From Thermomicrobiales bacterium (GTDB lineage Bacteria > Chloroflexota > Chloroflexia > Thermomicrobiales > UBA6265): DNA of 64,000 nucleotides. The notes below the pieces were generated by a model. That model was not told where the DNA came from, ran no database searches, and saw only the letters and a list, made by a program, of their open reading frames with translations. Made by a program: the position numbers and the translations under genes. Positions 1-64,000 of the stretch are shown here, piece by piece (within the stretch, counting starts at the first letter, position 1; each line of letters opens with the position of its first letter). Where the stretch lies: positions 1-64,000 of the forward strand of contig JAHBVL010000014.1 in NCBI GenBank assembly GCA_019637585.1, in the 5' to 3' direction.

Positions 1-45
1 GCTGTAGCCGGAATTATTCATTAGAGGCTTCCTCTGCCGTTTTCT

Positions 46-213
46 GCAGTCGCTGACCCCCGTGTCTGCTCTCTCAGCGGGCGCTACGCATCCATTGGCG
101 GCGGCTTTTCGCGTCACGTGCCGATACGGGGCGGCGGTTGTTTGCGCATGAGGACGGTGGCGAGCTGTTACAGCTTGTCCCAGACGAGTGCAGACACGGG
201 GGTCTGCAGCTAC
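46..213. repeat. MITE-like dispersed repeat, copy 1
   Basis: A segment bounded by inverted arms. The left arm (about 46-69) contains GACCCCCGTGTCTGC and the right arm (190-213) reads GCAGACACGGGGGTCTGC followed by AGCTAC. The same right arm and a matching left arm bound a second element at 52281-52428. The interior differs between the copies and has no credible gene. I infer a short non-autonomous or REP-type element; no transposase for it is visible here. Confidence 0.6.
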
Positions 214-292
214 ATGGCGATGAGTTCGCTGTCAAAGGTCGTGTTTGTCGCCCAACGAATAATCCGGATCCCCCAACTGTGCCTCACGGAAA

Positions 293-352
293 AACCCGGC
301 CCAGTGCAGCTCTGTGCCGGTGCATCAGCGACCGCCGGCGCGGGGCCGGGTT
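293..352. other. Long-arm inverted repeat in upstream non-coding DNA
   Basis: AACCCGGCCC (293-302) is perfectly complementary to GGGCCGGGTT (343-352), with 40 nt between. It could be the stem of a transcribed structure or the terminator of an upstream gene, but no T-tract follows and I match it to no RNA family. The rest of positions 1-392 holds no convincing gene; overlapping short frames there have no start signals or recognisable protein. Confidence 0.3.
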
Positions 353-370
353 CTACATCATGAGAGAGCC

Positions 371-383
371 GGGGGGGGGGGGG
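371..383. repeat. 13-bp poly-G tract
   Basis: A run of 13 G lies about 10 bp upstream of the -35 box of the DAHP synthase leader promoter. Such tracts are slippage-prone and hard to sequence, so the true length may differ. Its position just outside the promoter means length changes could alter upstream DNA geometry, but nothing shows phase variation. Confidence 0.6.
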
Positions 384-392
384 CTATATCGG

Positions 393-421
393 TTGACATC
401 GTGACGCCCGGCGCTTACTGT
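393..421 (+). promoter_or_regulatory. Sigma-70-type promoter of the DAHP synthase leader
   Basis: A perfect -35 box TTGACA (393-398), a 17-bp spacer and a -10 box TACTGT (416-421), which keeps the three most conserved positions (T1, A2, T6). Seven bases later comes the ATG of the leader ORF at 429. The predicted transcription start therefore falls on or next to that A, which makes the transcript leaderless. Confidence 0.8.
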
Positions 422-428
422 TCCGGCT

Positions 429-557
429 ATGCGAAATCTGGATCATCTCACCAGCCTGAAATCACCCGAAGTCGCCGCCAGTGGCGCGAACTGGTGGTTT
501 TACTTTTACGGCAACCCCCCGGCTCTGCTGGCGGGGCGAGAGGTGCTGACGCGCTAA
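429..557 (+). CDS. Aromatic amino-acid leader peptide (attenuator)
   Basis: A 42-codon ORF between a strong promoter and an intrinsic terminator, upstream of DAHP synthase. Residues 22-27 are Trp-Trp-Phe-Tyr-Phe-Tyr (codons 492-509), so all three aromatic end products are read in tandem. This is the hallmark of ribosome-mediated attenuation. There is no Shine-Dalgarno; the -10 box ends 7 nt before the ATG, so initiation is probably leaderless. GAGGTG (540-545), just upstream of the UAA at 555, can pair with CACCTC (599-604) of the terminator stem. A ribosome stalled at the aromatic codons would leave 540-545 free to form the antiterminator. A ribosome at the stop codon would cover it and allow termination. 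The sequence signals are direct; the switching model is inference. Confidence 0.85.
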   Translation: MRNLDHLTSLKSPEVAASGANWWFYFYGNPPALLAGREVLTR

Positions 558-585
558 CGCTCCAGAGACAGCAAAGCAGTGGGGG

Positions 586-612
586 AACCGAGGTCGAACA
601 CCTCGGTTTTTT
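586..612 (+). terminator. Intrinsic terminator/attenuator before DAHP synthase
   Basis: CCGAGGT (588-594) pairs perfectly with ACCTCGG (600-606) around a 5-nt loop, followed at once by six T (607-612). It lies 31 nt after the leader-peptide stop and 38 nt before the DAHP synthase start, so it acts as a conditional terminator rather than an end-of-gene terminator. Its 3' half (599-604) can alternatively pair with 540-545 inside the leader ORF. Confidence 0.9.
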
Positions 613-649
613 GTTTGTCCGGAATCAGTAGGAAGCAAGGAGCAGGGTC

Positions 650-1690
650 ATGATCATCACATTCGAGTCTGGCGCGGATACCACGTCGATCGACCGGTTA
701 CGTGTCGAAGCGGACCGGCTGGGCATCGGCAACCGGATGCTGCGCTTCGACGATGGCTCGGTCATTGCCGGGTTCGACAGAACGCTGCCTCCCGACGCGC
801 TGACTGGTCTCGCCGCCAGTCAGATACTGCCCACCCACCGGCCCTACATGCTGGCCAGCAGCGAGCACCGGGACCGCTCGGTTGTGTGGGTCGGGGATGT
901 CGCGTTCGGCGCGGATATGCCGGTGCTGATCGCCGGTCCCTGTGTAGTCGAGAGCACCGAGCAGATGATCGAGGCAGCCATTGCGGTCAAGGCGGCCGGC
1001 GCCGTCATGCTGCGGGGAGGAGCATTCAAGCCGCGCACTTCGCCCTACTCCTTCCAGGGTCATGGTGAAACGGCGCTGCAGATGCTCGTCGCGGCTCGCG
1101 ATGCGACCGGGTTGCCCTTCGTGACCGAGGTACTAGAACCCGACCAGGTCGATCTCGTCGCCGCGCACGCTGACATGTTGCAGATCGGCGCGCGCAACAT
1201 GGCCAACACGCCGCTCCTGAAGCGGGCGGCGCGTTCCGGAAAACCGATTCTGCTCAAGCGTGGATTCTCGGCGACGATCGACGAGTGGCTGATGGCGGCG
1301 GAGTACGTTCTTTCGGAAGGGAATCCCAACCTGGTGCTTTGCGAACGGGGTATCCGCGGATTCGATCCGGCGCTGCGGTTCAATCTCGACCTGAACGCGG
1401 TGCCGCTGGCCATGCAGCTCTCTCACCTGCCGGTGATCGTCGATCCGAGTCATGGGACGGGCGTGAGGTCGCTGGTGCAGCCGATGGCGTTGGCCGGTAT
1501 CGCCGCCGGGGCCAACGGACTGATCGTCGAAGCACAGCCTGATCCCGATGCGGCGATGTGCGACGGATACCAGACCATTTCCACGGACGAACTGGCGCAG
1601 ATCAACCGGCGCGTGCAACGACTGGCCGCCGCCCTGAGCGACGAGGTCGATGTCGCGACTCCGGACGCCCGCGAACTGGTTCGCGCCTGA
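650..1690 (+). CDS. aroF: 3-deoxy-7-phosphoheptulonate synthase (DAHP synthase, type I-beta)
   Basis: Condenses phosphoenolpyruvate and erythrose 4-phosphate to DAHP, the first step of the shikimate pathway, in the cytoplasm. It has 346 residues. An N-terminal ferredoxin-like regulatory extension (about 1-65), typical of the Thermotoga-type I-beta class, precedes the TIM-barrel domain. Metal and substrate motifs include AGPCVVES (residue 95 on; Cys98 is the expected metal ligand), a KPRTSPYSFQG-like loop and DPSHGTG near the C-terminus. The start is set by AAGGAG 8 nt upstream of the ATG. It is the only gene after the aromatic leader peptide and attenuator, so transcription should respond to charged tRNA-Trp/Phe/Tyr, with feedback through the N-terminal domain also possible. 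Confidence 0.95.
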   Translation: MIITFESGADTTSIDRLRVEADRLGIGNRMLRFDDGSVIAGFDRTLPPDALTGLAASQILPTHRPYMLASSEHRDRSVVWVGDVAFGADMPVLIAGPCVVESTEQMIEAAIAVKAAGAVMLRGGAFKPRTSPYSFQGHGETALQMLVAARDATGLPFVTEVLEPDQVDLVAAHADMLQIGARNMANTPLLKRAARSGKPILLKRGFSATIDEWLMAAEYVLSEGNPNLVLCERGIRGFDPALRFNLDLNAVPLAMQLSHLPVIVDPSHGTGVRSLVQPMALAGIAAGANGLIVEAQPDPDAAMCDGYQTISTDELAQINRRVQRLAAALSDEVDVATPDARELVRA

Positions 1691-1804
1691 CCGGGCCTCA
1701 TACACTAAGTGACAGTCAAGGATGACCGGGTCGCCGGTTGGACCTGCGATCCGTGGCGTCGCTGCAGTGGACGCGTCTTTGCCGGAGCTCCTAGAAAAAT
1801 GCTA

Positions 1805-1908
1805 GTCATCCTGAACGAAGTGAAGGACCTCTCCGTCGTTTCCTGCCACTGCCGTCGTCTCCCTGGAGACTGCCGCGGCGGGAGATCCTTCGCTACGCTC
1901 AGGATGAC
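1805..1908. repeat. Interspersed palindromic repeat (GTCATCCTGA...CAGGATGAC)
   Basis: A 104-bp element with about 27-nt imperfect terminal inverted repeats: GTCATCCTGAACGAAG at the left, and CTACGCTCAGGATGAC at the right. I recognise the 'GTCATCCTGAGCGAAGCGAAGGA' type as a common intergenic repeat in many bacterial genomes. It fills part of the 314-bp gap between the DAHP synthase gene and selB. The remainder of that gap shows no gene, and no tRNA-Sec. Confidence 0.7.
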
Positions 1909-2004
1909 GGTGCTTTTTCATGCCCCGCTGGTGCCGGATCCCGGCATGTTGGTTCAGGATGATGGTCGATTCGCTGCCGGTGGAGTCGAACAGGACGACG
2001 CAAT

Positions 2005-3948
2005 TTGACCGCATCTCGATCAGAAGCGACTGAACAGCAGCGCCCCGTTGTCATCGGGACCGCTGGGCATGTCGACCATGGCAAATCGACGCTGGTCCGG
2101 GCGCTGACCGGTATCGACCCCGACCGGCTGGCCGAGGAAAAGGCCCGGTCGATGACGATCGATCTCGGTTTTGCCTGGTTCGATCTGCCGGGTGGCCGCA
2201 GCGCCAGCATTGTCGATGTGCCCGGGCACGAACACTTCATCAAGAACATGCTCGCCGGTATCGGCGGCATCGATGTCGCCCTGCTGGTGGTAGCGGCCGA
2301 CGAAGGACCGATGCCGCAGACGCGAGAGCATCTGGCCATCATCGATCTGTTGGGCATCGACCATGGGGTCGTCGCACTGACCAAAACCGATCTGTCGGAA
2401 CCAGATCTGGTCGACTACGTCGCGGAAGAAATCGCTGAGCTCCTGGCTGCCACGTCCATGGCCGGAGCAACGATCGTGCCGGTGTCGGCATCGAGCGGTG
2501 CGGGGCTGCCTGACCTCGCCTCGGCGCTCGATGCAGCGGCGGCGAGGTCGGGCCAAACCTCGTCTGGACCAGCCCGGCTGCCAATCGACCGGGTCTTTTC
2601 AGTCGCGGGATTCGGCACGGTGGTCACGGGCACGATGCTCGGTGGGACATTTCAGACGGGAGACGAGCTCGCGGTTCTGCCGGGTGGATCGAACGTCCGC
2701 GTCCGGGGATTGCAGTCGCACAACCAGCACGTCGAGCGGGTGTCCGGCGGGATGCGGGCCGCTATCAACATCTCGGGGCCGGGCGACCAGAGGGTTCGCC
2801 GTGGTGATGTCCTGACTCGTTCTGGCGCACTCGTCTCCACCCATCGCATCGATGTCCACCTGAGGCTTCTGGCGGACGCTCCGGCGACGCTGACCCAGAA
2901 CGCCCGGGTCGATCTCTTCACCGGCGCGACCGAGTCGGCCGCGCAGTTAACGCTACTCGAATCGGAAGCATTGGAACCGGGCCAAACCCAATTGGTGCAG
3001 ATGCGCCTGGCCAGTCCGGTGGCTGTCGCTGCGGGGGACCGCTTCATCGTCCGGCAGGCGTCGCCCAGCGCCACGATCGGCGGCGGCATCGTGCTCGACC
3101 CGGCGCCGCGACGCCACCGGCGGTTCGATCCGGCCGTGCTGCGCCGTCTCCAGGGGTTGGTCAACGGCGACCCGCTGGCCATGGCTCGCAATGCGATCGG
3201 GGAACGACCGGTCCGCCGCGAGCAGATCGAGGCCGATCTTGCGGCAACCGTCGACCCATCCGACGGCGCAAGCGCGATTCAGCAGTTGCTGGACACGGGT
3301 GAGATCACCGGTCTCGACAGGACCGCCGAGCACTCGGCTCGATGGTTGATTTCCACCGACGCCTGGAATCGTTTCGAACGGGCAGCTGCCGACGCGATCG
3401 ACCAGTTCCATCTGACGCATCCGCTCAGGCCAGGGATGCCGCTGGAAGAGCTGCGCGCGTCGTTCAAGCTGGATCTCCGCCAGTTCGATGTCATGATCGG
3501 GGAGTTGGAGCGGAGCGGAGTGTTGGTCCGCGACGGAGCGTTGTTGAGATCGCCCTCCTTCGTTCTGCTATTCGATGAAACGACCCAGCGCCGGGTCGAT
3601 CGCTATCTCGGTGCGCTCAGGGAACGTCCCGCGGATCCTCCCCCTCCCCAGGAATTCGACATCGACGCCGAAGTGCTTGCCGCTCTCGAACACCAGGGAT
3701 CAGTCGTCAAACTCTCCGACGCGATGGCGTTCGACAGCGACGCTTATACCAACCTGGCGACGCTCACCCTCGATTTTCTGGCGAAACATGGCACGATATC
3801 GCTGGCTGAGTTCCGGGATCTGGCCGGGACGACCAGGAAGTATGCCCAGGCCTTGCTGGAAGACTTCGACCGCCGTCGTCTGACGCGCCGGGTGGGGGAT
3901 GTCCGGCACCGGGGAGCGGCCAATCTGCCGAAGCGTGAGGAGCAGTAG
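2005..3948 (+). CDS. selB: Selenocysteine-specific elongation factor SelB
   Basis: A translational GTPase that delivers Sec-tRNA(Sec) to UGA codons marked by a SECIS element. It has 647 residues, the usual SelB length. The G domain carries GHVDHGKS (from residue 21), a 'DRLAEEKARSMTIDLGFAW' effector region, DVPGHEHF and an ALTKTD-type guanine motif. EF-Tu-like beta domains follow, then C-terminal winged-helix repeats ending in a TRKYAQALLEDFD helix typical of the last SelB winged helix. The start is TTG, with a weak AGGA 9 nt upstream; no better start exists before the P-loop. In the switch region the usual Arg-Gly is Arg-Ser. The PIG-L gene starts 1 nt after the stop. selA, selD and selC are not in the window. 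Confidence 0.9.
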   Translation: MTASRSEATEQQRPVVIGTAGHVDHGKSTLVRALTGIDPDRLAEEKARSMTIDLGFAWFDLPGGRSASIVDVPGHEHFIKNMLAGIGGIDVALLVVAADEGPMPQTREHLAIIDLLGIDHGVVALTKTDLSEPDLVDYVAEEIAELLAATSMAGATIVPVSASSGAGLPDLASALDAAAARSGQTSSGPARLPIDRVFSVAGFGTVVTGTMLGGTFQTGDELAVLPGGSNVRVRGLQSHNQHVERVSGGMRAAINISGPGDQRVRRGDVLTRSGALVSTHRIDVHLRLLADAPATLTQNARVDLFTGATESAAQLTLLESEALEPGQTQLVQMRLASPVAVAAGDRFIVRQASPSATIGGGIVLDPAPRRHRRFDPAVLRRLQGLVNGDPLAMARNAIGERPVRREQIEADLAATVDPSDGASAIQQLLDTGEITGLDRTAEHSARWLISTDAWNRFERAAADAIDQFHLTHPLRPGMPLEELRASFKLDLRQFDVMIGELERSGVLVRDGALLRSPSFVLLFDETTQRRVDRYLGALRERPADPPPPQEFDIDAEVLAALEHQGSVVKLSDAMAFDSDAYTNLATLTLDFLAKHGTISLAEFRDLAGTTRKYAQALLEDFDRRRLTRRVGDVRHRGAANLPKREEQ

Positions 3949-3949
3949 C

Positions 3950-4747
3950 GTGGATTCGAATCCGGAACGGCATCTCTTTCTGTCACCCCACTACGACGAC
4001 ATCCCGCTATCGTGTGGCGGCACAGTCACATCACTCGCCGCTCGTGGCGTGCGACCCGAGATCGCCCTGATCTTTGGCGACTATCCCGACCCGGATGCGC
4101 CGCTGACATCCTTTGCGGAACGCCTGCACGACGAGTGGGGATTGGCCGCCGGCGAGGTGATCGATGCCCGCCGGGCCGAGGAGGCCGCGGCGTCGGCGCT
4201 GATCGGCGCCACCGACATCTATCTGCCCTTCCGGGACGCGATCTATCGGGGATCGAGCTACGTGTCGGACGAGCTGCTTTTCGCCGACCCCGTCGAGGCC
4301 GAAGCGGACCTGCCGCAGGCGATCGCCGATGCACTCGATCTTTCCGTTCCCGCAGGTGGTGATCTCCATGTCTACGCACCGCTGGGCATCGGCCGGCACG
4401 TCGACCACCAGGTGGCATTCCAGGCGGGACGGCTCCTCCATGAAGCAGGCGTCCGGGTGCGGTTCTACGAAGACCTGCCGTATGCGCTCGAAACGCCAAA
4501 TGTCACACGCCGCATGGATGACCTGCGCGGACAAGTCGAGAAAGCAGAAAGGGTTCCGGTGGAAGAGGTCTGGCAAACCAAGATCGAGGCCATCATGGCG
4601 TTTCCCTCACAGGTCGGTGTGATCTTCGAGCGATACGTCGGCGTGCAGCCGACGCGCCCGGCCATCAGCGACGCGATGCACGACTATGCTGTTGCGGCGG
4701 GCGATGGAGTCGCGGTGGAGCAATTCTGGAAACTGACCGACCGATGA
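3950..4747 (+). CDS. PIG-L/LmbE-family deacetylase
   Basis: A zinc-dependent N-acetyl-sugar deacetylase family protein of 265 residues; the substrate cannot be told from sequence (GlcNAc-type conjugates or thiol/antibiotic intermediates in known members). SPHYDDIPLSCGG (from residue 12) is the family's zinc and catalytic motif (H-x-D-D), and a later GRHVDHQ supplies the other zinc histidine. GTG at 3950 is chosen because GAGGAG lies 6 nt upstream; longer frames overlap selB. It is probably cotranscribed with selB and overlaps the next small gene by ATGA. Confidence 0.85.
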   Translation: MDSNPERHLFLSPHYDDIPLSCGGTVTSLAARGVRPEIALIFGDYPDPDAPLTSFAERLHDEWGLAAGEVIDARRAEEAAASALIGATDIYLPFRDAIYRGSSYVSDELLFADPVEAEADLPQAIADALDLSVPAGGDLHVYAPLGIGRHVDHQVAFQAGRLLHEAGVRVRFYEDLPYALETPNVTRRMDDLRGQVEKAERVPVEEVWQTKIEAIMAFPSQVGVIFERYVGVQPTRPAISDAMHDYAVAAGDGVAVEQFWKLTDR

Positions 4748-4932
4748 GCGACGACGAGCTCGATCTGCCCGAAGAAGACGTTGAGGAGAACACGGACGAA
4801 GTCGCGCCACCGGTTGGCCGCTGGTTGCCGGAGGGGAGAACGCTTGGCCACGAGCTTCGCCAGCCTCGCTATGCAGCGGTGGCAGCCGTCGCGCTGATCG
4901 TCATCCTCCTGCAGCTCTGGGTGCTCTTCTAG
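4744..4932 (+). CDS. Small acidic single-span membrane protein, hypothetical
   Basis: 62 residues. The first half is strongly acidic (DDELDLPEEDVEE). The C-terminus is one hydrophobic helix (about 43-61, YAAVAAVALIVILLQLWVLF) with only one or two residues after it, so it looks tail-anchored. Its start overlaps the stop of the deacetylase gene by 4 nt (ATGA), indicating translational coupling. I do not recognise a family. The context suggests a membrane partner for the deacetylase, but that is inference. Confidence 0.6.
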   Translation: MSDDELDLPEEDVEENTDEVAPPVGRWLPEGRTLGHELRQPRYAAVAAVALIVILLQLWVLF

Positions 4933-4950
4933 ATCCTGTGGTAGCTCGCT

Positions 4951-6395
4951 TCAATTCTTTGGAAGCAGCCGCCCGATGAACCGGAGCCAGCCCATTTCCC
5001 CGGTGTCGTCTCGCACCAGCTCAATCCAGAGCTTGCCCCCAAGGAACGGTTTGAAGCCGTGGGTCGCGGAGGTCATCGTGTAGTCTCCCGAGAAATCCGC
5101 GATCTCCTCGCCGCCTGCCAACGCCGCCACTCGCATCGCATTGGTCTCTGGCGAAACGACGAAGGTTATCCACTCGGGTAGACCGTACTGCCCCTCGGCA
5201 TTCATCGCCTCGTCCTCGGTGAGGGTGTACGGCTCTGATTCTGGCCGGGAGAGGTCGAGAAATGTCGCCAGTCCGTAAAGCACGGCGTCGTTGACGAGCG
5301 TCAAGGCAGTGTCGCAGTTGGCAAGGACCACCATGCCGAACTTCCGGCCGGGCGCCGCGACCATGGCGGAGATCAGTCCAGCGTCACCCCCTTGGGACAT
5401 CAGAACCGTCTCCCCATCGATGTCGAGGAGCATCCATCCCGCGCCGGTGGCGTCGACGATGACTGGACCAATGGCTCCACCCTGCGAGCGGGGCTCCTGC
5501 ATGGACGCCAGGCTCTCTGCGTCAATTTGTCCGAAGTCGATCGAGGCGTGCGCCTGGACGAAAGTCAGCATGTCCCTCGATCGAGCTGACCAGTCCACCG
5601 ACGGGATTGAACGGACGAGGTATTGCCTCGGGAGGAATGCCGATGAGCTCGCCTTCGACAAGCTGGTGACCCAGCGCGCGATCTTCCGGGAGCGTGGCAT
5701 CAGTGGCGAACATGGAGTTCGCCATGCCCAGCGGCTGCAGCACCAGGTGATCGACCGTCGACTCGTACTGCTCTCCCGTGACCTGTTCTGTGACGGCGCC
5801 AGCCAGCAGGTACCCTGAGTTGCTGTAGCTGAACTGCGTTCCGGCCGGCGCGATTTGCGGAATGTCCGCTAGCTGACTGGCATACGATTCCAGAGCGTCC
5901 TCGCCCGGGACCGGCTCCAGGAAATCGGCCCATCCACCGGTGTGAGAGAGGAGATGACCCACCGTCACGGTTTCGGTCGCCTCCGCATCGGCCAGGGTGA
6001 AGCTCGGCAAGTGCTGGATCACCGGATCGTCGAAAGCAATCGTTCCCTGCGCTTCAAGTCGCGCTAGCGCGGTAGCCGTGACGATCTTGGTCAATGATGC
6101 AATGCCGAACGGCGTGGCGGGGGTGACCTCTGCGCCGCTCTCGATGTCTGCGACGCCGAGACCGCGGGGTATAGCGTTGATCTTCGTGGGCGACGCCGAC
6201 AGCTATCCCAGGAACGTTGAGTGCAGCGATTTTCTCTTCAATCCAGGCAACAAGCGCCTCAAATGCCTCGTTAGCGTCCGGTCTGGATTCCTGAGCGCGA
6301 GTGCTGGAGATGGGAAGAGCGCTGACAAACGGCGTTGTGGCGAGTGCGCCGGAAGCGAGGAGGACGTGCCGCCGTGAAAAGGATGCAGAGCGCAT
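4951..6395 (-). pseudogene. Serine hydrolase (beta-lactamase/PBP-like) gene broken by two frameshifts
   Basis: Three adjoining frames join into one exported serine hydrolase of about 480 residues. The first begins with a Tat-like signal (SRRHVLLASGAL). The second restores the S-x-x-K nucleophile (SLTK) and YSN motif. The third gives the C-terminal domain. The first break lies near 6165-6170, where one extra C in a CCCC run (coding sense) explains the shift. The second lies near 5575-5590, where one extra G in a GGG run does. No in-frame nonsense codon is needed to explain either. Either the gene is freshly decayed or both are homopolymer errors in the assembly. Family: class C beta-lactamase/D-aminopeptidase/esterase fold; substrate unknown. 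Confidence 0.8.
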
Positions 6396-6602
6396 GAGGC
6401 GCCTCCTTTTGTTTGGTTGTGGAGGGGGGCACCACGCCGGGCCAGAGGGGCCACAGGTGCAAATCTAGGATACCAGCATTAGATGGCCGCGGTCGTTGCC
6501 GGTCGCGACGACGCTGTCGTTGTGACCGCCGGCACTGGGCCGGAGAACGGCGTTCGCCTGTCTATACGACTCGCCGTGGGCTAGCGCCGGGGAGATCGGG
6601 GC

Positions 6603-7220
6603 CTAGCGGAAAAGCCTGACCAGGATGTCGGACGGTTTCCCGCCATTCACATCGTTTTGGTCCTGGGGACAGGCGGTCATCGCCGCGACAACCGGCTGGG
6701 TGGCGCGCAGGAGAATGAAATCGCCTGCTTCGGCCAGCGACTCACGGATCTCCAGTTCGCCTCGCTGCAGAATCGCCACATTCATAAAGACGTTGATCGG
6801 ATCGGGAATCGCGTCGAAGCCGAGTCCGTGCGGTTCGAGCGCCGCAGCGAAAGCAGACCGGCAGCTGGCATGGTCGGCGAGACCGTAGTCGTCAGCGTAG
6901 CGGCGAGGGTCGCATGCGGCGAAGAGCATGTCGTGACGCCCAACGGTATCCTCGACAACTTCGAACATCGCGTTGCGCAGGTTGGAGTAGATCGTCATGC
7001 CCTTCTGCAGCATGATCGAATTGTTCTTCGACCGGGTGATCGTGGTGGAGAGGACCTCGGCGGGCTGCTGCGCCACCATGGCCACGAAGTCCGAGACCTG
7101 CTTCCCGTCGAGGGCGATGATCTGCAGGAGTTCGTCCGGCTGCATCTCGACCGCCCAGCCGTCGCCCGGCTTCAGTGTTTTCGACTTCACCGCCAAGCGG
7201 CCGACCAGCGCCTCACTCAC
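6603..7220 (-). CDS. DUF1989 / urea carboxylase-associated family protein
   Basis: 205 residues. The central and C-terminal sequence (TRSKNNSIMLQKGMTIYSN, IPDPINVFMNV, TACPQDQNDVNGG) matches the DUF1989 family, found beside urea carboxylase and amine-degradation genes; its biochemical function is not established. GTG at 7220 is chosen because AGGAG lies 8 nt upstream (7229-7233); the frame extends further upstream but with atypical Arg-rich sequence. No urea carboxylase or allophanate hydrolase gene is nearby, so here it stands alone. Confidence 0.8.
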   Translation of the reverse strand: MSEALVGRLAVKSKTLKPGDGWAVEMQPDELLQIIALDGKQVSDFVAMVAQQPAEVLSTTITRSKNNSIMLQKGMTIYSNLRNAMFEVVEDTVGRHDMLFAACDPRRYADDYGLADHASCRSAFAAALEPHGLGFDAIPDPINVFMNVAILQRGELEIRESLAEAGDFILLRATQPVVAAMTACPQDQNDVNGGKPSDILVRLFR

Positions 7221-7520
7221 CTGAATCACTCCTGTCCAAACGTTCGCTTCATCGGTTGGCGATTCTCGCAGCTTTCGCCGGACGTGACCAACGCGTCCTG
7301 TTCGATCTGGTGCAGGCCGCGACCGCATCAATCGGATGCGGCGGCTGCGCGGGCAAGAGTATGCGTTGGATTGCGAAATCCTGCCCGGTTTTCGCGGCAA
7401 CAGTTTGTCATACGTCGATGAATCACCGAATATTCGCGAGGAATCTGATTCTCGTCAGATCACGCCCCGGAGTGGAAAGCCGCCGTCCACGATACGGCTC
7501 GCGACATGAGGTTTGAACCG
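7221..7520. other. Divergent intergenic region
   Basis: A 300-bp spacer between the leftward DUF1989 gene and the rightward zinc-ribbon gene. TTGTCA (7406-7411) and TATTCG about 20 bp later could be parts of a rightward promoter, but the spacing is poor. No RNA gene, repeat or further ORF is supported. Confidence 0.4.
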
Positions 7521-8309
7521 ATGGAAACCTGTCCCAATTGCGGAGCCGAGATCAGATCGACAGCGCGCTTCTGCACCACGTGCGGGTTTCGGATTCCCGA
7601 GCGAACTGCCGGCGTTGCGGAAAGCGGCGGCAGCGCATCGTCGTGGGGCGTGGCCGCAGTCGAGAGCACAACAACCACAGAGGCTCCAGAACTCGTAACC
7701 TGGCCGCCGGTGCGATCCGAGAGCATCGTGGCCGCCGTCGTTGAATCTGACGTCGTTGCGGTGGCCGACGAGCCTCCTGCAGCGACAACACCCGAGCCGC
7801 CAGCTCTGGTCGTTCCGGCGGTTCCGGAAGCGCCGGGCCGGCTGGCGAGCATCGTGGACGAAGAGACGATCAACGACACGACCGAGAACAAGGTGAACAT
7901 CGCGCTTTTCCATATCGAGCGTTTGCAGCAGCTGGTGCCCGATATCACCGGCTGGTCGGAGGAACAGGCGGCGTCGGTCAACAAGGCGATTGCCTCACTC
8001 GAGAAATCGCTCGAGGGCCGGGAAGACGACGGCGATCCGTACCATGGATTGCGCGAAACCGTGAAGACGGCCAGAACGCGCAATCGCGACATCGACGTGA
8101 TGGTCGCGCTGACCGACCGTGCGGCCGAGATCCAGGATCTTCTCGCTGCGCACGACGGCTACTCCAAAGCCGTGCGCGACTCGCTCTTCGCCCTCAAGCC
8201 CGCGGCGGTGGACTATGTGGCGGCGGTGAAAGCGCCCGCCCGGCGCGCACCGCGCAAACGAACAACCCGAACCACAACAACGCCGGCGCCAGATTCCGCA
8301 ACGGAGTAA
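7521..8309 (+). CDS. Zinc-ribbon protein with helical domain, hypothetical
   Basis: 262 residues. The N-terminus is a zinc-ribbon (CPNCGAEIRSTARFCTTCG, four Cys in two CxxC pairs). An Ala/Pro/Val-rich linker (about 35-115) follows, then a charged helical domain (about 115-240) and a basic Arg/Lys/Thr-rich tail. No enzyme motif is present. ATG 7521 is preferred over an in-frame ATG 15 nt earlier because TGAGG sits about 9 nt before it. Ribbon-plus-linker architecture is common in small regulatory or scaffold proteins, but no function can be assigned. An inverted repeat follows the stop. Confidence 0.65.
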   Translation: METCPNCGAEIRSTARFCTTCGFRIPERTAGVAESGGSASSWGVAAVESTTTTEAPELVTWPPVRSESIVAAVVESDVVAVADEPPAATTPEPPALVVPAVPEAPGRLASIVDEETINDTTENKVNIALFHIERLQQLVPDITGWSEEQAASVNKAIASLEKSLEGREDDGDPYHGLRETVKTARTRNRDIDVMVALTDRAAEIQDLLAAHDGYSKAVRDSLFALKPAAVDYVAAVKAPARRAPRKRTTRTTTTPAPDSATE

Positions 8310-8333
8310 GCGTCGTTCGCACAACGCACTTCA

Positions 8334-8367
8334 GCAATGGCCGGGCCAGGATTGGTCCGGCCATTGC
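8334..8367 (+). terminator. Hairpin after the zinc-ribbon gene
   Basis: GCAATGGCCGG (8334-8344) pairs with CCGGCCATTGC (8357-8367), an 11-bp stem. No T-run follows, so it may be a weak terminator or an mRNA-stabilising hairpin. Confidence 0.5.
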
Positions 8368-8449
8368 CGTATCTGCGACGCCGGGGCATACGTTGCAGTG
8401 CCTTCATCACATGCTCTGAGCGGGGAGAACCGCGATCGGCAGCAGTATT

Positions 8450-8496
8450 CGCAAGTTTGCGCACGGGAAACAAATAATCCGTCTGTGCAACGTTGC
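8450..8496 (+). promoter_or_regulatory. Pair of LacI-type operator half-palindromes before a sugar ABC importer
   Basis: CGCAAGTTTGCG (8450-8461, 5-bp arms) and the perfect palindrome GCAACGTTGC (8487-8496) lie 25 bp apart. They sit 80-130 bp before the binding-protein start. GCAACGTTGC is the core of LacI/GalR-family operators. The AT-rich stretch between them (ACAAATAATCC) may hold the -10 box. No LacI-family gene is in the window, so the regulator is elsewhere. Confidence 0.5.
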
Positions 8497-8576
8497 GGTG
8501 CGGCCGGCAATCGCAGTCGATCGGCCCGGATCAGTGGTGAATAGGCGGCTGCTCAATGGATGAGGAGAGGACAGGA

Positions 8577-10229
8577 ATGTCTGATTTGAAGGCAACGATG
8601 CTGAAGAAACCCGTCAACCGGCGCACCGCACTCAAAGCGGCGACCGGAGCCGCAGCGAGTATGTATGCCTTTGGGGTCGCAGGAAAGTCCTACCAGCGCG
8701 CCCTCGCGCAGCACGATATCCGCGCCCAGATTCTGCAGATTCCGGGTGTTGGCGCTGGCCAGCCGACCGATGCAGATATGCAGCGAGTCGGTGAGCTCTG
8801 CCTCGAACCGACTAGAGCCAACGTTCAGCCCGGCGAGTTCAATGGCGTCGAGCTGACCTTCATGGGTCTCAACAACCAGAACCTGCACAACATCGTCTTC
8901 CGCGCGCTTCTTGCGGCGTGGGTCGAGTACACGGGGGCAACGATCAACTGGATCGACCTGGCCCAGGCCGACTACAACCCCCGGCTCCAGCAGGCGATCG
9001 CCACCGGCACTGTCGACTTCGACATCCTGGAGATGGGCGCTCCGTTCGAGGGAGACGTCTGCGGACAGGGGCTCGCCTCGGTCATGCCGGACTGGGTCAA
9101 AGACCAGATCGACATGGACGACTATGTCGGCTATCTGCAGGCTCCAGTCGGCACCTGGGATGGCAACACCTATCGCATTTCGATCGACGGCGATGCCCAC
9201 AACTTCAACTACCGCACCGACGTCTTCGGCAGCGAGGATCTGGCGGCGGAGTGGGCCGCATCCGGCGGTGAGGGCGACTATGGCGTGCCGCGCACCTGGC
9301 AGCAGGTGAAAGCGATGAACTCCTTCCTCTACGGGAAAGAGCTCGATGGTCAGCCGCTCTACGGATACCTCGATGCCCCCAAACCATGGGGCGGATTCGG
9401 GTTCTACTTCCTCGGCAGCCGCGCGTCCGCCTATGCCAAGCACCCGGACAGCAAAGCGTGGCTCTTCGATCCGGAGACGATGGCTCCCTACGTCAACAAC
9501 CCGGCCTGGGTTCGGGCGATCGGTGAAGTGGCGGAGAACATTCCGCTCCTGCCCCCCGACCAGATCAATGCCGATCCCAACACCACCGGATTCTCACAGT
9601 TCCTGGCCGGAACAGGCTCGATGTGCACCTGGTGGGGTGACGTCGGGTCCAACGCCAAGACGAACGACTCGTCGATCATCGGCGACGTCGTGGGATTCGA
9701 CATCCTGCCCGGGTCGGTCGATGTGTACAACAACGCTACCGGTGAATGGGATACGCCTGCCGAGCCGAACTACTCGCCGAATGAGGCCTATATCGGCTGG
9801 GGCGTCTATGTGATGAGCAGCGTCGATTCCGATCCAGTGAAGCAGAAAGCGGCATGGAGCGCGGCGGCCCACCTGGGCGGCAAGGATCTGTCGCTCTGGA
9901 CCGTGGCCTATCCCTCCGGATTCCAGCCCTCTCGCAACAGCCACTTCAATATCGAAGAGTGGGTGAATGCGGGCTACGACGAGGCATTCATCCAGAATTA
10001 CCTCGATTCGGAGGCGAATTCCTACAATCACCCGAATGCTGCCATCGAGCCGCGCATTCCGGGCATCTTCCAGTACTACAGCATTGCCGAAGACGAGCTG
10101 CAGCGTGGATGGGCCGATGGCACCGACGCGCAGACCATCGCCGACAACATTGCGGCTGCCTGGGAGAGCATCACGGACGAGATCGGGCGGGAAAGCCAGG
10201 TCGCCCTCTACCAGGCATCGCTTGGTTAG
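8577..10229 (+). CDS. ABC transporter extracellular solute-binding protein (family 1, sugar-type)
   Basis: 550 residues. The N-terminus has a twin-arginine signal (NRRTALKAATGAAASMYAFG), so it is probably folded before export. The mature part has the usual family 1 pattern of a carbohydrate receptor (VELTFMGLN, DILEMGAPFEGD, NFNYRTDVFG). The ligand is unknown; sugar or polyol is likely because two MalF/MalG-type permeases follow. ATG 8577 has AGGAGAGG 7 nt upstream. LacI-like operators lie upstream, and a strong hairpin separates it from the permeases, which usually raises receptor over permease levels. No ATPase is encoded with it. Confidence 0.85.
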   Translation: MSDLKATMLKKPVNRRTALKAATGAAASMYAFGVAGKSYQRALAQHDIRAQILQIPGVGAGQPTDADMQRVGELCLEPTRANVQPGEFNGVELTFMGLNNQNLHNIVFRALLAAWVEYTGATINWIDLAQADYNPRLQQAIATGTVDFDILEMGAPFEGDVCGQGLASVMPDWVKDQIDMDDYVGYLQAPVGTWDGNTYRISIDGDAHNFNYRTDVFGSEDLAAEWAASGGEGDYGVPRTWQQVKAMNSFLYGKELDGQPLYGYLDAPKPWGGFGFYFLGSRASAYAKHPDSKAWLFDPETMAPYVNNPAWVRAIGEVAENIPLLPPDQINADPNTTGFSQFLAGTGSMCTWWGDVGSNAKTNDSSIIGDVVGFDILPGSVDVYNNATGEWDTPAEPNYSPNEAYIGWGVYVMSSVDSDPVKQKAAWSAAAHLGGKDLSLWTVAYPSGFQPSRNSHFNIEEWVNAGYDEAFIQNYLDSEANSYNHPNAAIEPRIPGIFQYYSIAEDELQRGWADGTDAQTIADNIAAAWESITDEIGRESQVALYQASLG

Positions 10230-10258
10230 CGCGCGGCCCGTCTACTGACGACTGCTGC

Positions 10259-10288
10259 ACCGGCTGGCGAGCTGACTCGCCAGCCGGT
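10259..10288 (+). terminator. Intercistronic hairpin between binding protein and permease
   Basis: ACCGGCTGGCGAG (10259-10271) pairs perfectly with CTCGCCAGCCGGT (10276-10288) around CTGA: a 13-bp GC-rich stem without a T-run. It lies between a highly expressed receptor gene and its permease genes, where such hairpins protect upstream mRNA or cause partial termination. Confidence 0.65.
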
Positions 10289-10329
10289 CGCCTCCTGAGA
10301 CTGGACGACATGCCTGCTCCCGACTTGCC

Positions 10330-11445
10330 ATGAGCGACGCTCCCGCCGTTGCCACCAATACCTGGGACGCCGCGCCGGGCGGAGTTTCCAGCGAGCGAAA
10401 GCGACTGGGCCGGTTGATCATCGCGGCGGCAACGCTCGCGCTCTTCGCCATGCTGCTCGTACAGGCGCTGCATACCGCCGACCGGATCGATACCGGCTTC
10501 GCCAACTGGCGACCGATTCTCTACATCTATCTGATCTGGGCTGTGGTGCTGGCGGTGGGTCTGGTGGTGATGCGCGGCGAGCTCGGGCATCGCGCGCTCT
10601 TCATCCTGCCGGCCGTTCTCTTCACCGTGTCGATGGTTGTCTTCCCGACGATATTTGGACTCTACATTGCCTTTACTGACTGGAATCTCAGTTCCACCTC
10701 CGGCCGCAACTTCAGCGGTCTCGACAATCTGCGCAAGCTCGTACACGACAAATTCTTCTGGACGGCCATGGAGAACATGGTCTATTACGTCCTTTCTGTG
10801 CTCGTCCAGTTCGCGATAGCGTTTCTCCTGGCAGTTCTGCTCAACCAGGAAATCCGCGGCCGCAAGTTCTTCCGGGTTGTTTTCCTGCTGCCATTCATGC
10901 TCAGCCCGGTGGCGGTCAGCTGGATGATCGGCAAATCGATGTTCGAAACCCGTTTCGGACCGGCGGCGACGCTGGCGCGCAAACTTGGCTGGGATCAGCC
11001 GGCATTCTTCACCGACCCCTGGATCGCCCGGCTGAGCATCATGTCGATGGACTGGTGGGTCTGGATTCCGTTCATGATGATTCTCCTGCTGGCTGGTCTG
11101 CAGGCGTTGCCGCACGAAATCCTGGAGTCGGCTCGGGTCGACGGCGCGACGGCCTGGCAGTCGTTCTGGCAGATGACCTTTCCGTTGTTGCTGCCGGTCA
11201 GCATCACGGCAGTGGTCTTGCGGATCATCTTTCAGCTGAAAATCGCGGACATCATCATCACGGTCACGTCGGGCGCCCCCGGCGGCGCAACGGATTCGGT
11301 GACGAGCTTCATCTATCGCGAGTACCGGGACCGGTCCAACGTCGGCTACGGCACGGCGCTGGCTGAGTTCTATCTGGTGGTCATCATCGTGTTCATGACG
11401 GTTCTGCTCTGGCTGACCAACAAGTGGATGCGCAGGTTCACATGA
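10330..11445 (+). CDS. Sugar ABC transporter permease (MalF type)
   Basis: 371 residues with about eight hydrophobic segments. There are two early ones (30-50 and 60-80), then the conserved permease core. The ATPase-coupling EAA-like loop is 'ESARVDGATAWQSFWQMTFPLLLPV', with Gly at the usual place. It follows the binding protein after a hairpin and precedes the MalG-type partner. Together they form the membrane channel of a carbohydrate importer. The ATPase must be supplied from another locus, as is common for MsmX-type shared ATPases. Confidence 0.88.
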   Translation: MSDAPAVATNTWDAAPGGVSSERKRLGRLIIAAATLALFAMLLVQALHTADRIDTGFANWRPILYIYLIWAVVLAVGLVVMRGELGHRALFILPAVLFTVSMVVFPTIFGLYIAFTDWNLSSTSGRNFSGLDNLRKLVHDKFFWTAMENMVYYVLSVLVQFAIAFLLAVLLNQEIRGRKFFRVVFLLPFMLSPVAVSWMIGKSMFETRFGPAATLARKLGWDQPAFFTDPWIARLSIMSMDWWVWIPFMMILLLAGLQALPHEILESARVDGATAWQSFWQMTFPLLLPVSITAVVLRIIFQLKIADIIITVTSGAPGGATDSVTSFIYREYRDRSNVGYGTALAEFYLVVIIVFMTVLLWLTNKWMRRFT

Positions 11446-11458
11446 GAGCGGACAGGCG

Positions 11459-11542
11459 AAAGCGCCATGAATGGCGAGGCTACGAGTCGACGTCATGTCG
11501 TGCTGCGGTGAAGAGCGCCAAGAATGGTGAGGCGACGGGTCG
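11459..11542. repeat. Imperfect direct repeats between permease genes
   Basis: Two copies of about 31 bp, 51-52 bp apart (11459-11489 and 11511-11542), sharing AGCGCCA, GAATGG, GAGGC and GTCG blocks. They fill most of the 122-bp gap between the two permease genes. Function unknown; they look like a small dispersed repeat that has doubled. Confidence 0.5.
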
Positions 11543-11567
11543 TTCACGGGAAGCCAAGGGTTTGTAG

Positions 11568-12485
11568 ATGTCAGCAACGACGCCACCAGTCCACTACCGT
11601 CATGCCGGGCGCAACTGGCGCCGGGTTCTGACCCGAACGCTGACCTACGCCATTCTGCTGTTCTGGGCGGCGATCTGCCTCTTTCCCATCTACTGGACGA
11701 TCACCACGTCGTTCAAGGTCGCTGTGGACATCACCCAGGGACATCTCGTTCCCTGGCTGCAATATCAGCCCGATTGGAAGGGGTGGCGATCGCTCGGTCT
11801 TTCTCCGGACACTATTCGGGAGTTCTCGACGCCGCGCGAAGAGTTCCTCAAGCGGTTTCGCAACAGCCTCTTCGTCGCGTTGGGCGCTGCCTCACTGGCC
11901 GTCGTAATCGGATCCATGGCTGCGTACGGCTTAACCCGTTTCAACTACCGGTTTGGACCGTTCCGCAACAAAGACATCTCCTTCTGGTTTCTGTCGCAGC
12001 TGATTCTGCCCCCTGTGGCGCTGGCGCTGCCCTTTCTCGTGCTGTACAAGGAACTGGCGCTTCTCGATTCGCGCACCGGTTTGATCCTGGTCTATACGCT
12101 GACCGTGCTGCCCATTGTCATCTGGATCATGCGCGATCAGTTTCAGACCATTCCGCTGGAGCTCGAGCAAGCGGCTATGGTCGATGGGTCGACGGTCTGG
12201 GGAGCATTTACCAGAATCGTCCTGCCCATCGCCTTGCCGGGTATGGTCGCGGCGTTCATCCTGTCCGTGATTCTCTGCTGGAACGAGTATTTCTTCGCCG
12301 CGTTGCTGACCAGCACCAAGGCGACGACATTGCCGGTGATGGTGGCCAGCCAGACGGGATCTCAGGGGATCAACTGGTGGACGATGGCGGCGATCTCGGC
12401 AGCGGCGATCCTGCCGCTGATCGTCATCGCCATCCTGCTCGAGCGGTGGATCGTCAAGGGACTGGCGACGGGAGCGGTGAAGTAG
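11568..12485 (+). CDS. Sugar ABC transporter permease (MalG type)
   Basis: 305 residues with six predicted membrane spans. The EAA-like loop reads 'EQAAMVDGSTVWGAFTRIVLPIALPG', and the C-terminus (VKGLATGAVK) is typical of MalG-family permeases. It pairs with the upstream MalF-type permease. Its last 32 bp overlap the 3' end of the convergent peptide-binding-protein gene, so the two transcripts are complementary at their tails. Confidence 0.88.
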   Translation: MSATTPPVHYRHAGRNWRRVLTRTLTYAILLFWAAICLFPIYWTITTSFKVAVDITQGHLVPWLQYQPDWKGWRSLGLSPDTIREFSTPREEFLKRFRNSLFVALGAASLAVVIGSMAAYGLTRFNYRFGPFRNKDISFWFLSQLILPPVALALPFLVLYKELALLDSRTGLILVYTLTVLPIVIWIMRDQFQTIPLELEQAAMVDGSTVWGAFTRIVLPIALPGMVAAFILSVILCWNEYFFAALLTSTKATTLPVMVASQTGSQGINWWTMAAISAAAILPLIVIAILLERWIVKGLATGAVK

Positions 12486-14391
12486 CGGCGACCGGCGTGG
12501 CGCCGCTCAGCGTCCCGGACGACCGCCAGAGCAGGCGGGTGTTCCAGGTCGACAGATAGGCGTTGGGCCGGAATCCCAGAATCTCCTCCCGGGCGATCAC
12601 CAGTTCGTCCGGAAAGCCGAACCAGAGTCCGAAGAGATCGGTGTTGACGACCTCCTGCAGCTCGGCGAGGATCTCCCGCTGCCGGTCGAGATCGACGGTC
12701 ACCAACTGCCGGCGAATCAGATCGTCCACCTGTTCGTTGCTGTAGCCGCCCGGATTCCATCCTTGCGGATTGGCGCGAATGTCGAAATTCGAGCCGTAGA
12801 GGTCGAAATCTGTGAAGCCTGGGTAGAGGGGATAGGCATACGCGATCAGGTCGTAATCGCGCGAATCCATCCAGCTCGTGGCGAACGCTTCTGCATCGAG
12901 CACACGCACCTCGAAGTGGATGCCGACCTCCCGAAAATCGGCGGAGAGTCCCTGCAGCACCTGAATGAGCGCAGGTTGCGCATTCTCCTGAACGATTGCC
13001 GAAAGAACCAGCGGTTCGCCGTTGAAGTCTTCCAGGAATCCATCGTTGTTGAGATCGGTCAACCCGGCTTCTGCCAGAAGGCTTGTCGCCTTGGCCGCAT
13101 CACGTTCCGGGGATAGAACGGAGGAGTCATTCGCCCATGCCTGGGCGATCGTGCCGGCTTGCATGGGTCGAATCGTGTTGGCGAAGAGATCAGTCGCGTA
13201 GCGGGAACGGTCGACCGCCAGGGAGAGCGCCTGGCGAATCCGGACATCGCCCAAAAGACCGGGAAAGGCGCGGCTCCGGTTCTCGAAGTTGAACGCCGCG
13301 AACATGACATTTGCGCCAGGCACCACGTAGAGAACGCCCGGCGTCTCCTGAAGCTGCGGGAGATCGGTGACCCGGATGTTGCCGAGGATGTCTCCGTCGC
13401 CATCGTTCCAGCGGGCGAATCGCTCCTCGTCCGAAGTCGTGGCGAGCAACTCGAGAGTGCGAGAGTGGGGCGGCGTGGCGAAATAGGCATCATTTCTGGC
13501 GAATGTCACGCCATCCGGCGACGTGTTCGTGACTTTCCAGGGACCGGTGCCGATGGGCAGCACTCCACCCCAGTCGAAGTCGGCAAGGGTGCGTTCGCCC
13601 GCGTCCCGCGATGCCCAGTGATCGCGATACTGGGCACGCTGGAACACCAGTTGGGTGGCGGCGTTGAGCAACCAGTTGGCATCCGGCGTGAGAAGGGTCA
13701 CTTCGACGGTCAGATCGTCGATGGCGCGGATAGCCTCCATCTGGTTGAAGATGTTCCGCACATTGCTGTCGATGTCGTCGCGATAGATGTTGTAGGAGAA
13801 GGTCACGTCGCGGGCTCTGAGCGGCGTGCCGTCGTGCCAGGTAACGCCGTCACGCAGTTTCAGCGTCACGACCTTGCCGCTGTCGTCCCACGACCAGCTT
13901 TCGGCCAGCCAGGGCCGGGGCTCCATCGTTCGGTCGTCGATCCAGAGCAGGGGATCGAGATAGCTGGCGCTGATCAGGTAGTCGTGCCGGAATGAGGGCG
14001 GACTCAGGTTGATCTCCTGCCCATCGCTCGCGATGAAGAGGGAGAGGGTGTCGCCCTGGGTGGCCCATCCGGTGTGATTGAAAGAACTGCCTCGCTCAAC
14101 GCGCAGGGCGCCAATCATCTCCGGTCCGGCTGGAGTGGCGATTGGAGAAGCCGCCGGTGACGCCACCGGGCTGGCCACGGGCGAGGCGTTGATCTTGGTC
14201 TGACTGGCGGCGCGACCCTGCTGGGAGGCGGCGTCCTGAGCTGCGAATCGATCGCCGAGCGTCTGGAGTCCGGCAACAACGGCGACACCGCCGAACACCG
14301 TGCCAAAAAGCGCACGGCGCGTCAGATCGGCATCCGGTCGCTCGCCGCGGGAAACGGGCGGCTGGGGGTTGTCGTCCTGCGGATCATCCAT
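12454..14391 (-). CDS. ABC transporter substrate-binding protein, family 5 (peptide/nickel type), Tat-exported
   Basis: 645 residues. A Tat signal (LTRRALFGTVFGGVAVVAG, about 25-45) is followed by a low-complexity ASPVASPVASPAASPIATP linker (about 65-90) and the family 5 receptor domain (LAESWSWDDSGKVVTLKLRDG, VTWHDGTPLRARDVTFSYN, GTGPWKV). Such proteins bind oligopeptides, metals or sugars; the ligand is unclear. ATG 14391 has GAGGAG about 11 nt upstream. No cognate permease or ATPase adjoins it. A promoter with an internal 14-bp palindrome lies upstream, and the 3' end overlaps the convergent permease gene. Confidence 0.85.
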   Translation of the reverse strand: MDDPQDDNPQPPVSRGERPDADLTRRALFGTVFGGVAVVAGLQTLGDRFAAQDAASQQGRAASQTKINASPVASPVASPAASPIATPAGPEMIGALRVERGSSFNHTGWATQGDTLSLFIASDGQEINLSPPSFRHDYLISASYLDPLLWIDDRTMEPRPWLAESWSWDDSGKVVTLKLRDGVTWHDGTPLRARDVTFSYNIYRDDIDSNVRNIFNQMEAIRAIDDLTVEVTLLTPDANWLLNAATQLVFQRAQYRDHWASRDAGERTLADFDWGGVLPIGTGPWKVTNTSPDGVTFARNDAYFATPPHSRTLELLATTSDEERFARWNDGDGDILGNIRVTDLPQLQETPGVLYVVPGANVMFAAFNFENRSRAFPGLLGDVRIRQALSLAVDRSRYATDLFANTIRPMQAGTIAQAWANDSSVLSPERDAAKATSLLAEAGLTDLNNDGFLEDFNGEPLVLSAIVQENAQPALIQVLQGLSADFREVGIHFEVRVLDAEAFATSWMDSRDYDLIAYAYPLYPGFTDFDLYGSNFDIRANPQGWNPGGYSNEQVDDLIRRQLVTVDLDRQREILAELQEVVNTDLFGLWFGFPDELVIAREEILGFRPNAYLSTWNTRLLWRSSGTLSGATPVAATSPLPSPVP

Positions 14392-14475
14392 CAGTGGGTG
14401 CACTCCTCTTCCGGCGGCGCGCAGCGGCAACCGGCGGAAGGCTCTCTGGGGGCTCCGCGGGGGTCGGGTGCATCT

Positions 14476-14505
14476 ATTCTACGGGTGTACGTACACCGTT
14501 GGCAA
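14476..14505 (-). promoter_or_regulatory. Promoter with palindromic operator in the spacer
   Basis: On the minus strand: -35 TTGCCA (14505-14500), an 18-bp spacer and -10 TAGAAT (14481-14476). The spacer contains the perfect 14-bp palindrome GGTGTACGTACACC (14484-14497). A dimeric regulator bound there would block RNA polymerase. It drives the peptide-type binding protein, with a leader of about 78 nt. Confidence 0.65.
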
Positions 14506-14540
14506 ACGAATGCCGGCGCCGGCGTCTCGCCGGCGGTGGT

Positions 14541-16217
14541 CTAGCCAACCTCTGGCAGATCCTCCGCCGTTTCGCTGGAGGATGTGGAGACGATCGGAGT
14601 GAGGGTGATCGGTTTCTCCATTGGCTGGCCGTCCGGACCGATGATGCTGCCGTCGGACATGACTGAGCCGGGATCACGGTGACCCAGAATGGCGAATTTG
14701 CCGATGTCGTGCAGTTGTTCCTTGAACCAGGTGGCCACGTCGTCTGCTTCGACCATCCTGCGCAGGTTGTCCGCCCGGCGACGGCGCTCGGTGAGCGGCA
14801 TGGTGAGGGCGCGGAAGATGGCTTCCGCCGTTCCTTCGACATCGGCCGGCGCGATCATCAGCGCTTCCTCGCCAAGCTGGATCGCGGCGCCGGCCCCTTC
14901 GGAGAGGATCAGCACGCCATTCCGCTCGTTGAGCAGACATCCTTCCTTTGCCACCAGATTCATCCCGTCGATGATGGTGTTGACCAGAAGCACGTCGTAC
15001 CACTTCATAGCCGCCAGCGCCCGCGGGTAGTTTTCGCCCATCAACAGGTGAATCGGCTGCCAGCTCGTTTCGACATTGGCGTATTTGGCGTTGATTCGCC
15101 CGACGATGGAGCTGACGTTGTCCAGATACTCCTGGTACTCGGCAACATCCAGGCGTGAGGGGACCAGGATGGCCAGAAAGTTGACCCGGCCCAGAAACTC
15201 GGGATGGAGCTCGAGCATGCGATCGAATGCGTGGAAACCGCGCACGATGTTCTTGCTTGGTTCGGCCCGGTCGACCCTCAGGACGGTGTACTCGTTCAAA
15301 TAGTTCGGCAGGTAGCGGTCATGTGAGCGGGCTTCGGTGCTGTAGGCGGCCGTGCGCACCGATTCGACGTCGATCGAAATCGGATAGGTGCGGACCTCGA
15401 TGCGGCGTCCGTCCCAGAGAACCGCCCGGCCCGGATAGTCGATGTCGACACCCGGCACATACGCCTCGCAGGTATGGAGAAAGCTGCGGGCATGATCGGG
15501 GGTCTGGAAGCCGACGATGTCGTTTCCGAGCATGCCTTCACAGATCGAGCGCCGGAACGACATGGGCAGCAGGCGCCAGTAGTCGGGTTCGGGCCAGGGA
15601 ATATGGACGAACTGCTGGATGATGGCATCGGGACGTTTGGCCCGGATGATCGCCGCTGTCAGGTAGAGGTGATAGTCCTGCAGCATCACGATTGGCGGCT
15701 GATCGAACTCCTCGAATGAGGCCAGGATCTCATCGGCGAAAAGCTGATTGACGACGGTGTAGCCATTGAGCCAGGCGTCGTAGGTGTCTCCGGTGATGTC
15801 GGGGGAACGCGGCGTGTCCCAGAGATAGTGCTGGAGAAACCAGAGCAGCGGGTTGGCGATGACGTTGTAATACTTGTGATAGGTCTCGGCGTCGGGCACG
15901 ACGAAGCGCAACCGAAAATCAGGGTCATCGCCCGGCGGAGTGATCAGTACTTCGCCCTCTTCGGCGGCGAGAGCGGCCCGCTTGCGGTCCCCTTCGGTCA
16001 TCGCGCAGGCGATCCAGACAGGTTGCCGCTCGCGTGCGATCGAGCTGACGGCAGTGACCACGCCGCCACTGCCTCGCGTCGATGTGAAACGCTTCCCGCC
16101 CTGCCAGCGGAATGTCACCGGCCCCCGATTCGAGGCGACGATCAGCGCGCGGTCCAGCAGCGCGTCGGCTACCGAAGACGTTGCGCCTTCTCTCTCTTCA
16201 GCTGGGGGCTCGGTCAT
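14541..16217 (-). CDS. otsA: GT20 glycosyltransferase, trehalose-6-phosphate synthase-like
   Basis: Transfers glucose from a nucleotide sugar to a phosphorylated acceptor (glucose 6-phosphate to give trehalose 6-phosphate in true OtsA). It has 558 residues, longer than E. coli OtsA (474). GT20 motifs: VASNRGPV, LQDYHLYL, HIPWPEPDYWR, GNDIVGFQ and DGMNLVAKEG. The donor-site Arg...Lys segment reads RVDRAEPSKN rather than the canonical RLDYxKG, so Arg and Lys are three residues further apart. A related activity (glucosylglycerol-phosphate or other glycoside-phosphate synthase) is therefore possible. GGAGGG lies 6 nt before the ATG. No phosphatase gene (otsB type) is adjacent. Confidence 0.8.
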   Translation of the reverse strand: MTEPPAEEREGATSSVADALLDRALIVASNRGPVTFRWQGGKRFTSTRGSGGVVTAVSSIARERQPVWIACAMTEGDRKRAALAAEEGEVLITPPGDDPDFRLRFVVPDAETYHKYYNVIANPLLWFLQHYLWDTPRSPDITGDTYDAWLNGYTVVNQLFADEILASFEEFDQPPIVMLQDYHLYLTAAIIRAKRPDAIIQQFVHIPWPEPDYWRLLPMSFRRSICEGMLGNDIVGFQTPDHARSFLHTCEAYVPGVDIDYPGRAVLWDGRRIEVRTYPISIDVESVRTAAYSTEARSHDRYLPNYLNEYTVLRVDRAEPSKNIVRGFHAFDRMLELHPEFLGRVNFLAILVPSRLDVAEYQEYLDNVSSIVGRINAKYANVETSWQPIHLLMGENYPRALAAMKWYDVLLVNTIIDGMNLVAKEGCLLNERNGVLILSEGAGAAIQLGEEALMIAPADVEGTAEAIFRALTMPLTERRRRADNLRRMVEADDVATWFKEQLHDIGKFAILGHRDPGSVMSDGSIIGPDGQPMEKPITLTPIVSTSSSETAEDLPEVG

Positions 16218-16339
16218 GCGTTCCCTCCGTTCGGACGAGACTTCGTCCTGCGCATTCGTTCACGATCATTATGCCCGACCGGGGCAAACCGCTCCCAAAT
16301 CGAGGGGCGGATCATGTCGTCCCGGCGCCGGGCCGCTGG

Positions 16340-16345
16340 TACAAT
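16340..16345 (+). promoter_or_regulatory. -10 box of a probably leaderless gene
   Basis: TACAAT ends 6 nt before the ATG at 16352, placing the transcription start on or beside the initiation codon. No Shine-Dalgarno is present. The -35 region (about 16317-16322) is weak. Confidence 0.55.
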
Positions 16346-16351
16346 CAGCAT

Positions 16352-16732
16352 ATGTCAGCACGACGCCCTGCCCGCGACGACAGACTCTTCTCCACTCCGC
16401 CTGTGGCCACCGGACAAACCCGGACCTGTCCCTGGTGCGGCAGCAGCGATACCGTTCTGGTGCAACGCGGGTACACCGGTCCAACGGACGAGATCAACCA
16501 GTATTTCCACTGCAAGAAGTGCAGCAAGGTGACCTACGAGATCGTTTCGAAAACGGCTCGGGAAATGCGATTGGGCCGGTTTCATGCGGGCGGCATCTAC
16601 AAGGATATGGCTCACGCCACCCGGTATCAGGTTTCCCGGGTGCTCAAAGTTGGCATCAATGAGTACCTCCTCTACCTGAAACCACTCCGGGAGGGCGACG
16701 ACGCGGCGCGCCCGGCGGCCAATCCGCGATAA
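16352..16732 (+). CDS. Small zinc-ribbon protein, hypothetical
   Basis: 126 residues. CPWCG and, 27 residues on, CKKC form a zinc-ribbon near residues 26-58. A compact basic domain follows (YEIVSKTAREMRLGRFHAGGIYKDMAHATRYQVSRVLKVG). The ribbon resembles those of nucleic-acid-binding or transcription-factor-like proteins, but no named family is recognised. Its ATG lies 6 nt after a TACAAT box, with no Shine-Dalgarno, so the mRNA is probably leaderless. It is divergent from the otsA-like gene and followed by another small gene. Confidence 0.65.
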   Translation: MSARRPARDDRLFSTPPVATGQTRTCPWCGSSDTVLVQRGYTGPTDEINQYFHCKKCSKVTYEIVSKTAREMRLGRFHAGGIYKDMAHATRYQVSRVLKVGINEYLLYLKPLREGDDAARPAANPR

Positions 16733-16799
16733 TTCGCCCATGAGGCGTTGTGCGGCCTCGCGTTCGACAGACAGCGATCAGAGAAGGTTGGGGAGCATC

Positions 16800-17132
16800 G
16801 TGGCGCAGATCGATCCGGTTCCGAATTACGATCATCAGCTGGCGCAATGGGCGACGCTCTACCTTCAGACCAAAGATCCGGCGCTTTTTCCCTTCACGCG
16901 GGAATTCGATCAGGCGCGGAAAGACGCGTTCATCTATTCCTTGCGGGTGGGACTCGCCGACCTGCAGGACAGCGGCAGCGCCCGAAAGACCTCGGCCACC
17001 GGTTTCATCATGACCGACACGTTGCTGCACCAGATCGTGCACGAATGGGCATCCGCCCACGGCAACTGGCCCCCCAGCGCCGATCCGTCGAACCCGGATG
17101 GATTGATCGGCTGGTTGCGGGCGCGAGCGTAG
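16800..17132 (+). CDS. Hypothetical protein
   Basis: About 110 residues, soluble and mainly helical, with no recognised domain (PNYDHQLAQWATLYLQTKDP, FIYSLRVGLADLQDSG). GTG 16800 is preferred because GGGGAG lies just upstream; the frame can be extended 20 codons to 16740. It follows the small zinc-ribbon gene by 67 bp in the same direction, and the two may be cotranscribed. Function unknown. Confidence 0.5.
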   Translation: MAQIDPVPNYDHQLAQWATLYLQTKDPALFPFTREFDQARKDAFIYSLRVGLADLQDSGSARKTSATGFIMTDTLLHQIVHEWASAHGNWPPSADPSNPDGLIGWLRARA

Positions 17133-17198
17133 CGAGCAGCAGGCGTCTGGCAGCAGGCCGTTCGCCCGGAGATGCCCCGTCGCCGGGTTGGTCCGCAG

Positions 17199-17245
17199 GA
17201 CCTTCGCACCGTGAGCCCGGCCCGTTTACGGCCGGGCGGGTTTCG
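17199..17245. repeat. Solitary REP-like element
   Basis: GTGAGCCCGGCCCGTTTACG followed by GCCGGGCGGG forms a GC-rich hairpin. On the other strand it matches the hairpin repeated in every unit of the array at 58398-59790 (CCGTAAACGGGCCGGGCTCAC region). It is a single copy about 41 kb from the array and from the IS200-like/RAYT gene. Confidence 0.65.
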
Positions 17246-17273
17246 CGGTACCCCGCACAATCCAGGCACGCTT

Positions 17274-17320
17274 CGCTTGCACACTGCACAAAACGAGCGA
17301 GGCAGGCCTCGCCGCTACCC
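17274..17320. repeat. GTAGCGGCGAGGCCTGCC dispersed repeat, half unit
   Basis: On the minus strand it reads GTAGCGGCGAGGCCTGCCTC then GCTCGT. The same block, with one base changed, starts the palindromic element at 37616-37677. It lies in the 202-bp gap between two convergent genes, beside the solitary REP-like hairpin. Confidence 0.5.
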
Positions 17321-17334
17321 CTTGCGATTCCGGG

Positions 17335-18465
17335 CTAGATGAACCGGTCGTACCGGAAAAGCTCGTACGGGACGGCGTCGTGCTTGAGCGCCAGATCGGC
17401 GAGGTGTTCGCCGATCTCGGTGGCGAACTTGAATCCGTGCCCGGAGAAGCCGCAGGCAAAGGCAATCTGCCGGTGCAGCGGATGCCGGTCGATGATGAAG
17501 TGCTCGTCCGGCGTTCGTGTGTACATGCAGACCGATGCCGAAAGAACATTCCTCGTCACACCGGGGAGCAGATAGGCGAGGCAATCGAACACCCGCTCCG
17601 ACTCGACACTGTCGGCGTAACGGTCGATCTCATCGGGCGTGGTCACCGTGCCGCCATGGTGGTCGGCGATTTTCAGTCCTGCCTGGCCATGGATCGGGAA
17701 CCCGTAGATCTCGCCATCCGAGGTATCGGCGGCGAAGACCGGAAAGATATCCGGCTGAAATGGAGCGGGGTCCTTCACCTCGAGCCAGGCCAGCACTTTT
17801 CGGACGACGGTCAGCGGCAGCGACAGTCCATCCAGCAACCCGGAGGACCAGGCGCCGCCCGTGACGATGAGCCGGTCTCCTTCGTACCGTTGCCCATTTG
17901 ACTCCAGCCAGACGCCATCTCCTTCGGCGCCATAACTGGTGACAGGCGACTGCTCGAAGAAGGTCGCTTTGCCGCTCTGCCGGGCCAGATCGGCCATGCC
18001 CCGGAGCGCCGGTTCGACCATGAGAAAACCGGCGATCGCGCTGTATCCGCCTTCCCAGTCGTCCGGCGGGTTGAACGCGGGCCATCGCTTGCGGATGTCA
18101 CCCGCGGTCATCCATTCGTAGGCGATACCGTGTTCCTGCGCCGCCACACGGGCCGTTTTCGCATGTGACCCGCCCGGCGCATCCATCTCCAGGATGCCGA
18201 CCCGGTGCACGACCTCCTGGCCGGTCAGTTCGCCAAGCTCGACCCAGAGCTGGTCGGCCCGCCGCATCAGCGGGACATAATCCGCTCCCTCGGAATAGGC
18301 GTGCCGGAAAATGCGGGTATGCCCGCCATGCGATGCGAGATCGTTGACATGGTCGAACTGTTCGAAAACACCGACCGTCACGCCACGCTTGGAGAGCGCC
18401 CAGGCAGCGGCGGTTCCCATGGTGCCGCCGCCGGCAATCAACACGTCGAATCTGGTTGTCGTCAC
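17335..18465 (-). CDS. FAD-dependent amine oxidase, sarcosine oxidase/N-methyl-tryptophan oxidase type
   Basis: Oxidises a secondary amine (sarcosine or an N-methyl amino acid) with O2 and releases H2O2. It has 376 residues, close to monomeric sarcosine oxidase. The N-terminal dinucleotide motif is DVLIAGGGTMGTAAAWAL. The segment SASVCMYTRTPDEHFIID (about 325-342) contains the Cys that carries covalent FAD in monomeric sarcosine oxidases. GTG 18465 has AGGAGAG 8 nt upstream; the longer frame reads antisense to the ThuA gene. It is the last gene of a three-gene operon with a ThuA protein and a Gfo/Idh/MocA dehydrogenase, so the natural substrate may be a sugar- or inositol-derived amine. Confidence 0.85.
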   Translation of the reverse strand: MTTTRFDVLIAGGGTMGTAAAWALSKRGVTVGVFEQFDHVNDLASHGGHTRIFRHAYSEGADYVPLMRRADQLWVELGELTGQEVVHRVGILEMDAPGGSHAKTARVAAQEHGIAYEWMTAGDIRKRWPAFNPPDDWEGGYSAIAGFLMVEPALRGMADLARQSGKATFFEQSPVTSYGAEGDGVWLESNGQRYEGDRLIVTGGAWSSGLLDGLSLPLTVVRKVLAWLEVKDPAPFQPDIFPVFAADTSDGEIYGFPIHGQAGLKIADHHGGTVTTPDEIDRYADSVESERVFDCLAYLLPGVTRNVLSASVCMYTRTPDEHFIIDRHPLHRQIAFACGFSGHGFKFATEIGEHLADLALKHDAVPYELFRYDRFI

Positions 18466-18497
18466 CTGAGCATCTCTCCTGGCGTCGTGCCGAATGT

Positions 18498-19238
18498 CTA
18501 CTCCGCCGGCAATGGCTCGAGCGGTTTGTTCCAGAAACCGAGACCGTAGACCGGTTTCGGTCCGTTCTGCAATGGCTGTGCCCACCGGACCGCGTTGGCG
18601 ATGACCTTCCGGACGATCGGGTTGTAGTAGGTGGGATAGGTCTCGTGTCCGGGACGGAAGTAGAAGATCCGGCCGCGGCCGCGGTGATAGCAGAGTCCCG
18701 AACGGAAGATCTCGCCGCCGGTGAACCAGCTGACCATCACCAGCTCGTCGGGATCGGGGATGTCGAAGTGCTCCCCGTACATCTCTTCCCGCTCGACTTC
18801 GAAGTATTCGGGAAGACCCTCGCAGATCGGGTGATTCGGCGAAACGATCCAGATCCGCTCCTTGTCGGTCGATTCCCGCCACTTCAGATTGGCTGTGGTG
18901 CCCATCAAACGCTTGAAGATCTTCGAGTGATGCCCGGAGTGGAGCACGACCAGTCCCATGCCATCGAGAACCCGGCGCTGGACGCGGTCGACGGTGTCGT
19001 CGAGCACCTCGTTGTGGGCCTGATGTCCCCACCAGATCAGCACGTCGGTCGCGTCGAGCAGCGAATCCGGCAGACCCTGTTCTGGTTGATTCAGGGTCGC
19101 AATGGTGATGGCGAAGTCGCCATTCTCATCGAGACCATCCTTGATGGCGCCATGGAGGCCATTGGGGTAGAGCTTCTGGACGGCCGGGTTGATCTGCTCG
19201 TGACGGTTTTCATTCCATATGGTGACGCGAAGTGTCAT
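18498..19238 (-). CDS. ThuA-domain protein (trehalose-utilisation family)
   Basis: 246 residues with the glutamine-amidotransferase-like ThuA fold ([54 protein letters not shown]). Members act in disaccharide or 3-keto-sugar metabolism; exact reactions are mostly unproven. The ATG has AGGATAGGA upstream. It begins 6 nt after the Gfo/Idh/MocA gene and ends 32 nt before the amine oxidase start, clearly one operon. Confidence 0.85.
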
Positions 19239-19244
19239 CGGTTC

Positions 19245-20348
19245 CTATCCTGCTACGGTGACGGTTGACGGTTCGAGAATCAGTTCGCGGCGCTCTTCCG
19301 ACGACCGGTAGATCGCGTCGATCAGTCGTGTGCGGCGCAATCCATCGCGGCCCGACGGGACCATGGGCGTACCGCCTATGATCGAGTCGATGAAGGTGCC
19401 GATGATCTCGCGGTGGCCGGCTCCCTGCGGTTTGGATGGGAGGCGAGGCGTCGAGTCGACCGGCACGCCATTGATGGTGGTGAAGAGACGAAGTGTGTCT
19501 GCGGATGCGTAGTCCCGCACATGGAGCTCGGCGCCTCCCTTATCACCCAGAAGGTAGATGCCGAACTCATCGGTATCGCTGGTGTGCGCGGCCCAGCTCG
19601 CTTCGACGAAGATGGTGGCGCCCGACGACGTGCGCAACATGCCAACTGCCAGGTCCTCGACCTCGAAACCATAGGCATCGGATGGCATGAAGCCATTGCC
19701 GGACCAGTTGCCGACACCCTTCGGACCGATCTCGGAGTAGGTGGCCCCGCTCACCGCGACGATGTCCGGTTCATCCATCGCCCAGAGAACCATGTCCAGC
19801 ACGTGGACGCCCAGGTCGATGAGAGGACCGCCGCCCGCCTGCTCCTTCGATGTGAACCAGGTGCCCATGCCGGGAATCCCGGCACGCCGCCGCCAGAATG
19901 CCTTGGCGTGATAGATGTGGCCCAGTCCGCCCTCATCGATGAATGCTTTGAGGACCTGCATGTCCGATCTGGCCCGCCGGTTGAAGGCCATTCCCAGAAT
20001 CAGCCCGGCGTTCTCGGCGGCGTTGACCAGCGTTTCCGCTTCGGCTTCATTGCGGGCCAGCGGTTTTTCCATCAGCACATGCTTTCCTGCGGCGATGGCG
20101 TCCAGGCCAATCGGCACATGGAGAAAGTTGGGCACCGCGACGCTGACCGCCGCGATATCCGGTCTGCTCAACAGCTGGTGATAGTCTTCATAGACATTGG
20201 GGACATTCGCCTCGGCGGCGACTTCATTGCAGCGCGGTGTGTCCAGCCCAGCAATGGCGACGATATCCGCTCGCGGTTCTCCCCTGTACCCTTCGACGTG
20301 CCATTTCCCGATTCCGCATCCGATAACCCCGACGCCGACTCGTTCCAT
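19245..20348 (-). CDS. Gfo/Idh/MocA-family NAD(P)-dependent oxidoreductase
   Basis: 367 residues. Rossmann motif GVIGCGIGKWHVEGY at the N-terminus, then the family's EKPLARNEAEAE (catalytic Lys in EKP) and GGGPLIDLGVHVLDMV motifs, and a C-terminal beta-sheet substrate domain. It oxidises or reduces a sugar, inositol or aldose. ATG 20348 has GAGGAG 5 nt upstream. It is first of the operon with ThuA and the amine oxidase. The pairing of Gfo/Idh and ThuA is typical of disaccharide 3-keto pathways. Confidence 0.9.
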   Translation of the reverse strand: MERVGVGVIGCGIGKWHVEGYRGEPRADIVAIAGLDTPRCNEVAAEANVPNVYEDYHQLLSRPDIAAVSVAVPNFLHVPIGLDAIAAGKHVLMEKPLARNEAEAETLVNAAENAGLILGMAFNRRARSDMQVLKAFIDEGGLGHIYHAKAFWRRRAGIPGMGTWFTSKEQAGGGPLIDLGVHVLDMVLWAMDEPDIVAVSGATYSEIGPKGVGNWSGNGFMPSDAYGFEVEDLAVGMLRTSSGATIFVEASWAAHTSDTDEFGIYLLGDKGGAELHVRDYASADTLRLFTTINGVPVDSTPRLPSKPQGAGHREIIGTFIDSIIGGTPMVPSGRDGLRRTRLIDAIYRSSEERRELILEPSTVTVAG

Positions 20349-20416
20349 CTGCTCCTCACGTGCGGCTCTCACGCACAGGGTCTTCAACACCGGGAGAACG
20401 GTTCCTCCCGGTTCCG

Positions 20417-21619
20417 CTACATCGTGTTCGCCGTGACCTCGGTAATCGAGCCGGGCAGGGTCTGAACAACCATGGAAAGAATAACGGTCGAAGGATCGGC
20501 GCCGATGGCTTCGACGCGATAGGTGCCCGGAAGCACCCAGATCGCATCGCCGAAGGTCACGGGACCGTTCCAAACGACCGTGCCGTCAACGGCGGTGACC
20601 AGATATGGCGTGATCGGACTGATGGGCAACTGCACGAGCGAACCCCGGATCAACGAGGTTTCGCCCGCCCGGACGAAGACGTCGATCGAGATCTCCTCGC
20701 CTGTTTCGTTCGACCAGGCCACCGCGTAGGTGCCCTCCGGCACCTGGATCACATTCTCGCCCTCGAACGCGACGGAAATGACCTCCGGGTCGGGGGTCAA
20801 TGTCGTCGCTTCCGGTCCGCCGGTGACAGTAGCCGAGGGAAAGATCCCCGCGACCTGCTCAATCTCGATCATTCCCATCAGGTTCAGGAGATCCAGATCG
20901 GAAAGAAGGATGGTCATGGCCTCGTTCAGCTCGACCGCCGTTGCGGCGCCGATGAGCACGCCACCCCCCTGATCGGCGACACATTGGAGAGCTTTCTCCT
21001 CATCGGGAGCCAGGGCGAATCCGATCACATTGGTCGTGATGGCTTTCGGGCCGTTGTGCAGCTGGCCGGCGATAGTGCAGGGATCACCCCCGCACGTCTC
21101 CAGTCCATCCGTCATGAGAACCACGGTATTGATCTGATTCTCGGCGGTCTCCGGGAAATCGAGCTCGGACGATTGCAGCGCCAGCGTCAACGGCGTCCAG
21201 CCAACTGGCTGGTAGTTGTCGACGACCGAGGAAAGGAGTTCTCGATCGGTGCCAAGCACCGGCACCATCAGGTCGGTGGACAGGCAGCTCTCCGCCCGTC
21301 CAGTCTCATTGTTGGCCCCTTTGTGCCCGTAGACGCGCACGCCGATATTGACATTGTCCGACTGGGGGAGCTTGCCGATGATCGAACGGAGCACGGTCTT
21401 GGCCGCATCGATGCGGGTGACGCCCGGTTCGATCTCCTCCGCCATCGACCCGGACGCATCGAGGATGATCTCGACGTTCACGATCTGGGAGTCGGCGCTA
21501 TCGGCGGATTCTTCGTCGTCCTGGGCGGTAATGGTTCCGACGGTCAGGACACTCAGAAGCAACACAGCGAGCAGCGACCCGGCTAGTGTGAGTCGACGAA
21601 AGATTCCAGGCACAGGCAC
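20417..21619 (-). CDS. Secreted/membrane-anchored von Willebrand factor A protein
   Basis: 400 residues. A hydrophobic signal or anchor (about 9-30) precedes a VWA domain. The complete metal-ion adhesion motif starts with DASGS (54-58), with a downstream 'VGWTPLTLAL' Thr and 'MTDGLETC' Asp. After the VWA domain (to about 235) come Ser/Thr/Pro-rich beta-type segments with no named domain. GTG 21619 is preferred (GGAGG 8 nt upstream). Such proteins bind other proteins at the surface through a divalent metal; the partner is unknown. It lies between the Gfo/Idh operon and the menA operon in the same direction. Confidence 0.8.
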   Translation of the reverse strand: MPVPGIFRRLTLAGSLLAVLLLSVLTVGTITAQDDEESADSADSQIVNVEIILDASGSMAEEIEPGVTRIDAAKTVLRSIIGKLPQSDNVNIGVRVYGHKGANNETGRAESCLSTDLMVPVLGTDRELLSSVVDNYQPVGWTPLTLALQSSELDFPETAENQINTVVLMTDGLETCGGDPCTIAGQLHNGPKAITTNVIGFALAPDEEKALQCVADQGGGVLIGAATAVELNEAMTILLSDLDLLNLMGMIEIEQVAGIFPSATVTGGPEATTLTPDPEVISVAFEGENVIQVPEGTYAVAWSNETGEEISIDVFVRAGETSLIRGSLVQLPISPITPYLVTAVDGTVVWNGPVTFGDAIWVLPGTYRVEAIGADPSTVILSMVVQTLPGSITEVTANTM

Positions 21620-21698
21620 GGTGCGCTCCTCCCATTTCCGATTTGGAACACGCTGATTTCTCGTTGGGATGCTATCGCATTTGCCCGGCATTTGCAGG

Positions 21699-22586
21699 TT
21701 AGCGGGCATCAGCAGTGGACTCGTCTGCGACGAGAGTGACCAGCGTCACCTCTGGTGGACAGTTGAGCCGGACCGGTGGCCGGTAGACACCCATGCCGCG
21801 CGATGTATAGACGGGCATCGCACTGGCAACATTCATCCCCGAAACATGCCGTCTTCCATGCTTGGGCAGCCATATCGGTCTGATTCGGGGAAAAACGACC
21901 TGACCGCCGTGCGAATGGCCGGAAAGCTGGGCAAACGCGCCAAGCGACGCAGCCGTCTCGGCGAAATCGGCTTCGTGCCACAGCGAAAGAATGGCGGCGC
22001 CGGCCGGAATCTGGCCGAATGCACCGTCAGGGTTGGGACGGCCATGCAGCGTGTCGTCGATACCCGCGATCCAGAGCTCGGCGCCGCGCCAATTCACCGT
22101 TATGGCTTTGTTGCGAAGCACCGGCAACCCGATCGCCTCGAGATCTGAGGTCACCTGCGTCGCCGAAACGAAGATATCGTGATTGCCCAGCACAGCCAGA
22201 CCACCAAGGGGCGCGTGCTCGACGAGTCGCTCGATGGAGGGGAGCGCGCACTTCAGATGGCGGGGAGACTCAGAGACGAAATCGCCGCCGAAGAGCACGA
22301 GATCGGGGCTCGCATCTTCGAGCAGCTGGAGCGCGGCGTCGACATCCTCGCCATAGATGAAAGGTCCGGCATGGATATCGGTGACAAAACCGATCTTCAT
22401 ACCAGCCAGCGCGCCGTGGGCGGGTGGCACGCGGAACTCGATCTGTTCGAGAACAGGGCGATAGGGATTGATCTTGCGAACGCGCCAGTAGACGCCGGCC
22501 GTCGCGGCAGACACGGCTGCGGACGCGAGGGCGAATCCTCTGGCTTTCCGGCTCGGTATGAATTCCAGAGCGTCCGCGGCGGCCAT
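21699..22586 (-). CDS. Membrane-associated metallophosphoesterase (YkuE/YaeI type)
   Basis: 295 residues. An N-terminal hydrophobic segment (about 15-32) is followed by the calcineurin-like motif series: FVTDIHAG, GGDFVSE, GNHD and GHSHGGQ. This gives a two-metal phosphoesterase active site. Relatives act on envelope phospholipids such as UDP-diacylglucosamine or nucleotides. It starts 2 nt after the menA stop, so it is translationally coupled to the prenyltransferase and belongs to the ABC-menA operon. Confidence 0.85.
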   Translation of the reverse strand: MAAADALEFIPSRKARGFALASAAVSAATAGVYWRVRKINPYRPVLEQIEFRVPPAHGALAGMKIGFVTDIHAGPFIYGEDVDAALQLLEDASPDLVLFGGDFVSESPRHLKCALPSIERLVEHAPLGGLAVLGNHDIFVSATQVTSDLEAIGLPVLRNKAITVNWRGAELWIAGIDDTLHGRPNPDGAFGQIPAGAAILSLWHEADFAETAASLGAFAQLSGHSHGGQVVFPRIRPIWLPKHGRRHVSGMNVASAMPVYTSRGMGVYRPPVRLNCPPEVTLVTLVADESTADAR

Positions 22587-22588
22587 GG

Positions 22589-23536
22589 TCAGCCGTACCG
22601 GTCGAGGATGGTCCGGACAACCAGTCCGGCGGTCAGAAAGAGCCCGACGCGGAGGTGCAGTCCGGCGGTGCGCCGCAGAACGCGGTTGAGCTCGTTCGGG
22701 CCTGAGTCGCTGTTGACGATGCGAATCAGGTCGATGGCCACCGGCGCGGTCAGGAACGCCGCAGTGACAGGCCAAAGCGATGGTGATGACACGATCAAGG
22801 CCGCGTTTGCCACATAGGAGCCGGCCACGAGCAGCATGTACTCGCGATTAGCCCACGTCCGGCCGAGCAGATTCGCCATCGTCCGTTTGCCGGCGGAGCG
22901 ATCGAATTCGATGTCGCGAATGTTGTTGACATGCAGGATCGCCGCCACCAGACCGCTGATGGGCAATGACAGCAGCACGCTCTGCAGCGTGATCTGTCCG
23001 CTATGCACGTAGTAGGAGCCGACGACCATGCCCACCCCCATCGCCAGGAAGACGGTCAGTTCACCAAGCGCGACATATCCGAGCGGTTTGGGACCGCCGG
23101 TGTAGAGAACGGCAGCGGCGAGGCTGACCAGCGCCAGCGCCAGCACTTCCCACCCCGTTCGATAGACGATGTAGAGACCGAGAACCGTAGCCAGGGTGAA
23201 AGCGGCGATCGCGCCGCGCCAAACCTGCTGGGCGGTCAGGTAACCGAGCTGGATCACTTTCGATGGACCGAGGGAATCATCGGTGTCGATCCCCTTGGTG
23301 TGATCGAAGTAGTCGTTGGCCAGATTGGCGCCGGCGTGGCAGGAGACCGACGCGATCAGCATCGCCAGAAAAAGGACCCAGTCGAACGAGCGACCGACCA
23401 GCGCCAGCGCCGAACCCACGATGATCGGAATGGCGGATGCGGTGAACGAAAAGAAGCGGACGGCCTGGAACCAGACCTTGAGCGTGCTGGGCCGGGGAGC
23501 TGTCTGGGGAGCAGGATTCGCGGCGATGGCGCTCAT
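22589..23536 (-). CDS. menA: UbiA-family prenyltransferase, probably 1,4-dihydroxy-2-naphthoate polyprenyltransferase
   Basis: Attaches a polyprenyl chain to a quinone head group in the membrane, the committed step of menaquinone synthesis if MenA. It has 315 residues with about nine membrane spans. The two Asp-rich motifs are NDYFDHTKGID (from residue 74) and NNIRDIEFDRSAGKRT (about 200). Both suit MenA better than UbiA or chlorophyll synthase. The ATG overlaps the permease stop by 4 nt (ATGA). Its placement at the end of an ABC importer operon and 2 nt before a phosphoesterase gene is unusual; other men genes are not in the window. Confidence 0.82.
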   Translation of the reverse strand: MSAIAANPAPQTAPRPSTLKVWFQAVRFFSFTASAIPIIVGSALALVGRSFDWVLFLAMLIASVSCHAGANLANDYFDHTKGIDTDDSLGPSKVIQLGYLTAQQVWRGAIAAFTLATVLGLYIVYRTGWEVLALALVSLAAAVLYTGGPKPLGYVALGELTVFLAMGVGMVVGSYYVHSGQITLQSVLLSLPISGLVAAILHVNNIRDIEFDRSAGKRTMANLLGRTWANREYMLLVAGSYVANAALIVSSPSLWPVTAAFLTAPVAIDLIRIVNSDSGPNELNRVLRRTAGLHLRVGLFLTAGLVVRTILDRYG

Positions 23537-24306
23537 GACGTGCTCCGGTTCCAGGGAACCACCAACCGCTCCACGAGATCCAACGCCAGAATGAGCAGCC
23601 ATCCGAGGATGGCGGTGAGTATCAAGCCGACATACATCTTCTTGATGGCCAGAATCGAGTAGCTCTTCCAGATCAGCGCGCCGATCCCCTGGCTGGGTGA
23701 GAGGAACTCCGTGCCGACGATGACGATGAGCGAAAAGCCAAGCGCCAGACGGAGACCGGTGAAGATCGCCGGCATCGAACCCGGCAGCGCGACACCGAAA
23801 AAGAGCTGCGTTCTGCTCGCCTGGAAGTTGTGCGCGACATCCCGGTAGACGGGATCGAGCGTCAGAACGCCACTCATCGTATTGAGCGCGACGAGGAAGA
23901 AGATCGAGATGGCAACGATTGCCCACTTGGCTGTTTCGCCAGTGCCGAGCGCAATGATCACGAGCGGCAACAAAGCGATCTTGGGAATGGCGTAGAGCGC
24001 GGTGGCGATCGGCATCATGAAAACGCGAACCGGCCAGGAAAGACCCATAGCGAGCCCCAGCGCGATACCTGGGATCGAACCGAGGAGGAATCCACCAACG
24101 ATCCGGACCAGGCTGACCCGGATGTCGGTGAAGAGTCCGTCGTTTCGAACCATTTTCACCGCGGTGTCCCAAAGGCTCGAAGGAGGAGGCCAGAAAACCT
24201 GATTGACGCGACCAGACCGGGAGATCAACTCCCAGGCAACGAGCAGAATGGCGGGAGCCAGCAGGGTGAGCGCGACCTCGATGACGCGGCGTGACGACAT
24301 GCTCAT
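23533..24306 (-). CDS. ABC transporter permease (SsuC/TauC/NMT1-associated type)
   Basis: 257 residues with six predicted spans and the ATPase-coupling loop 'HNFQASRTQLFFGVALPGSMP' typical of the nitrate/sulfonate/taurine family. Its start overlaps the ATPase gene's stop by 4 nt, and its stop overlaps menA by 4 nt. It forms the channel for the binding protein encoded at 25207-26322. Confidence 0.88.
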   Translation of the reverse strand: MSMSSRRVIEVALTLLAPAILLVAWELISRSGRVNQVFWPPPSSLWDTAVKMVRNDGLFTDIRVSLVRIVGGFLLGSIPGIALGLAMGLSWPVRVFMMPIATALYAIPKIALLPLVIIALGTGETAKWAIVAISIFFLVALNTMSGVLTLDPVYRDVAHNFQASRTQLFFGVALPGSMPAIFTGLRLALGFSLIVIVGTEFLSPSQGIGALIWKSYSILAIKKMYVGLILTAILGWLLILALDLVERLVVPWNRSTS

Positions 24307-25160
24307 CGCACCATCTCACCCGCCGAACGCCGCGCTTCCTGGACTTCCTCCTTCAAGAGCGACCAGATCGTGGCGAACTTCTCGGCAAAGCGGGGATCGG
24401 AACGGACCGTCGCCTGATCGCGGGGGCGATCGAATGCAATCGGGATTTCCGCCTTGATCCTGCCAGGCTGAGCCGACATGACCACCACGCGATCGGCCAG
24501 CGTCAGCGCTTCATCGATCGAGTGGGTGACGAAGACAACGGTGTTGCCGGTTGCTTCCCAGATGCGGAGCAGCTCCTCCTGAAGGATGAATCGGGTTTGC
24601 TCATCAAGCGCCCCGAAAGGCTCGTCCATCAGCAACATCTGCGGATCGACCGCCAATGCCCGGGCGATCGCCACGCGTTGACGCATCCCTTCCGAAAGCT
24701 GGTGAGGCCACGCCTTGGCGAATCTGGACAATCCAACCAACGAGAGAAGATTCGATGTCTTCTCCCGCTGTTCTGCTCTTGAGACTCCGTCCAGCTTCAA
24801 CCCGTAGGCGACATTCGCCTCGACCGAGAGCCAGGGAAAAACCGAGCGCCCCTGAAAGACCATGGCGTTGCGGACAGGGCGGTTGTCCGGCGCGCTTACC
24901 AGGATGCGACCCGTGATTGGGGTTTCCAGCCCGGCGATCATGCGCAGGAGCGTGGTCTTGCCGCACCCGGAGGGACCGACGATGACCACAAACTCCCCTT
25001 CAGCGACATCGAGGGAGACATCATCGACGGCCACCACATCGCCATGTGGTCCCGCAAATGTTCGGCTGACCCGATCGACGGCTACCGCCGCTCCGCCTGC
25101 GGCGCCGGTGGAGGCCGGCGCCGCGATAACGGGTGCGTGTGGTGCAAGGGCAACTGCCAT
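24303..25160 (-). CDS. ABC transporter ATPase (SsuB/TauB type)
   Basis: 285 residues. Walker A GPSGCGKTT, signature LSEGMRQRVAIARAL, Walker B MLLMDEPFGALD and switch His in VFVTHSIDEAL are all intact. In the signature, the canonical LSGG is LSEG. About 25 residues of Ala/Pro-rich sequence precede the domain. It energises the adjacent permease; the family carries sulfonates, nitrate, thiamine precursors or bicarbonate. Confidence 0.9.
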   Translation of the reverse strand: MAVALAPHAPVIAAPASTGAAGGAAVAVDRVSRTFAGPHGDVVAVDDVSLDVAEGEFVVIVGPSGCGKTTLLRMIAGLETPITGRILVSAPDNRPVRNAMVFQGRSVFPWLSVEANVAYGLKLDGVSRAEQREKTSNLLSLVGLSRFAKAWPHQLSEGMRQRVAIARALAVDPQMLLMDEPFGALDEQTRFILQEELLRIWEATGNTVVFVTHSIDEALTLADRVVVMSAQPGRIKAEIPIAFDRPRDQATVRSDPRFAEKFATIWSLLKEEVQEARRSAGEMVR

Positions 25161-25206
25161 GGATAACTGGCTCTCGTGAGCGCCGGATCCGGGCGGCGCT
25201 GCAGGT

Positions 25207-26322
25207 TTACGGCTGGTTCGGGTTGATCTCTGCCAGGGCGGAGAAGATGTACTGCTGGTCGATCAGCGTGGCGGGATCGATGTCCTCGTCATATTCGAGG
25301 AGTCCGCGGTCGCGGAAAAAGGACTGCAGACTGTTCAGCGCGTCGACATTGACGATGCCGTCGGTGGCGTAGACCGGCGAAACCGCGGCAGCGATGAGCG
25401 CGGCCGGAACCCCCGTGTAGCTCTCGATGATGGCCAGATTCGTCGGATCGGCAAAGCCATTGTCGGAGAGATCCATGACAGCCCGCATGTAGCCGGTGGC
25501 GAACGCCTCGGCCAGTTCGGGATTGTTGGCCAGCCACTCGTCGTTGGCGAAGACCACGGTCGGCTGCACGCCTTCGATCGGAATGTCGGTGACGAGGCGG
25601 ACGGCGATGCCGTCCTGCTCTGCCTGCGTGGCCAGGGGTTCGCCGATCATGGCGGCGTCGATGGCGCCCGATTCGAGCGCGGCGACAGCGTCAGGAAAGG
25701 CCAGTGCCTGAACGTCGACATCGTTGATGGTCAGTCCGCCAGTGGAGAGAGCGGCATTCAGCCAGTATTCGGTGGCGCCTGGTGCGTTGACCGTCACGGT
25801 CTTCCCTTCGAGATCGGCCACTGAGCTGATCTCCCCAGATTCGCAGGACTCCTTCGAGATCATGAGCGGCGTGGCGACAGGATTCCCTTCCTGATGACCC
25901 GGGGCAATGACGGTGATGGGGAGATCCTGCGCGACGGCGTTCCAGAAAGCGGGACCGGCGCCGGCGATGGAGAGGTCGAGATCACCGGTCGCGGTCAGGA
26001 CAACCGGATCCGAACCACCGGGGAACGGCACCAGCTCGACATTGATCCCCTCCTCGGCGAAATAGCCCTTGTCCTGCGCGATCATGACCGGCGCGAAGAT
26101 GGAAACCGGCACATATCCCATTCGGACATTCGTGAGGTCTCCAGGCTTCTCAGGAGCCGGTTCGGGGGTTCCATCGATCGTCACCGATTTGACCGCCGGT
26201 GCGCAGTTGACGGCGGGCGACGCTTCCTGGGCCCGGACAGGTCCAGATGCGACAGCCACGAATGCCGCCAGAAGCACGGCAGTAAGGACGCCCACCCGGG
26301 GGACCATGACCAACGATCTCAT
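25207..26322 (-). CDS. ABC transporter substrate-binding protein (NMT1/THI5/SsuA-like)
   Basis: 371 residues. A cleavable signal (about 8-30, ending near VRAQEASP) is followed by an NMT1-like domain (MGYVPVSIFAPVMIAQDKGYFAEEGINVELVPF, DLDLSIAGAGPAFWNAV, NAPGATEYWLNAAL). The ligand is not deducible: alkanesulfonates, pyrimidine precursors or aromatic acids are known for the family. ATG 26322 is preferred (AGGAG 9 nt upstream); an in-frame ATG lies 21 nt earlier. It heads the operon with ATPase, permease, menA and a phosphoesterase. Confidence 0.85.
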   Translation of the reverse strand: MRSLVMVPRVGVLTAVLLAAFVAVASGPVRAQEASPAVNCAPAVKSVTIDGTPEPAPEKPGDLTNVRMGYVPVSIFAPVMIAQDKGYFAEEGINVELVPFPGGSDPVVLTATGDLDLSIAGAGPAFWNAVAQDLPITVIAPGHQEGNPVATPLMISKESCESGEISSVADLEGKTVTVNAPGATEYWLNAALSTGGLTINDVDVQALAFPDAVAALESGAIDAAMIGEPLATQAEQDGIAVRLVTDIPIEGVQPTVVFANDEWLANNPELAEAFATGYMRAVMDLSDNGFADPTNLAIIESYTGVPAALIAAAVSPVYATDGIVNVDALNSLQSFFRDRGLLEYDEDIDPATLIDQQYIFSALAEINPNQP

Positions 26323-26420
26323 CGTTCTGTTGCTCCTGTTCATCGTTTCCGAATAATCAGACTGTCATCGCGCCGGACGCTGGCGCATTCCACAGAGAAA
26401 GCTGATTCCGTTTTCGCGAT

Positions 26421-27119
26421 CTAATAGCCCTTGCCGGATTTGAAACCTTCCAGTGTGAACGCGTCGCCCCGGATGAACTCCATCACGCGGCGTTCGCGGT
26501 CGCGGATCGAGGCGACCGCGTCGGGCAAACCGGCGAGCGTGTCGCTGGGAACGACGACGATGCCGTTGGCATCGCCGTGCAAGATGTCGCCGGTGTTGAT
26601 CCATTCGCCATCCATGAACACCGGGTCGCCGACTTCATGGATCGCGAAATTGCCGTGGGCCACCACCGCGTACTGCGCGTAGTAATGGAAACCGAGCGCT
26701 TCGACCTCAGCCAGATCGCGGTATCCGCCGTCGGTGACCATACCCACCGCGCCGAGGCGCATCGCGAGGGTGGTCATGACCTCGCCCGCATAGGCGCAGC
26801 GCGAGGGTTCGCCACTAATGTCCTGCATCACGATGACCGACGGAGACGGCATCTTCGCCAGGGCGTCCCACATCGTGTAGAACCCCTCCTTGCCAACCAC
26901 AGGACCGCGCGGATTCGAGACCTTGACCGTCAGCGCCTGGCCAACCATGGCCCCAGTTGCCGGCACCATGGAGCGAATCTTGCCGCCGATATAGCCTTCT
27001 GCCCGTTCCCGGGCGGAGACCAGCTCGATCGCGTTGGCGATGGTTGGCGAATCGACGGAACGGAGAAACTCCAGCGCTTCTGCGCTCAGGGTCGCTGCTG
27101 GTGGCTCGAACTCGGTCAC
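26421..27119 (-). CDS. RraA/HMG-CHA aldolase-family protein
   Basis: 232 residues. The family core is DGGYRDLAEVEALGF, which contains the Arg-Asp-x-x-Glu metal/substrate motif of class II pyruvate aldolases (HMG/CHA aldolase) also seen in RraA. The C-terminus has GDILHGDANGIVVVP. Older annotations called such proteins dimethylmenaquinone methyltransferase (MenG), which is wrong for this fold. An aldolase or oxaloacetate decarboxylase role is most likely. GTG 27119 has GGAG 5 nt upstream. It lies between the ABC-menA operon and ispG, with short gaps. Confidence 0.8.
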   Translation of the reverse strand: MTEFEPPAATLSAEALEFLRSVDSPTIANAIELVSARERAEGYIGGKIRSMVPATGAMVGQALTVKVSNPRGPVVGKEGFYTMWDALAKMPSPSVIVMQDISGEPSRCAYAGEVMTTLAMRLGAVGMVTDGGYRDLAEVEALGFHYYAQYAVVAHGNFAIHEVGDPVFMDGEWINTGDILHGDANGIVVVPSDTLAGLPDAVASIRDRERRVMEFIRGDAFTLEGFKSGKGY

Positions 27120-27158
27120 GATCACTCCTTTGCCGGTTTCTTGGCGGTGGCTACAGCC

Positions 27159-28334
27159 TCAGGATACGGACGTGAGGGTCAGCATTGGTTTGTACTGGCC
27201 CTCGAAGACGGGTTCGTCGGCGACGCCATTGCGGCGATCCTCGACGACCTGCAGGATCTCACGTTTGAGCGCATCGATCATCTCGTCTTCGGGGATGGTC
27301 TTGACGATTTTGCCTTTGCGAAAGATGACCCCCTTGGCGTTGCCAGCGGCCAGGCCGACATCGGCGTCGCGCGCTTCGCCCGGGCCATTGACCACGCAGC
27401 CCATCACCGCGACCCGGATCGGGTCGTCGATCTTGAGCAGGAAATCGTCGATCTCGTTGGCGATCCGGAAGAGATCGACCTCGACGCGGCCGCAGGTTGG
27501 GCAGGCGATCATCGTCGCACCCTTCTGGCGCAACTCGAGCGATTTGAGGATCTCGAATCCGACGAAGACTTCCTCGGTCGGATTGGTGGTCAGCGAAACG
27601 CGAATCGTGTCGCCGATGCCCAGCGCGAGGAGGGTGCCCAGCCCGACTGCCGAGCGAACGCTGCCGGCCCTTGGCGTCCCCGCTTCGGTGACGCCAAGGT
27701 GGAGCGGATAGTCGTTGGGCAGTGCAGCGAAGCGACGGTATGCCTCGAGCATGACCGGTACCTCGAACGCCTTCAGACTGACCTTGATCAGCCCGAAGTC
27801 GAGATCTTCCAGAATCTTGATGTGACCCAGCGCACTGCGCACCATCCACTCGGCCCGCAGCTCGATCTGGGTGGCGTTCTTCTGCGCCATTTCGTCGACG
27901 AACTCAGGAGTCATCGGCGCCACCGAACCGTAGTTCACCCCGATGCGAATCGGCGTGCCGCGCTTCTTGGCCAGCTCGACGACTTCGACGACATCCTCAT
28001 GCTTGCGGATGTTGCCCGGATTGAGCCGGAGCCCATGAATGCCTGCTTCGAGTGCTTTGAGCGCCAGGGTGTGCTCAAAATGAATATCGGCAATGAGCGG
28101 AACGGCTGCGAAGGGAACGATGTCCGGCAACGCCGCCGCGGCCTTACGGTCGGGAACGGCGATGCGGACGACCTCGCATCCGGCGTCGGCCAGCTCCTGA
28201 ACCTGGGCGAGGGTCTCCGCCGGGTTGCGCGTATCTGCAGTCGCCATCGACTGCACGACGATTGGATTGTCGCCACCGATCTTGACGCCGCCAACATCGA
28301 GAACGCGGGTTGGGCGGCGAGGGGCTACGAGCAT
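27159..28334 (-). CDS. ispG: 4-hydroxy-3-methylbut-2-enyl-diphosphate synthase (IspG/GcpE)
   Basis: Reduces methylerythritol cyclodiphosphate to HMBPP with a [4Fe-4S] cluster, the penultimate step of the MEP isoprenoid pathway. It has 391 residues. The TIM-barrel part (VQSMATADTRNPAETLAQV, LIADIHFEHTLAL) is followed by the cluster domain with CPTCGRVEVD and GCVVNGPGEARDAD, giving three Cys plus Glu ligands. GGGAGGAG precedes the ATG. It is 18 nt downstream of rseP, matching the widespread (dxr-)rseP-ispG order, although dxr is not present here. Confidence 0.95.
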   Translation of the reverse strand: MLVAPRRPTRVLDVGGVKIGGDNPIVVQSMATADTRNPAETLAQVQELADAGCEVVRIAVPDRKAAAALPDIVPFAAVPLIADIHFEHTLALKALEAGIHGLRLNPGNIRKHEDVVEVVELAKKRGTPIRIGVNYGSVAPMTPEFVDEMAQKNATQIELRAEWMVRSALGHIKILEDLDFGLIKVSLKAFEVPVMLEAYRRFAALPNDYPLHLGVTEAGTPRAGSVRSAVGLGTLLALGIGDTIRVSLTTNPTEEVFVGFEILKSLELRQKGATMIACPTCGRVEVDLFRIANEIDDFLLKIDDPIRVAVMGCVVNGPGEARDADVGLAAGNAKGVIFRKGKIVKTIPEDEMIDALKREILQVVEDRRNGVADEPVFEGQYKPMLTLTSVS

Positions 28335-28352
28335 CTCAAGGTGCTCCTCCCA

Positions 28353-29696
28353 CTAACGGAGAAACGAGTCGCCGCCAATGATTCGTTTGATATCGTTGAA
28401 GGCGATGATGAACATAAGACCAATAAGCATCACGATTCCGACCATGTGGACCAGCCCCTCTTTTTCCGGGGCGATACGCTTGCCACGAATGACTTCGATC
28501 AACACGAAGAGGAGCCGCCCTCCGTCGAGCGCCGGCAGAGGCAGCAAGTTCAGGAATGCCAGGTTGAGCGACAGAATGATGGCCAGATTGGCCAGGGTCA
28601 CCCACTGCGGCAAGGTGCTTTCCTTGATCAGCTCGCTGGTCAGCTGACCCATGCCGACCGGTCCGGCCACCTGTCCGAGGCTGTCGGTGTTGGTGAAGAC
28701 GTACCGAATGCTCTCGAACATCAGCTTCGTGGCGTCCCACGCTTCCTGGAAACCGCGCGGAATGACCTTCAGCGGAGGGACGTCCTCGAAAATGGGCGCT
28801 TCACGCAACGTTTCGAATCCGGTGGTCAGGATGAGACTCTCACCGGTGACCAGTGACGGAACGACGATCTCGGTGTCGTAGATCTGCCCGTTGCGCTCGT
28901 ATTGGACGGGGAGCGCCGCATCCTCGAAGCGCCGCAGCTCTGTTTGCAGAACGTAGGCGTTGTCGATCGTGCGGTTGTTGGCGGAAACCATGCGATCGCC
29001 AACCTGAATGCCGGCGGCAGCCAAAGCGGAATCGGGTGTTATCTGATCGACGAAGACGTCGCTGACGGTCCGTTGAGCGAGGTTGACGCCGACCCGGCCC
29101 TCGCCTTCCGGCGGGTTCTCCCGCGGCGTGAGCGTCGTATCGACCAGCGAGCCACGTCGTTCGAGGGTGACCGTGATCTCGTTGCCCGCATTTTTCCTCG
29201 TGGAGTTGACGATTTCCTGCGTTTGGTCGACCTCTTTGCCGTCGATGGCCACGATCCGGTCGCCGGGTTGCCACCCGGCTTTGGCCGCCGGCGAGCCCGG
29301 CGCCACGGCGTCGATGTAGTTCTCGTACTGCGGCAGACCGTTGACGCCGACGACGAAGATCATCAGCACGATAGCCAGCAGCAGATTCATGATCACGCCG
29401 GCGGAGAGAAAGAAGGCTCGTTTGGCGGGCGGCTGGGCGTTCATCGAGTCGGGGTCCATATCCGCCCCGTCCTCGCCCTTGACCCGGACAAACCCCCCGA
29501 ACGGGATCCAGTTGATCGACCAGAGCACGCCCTTGCGGGTGAAACCGAACATCCTGGGCGGAATGCCGATGCCGAACTCTTCGACTTTGACCCCGCACAT
29601 GCGGGCAGCCACGAAGTGACCGACTTCGTGGACGAAGATCAGGACACCCAGGATCGGTATGATGTAGAGACCGTTGAGAAAACTGCTGGAGAACAC
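28353..29696 (-). CDS. rseP: Site-2 intramembrane zinc protease RseP
   Basis: Cleaves membrane-spanning segments of anti-sigma factors or signal peptides. It has 447 residues. HEVGH (about 23-27) in the first membrane span and NLLPLPALDGGRL near the C-terminus supply the zinc ligands. Two PDZ domains (about 120-190 and 205-290) lie between, as in E. coli RseP. The start is GTG with CGGAG upstream. Cotranscribed with ispG. No anti-sigma factor target is encoded nearby. Confidence 0.92.
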   Translation of the reverse strand: MFSSSFLNGLYIIPILGVLIFVHEVGHFVAARMCGVKVEEFGIGIPPRMFGFTRKGVLWSINWIPFGGFVRVKGEDGADMDPDSMNAQPPAKRAFFLSAGVIMNLLLAIVLMIFVVGVNGLPQYENYIDAVAPGSPAAKAGWQPGDRIVAIDGKEVDQTQEIVNSTRKNAGNEITVTLERRGSLVDTTLTPRENPPEGEGRVGVNLAQRTVSDVFVDQITPDSALAAAGIQVGDRMVSANNRTIDNAYVLQTELRRFEDAALPVQYERNGQIYDTEIVVPSLVTGESLILTTGFETLREAPIFEDVPPLKVIPRGFQEAWDATKLMFESIRYVFTNTDSLGQVAGPVGMGQLTSELIKESTLPQWVTLANLAIILSLNLAFLNLLPLPALDGGRLLFVLIEVIRGKRIAPEKEGLVHMVGIVMLIGLMFIIAFNDIKRIIGGDSFLR

Positions 29697-29852
29697 GAAT
29701 TGGCTCCGTTAGGGGAGCGGGAGTGCTCGCATCAGCAGGAGCGCCCGATCCAATCGGGAATGGTACCACTGCGGGCGTGCTTGACTCAGGTGCAGGGGGA
29801 GTCCATGCTTTGAATGCAGCGCCGGAACCAACGCATCGAAAGGCATGCTGAG

Positions 29853-30410
29853 ATGTCCATCGCCTCTGAATTGCTCACCGTCGACCAACTCGACCAGTTT
29901 CCGAATGATGGCAAGCGCCGGGAGATCATTGAAGGAGAGCTTCACGTGTCGCCAGCACCGGTCAGAGATCACCAATTCCTGGTCAAACGAGTACTGGGCT
30001 TGCTGGTTCGAGAGATCGATGACAAGGGTCACGGCGAGGCGTTCCCCGGACCGGTCGATGTTCGCTTTTCGCCCGGAGACCAGATGCAACCCGACGTGAT
30101 CGCACTCAGTAACGGCAGACCCGACGCCTACCAGGATCATGTGATGCATGGTGCGCCAGATATCGTTGTGGAGATCCTTTCTCCATCCAACGAGAGCTAC
30201 GACAGGGTCGAGAAGCGGCGTCTCTATGAAGTAAACGGCGTGGCTGAGTACTGGATCATCGATCCCACATCTCGCGACATGACGATCCTCCGCCTGACCA
30301 ACGGTGTCTACGCCGAAACCGCATCGGAGAACGGTCTCCTCCGATCGACGGCCATCGTCGATCTCACGATCGATCCAGCCGCGCTGTTTGCCCGGCCGGG
30401 CGGCGCGTAG
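29853..30410 (+). CDS. Uma2-family (DUF820) restriction-endonuclease-like protein, copy 1
   Basis: 185 residues with the PD-(D/E)XK-type fold of the Uma2 family: DQFPNDGKRREIIEGEL, SPGDQMQPDVIAL, GAPDIVVEILSPSNESYDR, EKRRLYEVNGVAEYWIIDP. The Asp, Glu and Lys positions (QPDV, VVEIL, and Lys of EKRRLY) look intact. The biological role is unknown; the family is amplified in Cyanobacteria and Chloroflexota. It is followed 25 bp later by a paralogue sharing a 43-nt identical block. Start ATG 29853 has AAAGG about 9 nt upstream. Confidence 0.8.
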   Translation: MSIASELLTVDQLDQFPNDGKRREIIEGELHVSPAPVRDHQFLVKRVLGLLVREIDDKGHGEAFPGPVDVRFSPGDQMQPDVIALSNGRPDAYQDHVMHGAPDIVVEILSPSNESYDRVEKRRLYEVNGVAEYWIIDPTSRDMTILRLTNGVYAETASENGLLRSTAIVDLTIDPAALFARPGGA

Positions 30411-30435
30411 ATTCGACCTGGAAAGGACATCGCCC

Positions 30436-30990
30436 ATGTCGGCTGCAGCAGCGCTCCTCACCGCCGAAGACCTCGACCAGTTTCCGAATGATGGCAAGCG
30501 CCGGGAGATCATTGGAGGAGAGCTATACGTGTCACCAGCGCCAGCGGAGGATCATCAGAACCTCTCGATGATCCTCTCTCATTTCCTGTACGAGACGATC
30601 AATGTGTCTGGCGCCGGAAAGGCGTATGCCTCACCGGTTGACGTCTGGTTCTCCGAAACCGACCGGGTTCAGCCCGACTTGCTGGCGATTCGAGCGGACA
30701 ACCTTGGCATCTACGAGGGCGGCCAAACAGTCCATGGTGCGCCGGATATCGTCGTCGAGATCCTGTCGCCCTCTCCTGAGAACTACGACCGAATCGAGAA
30801 GAGACAGCTCTATGAGAAGCACGGTGTCTCTGAGTACTGGATCGTCGATCCGAAGCGCCGGACGCTGACAATCCTCCGCCTCACGGACGTGGGCTACGTG
30901 GAGATCGAATCAGAAAACGGGCTGCTCCGCTCGACGGCGATCACTGCGTTCACAATCGATCCGGCAGCGCTCTTCACGAAAGTGGACTAG
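30436..30990 (+). CDS. Uma2-family (DUF820) restriction-endonuclease-like protein, copy 2
   Basis: 184 residues, colinear with copy 1 and sharing most motif residues (DQFPNDGKRREIIGGEL, VQPDLLAIR, GAPDIVVEILSPSPENYDR, EYWIVDP). A tandem duplicate. GAAAGGA lies about 9 nt before the ATG. The stop codon TAG shares the palindrome CTAG (30987-30990) with the stop of the convergent lipoprotein gene, so the two genes end on the same four bases. Confidence 0.8.
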   Translation: MSAAAALLTAEDLDQFPNDGKRREIIGGELYVSPAPAEDHQNLSMILSHFLYETINVSGAGKAYASPVDVWFSETDRVQPDLLAIRADNLGIYEGGQTVHGAPDIVVEILSPSPENYDRIEKRQLYEKHGVSEYWIVDPKRRTLTILRLTDVGYVEIESENGLLRSTAITAFTIDPAALFTKVD

Positions 30991-32891
30991 CCGGTGCTGT
31001 CGATCCAGACCCAGGGCAAGCTCCATAGGAAGCCATAGCCGTTTGGATAGAAGTTCCGCAGGGTGGTGGTGTAGCCGGTTCGGGCAACGCCAAAGCGGAG
31101 CACACCGATTGGCTGATCTTCCCAGATCATCTGCGATTGCTGGATCAGGAGCTCATTGCGGGCATCGGCGTTGAACTCGCGCCGCTGCGCGGCATCGAGC
31201 GCATCCCAGTCCTCGCTGCAGTAGCTGCCGAAGTTGAGTCCGGATGAGATCGCATCGCAACTGAAGAGGGAGGTCTGGCTGCCGTCTGGCGATGTAGTCA
31301 CGGCCAGCAGCGCCATATCGTAGTCGCGAGTTTCCAGCGCATCGAGGAGCGCCGGACCTGAGATCGAGCGAGGCTCCATCTTGACGCCAATTTCGTCCCA
31401 GGCATCCTGTATGTAGGAGACGATCTGCTCCACGACGGAGTCGCCGCCGGCGTAGATGAACTCGAACTTGAATTCCTCGCCATCTCGCTTGAGTGGCCCC
31501 TTGTCGCCATCCCGCTCCCAACCGGCGGCGGCCAGCAGCTCCAGAGCTCTCTGTGGGTCGAAGGTGTAGACGGGAGTCATCCGGTCGGGCGCGTATGCCG
31601 GGGAGATCGGCGGCTGGGTGCCTGTCGCCGCTTCGCCGAAACCGAGGAAGATACTCTCCGTGATGGCATCGCGATCGAGAGCATAGAAAAGCGCCTGCCG
31701 GACTTCCGGCTCCTGGAAGAGCGCGGTGACGACTGGATCCAGATTCATGCTGTAGAAGGTGAACTGGAAAAAGTCGTAGATCTCGACATTCAACCCGTCG
31801 GTCGCCTGGACCGCTTCCATCTGGGCTGGCGGAATGATTTCCATCACGTTGATCGATTTCTGCTGCAGGGCGATCACGGACGCATCAGCGTTCGGCAGCA
31901 CCTCGATGCGGAATCCGTCGATGAAGGGGACCTTGTCGTAATACTCGTCGTTCCGGACCAGGGAGACACTCGATCCCTGCACCCATTCCTTGAACTTGAA
32001 TGGGCCGGTCCCGACCACGCGCGCCGGATCCTGGCCGGTCGAGCCGCCATCGAACGACCATGCTTCCGGTCCAATCTCGCCCCAGATATGCTCCGGCATG
32101 ATGACCACGGCGCCCGGTCCCTCGTAAAGGAATGTCACGGTTCGCTCGCGAGCCACGATTTCGACCGTGTCGTCATCGATAGCCCGGTAGCTTTCGATGG
32201 CGTCATTGACGATCGACCGGTAGAAAAAGCCAGTGTTGGGGTCGAGCGCGGCGTCGAAACTAAAAATCACGTCCTGGGCGGTGAAATCGACGCCGTCGTG
32301 GAACCTGGCGTCCTCGTTCAGATGGAAGGTGTAGACCAATCCATCGTCGGAAACGTCCCACGAATCAGCGAGACCCGGAACGGGACGTCCATCGACTGGC
32401 GAGACGCCGATCAACCCTTCGTAGATCGCGCCGGTTACATAGACCGTCGGGGCGTCATTGGTGAGCAATCCGTTGACGGTGCTGATGTCGGTCGACTCTC
32501 CGACAACCAGCGTTCCACCCTCTGTAGTTGCCTCATCCATCGGATAGACCGACTGCAGCTGAGCCTGGAACTCGGCCCGGGAGAGGGGAGTGAGGAGCGA
32601 GGGAGCCGCCGCCGATTCCTGGTTCTCCGGGGACGCAGCGGGTACTGGCGAAGCATCCCCGGCTGCCGGAGAAGCCGCTGCCGGCTCCGGGCTTGCGGCG
32701 GTCAGCGGTGTTGCGGGTGGGGCTTCTGTCGCCACCGGGGCCGTGGTCGAAGCCAGTGTGGCTGTGGGATCTGGGTCGTCGCTTCCCCCTCCACATGCCG
32801 CCAGGATGACGGACAGCAATACGGCGACACCAACGAGCGAGAACCAGCGCTGGCGGGCGGCTCGGGAAGCATGGGCGGCTCTCAGGAGCAT
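30987..32891 (-). CDS. Lipoprotein substrate-binding protein, ABC family 5 (peptide type)
   Basis: About 634 residues. A lipoprotein signal (SLVGVAVLLSVILAACGGG, lipobox LAAC) is followed by a long Pro/Ala/Thr/Ser linker (about 40-95), then the family 5 receptor domain (LADSWDVSDDGLVYTFHLNEDARFHDG, VGTGPFKFKEW). Ligand unknown; oligopeptide-like. ATG 32891 has GAGG about 10 nt upstream; the frame extends to 32945. No permease is adjacent, so it must work with a transporter encoded elsewhere. A palindrome over its -10 box suggests repression. It is unlike the other family 5 protein here, which is Tat-exported. Confidence 0.83.
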   Translation of the reverse strand: MLLRAAHASRAARQRWFSLVGVAVLLSVILAACGGGSDDPDPTATLASTTAPVATEAPPATPLTAASPEPAAASPAAGDASPVPAASPENQESAAAPSLLTPLSRAEFQAQLQSVYPMDEATTEGGTLVVGESTDISTVNGLLTNDAPTVYVTGAIYEGLIGVSPVDGRPVPGLADSWDVSDDGLVYTFHLNEDARFHDGVDFTAQDVIFSFDAALDPNTGFFYRSIVNDAIESYRAIDDDTVEIVARERTVTFLYEGPGAVVIMPEHIWGEIGPEAWSFDGGSTGQDPARVVGTGPFKFKEWVQGSSVSLVRNDEYYDKVPFIDGFRIEVLPNADASVIALQQKSINVMEIIPPAQMEAVQATDGLNVEIYDFFQFTFYSMNLDPVVTALFQEPEVRQALFYALDRDAITESIFLGFGEAATGTQPPISPAYAPDRMTPVYTFDPQRALELLAAAGWERDGDKGPLKRDGEEFKFEFIYAGGDSVVEQIVSYIQDAWDEIGVKMEPRSISGPALLDALETRDYDMALLAVTTSPDGSQTSLFSCDAISSGLNFGSYCSEDWDALDAAQRREFNADARNELLIQQSQMIWEDQPIGVLRFGVARTGYTTTLRNFYPNGYGFLWSLPWVWIDSTG

Positions 32892-32936
32892 ACGAACAGG
32901 CACCTCAGCAGGAATGTCCCCATCGGGGAAAAACGT

Positions 32937-32960
32937 CTGCGGCACTATACGATGCCGCAG
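32937..32960 (-). promoter_or_regulatory. Palindromic operator overlapping a -10 box
   Basis: CTGCGGCA (32937-32944) and TGCCGCAG (32953-32960) form perfect 8-bp arms around an 8-bp centre. That centre and the last arm base together hold the minus-strand -10 box TATAGT (32949-32944). This is the promoter of the family 5 lipoprotein gene. A bound dimer would cover the -10 box, the arrangement of a repressor site. Confidence 0.55.
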
Positions 32961-33053
32961 CCCGGTTGTGACTGGCCAACGGTCGAATGCGACGAGCGGG
33001 CGCAGAGGGTGTCTGGGAGACGTCTGGCGGATTCCGCCACGAATCGCACCTTA

Positions 33054-33062
33054 TGTTAGAAT
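33054..33062 (+). promoter_or_regulatory. Extended -10 promoter of alanine dehydrogenase
   Basis: TGTTAGAAT (33054-33062) is an extended -10 element (TGn plus TAGAAT). Transcription would start near 33069, giving about 90 nt of leader before the alanine dehydrogenase ATG. The -35 region is weak, as is usual with extended -10 promoters. Confidence 0.5.
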
Positions 33063-33159
33063 CACGCGGCTCGAAATACCGGGACCAGCCGATTGCTGTC
33101 TGGTGATGCACCGTCCCGGGTCCACATAACATGTCCGGTAGACCGGTCGGAGTAGTGAG

Positions 33160-34302
33160 ATGATTGTTGGCATCCCCGCGGAAGTCAAGGATCGCGAGAA
33201 TCGTGTTGCGGCGACACCGGGTGGTGTTGCCGAATTCGTTCATCGTGGCCACGAGGTCATCGTCGAGAAGTGCGCCGGGGAGGGGAGCGGGTTCAGCGAC
33301 GAGGAGTACGCACGGGCCGGAGCCCGCCTGGTCGATACCCATGCTGAGGTCTTTGCCGCGGCGGAGATGATCATGAAGGTCAAGGAGCCAGTCAAAGCCG
33401 AGTACCAGCTCCTCCGCAAAGACCAGCTGCTTTTCACCTATCTCCACCTGGCAGCCGAAGAAGCGCTGACGCGCGCCCTGATGGAAACCGGCGTCCAGGC
33501 CGTCGCGTATGAAACGGTCCAATTGCCGAATGGCTCGCTCCCCCTTCTGACCCCGATGAGCGAAGTGGCCGGCCGCATGTCGGTTCAGGTGGGCGCTCAC
33601 TATCTGGAACGGACCAATGGTGGTCTGGGGATCCTCCTCGGCGGCGTGCCGGGGGTGCCGCCGGCCAGCGTGGTGATCATCGGAGGCGGAATCGTCGGTC
33701 TCAATGCGGCCCAGATCGCGCTCGGTCTTGGGGCAGCAGTCACGATCGTCGACAAGAATCTCGACCGCCTGCGGCAGCTCGATGACATTCTGCATGGCCG
33801 GATCACCACGTTGGCATCGAATACGCATGCTGTGGCGGAGGCGGTCGCAGGCGCCGATCTGGTGGTTGGCGCCGTACTGATTGCCGGCGCGAAAGCGCCG
33901 CGGCTGGTGACGCGCGAGATGGTCCGTTCCATGCGAACAGGGTCGGTGGTCGTCGACGTGGCTATCGATCAGGGCGGCTGTATCGAAACGGCCAAACCGA
34001 CGTCCCACAGCGCGCCGGTCTATGAGGTCTATGGCGTGGTGCACTACTGTGTTACGAATATGCCGGGCGCTGTGCCGCGGACGAGCACGCTGGCGCTTTC
34101 CAATGCCACGCTGCCCTATGGGCTGGAGCTTGCCGACCATGGTTTGGCGGCCGCTGCGGCCGCTGATCCCGCGCTGGCAGGCGGAATCAACGTGCTCAAT
34201 GGACAGGTGACGCACAAGGGCGTGGCCGATGCTTTCAGTTTGTCATATTCTCCGTGGGAGTCGGCGATCGGGCAGGGCGCCCGAGCTGCCTCGCACGGCT
34301 AG
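33160..34302 (+). CDS. ald: Alanine dehydrogenase
   Basis: Interconverts L-alanine and pyruvate plus ammonia with NAD(H). It has 380 residues, the normal length. The N-terminal part has [18 protein letters not shown] and [10 protein letters not shown] (substrate Arg and Lys); the NAD domain has [35 protein letters not shown] and [21 protein letters not shown] are the family's C-terminal signatures. GGAG lies 6 nt before the ATG. It is followed 8 nt later by the recombinase gene, so the two may share a transcript. Confidence 0.95.
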
Positions 34303-34310
34303 AGGAAATA

Positions 34311-35279
34311 GTGTCAATGGATCAACAGCAGAATCTCCAGACTGAAATCGACCGCTTTCTGGCGTCACTTGGGCGAGAGCGCCAGTTTTCCGAGAACACC
34401 ATTGCGGCCTATCGCAACGACCTTTCCCAGTTTCGGGACTATCTCCAGGCGCCGCCAGCCGAGGATCAGCTGACGCCGATCGACGACTGGAAAGCGCTGA
34501 CGCCAGATCACCTGATGCGGTATCTCCTCTTTCTCAAGCAACGTGATTACGCGGCGTCGACCGTCGCGCGAAAAACCGCCGCGCTGAAGACCTTTTCGCA
34601 ATATCTGCAGCAGAGTGGCGTTCTTCGCGCCGATCCATCGGCCGATCTGGTGCCGCCAAGAGTCGACCGGTTTGTGCCGAGAGCGATTTCCGAAGAGGAG
34701 ATCGAGCGGCTGATGGACCAGCCGCGCCAGTCGCTCGAAGCGGGTTCGCCGGAAGCCTACCGGGATCTCGCCATGCTGGAAACGCTCTACTCCTCAGGGA
34801 TGCGGGTGTCGGAACTGGTCGCGCTGGATGTGGCGGATGTCGATCTCGAACGGACGCAGGTTCGCTGTCCGGGCAAGGGAGGCCGAAGCCGGATCGTACC
34901 GTTGCGGTCGGCCGCGTGCGCCTCTCTCTCTGCCTATCTCGAGCGGGGCCGCGGGAACATGGCAGCGCCGGATCAGGTTGCGCTCTTCGTCAACCACCGT
35001 GGTGGACGCCTGACGCGGCAGGGATTCTGGCTGATTCTCAAGTCATATGCCGATCAGGCCGGCGTCAGCGAGATCACTCCGCACACACTCCGCCACTCGT
35101 TCGCCGCGCACGCGCTGAAGGGTGGAGCCGATCTGCGCGATGTGCAGCAGCTTCTGGGGCATGTCAGCATCTCCACCACCCAGGTCTATCGTCGCATTGC
35201 CGAGGATGGTTCGGGCGATAGCGGAGCATCCTCCCGCACGAACGGCTCGATGCGCGAAGAAGTCGCCAGCGGCCGGTAA
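34311..35279 (+). CDS. xerD: Site-specific tyrosine recombinase XerC/XerD
   Basis: Resolves chromosome dimers at dif near the terminus. It has 322 residues from GTG 34311 (GAGG 5 nt upstream) or 320 from ATG 34317. The N-terminal SAM-like core-binding domain (about 10-110) precedes the catalytic domain. The active-site set is SSGMRVSEL (Arg), GKGGRSR (Lys), [10 protein letters not shown] (His, Arg), [13 protein letters not shown] (His, Tyr nucleophile). The protein is of Xer length, with no phage or integron genes around it, so a housekeeping role is favoured. It ends 46 bp before glyQS. Confidence 0.9.
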
Positions 35280-35325
35280 CTCTCTCCGGGCCGTCACACC
35301 CGGTTCAGCATCTGGAGACGAATCA

Positions 35326-36741
35326 ATGTCTGGTGAAGAAGGCGCGCGCGCCGCGTCGATGGAAAAGATTGTGGCGCTGTGCAAGCGCCGCGGCTACATC
35401 TTCCCGGGTTCGGAGATTTACGGCGGTCTCGCCAATACCTGGGACTTCGGCCCGCTGGGGGTCGAGCTGAAAAACAACGTCAAACAGCTCTGGTGGAAGA
35501 CCTTCGTGCACCGGAGGAGAGATATCGTCGGGCTCGACGCCGGCATCTTGATGCATCCCCGCGTCTGGGAAGCATCCGGTCACGTCGTCAATTTCAACGA
35601 TCCCCTGGTCGATTGCAAAACCTGCAAATCCCGCTTTCGCGCCGATCACCTGATCGAAGACAAACTGGGCATGCAAGCGTCGGGCAAAACTCCCGATGAG
35701 ATGAGCGCCATCCTGCGCGAGGCCAATATGGCCTGCCCACATTGCGGAAACCGCACGCTGACGGACGCCCGCCAGTTCAACATGATGTTCTCCACGACCA
35801 TCGGCCCGGTCAGCGAAACCGGCACCAAGGTCTTTCTCCGCCCCGAAACCGCGCAAGCGATGTTCGTGGACTACAAGAGTGTCGTTGCCACATCGAGGGT
35901 CAAGCTGCCGTTCGGCATCGCCCAGATCGGCAAGGCCTTCCGCAACGAGATCACACCCGGCAACTTCATCTTCCGCGATATCGAATTCGATCAGATGGAG
36001 ATCGAGTACTTCGTCAAACCGGACGATGGCCCTCGCGCCTTCGACGAGTGGCTGGCGGCGATGAAATCGTGGGTCAAGATGATTGGACTCTCGGAGAAGT
36101 ACGTGCGCATTCGCGAGCATGAGGAGTCCGAACTCTCCCACTACTCCAGCCGAACGCTCGATTTCGAGTACTTCTTCCCCGGCACACTGGGTTGGAAAGA
36201 GCTGTACGGTCTCGCCAGCCGCACCGATTTCGATCTGCGCCAGCACCAGGAGTTCTCGGGCGAAGATCTGCGTTATTTCGACCAGGAGAGTGGCGAGCGA
36301 TTCCTGCCCCACGTCATCGAACCAACCTTCGGCGTCGAGCGGACGATTCTGACTGTGCTGATCGATGCCTATGATGAAGAGCAGACGGTCGACGTCAACG
36401 GCAAACCCGATACCCGCGTGTTGCTTCGCCTTTCACCGAAGCTGGCTCCGTACAAGGCGGCGATTCTGCCGCTGATGAAAAAGCCGGAGCTGACTGGACC
36501 GGCATGGGATCTGTTCAACCAGATTCAGGATGAAACCGGATATCAGGTCGACTACGACGAAACGGCCAACATCGGCAAGCGTTATCGAAGACAGGATGAA
36601 GTCGGTACGCCCTATTGCATCACCATCGACCCGACCACGCTCGAGGACGGGGCGGTGACGATCAGGGACCGCGATACCACCGAGCAGGTGCGCATTCCAC
36701 TCGGCGACGTCGTTCCCTGGTTGCGAGAACATATCGGGTAG
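35326..36741 (+). CDS. glyQS: Glycyl-tRNA synthetase, dimeric alpha2 type
   Basis: Charges tRNA-Gly with glycine. It has 471 residues, a single-chain class II synthetase like those of Thermus, archaea and eukaryotes rather than the E. coli alpha2beta2 form. Motif 1 surrounds [13 protein letters not shown]; motif 2 is [33 protein letters not shown]; motif 3 is [13 protein letters not shown] zinc-type Cys set appears in the insertion ([14 protein letters not shown]). The C-terminal anticodon-binding domain follows about residue 375. ATG 35326 has GGAGACG upstream. Confidence 0.95.
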
Positions 36742-36825
36742 TCCGTCCCGCCGGGTTACTATTCGTCAGTCGACCAATGACAGGACTGACTCGCAGCTGA
36801 GTCACACAAGGAGCCAGTTTGCCCG

Positions 36826-37575
36826 ATGCCACAACCGAAGTCAGGGAAGTCGAAGCCGACCGCAAAAGCTGCAACGTCGAACAATGTCGCGGGAGAGTCA
36901 GTCGATCCCGCGAATCAGAGCGAGGCGCCCAGCGCCGACGCAGCCAGTAAGTCGCGAACAGAGCGGCGGCAGGAAAAGTTCGCCCAGCGGCGCGAGGACC
37001 GGAAAAAGGCGCCGGCCAAACAGAAACGCGACCGGCTGGTCACGCGGGTCGTCCTGGGCGCGATTGCTGTTGTGCTGATCGGGGCATTGGCGTACGAGGT
37101 CATCAACTACATCAGCACTCGCGAAGAGCGCCAGATGCCGGACAACGTGGCCACCTATGCCTATGCCGGCGGCGATCACACCTACGATACGGTGGACTAT
37201 CCCGAATCTCCGCCGGTGGGCGGAACGCACGACCCGGCGTGGCAGACGTGTGACTTCTACGACGCGCCGATTCGCAACGAAAACGCGGTGCATTCGCTCG
37301 AACATGGCGCCGTCTGGATCACCTACCGCCCCGACCTCTCCGACGAGGAGAAAGAGCGACTCCGGGACATCCGGGGAGGCGACCGGTATGTCCTGGTCAG
37401 CGAGTACGCCGATCAGGAATCGCCGATCGTGGCCACGGCCTGGAACAATCAACTGGAGATCGACAGTGCGGAGGATGTCGAATTGAAGCAGTTCATCAAC
37501 TACTTCCGTCAGGGCCCCCAGACGCAGGAACCTGGCGCCACATGCGACGGCGGAGTGACCTCGACCCTCGGCTGA
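36826..37575 (+). CDS. DUF3105 domain membrane protein
   Basis: 249 residues. A basic, disordered N-terminus (1-75, Lys/Arg/Ser-rich) is followed by a single membrane span (about 78-95) and an extracytoplasmic DUF3105 domain (PPVGGTHDPAWQTCDFYDAPIRNENAVHSLEHGAVWITY). The conserved His and Cys residues suggest metal or redox chemistry, but no function is known. AAGGAG is present about 12 nt upstream of the ATG. It stands alone after glyQS. Confidence 0.82.
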   Translation: MPQPKSGKSKPTAKAATSNNVAGESVDPANQSEAPSADAASKSRTERRQEKFAQRREDRKKAPAKQKRDRLVTRVVLGAIAVVLIGALAYEVINYISTREERQMPDNVATYAYAGGDHTYDTVDYPESPPVGGTHDPAWQTCDFYDAPIRNENAVHSLEHGAVWITYRPDLSDEEKERLRDIRGGDRYVLVSEYADQESPIVATAWNNQLEIDSAEDVELKQFINYFRQGPQTQEPGATCDGGVTSTLG

Positions 37576-37615
37576 TGAGCAGCGTGGATCGTGCCGCTGC
37601 GGCTGAATTCGACCG

Positions 37616-37677
37616 TGTAGCGGCGGGGCCTGCCTCGCTCGTGCGCAACGACGGGCAACGCAGGCGTTGCCGCTACA
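37616..37677. repeat. Palindromic GTAGCGGC dispersed repeat
   Basis: TGTAGCGGC (37616-37624) and GCCGCTACA (37669-37677) bound a 62-bp palindromic element whose inner arms also pair in part (GGGGCCTGC with GCAGGCG). Its left half matches the repeat at 17274-17320. It lies between the convergent DUF3105 and mutY genes, where it could serve as a bidirectional transcript end. Confidence 0.6.
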
Positions 37678-37705
37678 TCTGGTGGGCGGCGTTGGCCCGT
37701 GAAAG

Positions 37706-38653
37706 TCAGGGAAGCGCGATGCGAGTTTCGGGCGGGCCTGCGTCGTAGGATGCTCGGGGTTCCGCCACGCGGGCGAGTCCATCGCTTTCCAGACCGCGCA
37801 CGAGATCGACCAGCCAGGGGAGTTGCTCCGGTGAGAAATCATCCCGGACCTGCGCTCCCAGCTCATGGAGTGTGACCCCTGCGGTGTCTGGATGGTCACG
37901 CAGTACGGCCAGAATCCGGCCGCGATAGAACCGGTTGGAGCCGACGAACGCCTCCTCCTGCTTGACAGGTTTCCTCGTTCCCGGCTGCTGAGCGACCGGG
38001 AAAGCCGCGCATTCCGCCTGGAGCGGGCAGAGGCCGCAGAGTGGTTTCCGGGACGTGCAGTGAAGCGCCCCGAACTCCATGAGCGCCTGATTCCACCGCC
38101 AACCGTCGCCGGCAGGAACGAGTCGCTCCGCAACACCGGAGAGGGATGCCCAGCTCGCTCCCGTCTCGCCAGCGAAGACACGATCGAGCACGCGCCGCAT
38201 GTTTGTGTCGGCAAAGGCGACATCCTGTTCGAACGCGAAGCAGGCGATGGCGCCGGCCGTGTACTCGCCAACGCCGGGAAGCGCCCGAAGCTGACCGAGA
38301 TCGTGAGGGAATGCGCCATCGTGCGACTCGACGACCGCCTGGGCGGCGCGTTGCAGGTTGACGGCGCGCCGGTTGTATCCAAGCCCGGCCCAGAGCCTGA
38401 TCACTTCGGCGACAGGGGCCGAGGCAAGCTCCTGAACAGTGGGAAAGCGCTCCAGAAACCGGTGGTAGTAGGGGATGACCCGATCGACCTGGGTCTGCTG
38501 GAGCATGACCTCGGAAACAAGGATGTGATACGGATCGCGGGTTTCTCGCCAGGGCAATGTGCGCCGGTGCCGCTCGAACCAGGTCAGGATACCGGTCCTG
38601 ACGGCGTCGATCGTCTCAGGACTCTCGGCGCGATAGCTCGTCCTAGTGGTCAT
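37706..38653 (-). CDS. mutY: A/G-specific adenine DNA glycosylase MutY
   Basis: Removes adenine mispaired with 8-oxoguanine. It has 315 residues. The catalytic Glu lies in SEVMLQQTQV; the helix-hairpin-helix is LPGVGEYTAGAIACFAF; the catalytic Asp is in FADTNMRRVL. The [4Fe-4S] loop is CTSRKPLCGLCPLQAEC with C-x6-C-x2-C-x5-C spacing. The C-terminal MutT-like domain of full-length MutY is short or replaced here (about 85 residues after the cluster). Overlaps the upstream DsbA-like gene by 11 nt. Confidence 0.92.
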   Translation of the reverse strand: MTTRTSYRAESPETIDAVRTGILTWFERHRRTLPWRETRDPYHILVSEVMLQQTQVDRVIPYYHRFLERFPTVQELASAPVAEVIRLWAGLGYNRRAVNLQRAAQAVVESHDGAFPHDLGQLRALPGVGEYTAGAIACFAFEQDVAFADTNMRRVLDRVFAGETGASWASLSGVAERLVPAGDGWRWNQALMEFGALHCTSRKPLCGLCPLQAECAAFPVAQQPGTRKPVKQEEAFVGSNRFYRGRILAVLRDHPDTAGVTLHELGAQVRDDFSPEQLPWLVDLVRGLESDGLARVAEPRASYDAGPPETRIALP

Positions 38654-39269
38654 CCGACGGTTTGACCGGACGCTTGATCTCGGCGATGTCTGGTTCGCCC
38701 TCGATGAAGCCGCGCACCTTGTTCCAGACGTCGATCGCTCGATCGGAATCGGGCGCCGGGCGCATCTTCAAATACGCCGAGGATCCGTCAGGAAAGACCA
38801 GCGTCGGCGTACCGAAAACGCCGTACTCCGATCTCCCCTCTTCGTAGTCGGCGCCGAGCTGCTGGAGAAGGGAGAGATCGTCCAGGTCCGCTTCGAACCG
38901 GGTCATGTCGAGCCCCGCGGATTTCGCCACGTCGAGGACGACCTGTCGCCGTCCGAGGTTCTTGTTGTCCACGTGCTTGGCGTCGAAGAGCGCGTAGTGG
39001 AAGGCGTCGAATGCATCGTCACCTTGCCGCCGGGCCGCAATCGCGCCATGGAACGCCGTGCGTCCCCGGCTCACGTAGTCGGCCGGCTGTTCCCAGAGTT
39101 TCCAGTCGGCATCCTCGCCGGAATTGACTTGCTCGAGCGGAAAGTACTTCCAGGTGATCTGCAGGTCGTCGCCAAGCTGCGACTTGAGGTCTTTCAGCCA
39201 TTGCGCGGCGGCGTAGACATAGGGGCAGCCATAGTCATAGAAAACGTCGATCGCTACAGGTTCCGACAC
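38643..39269 (-). CDS. DsbA/FrnE-family thioredoxin-fold oxidoreductase
   Basis: 208 residues of the DsbA-like thioredoxin fold with helical insertion (IDVFYDYGCPYVYAAAQWL, GVFGTPTLVFPDGSSAYLK with cis-Pro). The redox site reads Cys-Pro-Tyr-Val: the second Cys of CxxC is missing, so it cannot form an internal disulfide and may work by a monothiol or glutathione-linked mechanism like 2-hydroxychromene isomerase relatives. No signal peptide, so it is cytoplasmic. GTG start with GGAGG 4 nt upstream. Overlaps mutY. Confidence 0.82.
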   Translation of the reverse strand: MSEPVAIDVFYDYGCPYVYAAAQWLKDLKSQLGDDLQITWKYFPLEQVNSGEDADWKLWEQPADYVSRGRTAFHGAIAARRQGDDAFDAFHYALFDAKHVDNKNLGRRQVVLDVAKSAGLDMTRFEADLDDLSLLQQLGADYEEGRSEYGVFGTPTLVFPDGSSAYLKMRPAPDSDRAIDVWNKVRGFIEGEPDIAEIKRPVKPSDDH

Positions 39270-39332
39270 GGTTCCTCCACTCGTTCAAGACACGACCACA
39301 TCGCCGGCGGCCATGGGTCAACTCTCGGTTCA

Positions 39333-39950
39333 TTATCGCGGGTTTCGGGCAAGCAGTTCGTTGAGCGCATGCTCCACTGCGGCTCGCGTCGCTTCGACCG
39401 TACCACTGTTGTCGATGACCACATCCGCGATCGCCAGTTTCGGTTCGACGGGGGGCTGCGCCGCAAGCCGGGCCTCGACATCGGCAGCGGACATGCCTCG
39501 CTTCTCCATCAATCGCCTCCGTTGCTCCTCTTCCGGACAGGTCACGATCCAGATGGAGTCGCAGATTTCATCCCAGCCGCCTTCGATGAGCTTGACTGCC
39601 GAAACCGCGACGACCTTCGTTGGCGCGTCGTGCACTCGTTGCAGGACCTCGGCCCGAATGACCGGATGGGTCATCGATTCGAGCTCTCGCAACTTGGCCG
39701 GATCGGCGAAAACGATTGCACCCAACGCCTTGCGATCGATACGCCCGCCGGGTGTGGCGATCCCCTTTCCGAAATGCTGGAGGAGCCGCGACCAGAGTTG
39801 TTCGCCAGGCTCGATCAGTTCGTGATAGACCGTGTCGGCATCGATGACCGTCGCTCCCAGCCGTTCCAGCTCGGAGGTCACCAGTGATTTTCCGCATGCG
39901 ATGTTGCCGGTGACGCCGATCAGCACATGTTCGTCCGGTTCAGCCCTCAC
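39333..39950 (-). CDS. coaE: Dephospho-CoA kinase
   Basis: Phosphorylates dephospho-CoA, the last step of coenzyme A synthesis. It has 205 residues. P-loop GVTGNIACGKS (about 12-22), DADTVYHEL, and MTHPVIRAEV as lid region are typical of CoaE. GTG 39950 has GGAG 7-8 nt upstream and overlaps the ABC-F gene's stop by 4 nt (GTGA). It lies 63 bp upstream of the DsbA-like gene. Confidence 0.92.
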   Translation of the reverse strand: MRAEPDEHVLIGVTGNIACGKSLVTSELERLGATVIDADTVYHELIEPGEQLWSRLLQHFGKGIATPGGRIDRKALGAIVFADPAKLRELESMTHPVIRAEVLQRVHDAPTKVVAVSAVKLIEGGWDEICDSIWIVTCPEEEQRRRLMEKRGMSAADVEARLAAQPPVEPKLAIADVVIDNSGTVEATRAAVEHALNELLARNPR

Positions 39951-41887
39951 GCAAATCTCCCCTGCATTGCCGTTTCCTCCTGCAGGCTCTCCCACAGCTC
40001 GTACGCTTCATTCAGAGCTGCCTCGGCAAGCTCGTGATCGTCGTTCAGTCTGGCCATTGCCTCGTAATTCTGGTCAACCTCGGCGATGGCCAGATCGTCC
40101 GCCAATCGATTGAGCCGGCTTTCGAGCTTGCTGATTTCCCTCTCGACCTTTTCGATCGATTTGCGGCGTTGACCGTCGCCCACGGGCCGCACCGCATCGT
40201 TGGAGACAGCCCGGACCGGTTTGGCGGGTTCCGGCTCCGGCGCTTTCACCGGTTGGGGCGCTTGCCCTGTCTGGCGACCGCGTAGGAAGTCGCTGTAGTT
40301 GCCGAGGTGCTGGGTCAGCTTGCCATTCTCGACGAGCCAGATCCGGTTGGCGATTCTGTCGGCGAAGTAGCGGTCGTGCGACACGAAGAGGATCGTTCCG
40401 TCGAATCCGGCCAGCATCGATTCCAGTGATTCTCTGGACATCACATCGAGGTGATTTGTCGGTTCGTCCAGCACGAGCACATTCGCCTTGCGCAAGAGCA
40501 GCAGAGCCAGCGCGAGACGCGACCGCTCGCCACCCGAGAGCGCGGCAACCGGTTTGTAGACATCATCTCCAGAGAAGAGGAAGCGACCGAGATAGTTTCT
40601 CGCCGACTCTTCACCGAGTGGCTGCGCCTCCAGAATGGAGGAGATCGGCGTCCCCTGGGGAGCCAGCTGCTCGTGCGCCTGGGCGTAGTAGCCGATCGAC
40701 ACATTGACGCCACGGTCGATGCTGCCGGTGAGGGGAGGCAACTCGCCGATCACGGTCCGCAGCAGGGTTGTTTTGCCTTCCCCGTTGGGACCGATGATGC
40801 CGATTCTGTCGCCCCGTTCGACATTCAGCTCCGGCGTCGACAGGAGCTTGCGACCTTCCCGGCCATTGACGGTTCCATAGCCGACGTCGAGCTTTGAGCT
40901 GCGAAAAACGGTTTCGCCACTTCTGACAGCCGGCGCAATCGAGATCTTCAGTGTTTCGTGCGACTGCGGTGCGTGGATCCGTTCGAGGCGATCGAGCCGG
41001 GTCTGTCGGCCACGGGCCTCGCGGGACCGCTGACCGGCTTTGTACTTGCGAATGAACTCCTCGGTTCGGGTAATGAATTCCTGTTGCTCGTCGTACTCCT
41101 TCTGGCGGCGCTCCATCCGCTCTTCCCGGAGTTTCAGATAGCCGCTGTAGCCGGCTGGGTAGTCCTCGACGCCGCCGAATGAAAGCTCGATGGTACGGGT
41201 GGTGACCCGGTCGAGAAAGTAACGGTCGTGCGACACGATGAGACACGCGCCGCCCCATCCGTTCAGAAACGTCTCCAGCCACTCCAGCATGGTCAGATCG
41301 AGATGATTGGTCGGTTCGTCCAGCAGGAGAAGATCGGGTTCCCCCAATAGCGCTTTGGCCAGCGCCACCCGGGTTCGCTGACCGCCGCTCAGGTGGGCGA
41401 CTGGTTCGTTGTACTGCGATTCGGCAAAGCCGAGACCGGCGAGGATCTCTTCGGTGCGGTGCTCCATCTCGAAACCGCCATGGATCTCGAAGAAATGCTG
41501 GAGATGGCCATACTCGTCGAGCAGGGCGTCATAGTCGGGCCGGGTAGTGTCGGTCAGCGCCTGTTCGATCTCCCGCATCCGCGCATCTGACCGGATCACC
41601 GGTTCGTAGGCCAGGATCGCTTCTTCCATGATGGTCCGGTCTGAGGTGAACTTGGCTTCCTGCGGCAGGTAGGTGATGCGGAGCCCAGTCAGCACCGAAA
41701 CCTCACCGGCTGAGGGTTCCTCGGTGCCGGTGATGATGCGGAGGATGGTCGATTTTCCAGCGCCGTTCACGCCGACCAGGGCGACGCGTTCCCGCTCGGC
41801 CAGCTGGAACGAGACCTGATCGAAAATCTCTTCGCTTCCGTAATACTTCCGAAGGTTCTTTGCGGTGAGAATTGGCAGAGGTGGCAT
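39947..41887 (-). CDS. ABC-F family ATPase (ribosome-associated)
   Basis: 646 residues with two ABC domains in one chain and no membrane spans. Domain 1: GVNGAGKST, LSGGQRTRVALAKAL, LLLLDEPTNHLD. Domain 2: GPNGEGKTT, LSGGERSRLALAL, VLVLDEPTNHLD. They are joined by a charged linker (about 240-310), and a coiled-coil C-terminus (about 570-640) resembles Uup/YdiF-type ABC-F proteins. Members act on the ribosomal E site in translation rescue or antibiotic protection; which subfamily applies is unclear. It is divergent from lysA. Confidence 0.88.
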   Translation of the reverse strand: MPPLPILTAKNLRKYYGSEEIFDQVSFQLAERERVALVGVNGAGKSTILRIITGTEEPSAGEVSVLTGLRITYLPQEAKFTSDRTIMEEAILAYEPVIRSDARMREIEQALTDTTRPDYDALLDEYGHLQHFFEIHGGFEMEHRTEEILAGLGFAESQYNEPVAHLSGGQRTRVALAKALLGEPDLLLLDEPTNHLDLTMLEWLETFLNGWGGACLIVSHDRYFLDRVTTRTIELSFGGVEDYPAGYSGYLKLREERMERRQKEYDEQQEFITRTEEFIRKYKAGQRSREARGRQTRLDRLERIHAPQSHETLKISIAPAVRSGETVFRSSKLDVGYGTVNGREGRKLLSTPELNVERGDRIGIIGPNGEGKTTLLRTVIGELPPLTGSIDRGVNVSIGYYAQAHEQLAPQGTPISSILEAQPLGEESARNYLGRFLFSGDDVYKPVAALSGGERSRLALALLLLRKANVLVLDEPTNHLDVMSRESLESMLAGFDGTILFVSHDRYFADRIANRIWLVENGKLTQHLGNYSDFLRGRQTGQAPQPVKAPEPEPAKPVRAVSNDAVRPVGDGQRRKSIEKVEREISKLESRLNRLADDLAIAEVDQNYEAMARLNDDHELAEAALNEAYELWESLQEETAMQGRFA

Positions 41888-41983
41888 AGACCCAGGTGGA
41901 CGGTAATGTATGCGCCCGACGGTTGGGGCAGCCGACCCTGAAGTATAGCCCCCGCACAGGATTCAACCGCGGTTCCCGGGCAA

Positions 41984-41999
41984 ACGGGTAGAATCCCGT
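41984..41999 (+). promoter_or_regulatory. lysA promoter with -10 box inside an inverted repeat
   Basis: ACGGG and CCCGT arms flank TAGAAT (41989-41994), the likely -10 box of lysA, giving a 16-bp inverted repeat. Transcription would start near 42001, leaving a leader of about 29 nt with AGAGGA before the ATG. No good -35 is seen at 17 bp. The palindrome suggests an operator, or activator dependence. Confidence 0.45.
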
Positions 42000-42029
42000 A
42001 CGTACACACTCTGGAGAAAGAGGACGATC

Positions 42030-43334
42030 ATGCTTTGGCCCGAAACAACGAGCAGGAATGATGCAGGGTCGCTGACCATCGGCGGCGTGTCGCTTGTCGA
42101 TCTGGCAGCCGAATTCGGCACGCCGCTCTATATCTTCGATACGCTCACGCTGCAGGCGAGGGCGGCAGACGTTCTCGCCGCCGTTCAGGCGGGAGGCAGC
42201 AACGCCGAAGCGGTTTTCGCCTCCAAAGCGCTGGCCATCCCGGCGATTCTGAAACTGCTGCACGATGCCGGGCTGGGAGTCGATGTCGCCTCGGGCGGTG
42301 AGTTGCACGTGGCGCTCAAGTCGGGCATCGATCCGACCGCCATCACCTTTCATGGCAACAACAAGAGCCGCGACGAGCTGGCCATGGCGCTCGACGCCGG
42401 GATCGGTCTGATTGCCATCGACAACCTGCACGAGATCGACCTGCTCGAGGAGCTGACAGACGGCCGCGACGTGCGTCAGAACGTCCTGATCCGGGTCAAT
42501 CCCGGTATCGACGTCCACACCCACGGCAAGATCGCCACCGGGGTGATCGATTCGAAGTTCGGGTTTCCGCTCTGGACCGCGGATGCTGATGAAGCGGCGA
42601 CGCGTCTCGTCGCCATCCCCTCACTCCGGTTGGTCGGATATCACTGTCACCTCGGGTCGCAGCTTTTCGATCTCGACGCGCCCGTCATCGCCGTGCGGAA
42701 GATCATGGAGTTCGCCTCAGACGTCTACGCGGAGTATGGCCTGGCGCCTGAGGTCATCTCGCCGGGCGGGGGGATGGGCATTGCCTACACGGGAACCAGC
42801 GGTCCGGTTTCGATGACAGACTGGGTTGTCCGGACGATCGAGGAAGTGCAGCGGTTGAGCGCCGAGGAGGGTTTCGCGTCGCCCCGGGTCGTGTTCGAAC
42901 CGGGGCGATATCTGGTCGGTCAGGCCGGTGTGGCGCTCTACGAAGTGGGATCCCGCAAGGCGATCGAGGGAGTCCGGACCTACGTTTCCGTCGACGGGGG
43001 GATGGCAGACAATATCCGCCCCGCCCTCTACGACGCCGTCTACACCGCCGAGATCGCCAACCGCGTGGGCGGGGAGGAGCGCGAAGTCGTCACGATCTCC
43101 GGCAAGTATTGCGAGTCGGGCGATGTGCTGATCCGGGATATCGATCTGCCCCATCTCGAAGCGGGCGATCTCCTCGCCGTGCCGGCGTCGGGTGCCTATT
43201 GCATCCCGCTGGCCAGCAACTACAACATGGCGCTGCGGCCCGCTGTGGTGCTCGTGGAGAATGGCGAAGCGAGGCTCGTCCGGCGGCGCGAGTCGTACGA
43301 TGACCTGCTCACGACGTCTCTTCTGCCTGGCTGA
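42030..43334 (+). CDS. lysA: Diaminopimelate decarboxylase
   Basis: Decarboxylates meso-diaminopimelate to L-lysine with PLP. It has 434 residues. The PLP Lys is in AVFASKALAIPAIL (about 63). HLGSQ, the glycine-rich phosphate motif SPGGGMGIAYT, and the GKYCESGDVL Cys/Glu motif are present. It has a fold type III barrel and a C-terminal beta domain. Start ATG with AGAGGA upstream. It is monocistronic, divergent from the ABC-F gene. Confidence 0.95.
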   Translation: MLWPETTSRNDAGSLTIGGVSLVDLAAEFGTPLYIFDTLTLQARAADVLAAVQAGGSNAEAVFASKALAIPAILKLLHDAGLGVDVASGGELHVALKSGIDPTAITFHGNNKSRDELAMALDAGIGLIAIDNLHEIDLLEELTDGRDVRQNVLIRVNPGIDVHTHGKIATGVIDSKFGFPLWTADADEAATRLVAIPSLRLVGYHCHLGSQLFDLDAPVIAVRKIMEFASDVYAEYGLAPEVISPGGGMGIAYTGTSGPVSMTDWVVRTIEEVQRLSAEEGFASPRVVFEPGRYLVGQAGVALYEVGSRKAIEGVRTYVSVDGGMADNIRPALYDAVYTAEIANRVGGEEREVVTISGKYCESGDVLIRDIDLPHLEAGDLLAVPASGAYCIPLASNYNMALRPAVVLVENGEARLVRRRESYDDLLTTSLLPG

Positions 43335-43710
43335 ATCTCGCAGCCGACGCCAGCGCGGCATGGAGACGACGCGTGGGCCCGCCATTTCTGGCGATTTCGC
43401 CGACCGCCGTTCGAGGTTTCTCACATCCGGGTCCCAGCCGCGTCCTGACACGCAATGGGGTGTTGTGAGTATGATTGCACCTTCACAGTGAGGCGCCGGG
43501 GGAAGGCCGGCACGACAAGTCACCAGAAGTCACAGTGGAGATGGGGGTTGATGGTGGATTACGTCAAAATACTGATGAACCCTGGCGCAACTCAGCCAGA
43601 TCGTACCGTGCGATGACCTGTGCCGGCTATGCCTTGTCAGCAGCTCGAAGCACTCTCGCACTGCTCGCATTTCGACCAGTCCGATCTCACCTTTGCGGAG
43701 CACCAGGTTC
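43335..43710 (+). other. Long leader region before the sigma factor gene
   Basis: 376 bp without a convincing gene. CTGACA (43445-43450) and TATGAT (43470-43475) could form a promoter with a long 19-bp spacer; this would leave about 230 nt of untranslated leader before rpoD. No riboswitch class or terminator hairpin is recognised. Short ORFs in this stretch lack ribosome-binding sites. Confidence 0.4.
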
Positions 43711-45351
43711 ATGCCAAAAAAGAACGACGATTTCCTTCGGGATGAACGTGAGACGTTGAACGGCGACGCCCTGAATGCGGCGCTGCCCAACGTCAACGGT
43801 CACAAAACGCCTCGCACGGCATCCCCGCGGATCGAGCCCAATGCAGGTGACGACGGCGATCTGCCGCTGAACGATCTGTTGCTGGAACTCGACGAAAGCG
43901 ACTCCGACTCGGCCGTCGTCGAAGCGATGATCAGCGTTGGAGATGCCGTCATCGCCAGCGGAGCGGCGCTCGAGGCGTTCGCGCATGTCGAGGAGCCGGA
44001 TGCGAGCGCGCTGCAGGAAGCGGAGCTGGCGCTCGAAGAAGACGACAGCGCGGCGGCAATCGAATTCGACAATGTGAATTTCGACATCGGCGACATCAGT
44101 CTCGATGATTCCGTTCGTATGTATCTGCGGGAGATCGGGCAGGTGAAACTGCTCGATGGACCGCGCGAAGTCGAGCTGGCCGCGGCGATGGAGCGGGGAG
44201 TCTACCTCTCCCGCCGCATGGCTCAGCTGACCGACGATTTCGGCAATCCTCCAGCACCCGATGTTCTGGCTCGCGCGATCTATCACGCGTTCAAACAGGG
44301 ATGGGAGCATCCGCTGGCGATGCACAAGGCCCTCCACGGCGATGCGCCGGTGCCTACGCGCGATCTCCTCCTGAATGAGATGCTCCCGTTGAGCCAGCAC
44401 GATGCCACAGCGGTGCAACGCGTCTGCGACAGGTTCGAGCTGTCAGCGGATGAGCTCGAGGAATCGCTGCGGGACCGGTTTGTCGAATGGGAGCTGTTGC
44501 CACCCAGTTTGCAGGCGCTCTGCCGGGATGGGCAGAGCTGGCCGACCGACGAAACGGTCGATCTGGTCATCCGGGAGCGGCTCGATCGTTTGCAGCGGCG
44601 GTGGGACGACACCATCGATCAGGCAGAGCGAGCCAAATCCGCATTGATTCAGGCCAATCTGCGACTCGTCGTCTCAGTGGCGAAGAAACACGTCAGCCGC
44701 AACATGAACATCCTCGATCTCTTCCAGGAGGGGAATCTGGGGCTGATGCGGGCTGTGGAGAAATTCGACTATCACAAAGGCTTCAAATTCAGCACCTACG
44801 CCACGTGGTGGATCAGGCAGGCGATCACCAGGGCGATCGCCGATCAGGCGCGCACGATCCGCATACCGGTGCACATGGTCGAAACGATCAACCGGGTGAT
44901 TCGCAAGAGCCGCCAGCTTCAACAGGAGCTCGGGCGCGAACCAACCTCTGAAGAGATCGGCGTATCGCTGGGCATGGCGCCCGAGCGAGTCCGGGAAGTG
45001 CTGAAAATCTCCCAGGAACCGGTGTCGCTCGAAATGCCGATCGGCGAGGAGGACGACAGCAACCTCGGCGATTTCATCGAGGATCAGAAAGCGCTGGCCC
45101 CCTCCGACGTTGCCAGCCTGCAGGACCGGCGTCTGCAGATCGAAGCCGTTCTGGCGGAGTTGCCGATGCGGGAGCGGGAAGTGATCAGGATGCGATTCGG
45201 CCTGAATGACGAGCGGGCCAGAACGCTGGAGGAGGTCGGCAAGGAATTCGACGTTACCCGCGAGCGAATCCGTCAAATCGAAGCGAAAGCGTTGAGGAAG
45301 CTCCGTCATCCGAGCAGAGCGAAACGGTTGAAGGACTTTCTGGACGACTGA
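43711..45351 (+). CDS. rpoD: RNA polymerase primary sigma factor (RpoD/SigA)
   Basis: 546 residues. An acidic N-terminus of about 130 residues precedes region 1.2 ([15 protein letters not shown]). A non-conserved insert follows, then region 2 ([36 protein letters not shown] contains the -10-recognition helix), region 3 and region 4 ([28 protein letters not shown]; -35 recognition). The -10/-35 helices are standard, consistent with the TTGACA/TATAAT-type promoters seen in the window. ATG 43711 is preferred over a TTG 18 nt earlier. It lies upstream of obg. Confidence 0.93.
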
Positions 45352-45381
45352 CGGACCGAGTCCGAGGTCCGAAGCGAAGAA

Positions 45382-45405
45382 CCCTCTCCCGCGGTCGGGA
45401 GAGGG
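45382..45405. repeat. CCCTCTCCC hairpin, interspersed repeat type
   Basis: CCCTCTCCC (45382-45390) pairs with GGGAGAGGG (45397-45405). It is the common intergenic 'CCCTCTCCCG...CGGGAGAGGG' repeat; a variant lies inside the MITE at 58508-58698. It follows rpoD by about 30 bp and may serve as its transcript end, although no T-run follows. Confidence 0.55.
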
Positions 45406-45498
45406 CAGGGTGAGGGACATTCTCCACGTCTCATCATCCACGTCGGGCCTACGACATCTCCCGCCTCTCCGCCTCGGCTCAGGGTATCATCTCCTGTC

Positions 45499-46962
45499 GT
45501 GCCTTCCGGCGCGACTGTCTCACGTCTTTCATGGAAACGACCTCCTCCTTTGCTCATCGATCGCGCCAGAATCAGTGTCCGCTCCGGATCGGGCGGAAAT
45601 GGCTCTCTTTCCTTCCGGCGGGAAAAGTTCGTGCCGCGGGGCGGCCCCGACGGCGGCGATGGCGGCCGGGGTGGAGACGTGCAGTTGCAGGTCGCTCGGA
45701 ATATCTCCAGTCTGGTCGAGTTCCAGTACAACCAGAAGTTCGCGGCCCGCAATGGCAACCCGGGCGAAGCCCGCAACAAGCACGGGCGTTCCGCCAAGAC
45801 GCTGACCATCAAGGTGCCGCCAGGGACGATGGTCTGGGATGACGAAACCGACGAGCTCCTCGCCGATCTCACCGAACCGGATGAAACCGTCATCGTGGCC
45901 AAGGGAGGGCGGGGAGGGCTGGGCAACGCCCGATTCAAGACCTCCACCCGCCAGGCGCCTCGCATCGCCGAGCTTGGCGAGCCGGGCGAAGAGCGGACGC
46001 TGCGCCTGGAGCTCCGGCTGATCGCCGATGTGGGGTTGGTTGGTTTGCCCAACGCGGGCAAGTCGACCTTGCTGGCCGCGTCGACGCGGGCGACACCGAA
46101 AATCGCCGATTATCCATTCACCACCCTCGAACCGAACCTCGGTGTCGTGCAGATCGGTGGCCGGGGCGGCACAGCCTATGTGATGGCCGACGTTCCCGGG
46201 TTGATCGAGGGGGCGGCCGATGGTTCGGGGCTGGGGCATGAGTTTCTCCGCCATGTTTCCCGAACGCGGATGCTCGTCCATGTGCTCGACGCCTCTGGAG
46301 GGCTGGAGGGGCGCGATCCCCTGGCCGACTTCGAGCTGATCAACGCCGAACTGGCCGCGTACGACGAGGAGCTGGGCCGCCGGCCGATGGTCGTGGCGCT
46401 GAATAAGGTCGACCTGACCGAAGCGCGCGAAAATGTCGAGGCGCTGTCACTGGAGTTGAAGAACCTGGGATACCGGGTCTTCGAGATCTCCGGCGTCACT
46501 GGTGAAGGAGTCCAGCCAATGCTCGAGTTCGTTTCGGCGGAACTCGAGGAAATGCGCCAGCAGGAACCGGAAGCAGGTCCGAAACCGCAGGAGCACCGCA
46601 TCTACACACTCGACGCCGGCAACGAGCGGGCTTGGACCATCGATCAGGTCGATGATGGTTTCTTCGAAGTGCGCGGCGTGTCGATCGAGCGCCTGACCCG
46701 CATGACCAATTTCGACCAGCCGGACGCCGTCACCCGCTTCCAGCGGGTATTGATCGCCAGCGGGATCCAGTCCGAGCTAGAAAAACTGGGCATCGAACCG
46801 GGAGACACGGTGAAGATCGCTCACTGGGAGCTGACCTGGGGCGAGGAACACGAGCTCGAGGAACCGAAAGCGCCGCGCCGGACGGCGCGGGCCAGACGTT
46901 ACGGTTTGGGCGAGGATGACTTCGCAGGGGAAGACGATGTCGAGGTCATCGAAGACGAGTAG
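45499..46962 (+). CDS. obg: GTPase Obg/CgtA
   Basis: Ribosome-assembly and stress GTPase of 487 residues. The Gly-rich Obg fold (GGNGSLSFRREKFVPRGGPDGGDGG, about 30-55) is followed by the G domain (GLVGLPNAGKST; DVPGLIEGAADGSGLGHEFLRH as switch II; ALNKVD) and a C-terminal OCT domain (about 355-430) plus an acidic tail. GTG 45499 has no Shine-Dalgarno; TATCAT (45485-45490) lies 8 nt before it, so the mRNA may be leaderless. The last 64 bp overlap the convergent Cmk-PlsC gene. Confidence 0.92.
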   Translation: MPSGATVSRLSWKRPPPLLIDRARISVRSGSGGNGSLSFRREKFVPRGGPDGGDGGRGGDVQLQVARNISSLVEFQYNQKFAARNGNPGEARNKHGRSAKTLTIKVPPGTMVWDDETDELLADLTEPDETVIVAKGGRGGLGNARFKTSTRQAPRIAELGEPGEERTLRLELRLIADVGLVGLPNAGKSTLLAASTRATPKIADYPFTTLEPNLGVVQIGGRGGTAYVMADVPGLIEGAADGSGLGHEFLRHVSRTRMLVHVLDASGGLEGRDPLADFELINAELAAYDEELGRRPMVVALNKVDLTEARENVEALSLELKNLGYRVFEISGVTGEGVQPMLEFVSAELEEMRQQEPEAGPKPQEHRIYTLDAGNERAWTIDQVDDGFFEVRGVSIERLTRMTNFDQPDAVTRFQRVLIASGIQSELEKLGIEPGDTVKIAHWELTWGEEHELEEPKAPRRTARARRYGLGEDDFAGEDDVEVIEDE

Positions 46963-48413
46963 GGGATGATCTTCCGCACCGTCTGCTCCCGCAGCTTGTC
47001 CGCATAGAATCCCCGGTAATCCTCTGGCAGGAGACGCGCGATCTCCAGCATGATGATCTCCGTTGCTTCATCAGCGCCGATTTTGGTCCCCTCGAAGATT
47101 CGCGGGATGGTGAAGGGCGCGCCATAGGTGACCCGGACCCCTTCGTGCCCCGGATCTCGCTGCGCGGCTTGCCGCTGACTCTTTCCCTTGCCGCCATTGA
47201 GCGGCAATCGCTCGGAACCCGTGATCGCAACCGGCAGGATCGGCGCCCCCGATTTGAGCGCCAGCATACCGGCTCCGGCTTTGCCTTCGATCATTGCGCC
47301 ATTGGGGCTGCGACCCCCTTCGGGATAGATACCGAGCGGGATACCCCGGCTGATCCGGTCGTCGGCGTTGCGCAGCGCTTCCCGGTCGACCTTTCCCCGG
47401 TCGACGGGAAAGCCGCCACTCGCTTCGGCGATCTGCTTGACCACCGGATACTGGAAGAGCTCCTGTTTGCCCATGAAGTGAATCGGCCTGGGAAAGACAT
47501 AATATTCCAGCGCCGGATCGAGGTTGTGCAGGTGATTCGAAACGTAGAGGAGGGGACCCCAGGGCGGGATGTTCTCATCCCCCACGGTGCGGATTCTGGA
47601 GATCAGCTTGATCCACCAACCGTTGAGCATTCCGGCAGTTTGCCGTTTGCGGGAATGCCTGGATCCTTCGAAATACTGCTCAGGCACCGGTTCACTTGCC
47701 GCGCTGTGCGGAGATTCGGCGAGGGCGAATGCTTCATGCCCCGACGCTCTGGCCATGCCCACCACGGTGTCGACGACCTGTTCGATCGTCTGGTCGTCGG
47801 TATCGACGACCGTCACGCCTTCCGCGGCCATCAGCGGAGCCGTTTCTCTCGTGGAGTCCTTGCGATCGCGCTCCCTGATCTCTGCCAGCACCACCTCGAA
47901 GGTCGCGGTGGGATCGACGGCCTGGCGGTCCTTCAACCGCCGCCGGGCACGTTCCTCGACCGAGGCGTCCAGATAGACGCGAACAGCCGCATCCGGGACA
48001 ACCACTGTTGTGATGTCTCTGCCCACCATAACGACCGGCGTCGATTCGGCGATCGTTCTCTGTGCCTGCAGGAGAGACGCACGGATGGCGGGGTGCGCTG
48101 CGACTTCCGAGACGATGGCTTCGACCTCCGGTGTCCGCAGGTATGGCGAGACATTGGCGCCGCCCAGAAGGACATCGCCCGCCGGGCTCAGCTCGATGGG
48201 AGTGCTCTCCAGCGCGGCTGCGAGCGCCGGGGCATCGGAGGGTGCGATCGATCGCTCTCGTGCCAGCCAGGCGGCGGCTCGATAGAGGAGACCGGTGTCG
48301 AACGATTGAATGCCGAGCTCCTGAGCGACTCCACGGGCGATGGTGGATTTTCCGGACGCAGCGGGGCCGTCAATGGCAATCACCGGCAGCTGCCGGGACG
48401 CTTCTGCTGTCAT
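46899..48413 (-). CDS. cmk-plsC: Fusion of cytidylate kinase and 1-acylglycerol-3-phosphate acyltransferase
   Basis: 504 residues. The N-terminal part (about 1-225) is a complete CMP kinase (IDGPAASGKSTIARGVA, FDTGLLYRAAA, VVMVGRDITTVVVPDA). After a linker (about 225-265) comes a PlsC-type acyltransferase with the HX4D motif (SNHLHNLDP) and EGGRSPNG. One chain therefore joins nucleotide phosphorylation and phosphatidic acid synthesis; CTP made from CMP feeds CDP-diacylglycerol, which may explain the link. The last 21 codons are antisense to obg and read as Ser/Pro-rich sequence, so the C-terminus is probably unstructured. The start overlaps the pseudouridine synthase stop by ATGA. Confidence 0.88.
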   Translation of the reverse strand: MTAEASRQLPVIAIDGPAASGKSTIARGVAQELGIQSFDTGLLYRAAAWLARERSIAPSDAPALAAALESTPIELSPAGDVLLGGANVSPYLRTPEVEAIVSEVAAHPAIRASLLQAQRTIAESTPVVMVGRDITTVVVPDAAVRVYLDASVEERARRRLKDRQAVDPTATFEVVLAEIRERDRKDSTRETAPLMAAEGVTVVDTDDQTIEQVVDTVVGMARASGHEAFALAESPHSAASEPVPEQYFEGSRHSRKRQTAGMLNGWWIKLISRIRTVGDENIPPWGPLLYVSNHLHNLDPALEYYVFPRPIHFMGKQELFQYPVVKQIAEASGGFPVDRGKVDREALRNADDRISRGIPLGIYPEGGRSPNGAMIEGKAGAGMLALKSGAPILPVAITGSERLPLNGGKGKSQRQAAQRDPGHEGVRVTYGAPFTIPRIFEGTKIGADEATEIIMLEIARLLPEDYRGFYADKLREQTVRKIIPYSSSMTSTSSSPAKSSSPKP

Positions 48414-49192
48414 CGTTTCCGGCCCCCGGTCGATGTCGCCGCGGAATCGTCCTCGACGGCATCGATCTTCAATGCTTCGAAGAGGGAGGCGATCTCGCCA
48501 GGGCGGAGATCGCGATAGGAACCGACCGGGAGCCCGGACATGGTGAGGGGACCGATTCGGGTCCGCCGCAGCGCCAGAACCGGAATCTCCAGCGCGCTCA
48601 TCATCTTTCGGACGATATGCGTCATCCCTTCGTGGATGGTGATGCGGAGAACCACGCCTTTTGCCGACTCTCGCTGGATACGGGCTTCCTCTGGAACGAC
48701 CTTTTTGCCATCGACCCGCACCCCCGCTCTGAGCTTGGCCAGCTTGTCGGGATGCGGCATCGCAGGAGTCAGCACTTCGTACTCCTTCTGGAGCTCGAAA
48801 CTGGGGTGCATGATCCGGTGCGCGACGAGACCGTCATTGGTCAGCAGAAGCAGTCCTTCGGTGTCGCGATCGAGCCGCCCCACCGGATAGATCCGCTCCT
48901 TGGACTCGACAAGCTGCATGACGGTCGGGCGGCCCCGCTCGTCTTCCATCGTGGTGATGTAGCCGTCCGGTTTGTTCAGCATCACATAGCGCGGATGCTG
49001 GGGGCGAATCAGCTTGCCATCGACCCGAATCTCATCGGCAATGGGATCGGCTTTCGAACCGAGTTGATCGACGATTTTCCCGTTGACCGACACGCGCCGG
49101 TCGAGAATCATCTGCTCGGCGGCACGGCGAGACGCCACGCCGGCCGACGACAGGATGCGCTGCAGGCGATCCAGATGAGGGATGTCCTCCAC
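48410..49192 (-). CDS. Pseudouridine synthase, RsuA/RluB/RluE family
   Basis: Isomerises a uridine in rRNA. It has 260 residues. An N-terminal S4 RNA-binding domain (LQRILSSAGVASRRAAEQMI) is followed by the catalytic domain with the nucleophilic Asp in GRLDRDTEGLLLLTND. Which rRNA site is modified (16S 516 or 23S 2605 type) is not clear. GTG start with GGAG 7 nt upstream. It lies between the D,D-carboxypeptidase and Cmk-PlsC genes, as in many Gram-positive-like scpB-rluB-cmk neighbourhoods. Confidence 0.9.
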   Translation of the reverse strand: MEDIPHLDRLQRILSSAGVASRRAAEQMILDRRVSVNGKIVDQLGSKADPIADEIRVDGKLIRPQHPRYVMLNKPDGYITTMEDERGRPTVMQLVESKERIYPVGRLDRDTEGLLLLTNDGLVAHRIMHPSFELQKEYEVLTPAMPHPDKLAKLRAGVRVDGKKVVPEEARIQRESAKGVVLRITIHEGMTHIVRKMMSALEIPVLALRRTRIGPLTMSGLPVGSYRDLRPGEIASLFEALKIDAVEDDSAATSTGGRKR

Positions 49193-49239
49193 GTGGTGAC
49201 TCCAGTGAGATGCGGACGAGGCGGATACGATCAGGCCGT

Positions 49240-50403
49240 CTAGTTGAGTTGAACGACCGCGCGCGAATCGATCAGCGTGGGTCCATCGTACACGAGGAGC
49301 TCTCCCGCCTCCTCGTTCGCGCCCACGGGAGGTCCCAACCGCAGCGTGTAGCGCAGCGCGGCGAGCTGGCCACTGCGGACGACCAGCGGCCGCTCGTCGG
49401 TCAGCGCCACATCCCAGGCCTCCAGTTCGGCTGTGAGTCCATCGAGTCCGTTCTCTGCGGTCGGCGAAATCCAGGCGAAATCGGACTCCGCTGAGGCGAA
49501 CAGGGTGCGCGCGTCGGAGAATCGCTGATCCGATTCCGGATCCTGAATACCGTTCTCGGAAAAGTCGATGCTGCTGCCCAACGTCACGCTGATCAGGTTC
49601 GTGCCGCCGGGGCCCCGTTTCGACGCCACCAGGCAGGCCCCCGCCTCGGGGAGGGTCCCCGTTTTCATGCCGGTGATGCCCGGCTCGCCGAGGAGCTTGT
49701 TCGTGTTCTGGAGGGTGTAGGCATTCCCGAACTCAGAGGTGACGGTCGTTTCCGCGGTGCCGACGATCGTCGCCAGAAGCGGATCGGCCAGCAGCAGCCC
49801 GGCCAGCGTCCCCAGGTCACGCGCTGACGTGTAGTGATCGGGATTGTAGAGGCCCTCAGCATTCGTGAAGTGCGTATTGGAAAGACCGACTTCGGCGAAC
49901 CAGGCGTTCATTTCGGCAATGAAGCGCTGCACCGGGTCACCGCCGCCGCCTTCGCTCTCCAGGAGTTGCTGTCCGAGAAAACGAGCCAGGGTATTGGCCG
50001 CGTCATTGCCCGAATTGAGCATCAGACCGTAGAGAAGACTCTCGACGGTGAGCACATCACCTTCAAGGAGCGCCATCATCGACTCCCCATCGTCGACGGT
50101 CAGCACGTCGGCGGCATCGACGGTGACGAGCTGATTCACATCGGGCGCCAGGCGTCTGACCATCAGCGCGGTGCCGATTTTGGTCACGCTGGCCGGTGAA
50201 CGGCGTTCGTCGGCGTTCAGCTCGTAGAGCACGACGCCCAGTGTCGCGTCGTAGACGTAAACCGCTTGTGCCGTTACGGGAGGCGGTGCGACGGGATCGA
50301 AGGCTACCGTTGTTCCGGGACTGCCCAGCGCAGCCCCGAGCACAGTCAGGCTCAGGATGAGCGCCAGCGCAGCTCGCCACCACTCGGTCGTTGTTGGACG
50401 CAC
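49240..50403 (-). CDS. D-alanyl-D-alanine carboxypeptidase, S11 family
   Basis: Trims D-Ala from peptidoglycan stem peptides. 387 residues from GTG 50403, chosen because GGGGAG is 8 nt upstream and the signal peptide (WWRAALALILSLTVLGAALG) then starts normally. An in-frame ATG at 50457 sits 12 nt after a TATAAT box and could give a longer form. The penicillin-binding motifs are SVTK, SGN and KTG, in the right order and spacing. The C-terminal domain (about 300-387) resembles the beta-rich PBP5 tail. It is first of the operon with the pseudouridine synthase and Cmk-PlsC. Confidence 0.9.
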   Translation of the reverse strand: MRPTTTEWWRAALALILSLTVLGAALGSPGTTVAFDPVAPPPVTAQAVYVYDATLGVVLYELNADERRSPASVTKIGTALMVRRLAPDVNQLVTVDAADVLTVDDGESMMALLEGDVLTVESLLYGLMLNSGNDAANTLARFLGQQLLESEGGGGDPVQRFIAEMNAWFAEVGLSNTHFTNAEGLYNPDHYTSARDLGTLAGLLLADPLLATIVGTAETTVTSEFGNAYTLQNTNKLLGEPGITGMKTGTLPEAGACLVASKRGPGGTNLISVTLGSSIDFSENGIQDPESDQRFSDARTLFASAESDFAWISPTAENGLDGLTAELEAWDVALTDERPLVVRSGQLAALRYTLRLGPPVGANEEAGELLVYDGPTLIDSRAVVQLN

Positions 50404-50469
50404 GGGAAGCTCTCCCCAGCCGTGTGACTCTTTGGCAGTCCGCACCTGCCCAGCCATGTTCAGCGGCAG

Positions 50470-50475
50470 ATTATA
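50470..50475 (-). promoter_or_regulatory. TATAAT -10 box of the D,D-carboxypeptidase operon
   Basis: A perfect minus-strand TATAAT. A possible -35 TTGATC lies 19 bp upstream. Transcription would begin near 50463, about 60 nt before the preferred GTG and only about 6 nt before the alternative ATG at 50457. Confidence 0.6.
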
Positions 50476-50612
50476 GCCTCGGAATCGCAGCGGCGATCAA
50501 TCTGACCGAACCGGCAGGGGTCGAACTGGCGCTGACCGTCAGAGTACACTTCGGAAATGAATATTTGCGGCGGCTCTTTGCAGCGAGCCTCCGCCGGCAT
50601 TGATCGGTTCCG

Positions 50613-51368
50613 ATGACAGCTACTCATATGCGAATCGCCGCAATTGGCGATCTTCACGTTCGTACATTCGTGCCAACGACCCTGGTCAAGCAGGCGGTCG
50701 ACATCGAGCAGGCGGCTGATGTCCTGATCATCGCCGGCGACATCACCAACGGCGGCAGAATCCTCGAAGTCGAGATCGCGGCTGAGTTCCTGGACCGCAT
50801 CGATCTCCCCAAACTCTGCGTTCTGGGGAATCATGACCGGCGAACGACACGTCGCCGCCACTATGTGGCCCTGCTACGGGAAGCCGGCGTGCGGGTGCTC
50901 GACGGCGACACCGTTATCCTGCCCGGCTTTCCGGAGGTCGGTTTCGCTGGTGTCGGGGGCTCTGGCGGGGGGTTCTGGCCCGAAGAAGCCGAGCCAACGC
51001 CATCGAACCGGGCGATCCAGGCGATGGCCGTGCGGGCGAGACGCGAGGCGGCCAGGCTGGACAAAGCGCTGAATGCCATGGAGACGCCGGTGAAAGTGGC
51101 GATTCTCCATTTCGCCCCAACCACAACGACGCTGGTCGGGGAGCCGGTGGTCAAGTACCCCCTGCTCGGCAACTCCGCATTGGGCCGCGTGGTGGACAAG
51201 CACCAGGTCGATCTCGTGTTCCACGGCCACTCCCACATCGGCTCGGCGGAAGGGGTCACGCCAGGCGGGGTACCGGTGCGCAACGTGGCGGCCAGCATTC
51301 ATCAGGGATTTTCCTTCCACTCGCTGCCGCTGCCGGTTGCCCGCCATCACGAGCGGCTCGCTGGCTAG
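50613..51368 (+). CDS. Metallophosphoesterase, calcineurin-like
   Basis: 251 residues without signal peptide. Metal motifs: AIGDLHVR, IIAGDITNGG, VLGNHDRR, ILHFAPT, FHGHSHIG. This is a complete two-metal site; the central segment has a Gly-rich GGSGGGFW loop. The substrate is unknown (nucleotide, phosphoprotein or nucleic acid). It is followed 5 nt later by a HisC-like protein lacking the PLP lysine, so the two products probably work in the same process. Confidence 0.82.
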   Translation: MTATHMRIAAIGDLHVRTFVPTTLVKQAVDIEQAADVLIIAGDITNGGRILEVEIAAEFLDRIDLPKLCVLGNHDRRTTRRRHYVALLREAGVRVLDGDTVILPGFPEVGFAGVGGSGGGFWPEEAEPTPSNRAIQAMAVRARREAARLDKALNAMETPVKVAILHFAPTTTTLVGEPVVKYPLLGNSALGRVVDKHQVDLVFHGHSHIGSAEGVTPGGVPVRNVAASIHQGFSFHSLPLPVARHHERLAG

Positions 51369-51373
51369 ATCGC

Positions 51374-52243
51374 GTGCCAGCGCCAGTCAACGCATTCCGT
51401 AATCACACATCGCACCAGGCGGACGCGCTGCGACTCGACAGGCTGGTCAATCCGTTTGCGCCACCTCCCGCTGTGCGGTCGGTCACGCCGCCGCAGGGCG
51501 ATCCGTCGATCCTTCTCGAGAAAGTGAAGACCACGATCGCGGCCAGGCTCGGGATCGCCGCGCTGGCGGTCTTCCCGGTTCAGGCAGTCGATGGATTCCT
51601 CGGCGCGACCGATGCGGATCGAACGCGACCGGGGAGCGAGACGGTCTACGTCTCGTCGCCGGATATGACCACCGGACGGTTGCTGACGGTGACCCAGGGC
51701 GTGAGACTGGCCCGGTCCTGCAGACAACTGATCATCGACGAACGGGCCGGTGGTTTCGTCCACCGCGATCACCTGCCCTTGTTTCGCGAGTTCGAGAATG
51801 TCATGCTGCTGCGCTCATTCGATACATGGATCGAGCCGGCAGGCGGTCGCTCGAGCTATCTGATCGCGAAGCGTCCGCCGGCAGCTCTGGGAGACGTTCC
51901 CGACGCTCTTTCGCTGGTAATGACGCTGGCCACGCTTGCCGATGATGTCTGGGTAGAGGCGGCGATCAGGCAGACGGCCAGGGAGCGAGTTCGCTTGATG
52001 CGGGCGATGCGCAAGCTGAACATGGTCCGCCCGCTGCCCAGCGCAGCCGGGTTTGTGGCGGCGCGTGTCGAACGTGGCGATCGTGAGTCGCTCAGAGCGT
52101 TTCTGGAGGAACGGCGGATCGTCCTGCACTACCCAGCCGGCGACGATCACGCAGATTTGATCAGGATCTCGGCTGTCTCGGCAGCGGCCACGGCGACGGT
52201 CGAAGCGGCGCTCGTCGAATGGGCCCTGACCCTCGATTCGTAG
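51374..52243 (+). CDS. HisC-like aminotransferase-fold protein without the PLP lysine
   Basis: 289 residues. Several short blocks align with histidinol-phosphate aminotransferase: LVNPFAPPPAV (residue 24 on; HisC LNENPxGPSP), SSPDMTTG (94-101; SPNNPTG), LIIDER (119-124; VVDEAY), MLLRSFDTW (144-152; where HisC has RTxSKAF), AGGRSSYLIA (156-165; AGLRxGY), and LIRISAV (262-268; LRITVG). The PLP-binding Lys is Thr151, the cofactor-stacking Tyr is absent, and about 70 residues of the cofactor domain before SSPDM are missing. It therefore cannot be a normal transaminase. The ORF is intact and coupled to the phosphoesterase gene (5-nt gap), which argues against simple decay. GTG start; no clear ribosome-binding site. 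Function unknown. Confidence 0.65.
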   Translation: MPAPVNAFRNHTSHQADALRLDRLVNPFAPPPAVRSVTPPQGDPSILLEKVKTTIAARLGIAALAVFPVQAVDGFLGATDADRTRPGSETVYVSSPDMTTGRLLTVTQGVRLARSCRQLIIDERAGGFVHRDHLPLFREFENVMLLRSFDTWIEPAGGRSSYLIAKRPPAALGDVPDALSLVMTLATLADDVWVEAAIRQTARERVRLMRAMRKLNMVRPLPSAAGFVAARVERGDRESLRAFLEERRIVLHYPAGDDHADLIRISAVSAAATATVEAALVEWALTLDS

Positions 52244-52280
52244 GTCGCGCTATTCCGTAGGTAGGGTACTGGCGCATGCT

Positions 52281-52428
52281 GTAGTCGCAGACCCCCGTGT
52301 CTGCATTTCCATGGGAAACGGCATCATTTCGCGGCAAACATATTCCCATGGATCTCCGCATACGCGTACGTTCGCATTGGATTACCCCGCCCCCGCGTGA
52401 GAGAGCAGACACGGGGGTCTGCAGCTAC
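52281..52428. repeat. MITE-like dispersed repeat, copy 2
   Basis: 148 bp bounded by GTAGTCGCAGACCCCCGTGT (from 52281, then CTGC) and GCAGACACGGGGGTCTGC with AGCTAC (52405-52428). The arms are inverted repeats of about 24 bp with two mismatches. The interior lacks a gene. The same arms bound the element at 46-213. It fills the 219-bp gap between convergent genes (HisC-like protein and RNase PH). Confidence 0.65.
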
Positions 52429-52462
52429 GGGTGATGAGCGGTGCCATGGTGGATAAGCAGCG

Positions 52463-53212
52463 CTATTCCGGGCGGATGCCGAGCGCTTTCCGCTGGGCGG
52501 CGAAGATCGTGTCGAGACCACTGCTGGCCAGGACGAGAAGCTCGTCGAGGGTCGCCGGGAGAAAAGGTTCTCCTTCGGCGGTGCCCTGGAGCTCGACGAA
52601 TGCGTGCTGGTCGGTCATGACCACATTGACGTCGACGTCGGCGCCCGAATCCTCGGCATGATCGAGATCGAGCATGGGCGTCTGTTTGACCACACCGACG
52701 CTCACTGCTCCCACAGCCCGGACGAGCGGATAGCGCCGAGTTTTTCCATCTTCATGCAATTTGCGGAGCGCCTGGGCCAGGGCGACGTATCCGCCGGATA
52801 TCGCCGCACACCGGGTGCCGCCATCGGCCAGGATGACATCGCAGTCGATGATGATCTGGCGTTCACCCAGCGCTTGCAGGTCGACGACCGAGCGGAGCGC
52901 TCTGCCGATGAGCCGCTGAATCTCGACCGTCCGCCCACCCTGCTTCCCTTCGACCGCTTCACGGCGGGTACGGTCTTTCGTGGCCCGAGGCAGCATCGAA
53001 TACTCGGCCGTCACCCATCCCCTGCCTTTGCCGCGGAGCCAACCGGGTACGCGTTCCTCCACGGTTGCGGTGCAGAGGACATGCGTGTTGCCGAGCTTGA
53101 TCAGCGCCGACCCTTCCGCATAGGGAGCCACCCCGGCGATGATGTCGAGGGGGCGGAGCGACTCGGCATCGCGGCCATTCGTTCGGGCGGGGCTGACGTT
53201 TGCATTAGTCAC
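52463..53212 (-). CDS. rph: Ribonuclease PH
   Basis: Phosphorolytic 3'-5' exoribonuclease that trims tRNA 3' ends. It has 249 residues. Family motifs: GWVTAEYSMLPRAT, RTVEIQRLIGRALRSVVDL, DCDVILADGGTRCAAISGGYVAL and DLDHAEDSGADVDVNVVMT. Overlaps the rarA stop by 8 nt; it is the last gene of the uvrC-to-rph run. Confidence 0.94.
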   Translation of the reverse strand: MTNANVSPARTNGRDAESLRPLDIIAGVAPYAEGSALIKLGNTHVLCTATVEERVPGWLRGKGRGWVTAEYSMLPRATKDRTRREAVEGKQGGRTVEIQRLIGRALRSVVDLQALGERQIIIDCDVILADGGTRCAAISGGYVALAQALRKLHEDGKTRRYPLVRAVGAVSVGVVKQTPMLDLDHAEDSGADVDVNVVMTDQHAFVELQGTAEGEPFLPATLDELLVLASSGLDTIFAAQRKALGIRPE

Positions 53213-54578
53213 GATTGCTGTCCTGTCCAGATGTTTGAGCGTAAATGGCGCGAATGCGCTCCATGCGCTCTCTCAAATCGGCTTCGAGACCCCGATCGGT
53301 CGGATGATAGTAGCGGCGGCCTTCCAGATTCTCCGGGAGGTTCTGCTGACCGACGATGCCTTCGTCGAAATCGTGCGCGTAGCGGTAGCCCTTCCCATAA
53401 CCGAGCTCTTTCATCATCCGCGTCGGCGCATTGCGGAGGTGGACCGGTACCGGATCGTTGCGCGTGTTGGCGACATCGGAAAGGGCTTCGCCATAGGCGC
53501 GGTAGAGCGCGTTGCTCTTGGGCGCCAGTGCGAGATAGACCGCCGCTTCGGCCAACGCCAGCGCTCCTTCCGGCATGCCGATGAAGTGAATCGCCTGCTG
53601 CGCGGCCATGGTCAGGGGCAACGCCTGCGGATCGGCCATGCCGACGTCCTCGGAGGCGAAGCGAACCAACCGGCGCGCGACATAGAGGGGATCGTCGCCG
53701 CGTTCGAGCATGCGAGCCAGCCAGTAGAGCGCTGCGTCCGGATCGGAGCCGCGCAGGGTCTTGTGCAAAGCGGAAATAGCGTCGTAGTGATCCTCGCCCG
53801 ACTTGTCGTAGGTGGCGGCTCGCCGCTGGGCCGCTTCCTGGACGAGCTCGATGGTGATCGTCGTCCCGCCTGTTTTGACGCCTGCCGATGCGTATTCGAG
53901 GGTGTTCAGCGCGAACCGGGCGTCACCGTTGGCGATGTTGACCAGAAAGTCGATCGCATCCTCATCGATGGAGAGGTGTTGCCTGCCCAGTCCTCGCTCC
54001 TCATCGCCCAGCGCCCGGATCACGAGCTGGCGGATCACCTCGTCGGTGAGGGCGTGCAGCACGATGACCCGCGACCGGGAGAGGAGCGGGGAATTGACCT
54101 CGAACGATGGGTTCTCGGTTGTCGCGCCGATCAACAGAATCGTGCCATCTTCGACGTAGGGGAGGATGGCGTCCTGCTGGGCTTTGTTGAAGCGGTGGAT
54201 TTCGTCGATGAAGAGGACGGTGCGCTGACCGTGCATGCCCAGCCGTTCCGACGCCTCCTTGACCGCGGCGCGCAGGTCGGCCACTCCGGAAGAGACCGCG
54301 CTGACCGAGACGAAATGGGCTTTGGTCGTCGAGGCGATGATCCTGGCCAGGGTTGTTTTGCCTGAACCGGGTGGTCCCCAAAGGATGATCGATGAAAGCC
54401 GGTCCTGTTCGATCGCACGCCGGAGCAGGGTGCCTTCGCCGACCAGAGCGTCGTGACCGGCGAGCTCATCGAGCGCTCTCGGGCGCATCCGGGCCGCAAG
54501 CGGCGCCCGCGACTCGAGAATGCGATCCCGGTTCGCGCTGAACAGATCGGCGCCCTGGTCAGGAGCTGGACGGGCCAA
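53205..54578 (-). CDS. rarA: Replication-associated recombination protein RarA (MgsA/WRNIP1 family)
   Basis: AAA+ ATPase acting at stalled replication forks. It has 457 residues. Walker A GPPGSGKTT, Walker B VLFIDEIHRF, sensor 1 IGATTENPSFE, and the C-terminal tetramerisation domain (SALHKTLRGSDPDAALYWLARM, VGMADPQALPLTMAAQQA) are typical. It lies 12 nt downstream of a small coiled-coil gene and overlaps rph. Confidence 0.93.
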   Translation of the reverse strand: MARPAPDQGADLFSANRDRILESRAPLAARMRPRALDELAGHDALVGEGTLLRRAIEQDRLSSIILWGPPGSGKTTLARIIASTTKAHFVSVSAVSSGVADLRAAVKEASERLGMHGQRTVLFIDEIHRFNKAQQDAILPYVEDGTILLIGATTENPSFEVNSPLLSRSRVIVLHALTDEVIRQLVIRALGDEERGLGRQHLSIDEDAIDFLVNIANGDARFALNTLEYASAGVKTGGTTITIELVQEAAQRRAATYDKSGEDHYDAISALHKTLRGSDPDAALYWLARMLERGDDPLYVARRLVRFASEDVGMADPQALPLTMAAQQAIHFIGMPEGALALAEAAVYLALAPKSNALYRAYGEALSDVANTRNDPVPVHLRNAPTRMMKELGYGKGYRYAHDFDEGIVGQQNLPENLEGRRYYHPTDRGLEADLRERMERIRAIYAQTSGQDSNRD

Positions 54579-54590
54579 GGAAGGAACTGC

Positions 54591-54776
54591 TCATTCTCCC
54601 GAGGTGTCCTCGAGCGCGTCGATGCGGGCGTTGAGCTCGGCGATGCGAGCCTCGGCTTCGATGTTGGATTGGACGTTGAGCGCGGCCATGTCCTCCAGCA
54701 GCTCCTCCAACCGGTCGAGCTGGTCATAGAGCTGGTATGTATCGGTGTCGTCGGGTTGGGACGTTCGTTTTGCCAT
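54591..54776 (-). CDS. Small coiled-coil protein, hypothetical
   Basis: 61 residues. Residues 15-58 form an acidic heptad-type helix (YDQLDRLEELLEDMAALNVQS, IAELNARIDALED). It has no cysteine or membrane span. It is sandwiched in the operon with 12-nt gaps on each side, between the polytopic membrane protein and rarA. No family recognised; it may be an adaptor or oligomerisation peptide for one of these neighbours. Confidence 0.6.
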   Translation of the reverse strand: MAKRTSQPDDTDTYQLYDQLDRLEELLEDMAALNVQSNIEAEARIAELNARIDALEDTSGE

Positions 54777-54788
54777 ATCGGAGTATCG

Positions 54789-55736
54789 CTACTTCGTCAC
54801 GATCAGAATGGCCAGGGCGATAGCGCCGATGATGGCATATTCGAGAAGATCGCGAGACCGCACCACACCGCGCTGCACCTGGGTGACCAGTACACCAGCG
54901 ATGATGTAGAAGCAGACCAGCAGAACTCCTCCGCCGGTGTAGCCATAGGTCTGCCACCAACTGAGGAAGACGAGCGCCAGCGCCATCATCCAGGCGCCGA
55001 GCGCCGCGTAACCAACCCGCCGCGGCAGCGAGGTCTCGGCGCGCTCCAGCGATTCGAGCAGCAGCAGGAAACTGAGAATGGCGACGAGTGGAGCGCCGGC
55101 CCAGAGCGACATCTTATTCAGATAGACCGCCGTCAGTCCAATGAATGCCACCACATGAATGACGACGGTGTGCACCGCGGAAGCGGTGCGATAGGTCGTT
55201 TCGGTAGCGTCGTCGAGAAGATCCCGGGCCAGCAATGACCCGCCGACGGAAAAAAGCGCGACCAGCGGCCCGACGACAAACATCGCGGTGTTATGGAGTG
55301 TGGCGACGAGCAGAATCGACCCGGCCATACCGGCAACCGGCACAATCCAGGCGGTGGCATGTTCCCGCTTGACACGCGGATGTCCCAGCGCGGCAGCGGC
55401 TCGGGCCGCGGACCACTCGGAATACTGGGCGCCAAACGCAATGGCTGCGGTGAAAACAATCGCCAGTCCCCAGAAAAGGGGACCGGTGGTTTCCGTCGCC
55501 GGCACCCCCGTGGCGGTTTCCTGTTCGCGGACAGCCACAATCGCCAGCACGAGAAGGAACGCCGCCGCGATCAGACTGACGACAATGCCCTGCCCGTAGA
55601 CCGGCTGGCGTGCCTGTTCGATTGTTGCACCCACGGGCGTGTCGATGCCCCTGGTTACCTGCCCGTTTTCTTCCTGTGTCGGCTCCATTGCGGACAACGG
55701 TCCCGCGGAGTCGTAGAGCCTGGCATCGGCCATCAT
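54789..55736 (-). CDS. Polytopic membrane protein, hypothetical
   Basis: 315 residues with about eight hydrophobic spans (first near 50-68, last near 293-313) after a polar N-terminus of about 45 residues. No recognised family or catalytic motif. GGAGG lies about 10 nt before the first ATG; a second ATG (55688) is possible. It is in the same direction as tsaC and uvrC upstream and the coiled-coil/rarA genes downstream. Its link to DNA repair is positional only. Confidence 0.6.
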   Translation of the reverse strand: MMADARLYDSAGPLSAMEPTQEENGQVTRGIDTPVGATIEQARQPVYGQGIVVSLIAAAFLLVLAIVAVREQETATGVPATETTGPLFWGLAIVFTAAIAFGAQYSEWSAARAAAALGHPRVKREHATAWIVPVAGMAGSILLVATLHNTAMFVVGPLVALFSVGGSLLARDLLDDATETTYRTASAVHTVVIHVVAFIGLTAVYLNKMSLWAGAPLVAILSFLLLLESLERAETSLPRRVGYAALGAWMMALALVFLSWWQTYGYTGGGVLLVCFYIIAGVLVTQVQRGVVRSRDLLEYAIIGAIALAILIVTK

Positions 55737-55789
55737 CTAGTCACGACCTCCCCATTCGGCCGCATTCTGCCCGGTTCAACTGCGAGAAA

Positions 55790-56464
55790 TCATTCTCGTT
55801 CAGTTCCATTCTCCCACGCCAGACGAATCGTGACCTCTTCAACGGGCCCGGAACGAAGAATTTCGAGCGAATTCCCCTCTGCGGCAACGATCGTCGACGC
55901 CCGTCCACCCGGCGCAACACCTCCATCGAGAACGAAATCGACACGATCGCCGAGGGCCGCGACGACGTCCGCGGCATGGAGCGCTGGTGGCTCGTTGCTT
56001 CGATTGGCGCTCGTACAGGCGACAGCCCCTCCCGCCCGGTCAATGACCTCGATGGCCAGTGGGTGATTGGGAATGCGCACGGCAATGGTCATGTTGTTGC
56101 TGACAACGCCATCCGGCAACGAGCGATTCGACGGCAGGACAAACGTCACCGCGCCGGGCCAGAAACGATCGAGCAGCGACTGGAGCCGGCCGCTCACCCG
56201 GGGAGTCAGCTGGTGGAGCGCATCGATCGAGGAGATGAGGATGGGGAGCTTTCGTTCCGCGTCTCGTCCCTTGATGTCGAAAATGCGGTCGATCGCCTCC
56301 GGGTGAGCCAGCGATGCGGCGAGACCATAGACGGTGTCGGTGGGAAAGGCGACGACATGTCCAAGAAGCAGCTCCTCCGCCGCCCACTCGATCGCGTGCG
56401 GTGAGGAGGAGGAGAGTACTGCCGGACGGTTGTGCCGGGCGAAGGAACCGTGCTGGTCTTCCAT
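55790..56464 (-). CDS. tsaC: Threonylcarbamoyl-AMP synthase (TsaC/YrdC/Sua5)
   Basis: Makes threonylcarbamoyl-AMP for the t6A modification of tRNA position 37. It has 224 residues: a stand-alone YrdC domain without the Sua5 C-terminal domain. Motifs: VVAFPTDTVYGLAAS, the substrate-binding KGRDAERKLP, RFWPGAVTFVLPS, VRIPNHPLA and CTSANRSNEPPA. It starts 15 nt after uvrC and is coexpressed with it. Confidence 0.92.
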   Translation of the reverse strand: MEDQHGSFARHNRPAVLSSSSPHAIEWAAEELLLGHVVAFPTDTVYGLAASLAHPEAIDRIFDIKGRDAERKLPILISSIDALHQLTPRVSGRLQSLLDRFWPGAVTFVLPSNRSLPDGVVSNNMTIAVRIPNHPLAIEVIDRAGGAVACTSANRSNEPPALHAADVVAALGDRVDFVLDGGVAPGGRASTIVAAEGNSLEILRSGPVEEVTIRLAWENGTERE

Positions 56465-56479
56465 GAAACGGGCTCCTCG

Positions 56480-58315
56480 CTAGAGCGACGCCTTGATCTG
56501 AGCGGCCAGAGACTGCGAGATGCCCTCGACGGCTGCAAGCTCAGATTCTGACGCATCCCGAATCGCTCTGACCGAGCCGAATTTCCGGATCAGCGCCCTG
56601 CGACGCTTTGGCCCCACACCCGGGATGGCGTCCAGGCTGGAGGAGAACGAGCTTTTCGTTCGTTTCTGGCGATGGAAGGTCACCGCGAAGCGGTGGGCCT
56701 CGTCCCGAACCCGCTGGACGAGAAAGAGCGCCTGGGAATCGCGAGGCAGAATCACGGGAAACGACTGTCCCGGCAGGAAGAGCTCCTCGTTCTCCTTGGC
56801 CAGCCCGACAATCGGAACGGTCATGCCTGCGGCCTGCAGCGCTTCCAGAGCGGCGTTGAGCTGCCCCTTCCCCCCGTCGATGATCACCAGGTCGGGAAGC
56901 TCGGCCCATTTCGATTCATCGTTTTCGTGTTCCTCGGCGGCGCGTCGAAACCGCCGCCCGACGACTTCTTTCATCATGGCGAAGTCGTTGCTGCCCTCGA
57001 CCGTCTTGACCGTGAATTTCCGGTACTCCTTCTTGGCCGGCCGGCCCTCGACGAAGACGACCATGCTGGCCACTGGGTTGGTGCCATGCAGATTGGAGAT
57101 GTCGAAGCACTCGATTCGTCGTGGCAAGCGGGGAAGATCGAGGCTTTCAGCTAGCTCCGTCAAGGCTGCTGTCATCTTCATCTCGTCGGAGAGGAACTTG
57201 ATGCGGTTTTGTTCCAGGTTGTCGACAGCGCTTTTCGACACCATCTGAATCAGGCCGCGCTTGTGGCCTCGCTGAGGCACGATCATCTCGACCCGGCCGT
57301 TCCGCCGTTCCTGCAGCCAGTCGTTGATCATCGGAAGATCCTGCTCCGGCGGTGTGTGCTGCAGATAAAGGATCGGTGGAACCATCGCGGCATCCGCGTA
57401 GAACTGCTCGATAAAACCACCGACGATCTCATTCGGGGTGTCCTCGATTCTGGCCTGCATGGGAAAGAACTCGGAGCCGAGCAGCTTGCCATTTCGCAGG
57501 AATGCCACCTGCACGCCGGCGTCGCCGCCATCCCCCTGAGCGACGGCGATGATGTCGGCATTCGTTCCTGAGGCGCTGACCACTTTCTGGCGTTCCAGCA
57601 CGTGCTTGACCGCTTCGATCCGGTCGCGAACCTCGGCGGCCCGTTCGAAGTTCCAGGCGTCGGCCGCTTCCCGCATTTCCGTTTCGAGCGGAATGAGAAT
57701 CTCGTCGCCGCGACCGCTGAGAAAGAGCTCCGCCGACTCGATAGCCCTCAGATACTCCTCATGGCTCGTCGCACCGATGCACGGAGCCAGGCACTGTTTT
57801 ATGTGGTAGTAGAGGCAAACCTGTTCATTGCCGGTGATCTTCTGTTCGCACTTCCGGTACGGGAATAGGCGATTGAGCAGGTTGAGCGCCTTGTACGCCG
57901 ACCCGGCCGATGTGTATGGCCCGAAGTAGCGGCCACCATCGTTGACGATGCGGCGAGTAGAGATGATGCGTGGCCATTCCTCACTGGTGATCTTGATGTA
58001 CGGGAACGTTTTGCTGTCTTTCAGCATCACGTTGTACTTCGGCAGGAGTTTCTTGATCAGCTCGTTTTCTAGGATGAGCGCCTCGGTGTTGGAATCGGTG
58101 CGGATCACCTCGAAATCGACGACGTGGCTGACCAGCTCACGCGTTTTCGGGTCCATGCCGCGCGTCGATTGGAAATAGGAGCGCACCCGATTGCGCAACG
58201 CCTGTGCCTTGCCGACATAGATCACCGTGCCCTCAGCATTCTTCAGCTGATAGATGCCCGGAGCGAGTGGGAGCGCGGCAAGACGGGATTTGAGATCGGG
58301 GGGGAAGGTCGTCAT
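56480..58315 (-). CDS. uvrC: Excinuclease ABC subunit C
   Basis: Dual-incision nuclease of nucleotide excision repair. It has 611 residues, full length. The GIY-YIG domain (GIYQLKNAEGTVIYVGKA, about 20-37) is followed by a UVR domain (AWNFERAAEVRDRIEAV), the RNase H-like 5' nuclease domain (RRIECFDISNLHGTNPVAS, DLVIIDGGKGQL) and a C-terminal tandem helix-hairpin-helix (IPGVGPKRRRALIRKFGS). A TATAAT box lies 9 nt before the ATG, with no Shine-Dalgarno, so the mRNA is likely leaderless. First gene of the run to rph. Confidence 0.95.
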   Translation of the reverse strand: MTTFPPDLKSRLAALPLAPGIYQLKNAEGTVIYVGKAQALRNRVRSYFQSTRGMDPKTRELVSHVVDFEVIRTDSNTEALILENELIKKLLPKYNVMLKDSKTFPYIKITSEEWPRIISTRRIVNDGGRYFGPYTSAGSAYKALNLLNRLFPYRKCEQKITGNEQVCLYYHIKQCLAPCIGATSHEEYLRAIESAELFLSGRGDEILIPLETEMREAADAWNFERAAEVRDRIEAVKHVLERQKVVSASGTNADIIAVAQGDGGDAGVQVAFLRNGKLLGSEFFPMQARIEDTPNEIVGGFIEQFYADAAMVPPILYLQHTPPEQDLPMINDWLQERRNGRVEMIVPQRGHKRGLIQMVSKSAVDNLEQNRIKFLSDEMKMTAALTELAESLDLPRLPRRIECFDISNLHGTNPVASMVVFVEGRPAKKEYRKFTVKTVEGSNDFAMMKEVVGRRFRRAAEEHENDESKWAELPDLVIIDGGKGQLNAALEALQAAGMTVPIVGLAKENEELFLPGQSFPVILPRDSQALFLVQRVRDEAHRFAVTFHRQKRTKSSFSSSLDAIPGVGPKRRRALIRKFGSVRAIRDASESELAAVEGISQSLAAQIKASL

Positions 58316-58324
58316 AACTCGTCA

Positions 58325-58330
58325 ATTATA
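58325..58330 (-). promoter_or_regulatory. TATAAT -10 box of uvrC
   Basis: A perfect minus-strand TATAAT ends 9 nt before the uvrC ATG, which puts the transcription start about 2-4 nt before the initiation codon. The -35 region is weak (TTGTCT lies 21 bp upstream, too far). Confidence 0.65.
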
Positions 58331-58397
58331 TGCGGAGGGATGAGGCAGAGGAGACAAAAAGGCGAGAAGGCGGAAGGGTGGGGGAGGCGAGGAGCGC

Positions 58398-59150
58398 GGG
58401 TCTCGCGGAGGAGATGTCGAGCAATAGCGCGAGTCGTTCGGCCGCCCGCCCGGCCGTAAACGGGCCGGGCTCACAGTGCGATGGTCCTCTGGACCTCGGG
58501 ATGTGCCCCCTCACTTCCGGACACTTTGATTCTGGGGCTGTGGTTGCGGGCGCTTCGACCCCATTCCCTCATCCCCGGCCCTTCTCCCGACCGCGGGAGA
58601 AGGGTGCCGTCCCCCAAAAAACAAGCGGACCTTGGTGTCACCTTATCAACTTTCCCCGCAATTTCTGGGCCCAAACGCAAAGTGTCCGGAAGTGAGGGAT
58701 GTGCCCCGGAGGGGCATTGCACAGTGAGCGGTGCCGTTTCACGGCACTGCGGGTCTCGCGGAGGATCTGTCGATCGACAACACGACTCATTCGGACGCCC
58801 GCCCCGCCGTAGACGACCGGGCTCACAGTGCGATGGTCCTCCGGGCCGCAAGGGGCTGTGCCCCGGAGGGGCATCGCACCGTGAGCGGTGCCGTTTTACG
58901 GCACTGCGGGTCTCGCGGAGGAGCTGGCGAGCAATAGCGCGAGTCGTTCGGACGCCCGCCCGGCCGTAAACGGACCGGGCTCACAGAGCGATGGTCCTCC
59001 GGACCTCGGGATGTGCCCCGCAGGGGCATCGCACAGTGAGCGGTGCCGTTTCACGGCACTGCGGATCTCGCGGAGGAGCTGGCGATCGATAGCACGGGAC
59101 CACGCGGCCATCAACAGGCCCGTAGTGCGACGGTCCTCCAAACCCACGAC
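58398..59150. repeat. Tandem array of about 155-bp REP-like units
   Basis: The phrase (G)GGTCTCGCGGAGGA recurs at 58398, 58751, 58908 and (as GGATCTCGCGG) 59062. The spacings are 155 bp (after removing the inserted element and its 7-bp duplication), 157 and 154. Each complete unit holds three hairpins: GTGCCGTTTCACGGCAC (e.g. 58731-58747, 58888-58904, 59043-59059), a GCCCGGCCGTAAACGGGCCGGG-type stem, and TGCCCCGGAGGGGCA. No ORF in it is credible. The array leads directly into an IS200-like/RAYT gene, and a further unit follows that gene. The rest of the 58316-59192 gap holds no gene. Confidence 0.8.
58508..58698. mobile_element. 191-bp MITE with perfect 21-bp terminal inverted repeats
   Basis: Starts CCCTCACTTCCGGACACTTT (plus G) and ends with its exact inverse complement (58678-58698). 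It is flanked by the direct repeat ATGTGCC (58501-58507 and 58699-58705); the boundary is ambiguous by a few bases, so the duplication may be 7, 9 or 11 bp. Removing the element plus one 7-bp duplication restores the 155-bp period of the surrounding array, independent proof of insertion. It has no coding capacity; the interior contains a CCCTTCTCCCG/CGGGAGAAGGG hairpin. The transposase that moves it is not in the window. Confidence 0.85.
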
Positions 59151-59192
59151 TGTATGGGAAACTCCATTGCACTCGAACCGTTGGGAGGACAC

Positions 59193-59627
59193 ATGACTTG
59201 GTGGCGGCTGCACTACCACCTGATCTGGACAACTCGAGATCGATTGCCAGTCATTGATGAAGCTCGGTCCGAACTGCTGATGCGAGTGCTGCCAGGGCTC
59301 GCACGTCAAGACAGGTCGTTGATTCATGGCATCGGTTTGATGCCCGAGCATGTGCATGTCGCCATCTCTATCCCGCCCGCCGTCGCGATCGCCAAGGTTG
59401 TCAACCGGCTCAAGGGGTCGAGCAGTCATCTGATGTTCGACGAAGAGCGAGATACGGGCAACGACACCTGGCCGGGATGGGCCGAGGGATACGGCGTCCT
59501 GTCATTTCGCGAGAACGAGCTCAAGTCGGTCGTTCACTACGTCACGCACCAGCCAGAACATCACGCACACGACCGCCTGAGCGAGATGCTCGAGAACTGG
59601 GGTGGGAACGATACCCAGGAGCGTTGA
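59193..59627 (+). CDS. IS200-like Y1 transposase, probable REP-associated tyrosine transposase (RAYT)
   Basis: 144 residues of the Y1_Tnp family, which cuts single-stranded DNA through a phosphotyrosine. The N-terminus LHYHLIWTTRDRLPVI, the HUH motif HVHVAIS (His53, His55), WAEGYGVLSF, and the catalytic helix VVHYVTHQPEHH (Tyr116, Gln120) are all present, so the enzyme looks intact. GGGAGG lies 5 nt before the ATG. It has no tnpB partner. It is embedded in a REP-like array with hairpin units on both sides, the arrangement of RAYT genes that mobilise REP sequences, although IS200-type transposases also stand alone. Confidence 0.85.
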   Translation: MTWWRLHYHLIWTTRDRLPVIDEARSELLMRVLPGLARQDRSLIHGIGLMPEHVHVAISIPPAVAIAKVVNRLKGSSSHLMFDEERDTGNDTWPGWAEGYGVLSFRENELKSVVHYVTHQPEHHAHDRLSEMLENWGGNDTQER

Positions 59628-59636
59628 CGATTTGCC

Positions 59637-59790
59637 CCGGAGGGGCATTGCACTGTGAGCATTGCCGTTCTACGGCAATGCGGGCCTAGCGGAGACGATC
59701 GAACAACCGAGCGGGTCGCTCGGACGCCCGCCCGGCCGTAAACGGGCCGGGCTCACGGTGCCGTTTCACGGCACCGCGGGGCTCCTCGCG
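59637..59790. repeat. REP-like unit downstream of the transposase
   Basis: Begins with the GCCCCGGAGGGGCATTGCAC hairpin block, then a diverged ATTGCCGTTCTACGGCAAT hairpin, GCGGGCCTAGCGGAGA, the GCCCGGCCGTAAACGGGCCG stem and GGTGCCGTTTCACGGCACC. It is the same building block as the array upstream of the transposase, so the gene sits between repeat units. The following 126 bp to the next gene show nothing further that I can support. Confidence 0.75.
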
Positions 59791-59916
59791 ACAAACGTGG
59801 CCATATCCTAGTAATTAAGTCGGAATTGCGATAGGCTCTGCATCGGCGGAACGATCTTCGCCGTTTCGCAGTGATTTCGCCGCGGTTTGGCGGCGTATGT
59901 TCTGACAGGAGCGCTC

Positions 59917-60933
59917 ATGCACTCGCATCTTTCTCGACGTCGTCTTCTGGCCGGAAGCTCAGCTCTTGCCATGAGCTCGGTGCTGACTCGCCTCCAGGTT
60001 GCTTCCGCACAAGAGTCGACGCCTGGTGCTGGATTTCCGTTGACGATCACGCATGCCCTGGGAGAAACGGTGATCGAGGCGCCGCCGGAACGAATCGTGA
60101 CCCTCAGCTGGATCAATCAGGATATCGTCATCGCCCTGGGCAAGATCCCCGTTGGGGTGCCGCTGGTCACCTGGGGAGCGGATGAAAGCGGACTGCATCC
60201 GTGGACGCACGCTGCGCTCGGCGACGCCGAGCTTCCAGTCCTGCTGGAAACGGACCTCGAGATTCCGTTCGAGGCGATCGTGGAACTCGATCCCGACGTG
60301 ATCCTGGCGGTCTATTCCGGCATCACGGCCGATGAGTATCAGATTCTGTCCGGCATCGCCCCAACCGTCGCCTATCCCGAAGCGCCATTCGCCACGTCCT
60401 GGGAAGACGCCACGACGATCATCGGCGATGTCCTGGGTCTGCCGGCCGAAGCCGCTGCCCTGATCGATGAGACCCATGCTACGCTGGCGAATGCGTCGGT
60501 CGACCATCCGCAGATCGAAGGCAAGACCTTCGTCTATGGCAATGTCAGCACGGAGTCGTTCTTCATCTACACCGCCACCGACATCCGGGTCCAGCTCCTG
60601 GCGTCGATGGGGATGGTCCCGAGTCAGTACGTTCTCGATCTGTCCGAGCAGGCAGGTCCGGATGCGTTCTACGTCGAAGTCAGCCTGGAAGAGGCGGACA
60701 AGATCGACGGCGATATCGTTGTGTTCTGGTTTGGCAGTCAGGAAGAAGCAGACGCCGCGGCCGCCATGCCGATGGTGCAGCTGATTCCGGCCTTCCAGAA
60801 CGGCACCTATGTGGCGATCGTCGGGCAGCCGGAGGTCATGGCCAGCTCAGCGCCGTCGCCGCTGTCGATCCCCTTCATCATCGACACCTACGTGCCTCTG
60901 CTGGCCGCCGCCGCGGACAACGTCACGGCATAG
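59917..60933 (+). CDS. Periplasmic-binding protein of an iron-siderophore/cobalamin-type ABC importer
   Basis: 338 residues. Tat-like signal (LSRRRLLAGSSALAMSSV) then a class III binding protein of the FhuD/FepB/BtuF type (PPERIVTLSWINQDIVIALGKIPVGVP, FEAIVELDPDVILAVYSGITADEYQIL). The single long helix connecting two lobes fits the family. Ligand likely ferric siderophore, heme or cobalamin; no permease or ATPase adjoins. ATG 59917 has AGGAG 6 nt upstream. It is transcribed from beside the REP/transposase locus and ends in a hairpin-rich convergent region. Confidence 0.85.
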   Translation: MHSHLSRRRLLAGSSALAMSSVLTRLQVASAQESTPGAGFPLTITHALGETVIEAPPERIVTLSWINQDIVIALGKIPVGVPLVTWGADESGLHPWTHAALGDAELPVLLETDLEIPFEAIVELDPDVILAVYSGITADEYQILSGIAPTVAYPEAPFATSWEDATTIIGDVLGLPAEAAALIDETHATLANASVDHPQIEGKTFVYGNVSTESFFIYTATDIRVQLLASMGMVPSQYVLDLSEQAGPDAFYVEVSLEEADKIDGDIVVFWFGSQEEADAAAAMPMVQLIPAFQNGTYVAIVGQPEVMASSAPSPLSIPFIIDTYVPLLAAAADNVTA

Positions 60934-61007
60934 GAATCCTACGGCTCAAGCTAACGGCTAGAGGCGCGATTCTTCGCCGAGCGATTGAAGCGCAACCTGA
61001 CGTGGCT

Positions 61008-61062
61008 CGTGAGCGCGGCAATTGATTGCCGCGCTCACGCCCAGAAGTCCACTCAAGTGGAC
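61008..61062. terminator. Bidirectional hairpin cluster between convergent genes
   Basis: CGTGAGCGCGGCAAT (61008-61022) is a perfect inverse complement of 61025-61039. A second hairpin, GTCCACT/AGTGGAC (61047-61053, 61056-61062), follows 7 bp later. A third imperfect one (CCCGGC...GCCGGG) lies near 61110. They sit between the convergent binding-protein and permease genes. No T-runs are present, so termination may rely on Rho or on the paired structures. Confidence 0.55.
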
Positions 61063-61168
61063 TGATCGAGCGAGACAGTCCATTTCCAATGCACTTCGGT
61101 GATTCAGCCCGGCCACTTTCAGTGCCGGGCGGATCTGGACACGCCCTCGGCCATCTCCAGGCAAACTC

Positions 61169-62128
61169 TTATCCCTTGACCGCGCCCACCGCCAAACCGC
61201 TCACGATCCATCGCTGCAAAGCGAAGAAGAGGACGACGATGGGAATGGTGATCAGAATCGCCATGGCGGCGAAATCGGACCAGGGCGTGTTGGACGAGTA
61301 CTGACCGACCATTGAATTGAGTCCCATGGCCAGGGTGAAGCGTTTCGGATCGGTGAGGAAGGTCCAGGCCAGCACGAACTCGGTCCATGCGGCCATGAAA
61401 CCGAACAACACGGTAATGGCGATGGCCGGCAGGATGAGTGGCAACACAACGTCGATAAAGGCGCGGTGGGGTGTGGCGCCGTCGACCATCGCCGACTCCT
61501 CGAGCTCGCGTGGCAACGTGTCGATATAGCCGCGCAGGTTCCAGATGGCGAAGGGCAACGCGCCGCTGGTGTAGGCGATTCCCACTCCCATCAGCGTCGT
61601 TCGCAGGTTCTCGTCAGTAAAGGGCACTTTGATCTGATTGAGAAGCACGAAGAGGGGAGCCAGCGTCGCAACGGAAGGCAGCATCAGCACGGCGATAAAG
61701 AGAAAGAGTCCCCACTTGCGACCCGGAAACCTGAAGCGGGCGAACGCATAGGCGGCGCTCACGCTGAAGATCACGACGACCACGCTGACCCCGACGGAAA
61801 CCACGAGGCTGTTTCGCAGCATCGTGGTGAACATCACGTTGTTGGCATGCGGTTCGGTGAGCACGCGGCGGAAAGCGTCGAGCGATGCGCCGGGCGGGAT
61901 GAGATTGAGGGTCGTCGGCCGGCTGATGTTGCGTGGGTCGATCGCCATGGAGACGATCCAGACGATGGGGAAGAGCACCGTGGCCAGCACGAAGAGGAGG
62001 ATCAGGTGGACGGCGATGTCCTCCAGCAGCATCCCCCACGGTTTGCGGCGCGCGGTCAGGGCTGTGGTGCGTGATGATTCGAGGGCAACCGACGCGGGTT
62101 GTCCCAACACGGCATCGGAACTAGGCAT
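61169..62128 (-). CDS. Maltose-type ABC transporter permease (MalG type)
   Basis: 319 residues with six spans. The EAA-like loop reads 'EESAMVDGATPHRAFIDVVLPLILPA', and the C-terminus (SGLAVGAVKG) is MalG-like. The ATG (62128) overlaps the stop of the MalF-type gene by 8 nt, so the two are translationally coupled. It works with the MalF-type permease and the MalE-like receptor just upstream. Confidence 0.9.
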   Translation of the reverse strand: MPSSDAVLGQPASVALESSRTTALTARRKPWGMLLEDIAVHLILLFVLATVLFPIVWIVSMAIDPRNISRPTTLNLIPPGASLDAFRRVLTEPHANNVMFTTMLRNSLVVSVGVSVVVVIFSVSAAYAFARFRFPGRKWGLFLFIAVLMLPSVATLAPLFVLLNQIKVPFTDENLRTTLMGVGIAYTSGALPFAIWNLRGYIDTLPRELEESAMVDGATPHRAFIDVVLPLILPAIAITVLFGFMAAWTEFVLAWTFLTDPKRFTLAMGLNSMVGQYSSNTPWSDFAAMAILITIPIVVLFFALQRWIVSGLAVGAVKG

Positions 62129-63110
62129 CTGACCAGCCCTCCAACCCACGAGCGACGCGGTTCTGCGCCAAAGTAATCACCAAGAGAATGAAGAAGACCA
62201 TGATGCTGAAGGCGGCGGCCAGACCGTAGAGTCCGTTGGGGTTGACCAGTTTGAATGCCTGGGTGACCAGAATCTCCGTTTTGCCCAACGGTCCGCCGCC
62301 GCTGATGAAATAGATGACGTTGAACTGGTTGAAGGTCAGGATCGTGCCATACATGATCGCCGGCACCATGGCCGGACGAATCAGCGGCACGGTGATGTCC
62401 CAAAACTGTTTCCACCGGGAAGCGCCGTCGACGTGCGCCGCCTCGTAGAGGTCACCGGGAATCGACTGCAGCGCCCCGGTGGCGATGACCATCATGAAGG
62501 GCCATCCCAGCCAGATATTGGCGATCAACACCGCATAGAACGCCAGCGGCAGGAACGAGAGGAACTCGATCGGGGGGGATGTCTGTCCCAGCCAGTCGAT
62601 GTTCGCCTTGAATCCAAGCTCCTTGAGCAGCAGGTTGATAGCGCCAAACTGGCGGTCGAACATGTTCTTCCAGACGGTGGCCACAACCAGCGGCGGCATG
62701 GCCCAGGGAATGACGAATGCCGCCCGGAAGAGCTTGCGGCCGATGATTCGCTTGCGATTGAGCAGCACGGCCACCGCCACACCGATGACGACGTGGAAAA
62801 AGACGTTGGCGATGGTCCAGGTGAAGTTGAAGGCCAGGATTCGCCAGAAGTCGAAGTTGGGAATCGGCACCTGGTTGCGGAGAATACGCTCGTAGTTGCG
62901 CAGGCCAACCCAATCGGGATCGCCGGTGCGCAGATCGCGCAACGAAAAGTTGGTGAAGCTCATGTAGATCTGGTAGCCGATCGGGTAGAGCGTCACCACG
63001 GCCAGCACGAGCAACGCCGGCGTGATGTACAGGATCGGCAACTTGTATCTGGACCAGAACGAATCGTGACCGGTGCCGAAGCTCTCGATCGTGCCGCCTT
63101 TTTGAGCCAT
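62121..63110 (-). CDS. Maltose-type ABC transporter permease (MalF type)
   Basis: 329 residues with six main spans. EAA-like loop: 'YEAAHVDGASRWKQFWDITVPLIRPAM'. The relatively short periplasmic part, without the large P2 loop of E. coli MalF, is typical of Gram-positive-like oligosaccharide systems. ATG 63110 has GGAGG 7 nt upstream; the frame extends to 63176. It follows the binding-protein gene after an intrinsic terminator that is probably leaky. Confidence 0.9.
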   Translation of the reverse strand: MAQKGGTIESFGTGHDSFWSRYKLPILYITPALLVLAVVTLYPIGYQIYMSFTNFSLRDLRTGDPDWVGLRNYERILRNQVPIPNFDFWRILAFNFTWTIANVFFHVVIGVAVAVLLNRKRIIGRKLFRAAFVIPWAMPPLVVATVWKNMFDRQFGAINLLLKELGFKANIDWLGQTSPPIEFLSFLPLAFYAVLIANIWLGWPFMMVIATGALQSIPGDLYEAAHVDGASRWKQFWDITVPLIRPAMVPAIMYGTILTFNQFNVIYFISGGGPLGKTEILVTQAFKLVNPNGLYGLAAAFSIMVFFILLVITLAQNRVARGLEGWSDA

Positions 63111-63174
63111 CCTCCCGCCTCCCTCAGCGAGCCACCCTGGTCTTCTGTGGCGATTGTGCCACAGCCTTTCGAAC

Positions 63175-63208
63175 AAAAAGAACCGGCCGCATGGAAAGCG
63201 GCCGGTTC
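63175..63208 (-). terminator. Intrinsic terminator between binding protein and permeases
   Basis: Read on the minus strand: GAACCGGCCGC and GCGGCCGGTTC form an 11-bp stem around a 7-nt loop, followed by TTTTT (plus-strand A 63175-63179). It lies 25 nt after the binding-protein stop and before the permease genes. Partial read-through would give high receptor and lower permease levels. Confidence 0.85.
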
Positions 63209-63234
63209 CCGTTCAAGGCTTTCTGATCAGCCGA

Positions 63235-64000
63235 TCAGGCGCCCATCTGCTCGATGGCGCCGTTGATCTCGTCCGCAGCCTGGGCGGCGGCGTCCTCAGG
63301 CGTCGAATCGCCCGACAGAACGGCGGTGATCATGTTCTGGGCCGGTGTCCAGACCTGTCCCATTTCGGGGATGGTCGGCATCGGCGTCGCCGATTCAGCC
63401 TGCGCCACGAATCCAGCGGCGATCGGGTTGTCCGACACGTCAACCGCAGTGTTGGCGGGCAGGTGTCCAGCGCCGGCGGCCAGCAGAGAAGCCGAGTCCG
63501 GACCCGAGAACCAGGTGGCAAAAGTCGCGGCCAGCTTCGCCTGCTCTTCGCTGGCGTTCGAATTGATCATCAGGTGCTTCACGCCGAGGAACGGAGCGGC
63601 AGCGGCATCGCCGTTTTCGCTGATCACCGGCATCGGTGCAACACCGAGATTTTCTTCGCCGATGGCAGCGGCAAAGTCGCCGATATACCACGGACCGTTG
63701 AATGTGATGGCTGCCTTGCCTTCCTTGAAGAGGGAGGAGATGGCGCCGTCATCGGGCTGCTGGTAGACGCCCGGCTGCTCGCTGAGAGTCTTGAACCAGT
63801 TCAGGAAGTTCACCGTCTCCGGCGAGTTCAGGGCCGACATGTTGGCATCGTCGAAGAGGGATGCGCCAAAGCCCAGCAGGTACCCGGCCGGATGGTAGAA
63901 GTCCGACGTCATGGCCAGACCATAGACATCCGGGTTGTCAGCAGTGACCTGACCCGCGACGGCTGCCAGATCGGCGGTGTTCGCCGGTGGTTCGGGAACG
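63235..64000 (-). CDS. Maltose/oligosaccharide-binding protein (MalE-like), 5' part outside the window
   Basis: The reading frame is open from the stop to the window edge (at least 255 codons); the N-terminus and signal lie beyond 64000. The visible C-terminal two-thirds has the MalE pattern (KAAITFNGPWYIGDF, GVAPMPVISENG, FLGVKHLMINSNASEEQAKLAATFATWF). It is the receptor of the importer formed with the two downstream permeases. An ATPase gene is not in the window. An internal ATG at 63912 is not the real start because coding similarity continues upstream of it. Confidence 0.85.
   Translation of the reverse strand, partial: VPEPPANTADLAAVAGQVTADNPDVYGLAMTSDFYHPAGYLLGFGASLFDDANMSALNSPETVNFLNWFKTLSEQPGVYQQPDDGAISSLFKEGKAAITFNGPWYIGDFAAAIGEENLGVAPMPVISENGDAAAAPFLGVKHLMINSNASEEQAKLAATFATWFSGPDSASLLAAGAGHLPANTAVDVSDNPIAAGFVAQAESATPMPTIPEMGQVWTPAQNMITAVLSGDSTPEDAAAQAADEINGAIEQMGA

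Follow-up and report, generated by a model that had tools for sequence, protein, structure and literature searches.

A candidate ribosome-mediated attenuator with Trp, Phe and Tyr codons ahead of a DAHP synthase gene in Thermomicrobiales

The DAHP synthase gene near the end of a Thermomicrobiales contig is preceded by a leader that is probably a ribosome-mediated transcription attenuator sensing Trp, Phe and Tyr, with a helix that we term P1 serving as the antiterminator. Comparison among relatives brings out a run of aromatic codons, a kept spacing between promoter and ATG, an intrinsic terminator, and covariation within P1; from the letters we infer stalling on each of the three amino acids and hence sensing of all three, the antiterminator role of P1, and the manner in which the terminator would be blocked. 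A first-pass annotation of the window (the whole 64,000-nt stretch analyzed) had already read this region as an attenuator. An attenuator ahead of DAHP synthase, with a run containing all three aromatics that is conserved in the order, is upheld here, and the RNA pairing proposed for it is replaced.

Results

The locus and its features

The window is the left end of a 64,931-base contig, in a genome of 3.94 Mb comprising 33 contigs. The identity of the putatively regulated gene comes from curated models, NF006421 giving 400.6 bits (cut-off 335) and TIGR01361 giving 357.1 bits (cut-off 267.75). The features of the element are as follows.

393–421, forward strand: promoter, TTGACA (393–398), 17 nt, TACTGT (416–421); from the sequence, with the layout kept in the order.
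429–557, forward strand: leader peptide ORF of 42 aa, MRNLDHLTSLKSPEVAASGANWWFYFYGNPPALLAGREVLTR, with its stop codon at 555–557, predicted to be leaderless or to have a very short 5' leader; from the sequence and the leader profile.
492–509, forward strand: candidate stall run, TGG TGG TTT TAC TTT TAC (Trp Trp Phe Tyr Phe Tyr), codons 22–27; from the sequence.
515–536, forward strand: 5' arm of P1, over the PPALLAG codons, with CCCCC (515–519), C520, GCT (522–524), TGCTG (526–530) and GGGG (533–536); from folding, and from covariation in relatives.
560–585, forward strand: 3' arm of P1, with CTCC (560–563), CAGCA (569–573), AGC (575–577), G579 and GGGGG (581–585), abutting the terminator; from folding.
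586–608, forward strand: intrinsic terminator stem of 9 bp, AACCGAGGT (586–594) and ACCTCGGTT (600–608), loop CGAAC; from the sequence and folding.
609–616, forward strand: U-rich tract after the terminator, TTTTGTTT; from the sequence.
637–642, forward strand: Shine-Dalgarno-like AAGGAG of the DAHP synthase gene; from the sequence.
650–1690, forward strand: 3-deoxy-7-phosphoheptulonate (DAHP) synthase, 346 aa; from NF006421, TIGR01361 and PF00793.

The surroundings contain a gene for a SelB-like selenocysteine-specific elongation factor (2005–3948, forward strand) that adjoins the DAHP synthase gene. Between the two (1794–1919) lies a 38-nt inverted repeat (76%) of the type CATCCTGAACGAAG...CTTCGCTACGCTCAGGATGAC, probably an interspersed repeat. 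A 29-nt inverted repeat (83%) is found at 45–214, close to the contig end, and 13 G in a row (371–383) directly precede the promoter.

As in known ribosome-mediated attenuators, a short leader ORF carries a cluster of codons for the products of the pathway. The 42-codon ORF and its six consecutive aromatic codons, both of which had been noted from the letters before, can be read directly; such a six-codon run occurs only once in the six frames of the 64-kb window, and 60 Markov-1 simulations produced no example. An intrinsic terminator lies between this ORF and the DAHP synthase gene, and a script found one in 74 of the 78 leaders tried. It had earlier been placed at 588–612; its stem and U-tract are real, and its borders have been corrected slightly, the stem occupying 586–608. 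Terminator function requires pairing only. Its letters are nearly constant, GCAGAGG-loop-CCTCTGC, in families f2, f17, f24, f27, f33, f36, f40, f42 and f43.

Conservation of the leader in the order

A DAHP synthase query was searched in the 61 genomes of the nearest relatives and in 400 genomes of the phylum, and the DNA upstream of each match was then read. In the order this yielded 48 readable loci, taken as the best-matching DAHP synthase copy, from 47 genomes (G410 has two). Left out were two loci at contig edges (L055 and L073), a fragment in G428, and genomes having only a more distant copy (e.g., G403, G411, G412, G419, G427 and G440) or no match. An aromatic-run leader was present at all 48 readable loci, with 4–8 aromatic residues per 9 codons, shortly before the stop codon. 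A comparison of related upstream regions had been called for in the first-pass annotation, and conservation across the order strengthens the original observation. No leader was flagged before four further DAHP synthase copies (L002, L070, L071 and L076), which include the second copy of the window's own genome.

With this conservation, the idea that an unconstrained small ORF merely happens to precede the plain terminator of an upstream transcript retains almost no probability. In its favor, a ready-made consensus scan found no promoter-like site, and the five terminator-like sites that it reported omit 586–608. It is essentially refuted by the 48/48 conserved loci, by the absence of the run from the simulations, and by the P1 covariation described below.

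A leader profile, built from 24 leader peptides with the window's own among the 24 rows, matched 42 of the 61 genomes, and 24 of the 28 that were of good quality. The best match lay directly 5' of the DAHP synthase match in 41 of these 42 genomes and at a contig end in the remaining one, while two genomes had one additional weak match each (E 0.006–0.008). The window's own genome gave a single match (E 4.5e-13), to the leader that is itself a row of the profile. Among the 19 genomes missed by the profile, the leader was present by eye at L034, L035, L037, L039 and L050.

Within genera, codon differences over the 8 codons before Pro-Pro comprised 34 that were synonymous, 10 aromatic-to-aromatic, 13 aromatic-to-other and 23 non-aromatic; these counts are pairwise and not independent, and the 34 synonymous differences include non-aromatic codons. 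Random changes at aromatic codons would be expected to go from aromatic to other in 80% of cases. Where an aromatic codon was involved, the differences observed were mostly synonymous or aromatic-to-aromatic.

Trp, Phe and Tyr all occur in or beside the run in 47 of the 48 order leaders, the exception being L039, which has no Trp. This exception, and more distant leaders in which the 12 codons before P1 contain no Phe (L022, L026 and L031) or no Trp (L024), would fit an attenuator that in practice responds to just one or two of the three. So would the Corynebacterium glutamicum aroR leader before aroF, which has the run Phe-Tyr-Phe and is reported to respond to limitation of Phe, not of Tyr (PMC11802643). 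Retention of all three amino acids in the other order leaders, despite changes in their order and number, argues against this reading; we regard it as unlikely, although it is the strongest of the competing explanations.

A predicted leaderless or near-leaderless start

The promoter TTGACA-17-TACTGT, reported previously for this window, is read directly, and its –10 element agrees with the consensus at three of six positions. The leader ATG (429–431) begins 7 nt past this element. Among relatives, a promoter composed of TTGACA or TTGACT, a 17- or 18-nt spacer and TAnnnT ends 6–10 nt before an in-frame ATG in 42 of 46 order leaders, the exceptions being L003, L053, L054 and L057; the remaining two of the 48 sit at locus edges, where the promoter is unreadable. 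Given this spacing, the transcription start is predicted to coincide with the ATG or to precede it by a few bases, which would leave no space for a Shine-Dalgarno sequence. The earlier suggestion of a start lacking a 5' leader can thus be extended to a predicted leaderless or near-leaderless start conserved order-wide. In an in silico survey, leaderless genes were found in 4 of 12 Chloroflexi genomes, at a mean of 4.7% of genes (PMC3160421).

A conserved helix between the codons after the run and the segment before the terminator

The pairing put forward at first was of GAGGTG (540–545) with CACCTC (599–604) in the terminator stem. These letters are present, but this is not the conserved pairing: over 44 leaders, the mean energy was –7.82 kcal/mol with own partners vs –7.81 kcal/mol with swapped ones, 2349 of 5000 permutations being as good, so that the compensatory changes looked for at these positions do not appear. 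In the window itself, the own pairing gave –7.9 kcal/mol vs a mean of –11.67 with the arms of other species.

P1 is formed by the codons that directly follow the run (CCN CCG GCG TTG CTG, Pro-Pro-Ala-Leu-Leu) and the stretch bordering the terminator on its 5' side. Over 61 unique leaders, own arms gave a mean of –33.2 kcal/mol vs –24.6 for swapped arms, with none of 5000 permutations as good, and 26 of the 61 had at most two better P1 partners among the other 60. This set mixes the two builds distinguished below; near-identical leaders had been merged (74 to 61), and L027, L108, L111 and L131, with no terminator found by the script, were omitted. Among 33 distinct arm pairs with Pro-Pro, the wobble position of the first Pro codon forms C-G in 14, T-A in 11 and G-C in 5; this analysis omits the 25 of 74 leaders without Pro-Pro codons by the script's test. 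The register used there was picked for maximal pairing, which biases the observed value upward (235 of 264 cells, vs at most 225 for shuffles); the permutation test is free of such a choice.

P1 is also kept where the peptide varies. CCG GCG is changed to CCG ACT in L057 and L031, and the 3' partners change along with it; L024 keeps P1 with quite different letters, its peptide there reading STA-stop; L035, a single draft-genome sequence, is frame-shifted to read FTPRLCWRG with the P1 RNA retained; and L050 reads MEARLV, again with P1. Selection is therefore taken to act on the RNA, not the peptide, in this segment. These same leaders speak against a nascent-chain arrest peptide (TnaC- or polyproline-like) in which the PPALL tail would sense a free amino acid. 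In favor of such a peptide, Pro-Pro after the run is common, and invariant in the 24 leaders chosen for alignment. It is however missing from L132 and L133, as from the 25 leaders failing the script's test, and the synonymous positions of Pro codons covary with their P1 partners; we consider an arrest peptide very improbable.

Across relatives there is thus a conserved alternative pairing 3' of the putative stall codons, as in an attenuator, and in the window this pairing is weak. P1 there has 18 pairs with several bulges and an energy of –26.9 kcal/mol, with 20 of 500 shuffles as good, and it is no better than with the 3' arms of other species (z 0.11; 35 of 60 others better). Within the window itself, no part of the case is weaker than P1.

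In 42 of 48 order leaders, the distance from the 3' end of P1 to the terminator is between –4 and +2 nt; 15 are at 0 nt, as in the window, and 12 at –3. Seven of these 12 share GCG between the two hairpins, and in most of the others the overlap arises from pairs with the U tract. In the minimum-energy folds among those listed, P1 and the terminator form together, except in L010, with a terminator probability of 0.84–1.0. P1 and the terminator therefore have no whole arm in common through which one would exclude the other, and since the hairpins fold together, thermodynamics alone gives no exclusion.

Such compatibility would also suit a P1 that acted as a pause or protector hairpin, holding RNA polymerase for the ribosome or favoring termination, with a ribosome stalled on the start of P1 causing read-through via another structure. 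Hairpin pausing belongs to the classical trp attenuator. In several leaders, moreover, the first Tyr or Phe codon is 0–2 codons before P1, so that stalling at that codon would place the ribosome over the opening pairs of P1. No selection on the order of the Trp, Phe and Tyr codons relative to P1 was seen, 992 of 2000 permutations reaching the observed mean (45 leaders). Against a pause or protector role, the other pairings examined with terminator arms do not stand out in the order: leader tail with terminator 3' arm gives the 2349/5000 above, and the post-run segment with the terminator 5' arm gives 15/5000 over 61 leaders of both builds, the best ranks being mostly outside the order. Own-class leaders of other families pair these two segments in an antiterminator-like manner, and C. 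glutamicum ilvBNC is modeled with adjacent antiterminator and terminator hairpins. We judge this reading unlikely, at perhaps a chance in four, and retain P1 as the probable antiterminator.

Leaders beyond the order and a second build

Outside the order, the loci of the DAHP synthase search showed the leader only in L022, L024, L026, L027 and L031, with none in, e.g., L013–L021. A loose filter applied to 40 further loci of the phylum flagged 26, of which 25 were kept as such leaders; the remaining one, L146, probably belongs to a longer frame and was set aside by eye. Other families of the window's own class (L107–L119 except L115) have an aromatic-run leader before a chorismate mutase gene, which is followed by DAHP synthase in the 9 loci displayed; the chorismate mutase call comes from PF07736 in L118 (161 bits) and a similar opening motif in 9/9 loci displayed.

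In seven unique leaders of these own-class families, it is the 5' arm of the terminator itself that the post-run codons pair with, the own partner ranking 0, 2, 0, 6, 4, 1 and 4 of 60. In this second build, a predicted antiterminator in the corresponding part of the leader overlaps the terminator arm. Finding two builds there, one overlapping the terminator and one abutting it, favors P1 as antiterminator. In L139 (family f21), a TTTTTT stretch succeeds the post-run helix, and a second terminator-like hairpin lies downstream.

A wider set comprised 80 DAHP synthase loci kept from at least 593. The loose filter flagged 28 of them, obvious non-leaders included, in records that include Geomonas, Geobacter, several Planctomycetes and Ktedonobacter racemifer. 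Thirteen were folded, and some of these folds pair with the terminator arm, as judged by eye. Aromatic-run leader ORFs before DAHP synthase were noted in L151, L153, L155, L157, L166, L172, L187, L188, L202 and L206, whose record titles name Geomonas, Geobacter, Planctomycetaceae, Calditrichota, Dictyobacter, Ktedonobacter and others. We tentatively suggest a bacteria-wide class of attenuators at the entry to the pathway, each with a single leader for Trp, Phe and Tyr at once, Chloroflexota having two builds (overlapping arm, and abutting with blocking of the terminator base) on leaderless mRNAs; this could well be so, but falls a little short of what we would favor.

As to T-boxes or other Rfam families, positions 1–3000 of the window, searched at E values up to 5, gave a sole match far below its gathering score, and 20 related loci, searched at E values up to 0.5, likewise gave nothing above the gathering score.

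Discussion

We propose that RNA polymerase would start no more than a few bases from the leader ATG, as the promoter spacing suggests, and that a ribosome would load on the 5' end. With charged Trp-, Phe- and Tyr-tRNA plentiful, it would cross the run and the PPALL codons and hold P1 open, and the terminator at 586–608 would halt transcription. If any one of the three were scarce, the ribosome would stall in the run, leaving the downstream codons free to pair with 560–585 as P1; the base of the terminator would then be kept from closing, giving read-through. Because P1 ends exactly where the terminator begins, we infer that it would stop the terminator base from closing; at an overlap of 0 nt, as in the window, blocking of the terminator is purely conjectural.

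The E. coli his attenuator works by the same scheme of stalling on codons for the pathway product, and the E. coli trp, pheA and his attenuators each read one amino acid, start translation at a Shine-Dalgarno sequence, and have a terminator and antiterminator that share a whole arm. The present leader would resemble these three in stalling on product codons, with a terminator before the structural gene, and would differ from them in each of the other respects. For trp and pheA, ribosome stalling on codons for the pathway product, with a terminator before the structural gene, is described in PMC11802643.

The combination described here had been thought to be without a named counterpart, but precedents exist in C. 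glutamicum aroR/aroF, in C. glutamicum ilvBNC and in Acholeplasma aroF. A putative aroF leader peptide is listed for C. glutamicum (PMC4046766). The aroR/aroF system, which we compare by description only, likewise combines attenuation of a DAHP synthase gene with a leader peptide containing aromatic codons; it belongs to another phylum and has the shorter run given above, whereas the leaders here have 4–8 aromatic codons for Trp, Phe and Tyr.

For ilvBNC, computation and mutational analysis are reported to support a terminator and an antiterminator whose bases adjoin and have GCC in common (PMC11857589), and the title of Morbach 2000, as cited in PMC4046766, describes its leader peptide as lacking a ribosome binding site. 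A leader peptide of that kind, predicted here, and adjoining antiterminator and terminator bases that share a trinucleotide are its points of resemblance to the present element; the GCG-sharing order leaders (seven of the 12 of 48 with a 3-nt overlap) show this arrangement. It differs in sensing branched-chain amino acids and in having an anti-antiterminator hairpin as well, and the window has no shared nucleotide.

The Acholeplasma uORFC-13-1 motif, a uORF and terminator ahead of aroF, is similar in these elements and is thought to sense Phe; it differs in having a ribosome binding site, is described with at least one Phe codon, and is given for Acholeplasma and environmental DNA only (PMC8632094). 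Attenuation of aroF was hypothesized for E. coli in 1980, and is listed for Shewanella as sensing of tyrosyl-tRNA (PMC8632094, PMC2659441). These cases, again compared by description, share attenuation of a DAHP synthase gene and differ in concerning Tyr only, as a hypothesis.

Leader-peptide attenuation before DAHP synthase is known already, and the present element looks like a widespread variant of it, with Trp, Phe and Tyr together and a predicted near-leaderless start. The open-access texts consulted, as far as the portions available extend, mention neither a Trp-Phe-Tyr leader before DAHP synthase nor this element in Chloroflexota; Neshat 2014, on the aroR leader, and Lopatovskaya 2010, a comparative study, lie outside that scope, and an earlier mention is possible.

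With aromatic-run leaders before DAHP synthase in several phyla, and no Rfam family matching above threshold at positions 1–3000 of the window or at 20 related loci, a description of the element would improve annotation in groups where genetics is scarce. The two builds would make it possible to test the distance from which a helix can still stop an intrinsic terminator. If the proposal is correct, the committed step of aromatic biosynthesis would be set by the scarcest of its three products, through one ribosome.

Follow-up and report, generated by a model that had tools for sequence, protein, structure and literature searches.

A two-hairpin REPIN population in a Thermomicrobiales genome and its probable processor, an IS200-type transposase of TnpA-Y1 subclass 1.2

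The transposase gene tnpA of a Thermomicrobiales bacterium lies within an array of inverted two-hairpin repeats (58442–59775, period 155–157 bp) in the window, by which we mean the whole stretch of 64,000 nucleotides that was analysed. Gene and repeats probably form a REPtron-like system with an enzyme of the IS200 type, in which the two-hairpin repeat is processed by its cognate TnpA-Y1 protein of subclass 1.2. The repeats have a covarying architecture, are paired inwards in a fixed manner, are dispersed in about 100 copies, lie between genes with a bias to 3' ends and are nearly absent from relatives. The same two-hairpin layout was found at homologous genes of other phyla, and gene and repeat co-occur statistically in cyanobacteria. 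We infer that the window protein disperses the repeats, and likewise its binding, its cleavage and the strand on which it acts.

A covariance model of the half-unit (R1) was used for genome-wide search and gave the bit scores in the following list of features.

58442..58498, minus strand: REPIN copy 1, A half (GGTCC-type inner hairpin, GCCCGG-type outer hairpin); R1 75.4 bits
58510..58696, no strand: MITE-like insert within copy 1, foreign to the system; 29-nt inverted termini, 11-bp direct repeat GGATGTGCCCC on both sides
58700..58756, plus strand: REPIN copy 1, C half (GCCCC-type inner hairpin); R1 68.4 bits
58795..58850, minus strand: REPIN copy 2, A half; R1 57.8 bits
58857..58913, plus strand: REPIN copy 2, C half; R1 72.9 bits
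58952..59008, minus strand: REPIN copy 3, A half; R1 76.2 bits
59012..59068, plus strand: REPIN copy 3, C half; R1 68.6 bits
59100..59144, minus strand: degenerate A half directly upstream of tnpA; local alignment score 40, with 4 of 2000 shuffles as high
59193..59627, plus strand: tnpA, single-domain HUH/Tyr (Y1) transposase of 144 aa, subclass 1.2 type (EHVH ... YVTHQPEHH); PF01797, NF033573, AF2, Foldseek
59631..59687, plus strand: C half directly downstream of tnpA; R1 69.7 bits
59724..59775, minus strand: A half fused to a C-type outer hairpin; R1 51.4 bits and sequence
17187..17243, plus strand: dispersed A half with a degenerate C half; R1 77.7 bits

The sequence-only reading had described four units of about 155 bp, with three hairpins each, upstream of an intact HUH/Tyr transposase. 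The gene is indeed intact (PF01797, 81.6 bits) and the period was correct. The upstream part of the array proved to consist of three units and a degenerate half-unit (59100–59144). Each unit is made up of two halves in inverted orientation, with two hairpins per half, and thus has four hairpins. The 187-bp insert, which had been overlooked, interrupts the first unit. The centre of this insert holds a different palindrome (CCCTCACCCCCGGCCCCTCTCCCG type) that also occurs at several other loci, including 45382–45417 of the window. Because tnpA is placed between an A half and a C half (59631–59687), the gene occupies the position of the REPIN linker, and a REPIN can be read as the tnpA element minus the gene. 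The fused half at the downstream end of the array apparently arose by a deletion between common GTGAGC/GCTCAC words, as judged from its sequence. A search of Rfam gave no match within the window.

Alignment of the halves defined the repeat unit. Read outwards, a half has first a 5-bp inner hairpin, which is GGTCC/GGACC in halves of type A and GCCCC/GGGGC in those of type C. The linker WTCGCACYGTGA follows, and then a larger outer hairpin that reads GCCCGGYCCGTTTACGGCCGGGC with a bulged pyrimidine in A and about GCGGCGCCGTTTACGGCGCCGC in C. The linker measures 11–12 nt (exactly 12 in 103 of 105 halves). The foot GTGA (GTGA/TCAC) is nearly invariant, being present in 98 of 105 halves. The GTAG-type tetranucleotide, which the sequence-only reading had proposed to look for beside the stems, was found in none of the 105 halves, and GTAG or GTGG in two. 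An A and a C half, placed head to head about 10 nt apart, make up a REPIN of ≈ 117 bp. The stems differ between the two types with pairing kept: both sides of a pair had changed in 247 cells, as compared with 107 in shuffles. Base-pair covariation was 0.394 versus 0.123 in shuffles, a contrast that comes mostly from the comparison of A with C type; none of 500 shuffles was as high, and every slid version was far lower.

Searching the genome with R1 yielded 106 half-units, spread over many contigs at 50 loci, with E-values per half down to 1e-12 and thus well beyond chance expectation. The hairpin at 17199–17245, previously taken for a solitary copy, belongs to a matching half-unit and is one of this population. 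All 29 isolated pairs face inwards, usually with 3–6 nt between the model ends, and every one combines an A half with a C half (17 in one orientation and 12 in the other; no A–A or C–C pair). Gene calls were made with a simple codon-usage method, so the following counts are approximate: 49 of the 50 loci are intergenic, the only overlap with a called gene being the tnpA array, and the 37 loci with both neighbours called comprise 26 convergent, 10 tandem and 1 divergent gaps, compared with 9, 31 and 8, respectively, among 48 gene pairs of the window. This preference for gaps after genes may reflect tolerance instead of targeting.

In four closely related copies (L088, L096, L105 and L123) the similarity extends over as much as ≈ 233 bp and the flanks are unrelated; a longer unit thus seems to have been dispersed recently. 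Both copies of a duplicated region of the genome (L118/L119) seem to contain the repeat, so that no empty site was available there. The left end of the longer copies L105, L123, L106, L102 and L097 reads TAGCCCGGAT, perhaps at the TAG stop of the preceding gene; the longer copies may have been inserted at stop codons. The repeat was also counted in relatives without the gene, a check suggested by the sequence-only reading: compared with the 106 half-units here, each of 40 relatives from the same family and order had 0–1 weak R1 matches. The window tnpA was absent from all 40, and its closest homologue is 52% identical.

The gene tnpA is flanked by uvrC (56480–58315, complement) and a periplasmic-binding-protein gene (59887–60933). 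Its product passed the IS200 model (NF033573, 77 bits versus a cut-off of 55) and fell well below the cut-off of the RAYT model NF047646 (REP_Tyr_transpos; 34.1 bits versus 80). The structure predicted with AF2 (pLDDT 88.7) had ISDra2 TnpA as its best Foldseek match (9.5e-10), and both ISDra2 and IS608 TnpA were closer to it in fold than TnpA-REP 4er8 (2.2e-6). The stretch YVTHQPEHH corresponds to the Y---Q--HH motif of TnpA-Y1 subclass 1.2 (PMC6006769). The homologues examined carry Y---Q--[HR]H, and the catalytic HUH, Tyr and Gln are invariant in all aligned homologues. In the tree, the RAYT of E. coli and the three RAYTs of the genome itself formed one clade (99/96) and five IS200/IS605 references another (100/99), with the window protein outside both. 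Subclass 1.2 was not recovered as a single clade, yet such a clade is compatible with the data (p-AU 0.40). By sequence and fold, then, the window protein is a class-1 (IS200-like) enzyme and not a RAYT. Of the RAYT–REP system that had been proposed for this locus, the layout and behaviour hold (dispersed, inward-facing, intergenic and nearly absent from relatives), but the enzyme was misassigned. The Chloroflexota host that this reading had suspected gains indirect support from the relatives recovered.

Subclass 1.2 was described as a group of low-copy, IS200-like genes without IS properties, with members in Cyanobacteria and Bacteroidetes (Quentin et al. 2018, PMC6006769). It belongs to class 1 and generally lacks the typical terminal IS200 structures (PMC6006769). 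The window protein shares with it the Y---Q--HH motif, low copy number, closeness to IS200 TnpA and non-IS character. The genes analysed here differ from the published description in that they are mostly flanked by a conserved two-hairpin unit, have dispersed copies of it and occur in Chloroflexota as well.

Using an alignment as query, we scanned 84,980 species genomes for homologues and obtained 80 loci, mostly from Cyanobacteria; with the single window protein as query, a scan of contigs gave no matches. A flanking inverted repeat was present at all 12 homologue loci first inspected in relatives, and folding revealed an outer hairpin, a linker and an inner hairpin in most of them. The same arrangement, with a linker of ∼ 10 nt, flanks most subclass 1.2 genes of Chloroflexota, Cyanobacteria and a small number of further lineages. 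In the mostly cyanobacterial homologues the outer stem is GCC...GGC, the linker T[AC]ATAGCnnA and the inner hairpin AGTC...GACT. A strict scan for double hairpins on both flanks was passed by only 14 of 54 and 32 of 77 loci. This simple scan was too strict and was replaced by a second covariance model (R2), built from 23 flank units (21 cyanobacterial, one from Herpetosiphonaceae and one from Marithrix). The 23 units have compensatory changes at 13 of 16 pairs and a covariation of 0.530 versus 0.153.

R2 gave 83 matches on 50 Chloroflexota tnpA loci, 81 of them within 600 bp of the gene; 31 of the 50 loci had a match near the gene and 16 on both sides. It also matched 58 of 61 further loci outside its training set, as compared with 3 matches in 199 kb of control sequence. 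The REPIN of the window itself is not detected by R2, so the link across phyla rests on the common layout and on the similar linker (GGCTCACAGTGCGA-AGG versus GGCTCATAGCTCA-AGT). R2 did match a further two-hairpin unit of the cyanobacterial type at 61013–61063 of the window (E = 7.5e-8), which lies between the binding-protein and permease genes and belongs to a different repeat family.

Ten genomes with the gene had 11–142 R2 copies among the matches listed. Within one cyanobacterial class (116 genomes), at least five R2 copies were found in 10 of 15 genomes with the gene versus 7 of 101 without it (Fisher P = 5e-7, with relatedness ignored). Five cyanobacterial genomes (G536, G566, G589, G594 and G606) have at least 20 R2 copies and no tnpA match at E ≤ 1e-15; the gene may have been lost there, a divergent gene may have been missed, or another driver may be at work.

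Other explanations for the array have to be weighed. A genuine RAYT–REP system of the GTAG type in a Chloroflexota host would account for dispersed, intergenic inverted pairs with the gene inside the array, and the genome does contain three genuine RAYTs (L034, L035 and L036; NF047646 89–99 bits), each flanked by its own repeats. We nevertheless consider this very unlikely, given the low NF047646 score of the window protein, its place outside the RAYT clade, its fold nearer to ISDra2 and IS608 TnpA than to TnpA-REP, the lack of GTAG from all halves and the presence of two hairpins per half. It could also be that another Y1 enzyme drives the repeats and that tnpA merely landed in the array. The 3.9-Mb genome has six Y1 genes, three of class 1 (the window tnpA, C31 and C28) and three class-2 RAYTs, and arrays attract insertions, the MITE-like insert being an example. 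The three other Y1 genes that were tested (C31, C28 and C1:427k) are, however, flanked by quite different repeats, with 9, 21 and 43 matches genome-wide, respectively, and the remaining two RAYT genes, L034 and L036, also sit in repeats of their own. Homologues of the window enzyme elsewhere, on the other hand, are flanked by the same two-hairpin layout. The chance that another enzyme is responsible therefore appears slight.

The strong bias towards gaps between convergent genes and the covarying hairpins would fit host RNA or DNA elements under selection (bidirectional terminators, mRNA-stabilising hairpins or gyrase sites), with an incidental or domesticated transposase. We give this little credence: the repeats are near-absent from relatives, the ≈ 233-bp subfamily has expanded recently into unrelated flanks, and in cyanobacteria repeat and gene occur together. 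Terminators in particular were rejected as an account of the array, in which no terminator-like site was found versus 1.0 expected. Least probable is that we are dealing with a normal IS200-type insertion sequence whose copies have decayed or suffered internal deletions (an IS with its MITEs), although the protein passes the IS200 model and a REPIN resembles two ends joined without the gene. The window system shares with IS200/IS605 elements such as IS608 and ISDra2 the fold, the catalytic residues and the hairpin-flanked ends. It differs in that tnpA is single-copy, its nearest paralogues being 45% and 37% identical, that no tnpB adjoins it and that multiple near-identical copies of its whole element were not seen. 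Furthermore, same-strand left and right subterminal hairpins as in IS608 and ISDra2 were not seen at tnpA, whose flanks are inverted copies of the two-hairpin unit.

IS608, ISDra2 and TnpA-REP transposases act on single-stranded DNA, recognise hairpins and cut at their foot with an HUH/Tyr centre. By analogy, the window TnpA should act on single-stranded hairpin DNA in a similar way. Most likely, it would recognise the folded half in single-stranded DNA, either on the lagging strand or in a transcription bubble, and the HUH/Tyr centre would cut beside the hairpin foot. The unit would occasionally be re-joined elsewhere, chiefly in gaps after genes, with the ≈ 117-bp REPIN serving as the non-autonomous unit. 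Two hairpins on a fixed linker suggest that one dimer may read both hairpins of a half or, alternatively, that one hairpin may be bound while the other positions the cut. Once dispersed, the repeats may also have acquired a role in the host.

We also lean towards a wider proposal, in which subclass 1.2 enzymes are a further REP-driving lineage. The members of this lineage in Cyanobacteria, Chloroflexota, Proteobacteria and other phyla would share a single substrate code, namely an outer and an inner hairpin joined by a linker of ∼ 10 nt that carries a conserved foot. Each gene would maintain a repeat population private to it, and several such independent populations, belonging to two enzyme classes, could coexist in one genome.

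In kind, this is a REPIN system. With RAYT/TnpA-REP proteins and their REPINs (Nunvar 2010, PMC2817692; Bertels and Rainey 2011, PMC3116915) it has in common that the gene lies within its own repeat, that the inverted pairs are dispersed and intergenic, and that the repeats are lineage-specific, with one family per gene; it differs in its class-1 instead of class-2 enzyme, its two hairpins per half and its GTGA instead of GTAG foot. In TIRYTs (TIRtrons), too, inverted repeats flank a Y1 gene, and some genomes contain repeat families (Di Nocera 2013, PMC3733652). Some of these terminal repeats are double palindromic, so there is precedent for double hairpins in themselves. However, 20 of 26 TIRYTs are class-2 proteins of subclass 2.1 (PMC6006769) and the window protein belongs to class 1; the linker word is GTGA/TCAC instead of the TIRYT motif GGGGWSAS. 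TnpA-Y1 class 3 (Quentin 2018, PMC6006769) shares the REP-like high-copy structures and a class-1-like Y motif, but this motif is YV[VI]xEQ, the 5' foot is CnGA and the hosts are Planctomycetes and Acidobacteria. The combination of enzyme class and two-hairpin substrate thus differs from RAYT, TIRYT and class 3 as described in the open-access literature. The cyanobacterial two-hairpin repeats may have been noticed before.

In 2018, no DNA partner was described for the HUH proteins of subclass 1.2. The covarying two-hairpin unit is now a candidate, which makes the substrate of the subclass directly testable and suggests what DNA this little-known transposase branch acts on. It further suggests that REP-like populations of repeats arose not only with class-2 RAYTs but also with an enzyme of class 1. 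R2 provides a search model for repeats that are present at tens to > 100 copies in several cyanobacteria. In the present genome, three Y1 genes of class 1 and three of class 2 occur together, and most of them lie in visibly different repeats. A search of plasmids gave two distant matches only. A gene of the subclass 1.2 type (L283, YILNQPEHH) was seen on a plasmid of Bernardetia (Bacteroidota); it is flanked by an inverted repeat of 76 nt whose hairpin has a different construction.
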